Source of the DNA: Lactobacillus helveticus DSM 20075 = CGMCC 1.1877
Lineage (GTDB): Bacteria; Bacillota; Bacilli; Lactobacillales; Lactobacillaceae
NCBI RefSeq assembly: GCF_000160855.1
Contig: NZ_GG700752.1
Location: 61,604-67,010, forward strand
DNA: 5,407 nucleotides
Reading direction: 5' to 3'
The translations under genes were made by a program, and so were the position numbers. Under the pieces are notes generated by a model. That model did not search any database and was not told the DNA's origin. It saw nothing but the letters and a program-made list of their open reading frames with translations. Shown here piece after piece: positions 1-5,407 of the stretch. The number at the start of each line of letters is the position of its first letter. Position 1 is the first letter of the stretch.

Positions 1-522
1 GATATAATTATTGACAGCTTTCCAGTCTCGGTCTGTTAGCCTGTTCGCAATTATCGCGTTAAAATCCTTCGCGATATAGCTGATATTGGCTACAAAGCAA
101 CGAAAAAAGTCTACTATTATGGCTTTAAGGTTCATGCCATTGTAGTGATGACGGCTACTTGCTTGATTATGCAGTTACTAAAGCATCAGTGCATGATGCC
201 AAGGAAACTGCAGAGCTGATGACCAATGCCCATCCTGCTAACCATTATCTTTTAGGCGATGAAGGCTACCTCGGCAAAGATTTAGCTTTCCAGCTAAAAC
301 AAAATGGGCTATAAGCTTTGGACGTCATATCGCAAAAACATGCAAGGTGCTAAAGAGCATAACGATCATCAGCTAATGGCTATCAGAAGAACCATTGAGA
401 GTGACTTTTCCCTGCTTAGCTACTACAACGCTGAAAACAATCGTGCTCGAAACATAACAGGGTTTTAGGAACGACTTGAAATTGTAGTTTTGGCCTACAA
501 TATGGCATATTGTCTAGAATGA
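1..522 (+). pseudogene. IS982-family transposase remnant (3' part, multiply disrupted)
   Basis: This is the decayed C-terminal portion of a DDE transposase, cut by the left window edge. Reading across frames gives IS982-like blocks. Frame 1 has IIDSFPVSVC, with the first catalytic Asp at 13-15. Frame 3 has DDGYLLDYAVTKASVHD and then GDEGYLGK, with the second Asp at 258-260. Frame 1 again has RRTIESDFSLL, with the catalytic Glu at 397-399, and ends with LEIVVLAYNMAYCLE and a TGA at 520-522. Lesions are a TAG at 37-39, a frame change near 142-150, another near 306-311 (frame 3 otherwise stops at TAA 312-314) and a TAG at 466-468. No functional protein can result. All three acidic residues can still be recognised, so decay is probably recent. 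Sampled lines are near 40% GC against about 20-30% in the lanthipeptide genes, which suggests a different origin. I could not define the right terminal inverted repeat with confidence. The family assignment rests on recalled motif pattern. Confidence 0.8.
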
Positions 523-637
523 TTTAACTAGCATCACGCGTAGAGCGTATAACAATTTTACTAATGATAAAAATATATAATTCATACTTGCTGATGAAAA
601 TGTAATTAAAAGTACTGACAAAAAATTGAAAAATATA

Positions 638-666
638 TTGACAATCTAATTTTTCGGGCTTATTAT
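638..666 (+). promoter_or_regulatory. Sigma-A-type promoter of the lanthipeptide operon
   Basis: A perfect -35 TTGACA (638-643) is followed by a 17-bp spacer and a -10 TATTAT (661-666, 5 of 6 to consensus). Transcription would start near 672-675, giving an untranslated leader of about 60 nt before the precursor start at 737. It is the only strong promoter I see upstream of the cluster, and no comparable one precedes the synthetase or transporter. The -10 lies inside a dyad symmetry described separately. Confidence 0.8.
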
Positions 667-676
667 GAGCATAATA
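661..676. repeat. 16-bp dyad (inverted repeat) overlapping the -10 element
   Basis: TATTATG (661-667) and CATAATA (670-676) are perfect 7-bp inverted repeats separated by AG. The dyad covers the whole -10 box and the likely transcription start, where a bound repressor would block initiation. An operator role is inference. AT-rich DNA produces short palindromes by chance, but the exact placement on the -10 is notable. No regulator gene is present in the window. Confidence 0.4.
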
Positions 677-718
677 TTAACACTATTAAGTGCAGATTAA
701 AAAATAATGGCTATTTTT

Positions 719-729
719 GGAAAGGATGG
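719..729 (+). promoter_or_regulatory. Ribosome binding site of the precursor gene
   Basis: GGAAAGGATGG lies 7-17 nt before the ATG at 737, with the AAAGGA core ending 10 nt upstream of it. It decides the start. An earlier in-frame ATG at 707 has no Shine-Dalgarno sequence, and using it would place this motif inside the coding region. Confidence 0.65.
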
Positions 730-736
730 CACAGAT

Positions 737-865
737 ATGACTATTCATGATGTTTTAGAAACCATAAAAGAAAAGGAACATGAAATTAAAGACAATATTC
801 TTGCTAACTCTGGACAAAGTTGGAGTTGCACCAGCAGCTGTAAGGCACCTACAGTCTTTGATTAA
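737..865 (+). CDS. Class III lanthipeptide precursor peptide
   Basis: This is a 42-residue peptide, the probable substrate of the LanKC synthetase encoded just downstream. The N-terminal half (MTIHDVLETIKEKEHEIK) is charged, free of Cys and Ser, and can form an amphipathic helix. VLETI is reminiscent of the hydrophobic I/V-L-x-L/I leader motif bound by class III enzymes. The C-terminal core, about residues 25-42, is SGQSWSCTSSCKAPTVFD, with five Ser, two Thr and two Cys (C31, C35). Possible ring donors include S25-x2-S28-x2-C31, one residue tighter than the usual S-x2-S-x3-5-C labionin pattern, and S30-x2-S33-x-C35. The tail after C35 has no Cys. The leader cleavage site cannot be placed, and no Gly-Gly motif is present, in line with the peptidase-free transporter. 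The gene sits 71 nt behind the promoter and 12 nt before an attenuator-like hairpin. Identification rests on context, size and composition; I recognise no named family member. Confidence 0.85.
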   Translation: MTIHDVLETIKEKEHEIKDNILANSGQSWSCTSSCKAPTVFD

Positions 866-877
866 AATTTCTATTTT

Positions 878-918
878 CCCTCTTAATTAGTAAATATATT
901 AATTAAGAGGGCTTTTTT
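878..918 (+). terminator. Rho-independent terminator / attenuator between precursor and synthetase
   Basis: CCCTCTTAATTA (878-889) pairs perfectly over 12 bp with TAATTAAGAGGG (900-911), and a T-run follows at 913-918. It begins 12 nt after the precursor stop and ends 2 nt before the synthetase ribosome binding site. No new promoter is visible between hairpin and synthetase. Partial read-through is therefore the likely way the synthetase and transporter are expressed, at lower level than the precursor. This arrangement is common in lanthipeptide operons. Confidence 0.88.
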
Positions 919-920
919 AT

Positions 921-928
921 AGAGGGTG
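921..928 (+). promoter_or_regulatory. Ribosome binding site of the LanKC gene
   Basis: AGAGGGTG lies 6 nt before the ATG at 935. An alternative GTG start at 926 is part of this motif and has no ribosome binding site of its own, so ATG 935 is preferred. The AGAGGG repeats the end of the terminator's 3' arm (906-911), so it could also pair with CCCTCT at 878-883. Confidence 0.7.
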
Positions 929-934
929 ATAATT

Positions 935-2905
935 ATGAGAGAGTTTTTAACTAGATTTCCGCTTGAGTTCTCTACTAGTTCAACAGATAATACTTGTTTT
1001 GCCAAATACTTAGTAGATAATACAATTGCTTCAACATTTGGAGGTTATAAACGACCTTTTTATAACTGCCTTTTTAATAACGGCTACCAATTAGAAGGAT
1101 GGAAGATTCATATTTCACCTTACCTAAAAGATTATGGAAAAGTTTTAACTATTGTCTCCCAAGTAATGTTAAAATACCAAACATCATTTAAATTTGCATA
1201 TTATCTATCTGATTATCTGTTATTATCAGATAAAAACATTAATCCTTCCCAATTTGGAAAATATATAACTATTTATCCTAGAAATAATGCTGAATTTAAA
1301 TTGCTATTAGGTATTTTACATAAAAAATTACAAAGGTTTTCAGGTGTTCGTGTGCCTAGTGATAAACGTTATAAAAATTCTGAAGTTATTTCTTACAGGT
1401 TTGGTGGCTTTTTTCCACAAATTTTTATGACGCGTAATGGTGATATGACCTACAAAATATTAGATGGAGAGGGAAATTTCATCTCTGATGATAGAAAAAC
1501 ATATTTCAAAATACCAAACGGTATTAATCCTCCTTTTCCTTCTAGTTTTAAGAAAGAAAAAATAATATCGCCATGTCTAATTGGACAAAAGACTACAAAA
1601 AAATTTGAAATAATCAATATTATTAGAAGATTAGGGACTGGCAATATATATGAAGGTATAGAATCCAATACTAAAAAACATGTTATTGTAAAAGAAGCCA
1701 GACTAGGTGCTCTTCCGGATAAAAACGAAAGTATATATAGAGCTTGGAACTTAAAAAAGAATGAGACAACCATTTTAAGAAATAATAAAATACGAACTCT
1801 TATCAACATGCCTAAGTACATTGATCAATTATATATAGATGAATCGTTTTATATCGTAGAAGAAAAAATTGACGGATTATCTTTAAGAGAATTACTTCAA
1901 CAAAATTCAATGTTAAATAAAAATCAATCAAAAAATAAAAAACTTGACCTTGATAATGATTTAATCAATATATGGCGTCAAATTCTAACCTTTATCACCC
2001 GTCTTCATTCTTCTGGATATGTTTTAAATGATATTTCAGATGATAACTTTATTTATAACAGACAAACTAAAGAAATAGCGTTAGTTGATGTAGAAACTAT
2101 ACAACCGCAAAAAAAGAATTGCTATAGCGAAATTGCTACAAATAACTTTTGTATAAGAATGCCCTTGAATCTCGACGACTACAATAAAGATTGCTACAAA
2201 CTTTCTCTGTTAATGTTTTACACTGTATTCAATAAAGTAAATGATTTTATATTTGATAAAAATTTCTTTATCAAACGCTTTAATTTATTAAAGGAAAAAT
2301 TAACTACAAATCAAAAAATCATATTATCATCTGCGTTTACTCTCTATTCTCTTTCTAAGTCTAATAGATTAAATAACACAAGCAACTTATGTGATACTTT
2401 AGACTTAAAAAAATTATCGAAATATGATAATAATGAACTCAATGCTGTTTCTATAAAGGAATTAATTGATTTAAAAGATAACCTCTTAACCCAATATACA
2501 ATTCATTCTTCTAATTTAGTTGATTACTTAAAATGTACTCCTTATGTGGGAGAAGCCACCACTTGTTCTTTAATTTATGGCAAGTTAGGTGCAATTTTAG
2601 CATTGAAAAACGAATTAAAAGATATAGATATGACAGCAACTATTCACAAAGCGAAAAGCGCTATTATTGAATTAGAATCAAAAAAGCAATTGAATTTAGG
2701 CTTATTTTTCGGATTAGCAGGTACTACTCTATTTGAATTTTATACAAATACCACATTCGAACAAAATTATTCATTAATTAAACTTTTAGAAAGAATTAAA
2801 AACGAGCCACAAAATAATACCTTATGTAATGGCTATGCCGGAATAACTCTTGCATTACAATTAATCAGTAACAAAAAGGTTATCCTGACTTCACAAAACA
2901 TATAA
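935..2905 (+). CDS. Class III lanthipeptide synthetase LanKC, N-terminal part (lyase, kinase, start of cyclase)
   Basis: This encodes 656 residues from ATG 935. A LanKC installs lanthionine/labionin rings: its kinase phosphorylates Ser/Thr of the precursor, the lyase eliminates phosphate and the cyclase domain adds Cys. Domains, numbered from ATG 935, are as follows. The lyase spans about 1-215 with family motifs GWKIHIS (55-61), GKYITIYPRN (108-117), PSDKRYK and SYRFGGF. The kinase spans about 225-460 with Gly-rich loop LGTGNIYEG (233-241), VIVKEAR (Lys253), catalytic-loop LNDISDDNF (Asp366, Asn371) and the metal-binding DFG equivalent DVE (Asp385). The LanC-like toroid starts near 485, with repeats LIYGKLGA (546-553), LFFGLAGT (590-597) and LCNGYAGI (630-637). 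The frame then breaks: after the A5G run at 2873-2878 it reads eight foreign codons (VILTSQNI) to TAA. A one-base change there joins it to the following frame, giving about 873 residues, a normal LanKC length. The protein is probably cytoplasmic. A class IV enzyme is unlikely because zinc ligands are absent. Confidence 0.88.
   Translation: MREFLTRFPLEFSTSSTDNTCFAKYLVDNTIASTFGGYKRPFYNCLFNNGYQLEGWKIHISPYLKDYGKVLTIVSQVMLKYQTSFKFAYYLSDYLLLSDKNINPSQFGKYITIYPRNNAEFKLLLGILHKKLQRFSGVRVPSDKRYKNSEVISYRFGGFFPQIFMTRNGDMTYKILDGEGNFISDDRKTYFKIPNGINPPFPSSFKKEKIISPCLIGQKTTKKFEIINIIRRLGTGNIYEGIESNTKKHVIVKEARLGALPDKNESIYRAWNLKKNETTILRNNKIRTLINMPKYIDQLYIDESFYIVEEKIDGLSLRELLQQNSMLNKNQSKNKKLDLDNDLINIWRQILTFITRLHSSGYVLNDISDDNFIYNRQTKEIALVDVETIQPQKKNCYSEIATNNFCIRMPLNLDDYNKDCYKLSLLMFYTVFNKVNDFIFDKNFFIKRFNLLKEKLTTNQKIILSSAFTLYSLSKSNRLNNTSNLCDTLDLKKLSKYDNNELNAVSIKELIDLKDNLLTQYTIHSSNLVDYLKCTPYVGEATTCSLIYGKLGAILALKNELKDIDMTATIHKAKSAIIELESKKQLNLGLFFGLAGTTLFEFYTNTTFEQNYSLIKLLERIKNEPQNNTLCNGYAGITLALQLISNKKVILTSQNI
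2873..2878 (+). other. Frame junction (A5G run) splitting the LanKC gene
   Basis: In the synthetase frame the codons are AAC AAA AAG GTT. Shifting back one base after AAG, or adding one A to the run, gives N-K-K-G-Y-P-D-F-T-K-H-I-T-S-M-L, which runs into the downstream LanC-like frame without a stop. The downstream frame is open from 2872. AAA-AAG resembles bacterial -1 slippery codons, but the preceding base is C, not the favoured A. The only nearby hairpin is weak (TAACAT/ATGTTA at 2903-2916), and I see no upstream Shine-Dalgarno-like stimulator. An indel or a homopolymer sequencing error is the simplest reading. Confidence 0.8.
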
Positions 2906-2910
2906 CATCA

Positions 2911-3555
2911 ATGTTAAAAAAGTTAAAAAAAGATATTGGAAATACAACAGATGAAGGTTTAGAATATGGTGATTTAGGTACTGCACTTGTATTCCTAATG
3001 GAATATAAAAGAACTAAAAATATTAATTATTTATCTAGCGTAAAATTAATATTAAAAAACTATCTAGAAATATACAAAAATGAAGATCCATTTACAGGGA
3101 TTTCGTATAATTCAAAGAAATGGCCCAATATTAGATCTCCTTATTTAATGAACGGATCTGCTGGTTTAGTTTTTATTTTGTTTAAGTATTATTGTTTAAC
3201 CGATAATGGAAACTGGGATTTGTTAGATAGATATATTGATTCCTTAGACTTACCTTTTACGTATAACTATGGAATGAATAATGGAACTGCTGGTATACTG
3301 CTTGTTATTAAAACTATACTAAGATCGCGAAAAAAGATTCCTAAGCGTCTTTACACAAAACTAAAGCATTTAAATGATTACTACAATAATCATTTATTTT
3401 CTAGCTTTATAAATTCCAAAAAACATTCTGGATGGCCATCAGACGGGCAAGCCTTTATTTCAGATGATATAGGTGCTGGAACGCTTGGTATTCTATCTGC
3501 AATTACCTTAGAAATGAATAAAGGTGTTCACCATGACTATTACTTCATTCTTTAA
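2911..3555 (+). CDS. LanKC synthetase, C-terminal part (LanC-like cyclase remainder, out of frame)
   Basis: This 214-residue frame holds the remaining four helical repeats of the cyclase toroid: EYGDLGT (18-24), LMNGSAGL (79-86), MNNGTAGI (122-129) and IGAGTLGI (187-194). With the three repeats upstream this makes the seven expected for a LanC fold. None of the late repeats carries the Cys, Cys-His zinc ligands of class I, II and IV cyclases, which is the class III hallmark. The ATG at 2911 has no ribosome binding site and sits within the toroid, so it is unlikely to be a true start. The frame is open back to 2872 and almost certainly belongs to the preceding reading frame, one base out of register. 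It could yield a separate cyclase piece only if translation re-initiates after the TAA at 2903-2905. Its last 23 bases overlap the transporter gene. Confidence 0.75.
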   Translation: MLKKLKKDIGNTTDEGLEYGDLGTALVFLMEYKRTKNINYLSSVKLILKNYLEIYKNEDPFTGISYNSKKWPNIRSPYLMNGSAGLVFILFKYYCLTDNGNWDLLDRYIDSLDLPFTYNYGMNNGTAGILLVIKTILRSRKKIPKRLYTKLKHLNDYYNNHLFSSFINSKKHSGWPSDGQAFISDDIGAGTLGILSAITLEMNKGVHHDYYFIL

Positions 3556-5125
3556 AAAATTACTAATTAAAAACAAATTTTTATTTTTTACGTTGATAAC
3601 AACTAGTGCATTTGCATCCTTAGATGGGATTATCTCCCCTTACATAATTGGAAAAATAACTAACACACTCTCTCAAAAAAATTTCAATGATATTCCTAGA
3701 ATTCTCATATTATACCTTGTTTTAATGCTTTTTTTGAATATAAGTTTTTATCTTTGGCAATTTTGTTGGGGAAAAATTATCAAATCTAGTAATCAATTTT
3801 TACGTTCAAGAGCTTTTAATACTTTCACCTATTCTCCTAGTGAAAGTAAAATGGCAAATACATTGAACTTCATTAATGTCAATGTTAAACAAATTGAGAA
3901 TCAATGTATTGATTCAGTCATTACCTTGATTTATTGTATTGATCAAACTATTGTCTCGCTTATATATATTCTAAATATAAATGGTATTGCAGCTTTAGTT
4001 TTCCTATTTTGTGGTTTATTACCTGCAGCAGTTCCTAGACTCACAAGAAATTGGATTCAAGATGGAACTAAAAGCTGGAATCAGAGCTATGAAATTTACA
4101 ATTTAAAGATAAGTGATGCTGTACATGGTTTTAATACTATTAGACATGCTAATGCTTATACAAGATTAAAATTATTTATTAAAAATGCGTTGCTAATGGA
4201 GGAAAGAAAGTATTTTTTTATGAACTTTCGTCGTAATACTTCTAACTTTTTTGCTCAAGTTTCATATACTTTTTCTATGGTTATCTCTTTAGCAGTAGGA
4301 TCATTTTTTGTAGTCAAGGGGCAAATACTTGTTGGAGGGTTAATTTCACTTTTTCTAGCATCTGATCGCTTAACTAGCCCAATTATTTCAATAGTAAATA
4401 TTACTAATCAGTTGAATTCGGTTCGCCCTTTATTAGAAAATACAGTATTACAAAAGCCAGAGCCAAGACAATACGATAACCTATCGTTTGTAAATCTTTC
4501 TGACAAAAAAAAGATTATCTTTGATCATTGTACTCTTGGATATAATAATCATGCTATATTAAAGAATATTAATTTTGAAATTTTTGAAGGAGATAAAGTT
4601 TTAATAACTGGAAGATCTGGAATTGGCAAGTCAACTTTATTTAAAAGTTTGTTAAATGAATTACCTTTGATTAAAGGTAAAATTTTAATTGATAAGCAGT
4701 TAAATAAAAATAATTTCCTTTCTAATTTTGGAATTGTTGGGCAAGATACATATATTTTTTCAGAATCATTACGTTTCAATCTGACTTTAGGAAAAGATAT
4801 TCCTTCTTCTCGTCTAATTAAAGTTTTGAAAAAAGTTAAGTTAGAATATTTAGCAAATAAAAATTATTTAGACACACAAATTGGTGATAAAGGATTATCT
4901 TTATCTGGTGGAGAGAAACGAAAAGTAGAAATTGCTCGTGCATTATTGAATAAAAAGGACTTTTTACTTGTTGATGAAGGTTTATCAGGTCTTGATGATA
5001 ATAGTCGCAAACAAATTTTCGCTCTATTACAAAGTCTTCCTCAAACAATTATTGAGATTGAACATATAATGAGTATTGAAGATAAACAAAAATTTGATCA
5101 AGTTATTAATTTAGACACTAAGTGA
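3533..5125 (+). CDS. ABC half-transporter, probable lanthipeptide exporter (LanT-like, no peptidase domain)
   Basis: This 530-residue fused membrane-ATPase protein would dimerise in the cytoplasmic membrane and export the lanthipeptide. The start is ATG 3533, because AAAGGTG (3520-3526) is well placed 6 nt upstream. A GTG at 3524 lies within that motif. About six hydrophobic segments lie in residues 1-290, for example near 16-40, 55-78, 127-147, 150-170, 240-262 and 268-285. The nucleotide-binding domain begins near 325 and is intact: Walker A GRSGIGKS (360-367), Q-loop GIVGQD, signature LSGGE (457-461), Walker B FLLVDE (477-482), D-loop SGLD (485-488) and switch His511. There is no N-terminal C39 peptidase, so the leader must be removed elsewhere, as is usual in class III clusters. 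The start overlaps the end of the synthetase frame by 23 nt, which suggests translational coupling. It could also provide self-protection; I see nothing that separates these roles. Confidence 0.9.
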   Translation: MTITSFFKKLLIKNKFLFFTLITTSAFASLDGIISPYIIGKITNTLSQKNFNDIPRILILYLVLMLFLNISFYLWQFCWGKIIKSSNQFLRSRAFNTFTYSPSESKMANTLNFINVNVKQIENQCIDSVITLIYCIDQTIVSLIYILNINGIAALVFLFCGLLPAAVPRLTRNWIQDGTKSWNQSYEIYNLKISDAVHGFNTIRHANAYTRLKLFIKNALLMEERKYFFMNFRRNTSNFFAQVSYTFSMVISLAVGSFFVVKGQILVGGLISLFLASDRLTSPIISIVNITNQLNSVRPLLENTVLQKPEPRQYDNLSFVNLSDKKKIIFDHCTLGYNNHAILKNINFEIFEGDKVLITGRSGIGKSTLFKSLLNELPLIKGKILIDKQLNKNNFLSNFGIVGQDTYIFSESLRFNLTLGKDIPSSRLIKVLKKVKLEYLANKNYLDTQIGDKGLSLSGGEKRKVEIARALLNKKDFLLVDEGLSGLDDNSRKQIFALLQSLPQTIIEIEHIMSIEDKQKFDQVINLDTK

Positions 5126-5151
5126 TATTCATCAAAAAGAGTCCGAAAAAA

Positions 5152-5208
5152 TTAGAAATAAAATCCTAGTTAAGGTACAATCCTGAGTTTGACAGTTTAG
5201 AAATAAAA
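5152..5208. repeat. 12-bp direct repeat, 45 bp apart
   Basis: TTAGAAATAAAA occurs at 5152-5163 and again at 5197-5208, between the transporter stop and the terminator. The second copy runs into the A-tract of the terminator. It could be a recombination or insertion scar, or chance in AT-rich DNA. No mobile-element ends can be recognised around it. Confidence 0.4.
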
Positions 5209-5253
5209 AAAGCCTCCTAAAGTTTATTATATTAAGTTTTTTGGGGCTTTTTT
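5205..5253. terminator. Bidirectional rho-independent terminator between convergent genes
   Basis: AAAAAAGCC (5206-5214) pairs with GGCTTTTTT (5245-5253). The stem continues, with a bulged T, through CC (5216-5217)/GG (5243-5244) and A/T pairs. T-runs occur on both strands (5248-5253 on +, 5205-5211 as T on -). It closes the lanthipeptide operon 80 nt after the transporter stop. It also serves the minus-strand gene on the right, whose last codons lie within the stem. Confidence 0.8.
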
Positions 5254-5407
5254 AAGTCTAATTTTTCTGCGTACTTTTTCTCTTTTTTGGTTTGCTTCAA
5301 AATTTTTTTGATCTTTTTCTGTGTAATCAGCTCATTGTCTAACTTTTCATGTAATTCATCAGTCAAGCTGGTATTTCATATAAATCATAATGAGTATTGG
5401 TTTTAGC
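5232..5407 (-). pseudogene. 3' end of an unidentified minus-strand gene, apparently frame-broken
   Basis: On the minus strand an open stretch from 5366 to a TAA at 5234-5232 encodes 44 residues, beginning LTDELHEKLDNELIT and continuing with a very Lys-rich, probably coiled-coil tail (KKIKKILKQTKKEKKYAEK). No ATG or ribosome binding site precedes it, and a TGA stands four codons upstream in that frame. Another minus-strand frame enters from the window edge as AKTNTHYDLYEIPA and stops at exactly this point. The two join if one base is added or removed near 5366, which suggests one gene with a frameshift. The charged C-terminal tail is uninformative and I do not recognise the family. The gene is cut by the window edge. 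Confidence 0.45.

Follow-up and report, generated by a model that had tools for sequence, protein, structure and literature searches.

The published core motif of class III lanthipeptide precursors is S-x2-S-x(2-5)-C (PMC8960859, PMC11251773), and the LxLQ leader motif has been called highly conserved (PMC10206099). Andalusicin (ThurA1, ThurKC) of Bacillus thuringiensis is a labionin-containing Bacillota class III product of a three-domain, zinc-free LanKC, and its cluster has no protease gene (PMC10604976, PMC11557216); its 23-residue core is N-methylated, contains many dehydrated residues and has a single Cys, the terminal Cys23. ThurKC hydrogen-bonds Gln(-15) of the leader, and at the site of the Cys-His zinc ligands it has Phe770-Asp771 (PMC10604976). 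The paenithopeptins and bacinapeptins (Pre_24; Paenibacillus, Bacillus) have cores with a single S-x2-S-x(2-5)-C motif, an exporter and leader proteases that are partly encoded outside the cluster (PMC8960859); in the paenithopeptins the labionin lies within a disulfide ring, and the clusters contain methyltransferases. More generally, Bacillota class III clusters often depend on proteases encoded elsewhere (PMC8960859). A class III precursor of Paenibacillus lentus, LP, ends in WSTASNHC (S-x2-S-x2-C), and its mass fits seven dehydrations (PMC11594732). In the case of noursin a single LanKC (LanKC-Hbt) makes a labionin and one more ring, the latter using a His (PMC10206099). The choice between labionin and lanthionine and the mechanism of the zinc-free cyclase have been raised as open questions (PMC10604976).

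The stretch of DNA analysed here (the window, 5407 nucleotides of Lactobacillus helveticus DSM 20075) has much in common with these systems: a three-domain LanKC without zinc ligands, a predicted labionin, an exporter and no protease gene as in the andalusicin cluster. It differs from andalusicin in its short core, in a second conserved Cys, in the lack of a methyltransferase gene and in the lack of the leader Gln bound by ThurKC, which has no counterpart in the precursor family. Whereas P. lentus LP has a LALQ leader and a Cys-terminal core with one Cys, and noursin forms its second ring with His, the core studied here has no His and offers a second Cys instead. No tailoring gene and no leader protease gene were found in the window, thus the leader is probably cut by a protease encoded elsewhere. 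The enzyme class is ordinary, and what sets the locus apart is a distinct, conserved core and leader, undescribed in the literature searched.

Precursor gene, LanKC and exporter in the window

The features of the window are listed in Table 1. The 42-codon ORF with the core SGQSWSCTSSCKAPTVFD, located next to a LanKC, was found with the residue numbers given in the original prediction, and its description as a class III-type precursor agrees with the Pfam domains of the neighbouring enzyme and with the adjacent motif. The ORF is preceded by the Shine-Dalgarno-like sequence GGAAAGGA. Translation from an alternative in-frame ATG at 707 would yield 52 residues, and the closest relative (P0001) is listed with that start; this start was rejected because it lacks a clear ribosome site and most relatives begin at the equivalent of 737. 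The promoter-like site fits the consensus at 11 of 12 positions and is weak evidence: the region has 6 such sites, and shuffled sequences have 2.9 ± 1.7.

Table 1. Features of the window with their positions (position 1 is the first nucleotide)
Feature	Position	Strand	Basis or remark
IS982 copy, transposase frame broken, just 5' of the cluster	7-542	+	Pfam, NCBIfam, DNA search
Promoter-like site (TTGACA, 17, TATTAT) 5' of the precursor gene	638-666	+	Consensus match only
Lanthipeptide precursor gene, 42 aa	737-865	+	ORF call; relatives by protein and profile search
Leader, M1-N24	737-808	+	Alignments; boundary predicted, DVLETI replaces the usual LxLQ
Core, S25-D42	809-862	+	Predicted labionin S25/S28/C31 and methyllanthionine T32/C35; motif in 11/11 distinct intact precursors
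Hairpin with T run in the precursor-LanKC gap	878-911	+	-20.6 kcal/mol, z -4.98
LanKC, 5' part with lyase (RamC_N), kinase and beginning of the cyclase domain; premature end of frame	935-2905	+	Pfam, NCBIfam
LanKC, remainder of the LANC_like cyclase domain, other frame	2911-3555	+	Pfam, NCBIfam
ABC exporter, membrane and ATPase domains, without peptidase domain, overlaps LanKC end	3533-5125	+	Pfam, NCBIfam

Judged by its sequence relatives, the precursor gene is real and not a chance ORF, because a precursor sharing its core motif lies 5' of the LanKC in all three other clade loci whose DNA could be read (L001, L002 and L010), and these loci were reached through the enzyme, not through the peptide. 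Absence of the small gene from homologous loci had been named as the finding that would speak against the original prediction; the gene is kept in all three. The exporters adjoining the LanKCs of these loci are 32-36% identical to that of the window. The hairpin between precursor and LanKC is likely to be an attenuator, which probably reduces expression of the enzyme relative to the precursor; a similar hairpin is present in the L010 locus, and none was found at the L001 or L002 loci.

In the window the three domains of the synthetase are distributed over two frames, RamC_N (3.4e-35) and Pkinase (4.1e-9) in the first and LANC_like (2.9e-7) in the second, whereas in relatives such as P0005 the lyase, Ser/Thr-kinase and LanC-like domains are in one. 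The frame is broken between about 2870 and 2911, and if this is no sequencing error, the DNA as read makes no full LanKC. Such an error is possible since P0009, which shares 54% of the query and is 100% identical there, continues in frame. Intact copies exist (P0009, P0005-P0008).

It is quite possible, though somewhat less likely than not, that the cluster is decaying and that nothing is made in this strain, a situation compatible with any of the family ring patterns discussed below. Besides the LanKC, the IS982 copy is broken; two relatives of the precursor, P0077 and P0079, have a leader but have lost the core, and a Lactobacillus crispatus record retains only a fragmented transporter. Against decay, the frames of the precursor and the exporter are intact, and the in-frame continuation of P0009 allows for a sequencing error. 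This copy may be inactive.

The IS982 copy is 90.7% identical to plasmid DNA of Lactobacillus kefiranofaciens. Scans of the window for tRNA genes and Rfam families gave no matches, nor did a comparison of positions 5100-5407 with plasmids and phages.

The LanKC clade and the precursor family

In eight LanKCs of the clade and in the window fragment the CHG site reads NNG, NYG or TYG, and the WCxG site contains no Cys. The Cys and Cys-His zinc ligands are thus absent from the clade cyclases, as is characteristic of class III, and the zinc-binding cyclase that marks class IV (LanL) was not found. A short adjacent precursor with S-x2-S-x(2-5)-C, the other class III hallmark, is present. The LxLQ-type leader, which is usual for class III and was not taken as defining, is missing from the family; at the corresponding alignment site there is DVLETI or LRDxLERL. 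NF038151, an equivalog model, was the best of NCBIfam, above the class IV model NF038150, with scores (249-344 bits) far under the curated cut-off of 575. The assignment of precursor and enzyme to class III (LanKC-type) is well supported.

In a quick tree of 47 LanKCs the enzymes P0005, P0007, P0008, P0011, P0012, P0013 (Oceanobacillus limi), L001 (Sporosarcina luteola) and L010 grouped together with 100% SH-aLRT support, on a long stem and with long-branch warnings. In a more careful tree, from which long-branched and other rows had been dropped and 27 LanKCs kept, support for the clade was 100/100, with a single change in every one of the 200 bootstrap trees (100%). Both trees comprised only proteins over 780 aa, which excluded P0006, P0009, P0010 and both fragments of the window. 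Absence of the Phe-Asp pair of ThurKC was considered as a hallmark of the clade and rejected, Phe/Tyr-Asp being present in only 5 of the 39 other rows (P0020, P0027, P0041, P0045 and P0060); the non-clade P0059 also has Asn-Asn.

Membership in three described groups was considered. The clade lies outside the region of the tree occupied by P0020, P0027 and P0045, a region that by its ThurKC-like Phe/Tyr-Asp motif we infer to stand for ThurKC. The precursors near Pre_24-related LanKCs carry LELQ leaders, unlike the window family, in which moreover a second Cys and a tail come after the motif; membership in the Pre_24/andalusicin group was rejected on these grounds. A noursin-like peptide was rejected because the window precursor has no His after residue 15. 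SalKC and PneKC of Streptococcus, compared as enzymes only in a PDB sequence search, are about 20% identical and by score fall outside the clade.

A search of about 5.8 billion proteins yielded four relatives of the 42-residue peptide, the nearest of which (P0001, 95%) is listed for L. helveticus. By the enzyme-led search alone, precursors were found adjoining the clade LanKCs of S. luteola, O. limi and genome G062, and the gene order precursor, LanKC, exporter is common to the window and all three of these loci. The G062 precursor is identical to P0073, which is listed for Bacillales and Lysinibacillus louembei and is already named 'Lantibiotic' in UniRef. A class III cluster has been reported in a Lysinibacillus strain (PMC9867215, the covered text of which does not give the sequence), and this might conceivably be an earlier sighting of a Bacillales member.

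A profile search returned 11 proteins. The pattern A-N-S-x2-S-x-S-C-T-x(2,3)-C fits all eleven distinct intact precursors of the Lactobacillus and Bacillales types, that of the window included, when duplicates are counted once (L010 with P0073, L002 with P0075) and P0077 and P0079, which retain a leader without its core, are omitted; with these two the count is 11/13. A profile search is by construction biased to look-alikes, a bias from which the three enzyme-led loci are free. Because the Ser/Cys pattern is common to all eleven, the peptide is not a one-off but one member of a class III branch that seems to be uncharacterised.

No ORF of 25-90 codons at 47 loci of other LanKCs fits the relaxed pattern [ST]x2[ST]x[ST]C[ST]x(2,3)C, within a range of mostly 1500 bases to either side of the match, beyond which a more distant precursor would escape. 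The shorter pattern [ST]x2[ST]x2C was counted by hand in 28 of 47 LxLQ-type, precursor-like ORFs near other LanKCs, a set chosen mechanically that includes some ORFs that are no precursors. This count, the x2-5 spacing in the published motif and the P. lentus example show that the Ser/Cys spacing, which the original prediction had called unusually tight, is ordinary. The distinguishing feature is the longer motif, not tightness: beyond the labionin motif, S30 and T32 are conserved, as is a second Cys that follows T32 at a distance of two or three residues. Small rings interlocked around Trp29, as had been suggested, are no conserved design, since in the Bacillales type this residue is Asn. The statement that no named lanthipeptide has this core held: none of six core strings of the family occurs in the covered text of the papers found by the literature search.

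None of the class III precursor models of Pfam or NCBIfam matched any of the 15 precursor rows scanned, so a divergent lanthipeptide branch in lactobacilli is easily missed. Weak NCBIfam matches of one member each (thiazolyl_BerA, 0.0053; streptosactin, 0.073) and two Pfam matches involving two members (best 0.097) were taken as chance.

Predicted ring pattern

The reading we prefer, with a probability of about 0.5, is that the peptide is a class III precursor of an exported product in which Ser25, Ser28 and Cys31 form a labionin and Thr32 and Cys35 a methyllanthionine. More tentatively, the Lactobacillus-type and Bacillales-type loci may together represent one class III branch in which labionin and methyllanthionine are fused directly, with no more than one Cys-Thr peptide bond between them, with its own clade of zinc-free LanKCs and a leader without LxLQ. 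The ring chemistry of the family we infer as follows. LanKC would bind the leader helix, and its kinase and lyase domains would, to judge from class III biochemistry, phosphorylate core Ser/Thr residues and eliminate the phosphate to give the dehydrated residues. The zinc-free cyclase would join Cys31 to one dehydrated Ser, close the carbon-carbon link and then add Cys35 to dehydrated Thr32. Secretion would fall to the neighbouring ABC exporter, and by analogy with andalusicin one might guess the product to be a narrow-spectrum antibacterial.

Several observations count against this reading: S30 is as conserved as T32, the distance between T32 and the Cys varies (2 in the Lactobacillus type and Oceanobacillus, 3 in other Bacillales members), P0002 has a third Cys (position 33), the NCBIfam scores are low, the leader lacks LxLQ and the LanKC frame of the window is broken.

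Taking into account that class III enzymes can make either product from S-x2-S-x(2-5)-C (PMC11251773, PMC7268733), two simple thioether rings could be formed with no labionin at all, C31 being joined to S25 or S28 as a lanthionine and C35 closing a (methyl)lanthionine. We consider this unlikely: S25 and S28 are both retained in 11/11 members, which a single lanthionine would not need, and the characterised Bacillota examples considered here (andalusicin, paenithopeptins) bear labionin.

For the second ring the chief competing proposal is a lanthionine between S30 and C35, which would overlap the labionin S25/S28/C31 so that the rings are interlocked, and is the nearest surviving form of the overlapping rings originally proposed. 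The presence of S30 in 11/11 distinct intact members speaks for it. Such a ring would however have to be larger (x4 or x5) although the compact T32-x2/3-C35 is available, and S30 may be conserved for other reasons, as a Ser before the labionin Cys is also found in LxLQ-type cores (TISNSCNK); the arrangement therefore appears rather improbable.

A disulfide between C31 and C35, with Ser/Thr residues that are dehydrated only, is very improbable. A disulfide is known from the paenithopeptins (PMC8960859), where it comes on top of the labionin, but here there are only two Cys, and the relatives retain a complete LanC-like domain. A second labionin set, S30/S33/C35, overlapping the first as in the original prediction, is hardly credible, since it is present in the window core and altogether in only 6/11 distinct intact members (x1 or x2 before the Cys counted), the other five having Cys or Gly at position 33.

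The family combines a very short, strictly conserved two-Cys substrate with an enzyme clade that has its own zinc-site residues, thus the questions of labionin choice and of zinc-free cyclisation should both be approachable by simple co-expression.

Distribution and related loci

Of 398 Bacilli genomes, 23 had a LanKC match at E<=1e-20, two of them at the level of the clade (G002, the centre, and G062). Of 159 genomes in the family of G002, the only one was G002 itself. In the family of G180, presumably Lactobacillaceae, 31/335 genomes had LanKC-like matches, none of them close (best E 3.2e-51, local identities 25-35%). Among PLSDB plasmids 78 records matched LanKC, all under 60% identity, and viral contigs searched with the LanKC and precursor alignments contained no relatives. 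The precursor DNA had only a 25-base match to plasmids (E 0.3, three Listeria records), taken as chance. When 200 Bacilli genomes were scanned with the precursor profile, 146 had matches at E<=1, of which only that in G062 (2.5e-20) was taken as real; the next best (1.3e-4) lay in a frame containing a stop.

A linear L. crispatus record of 9163 bases labelled plasmid (L057, NZ_CP076525.1) carries a fragmented exporter relic at 7127-8718 with 72.6% DNA identity. The match begins within the last LanKC codons; the rest of LanKC and the precursor are gone. This relic and the LanKC counts show that the cluster is sporadic and has been partly lost at least once.

Broken alleles of this precursor seem to be common in metagenomes: P0077 (20 contigs) and P0079 (1 contig) have an intact leader, and the core is lost or read in another frame. 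In genome G286 a 76-codon ORF ending in SGSCYSNSCTN (L030:782-1012) is located near a LanKC-like gene; its leader is longer and unlike those of class III precursors. On plasmid pIBH003-1 of Lactobacillus helsingborgensis (L004:6534-6838) two small genes with LALQ leaders and the cores SGQSVYC and SGKSNHC follow a LanKC, and these are likely to be class III precursors on a bee-gut plasmid.
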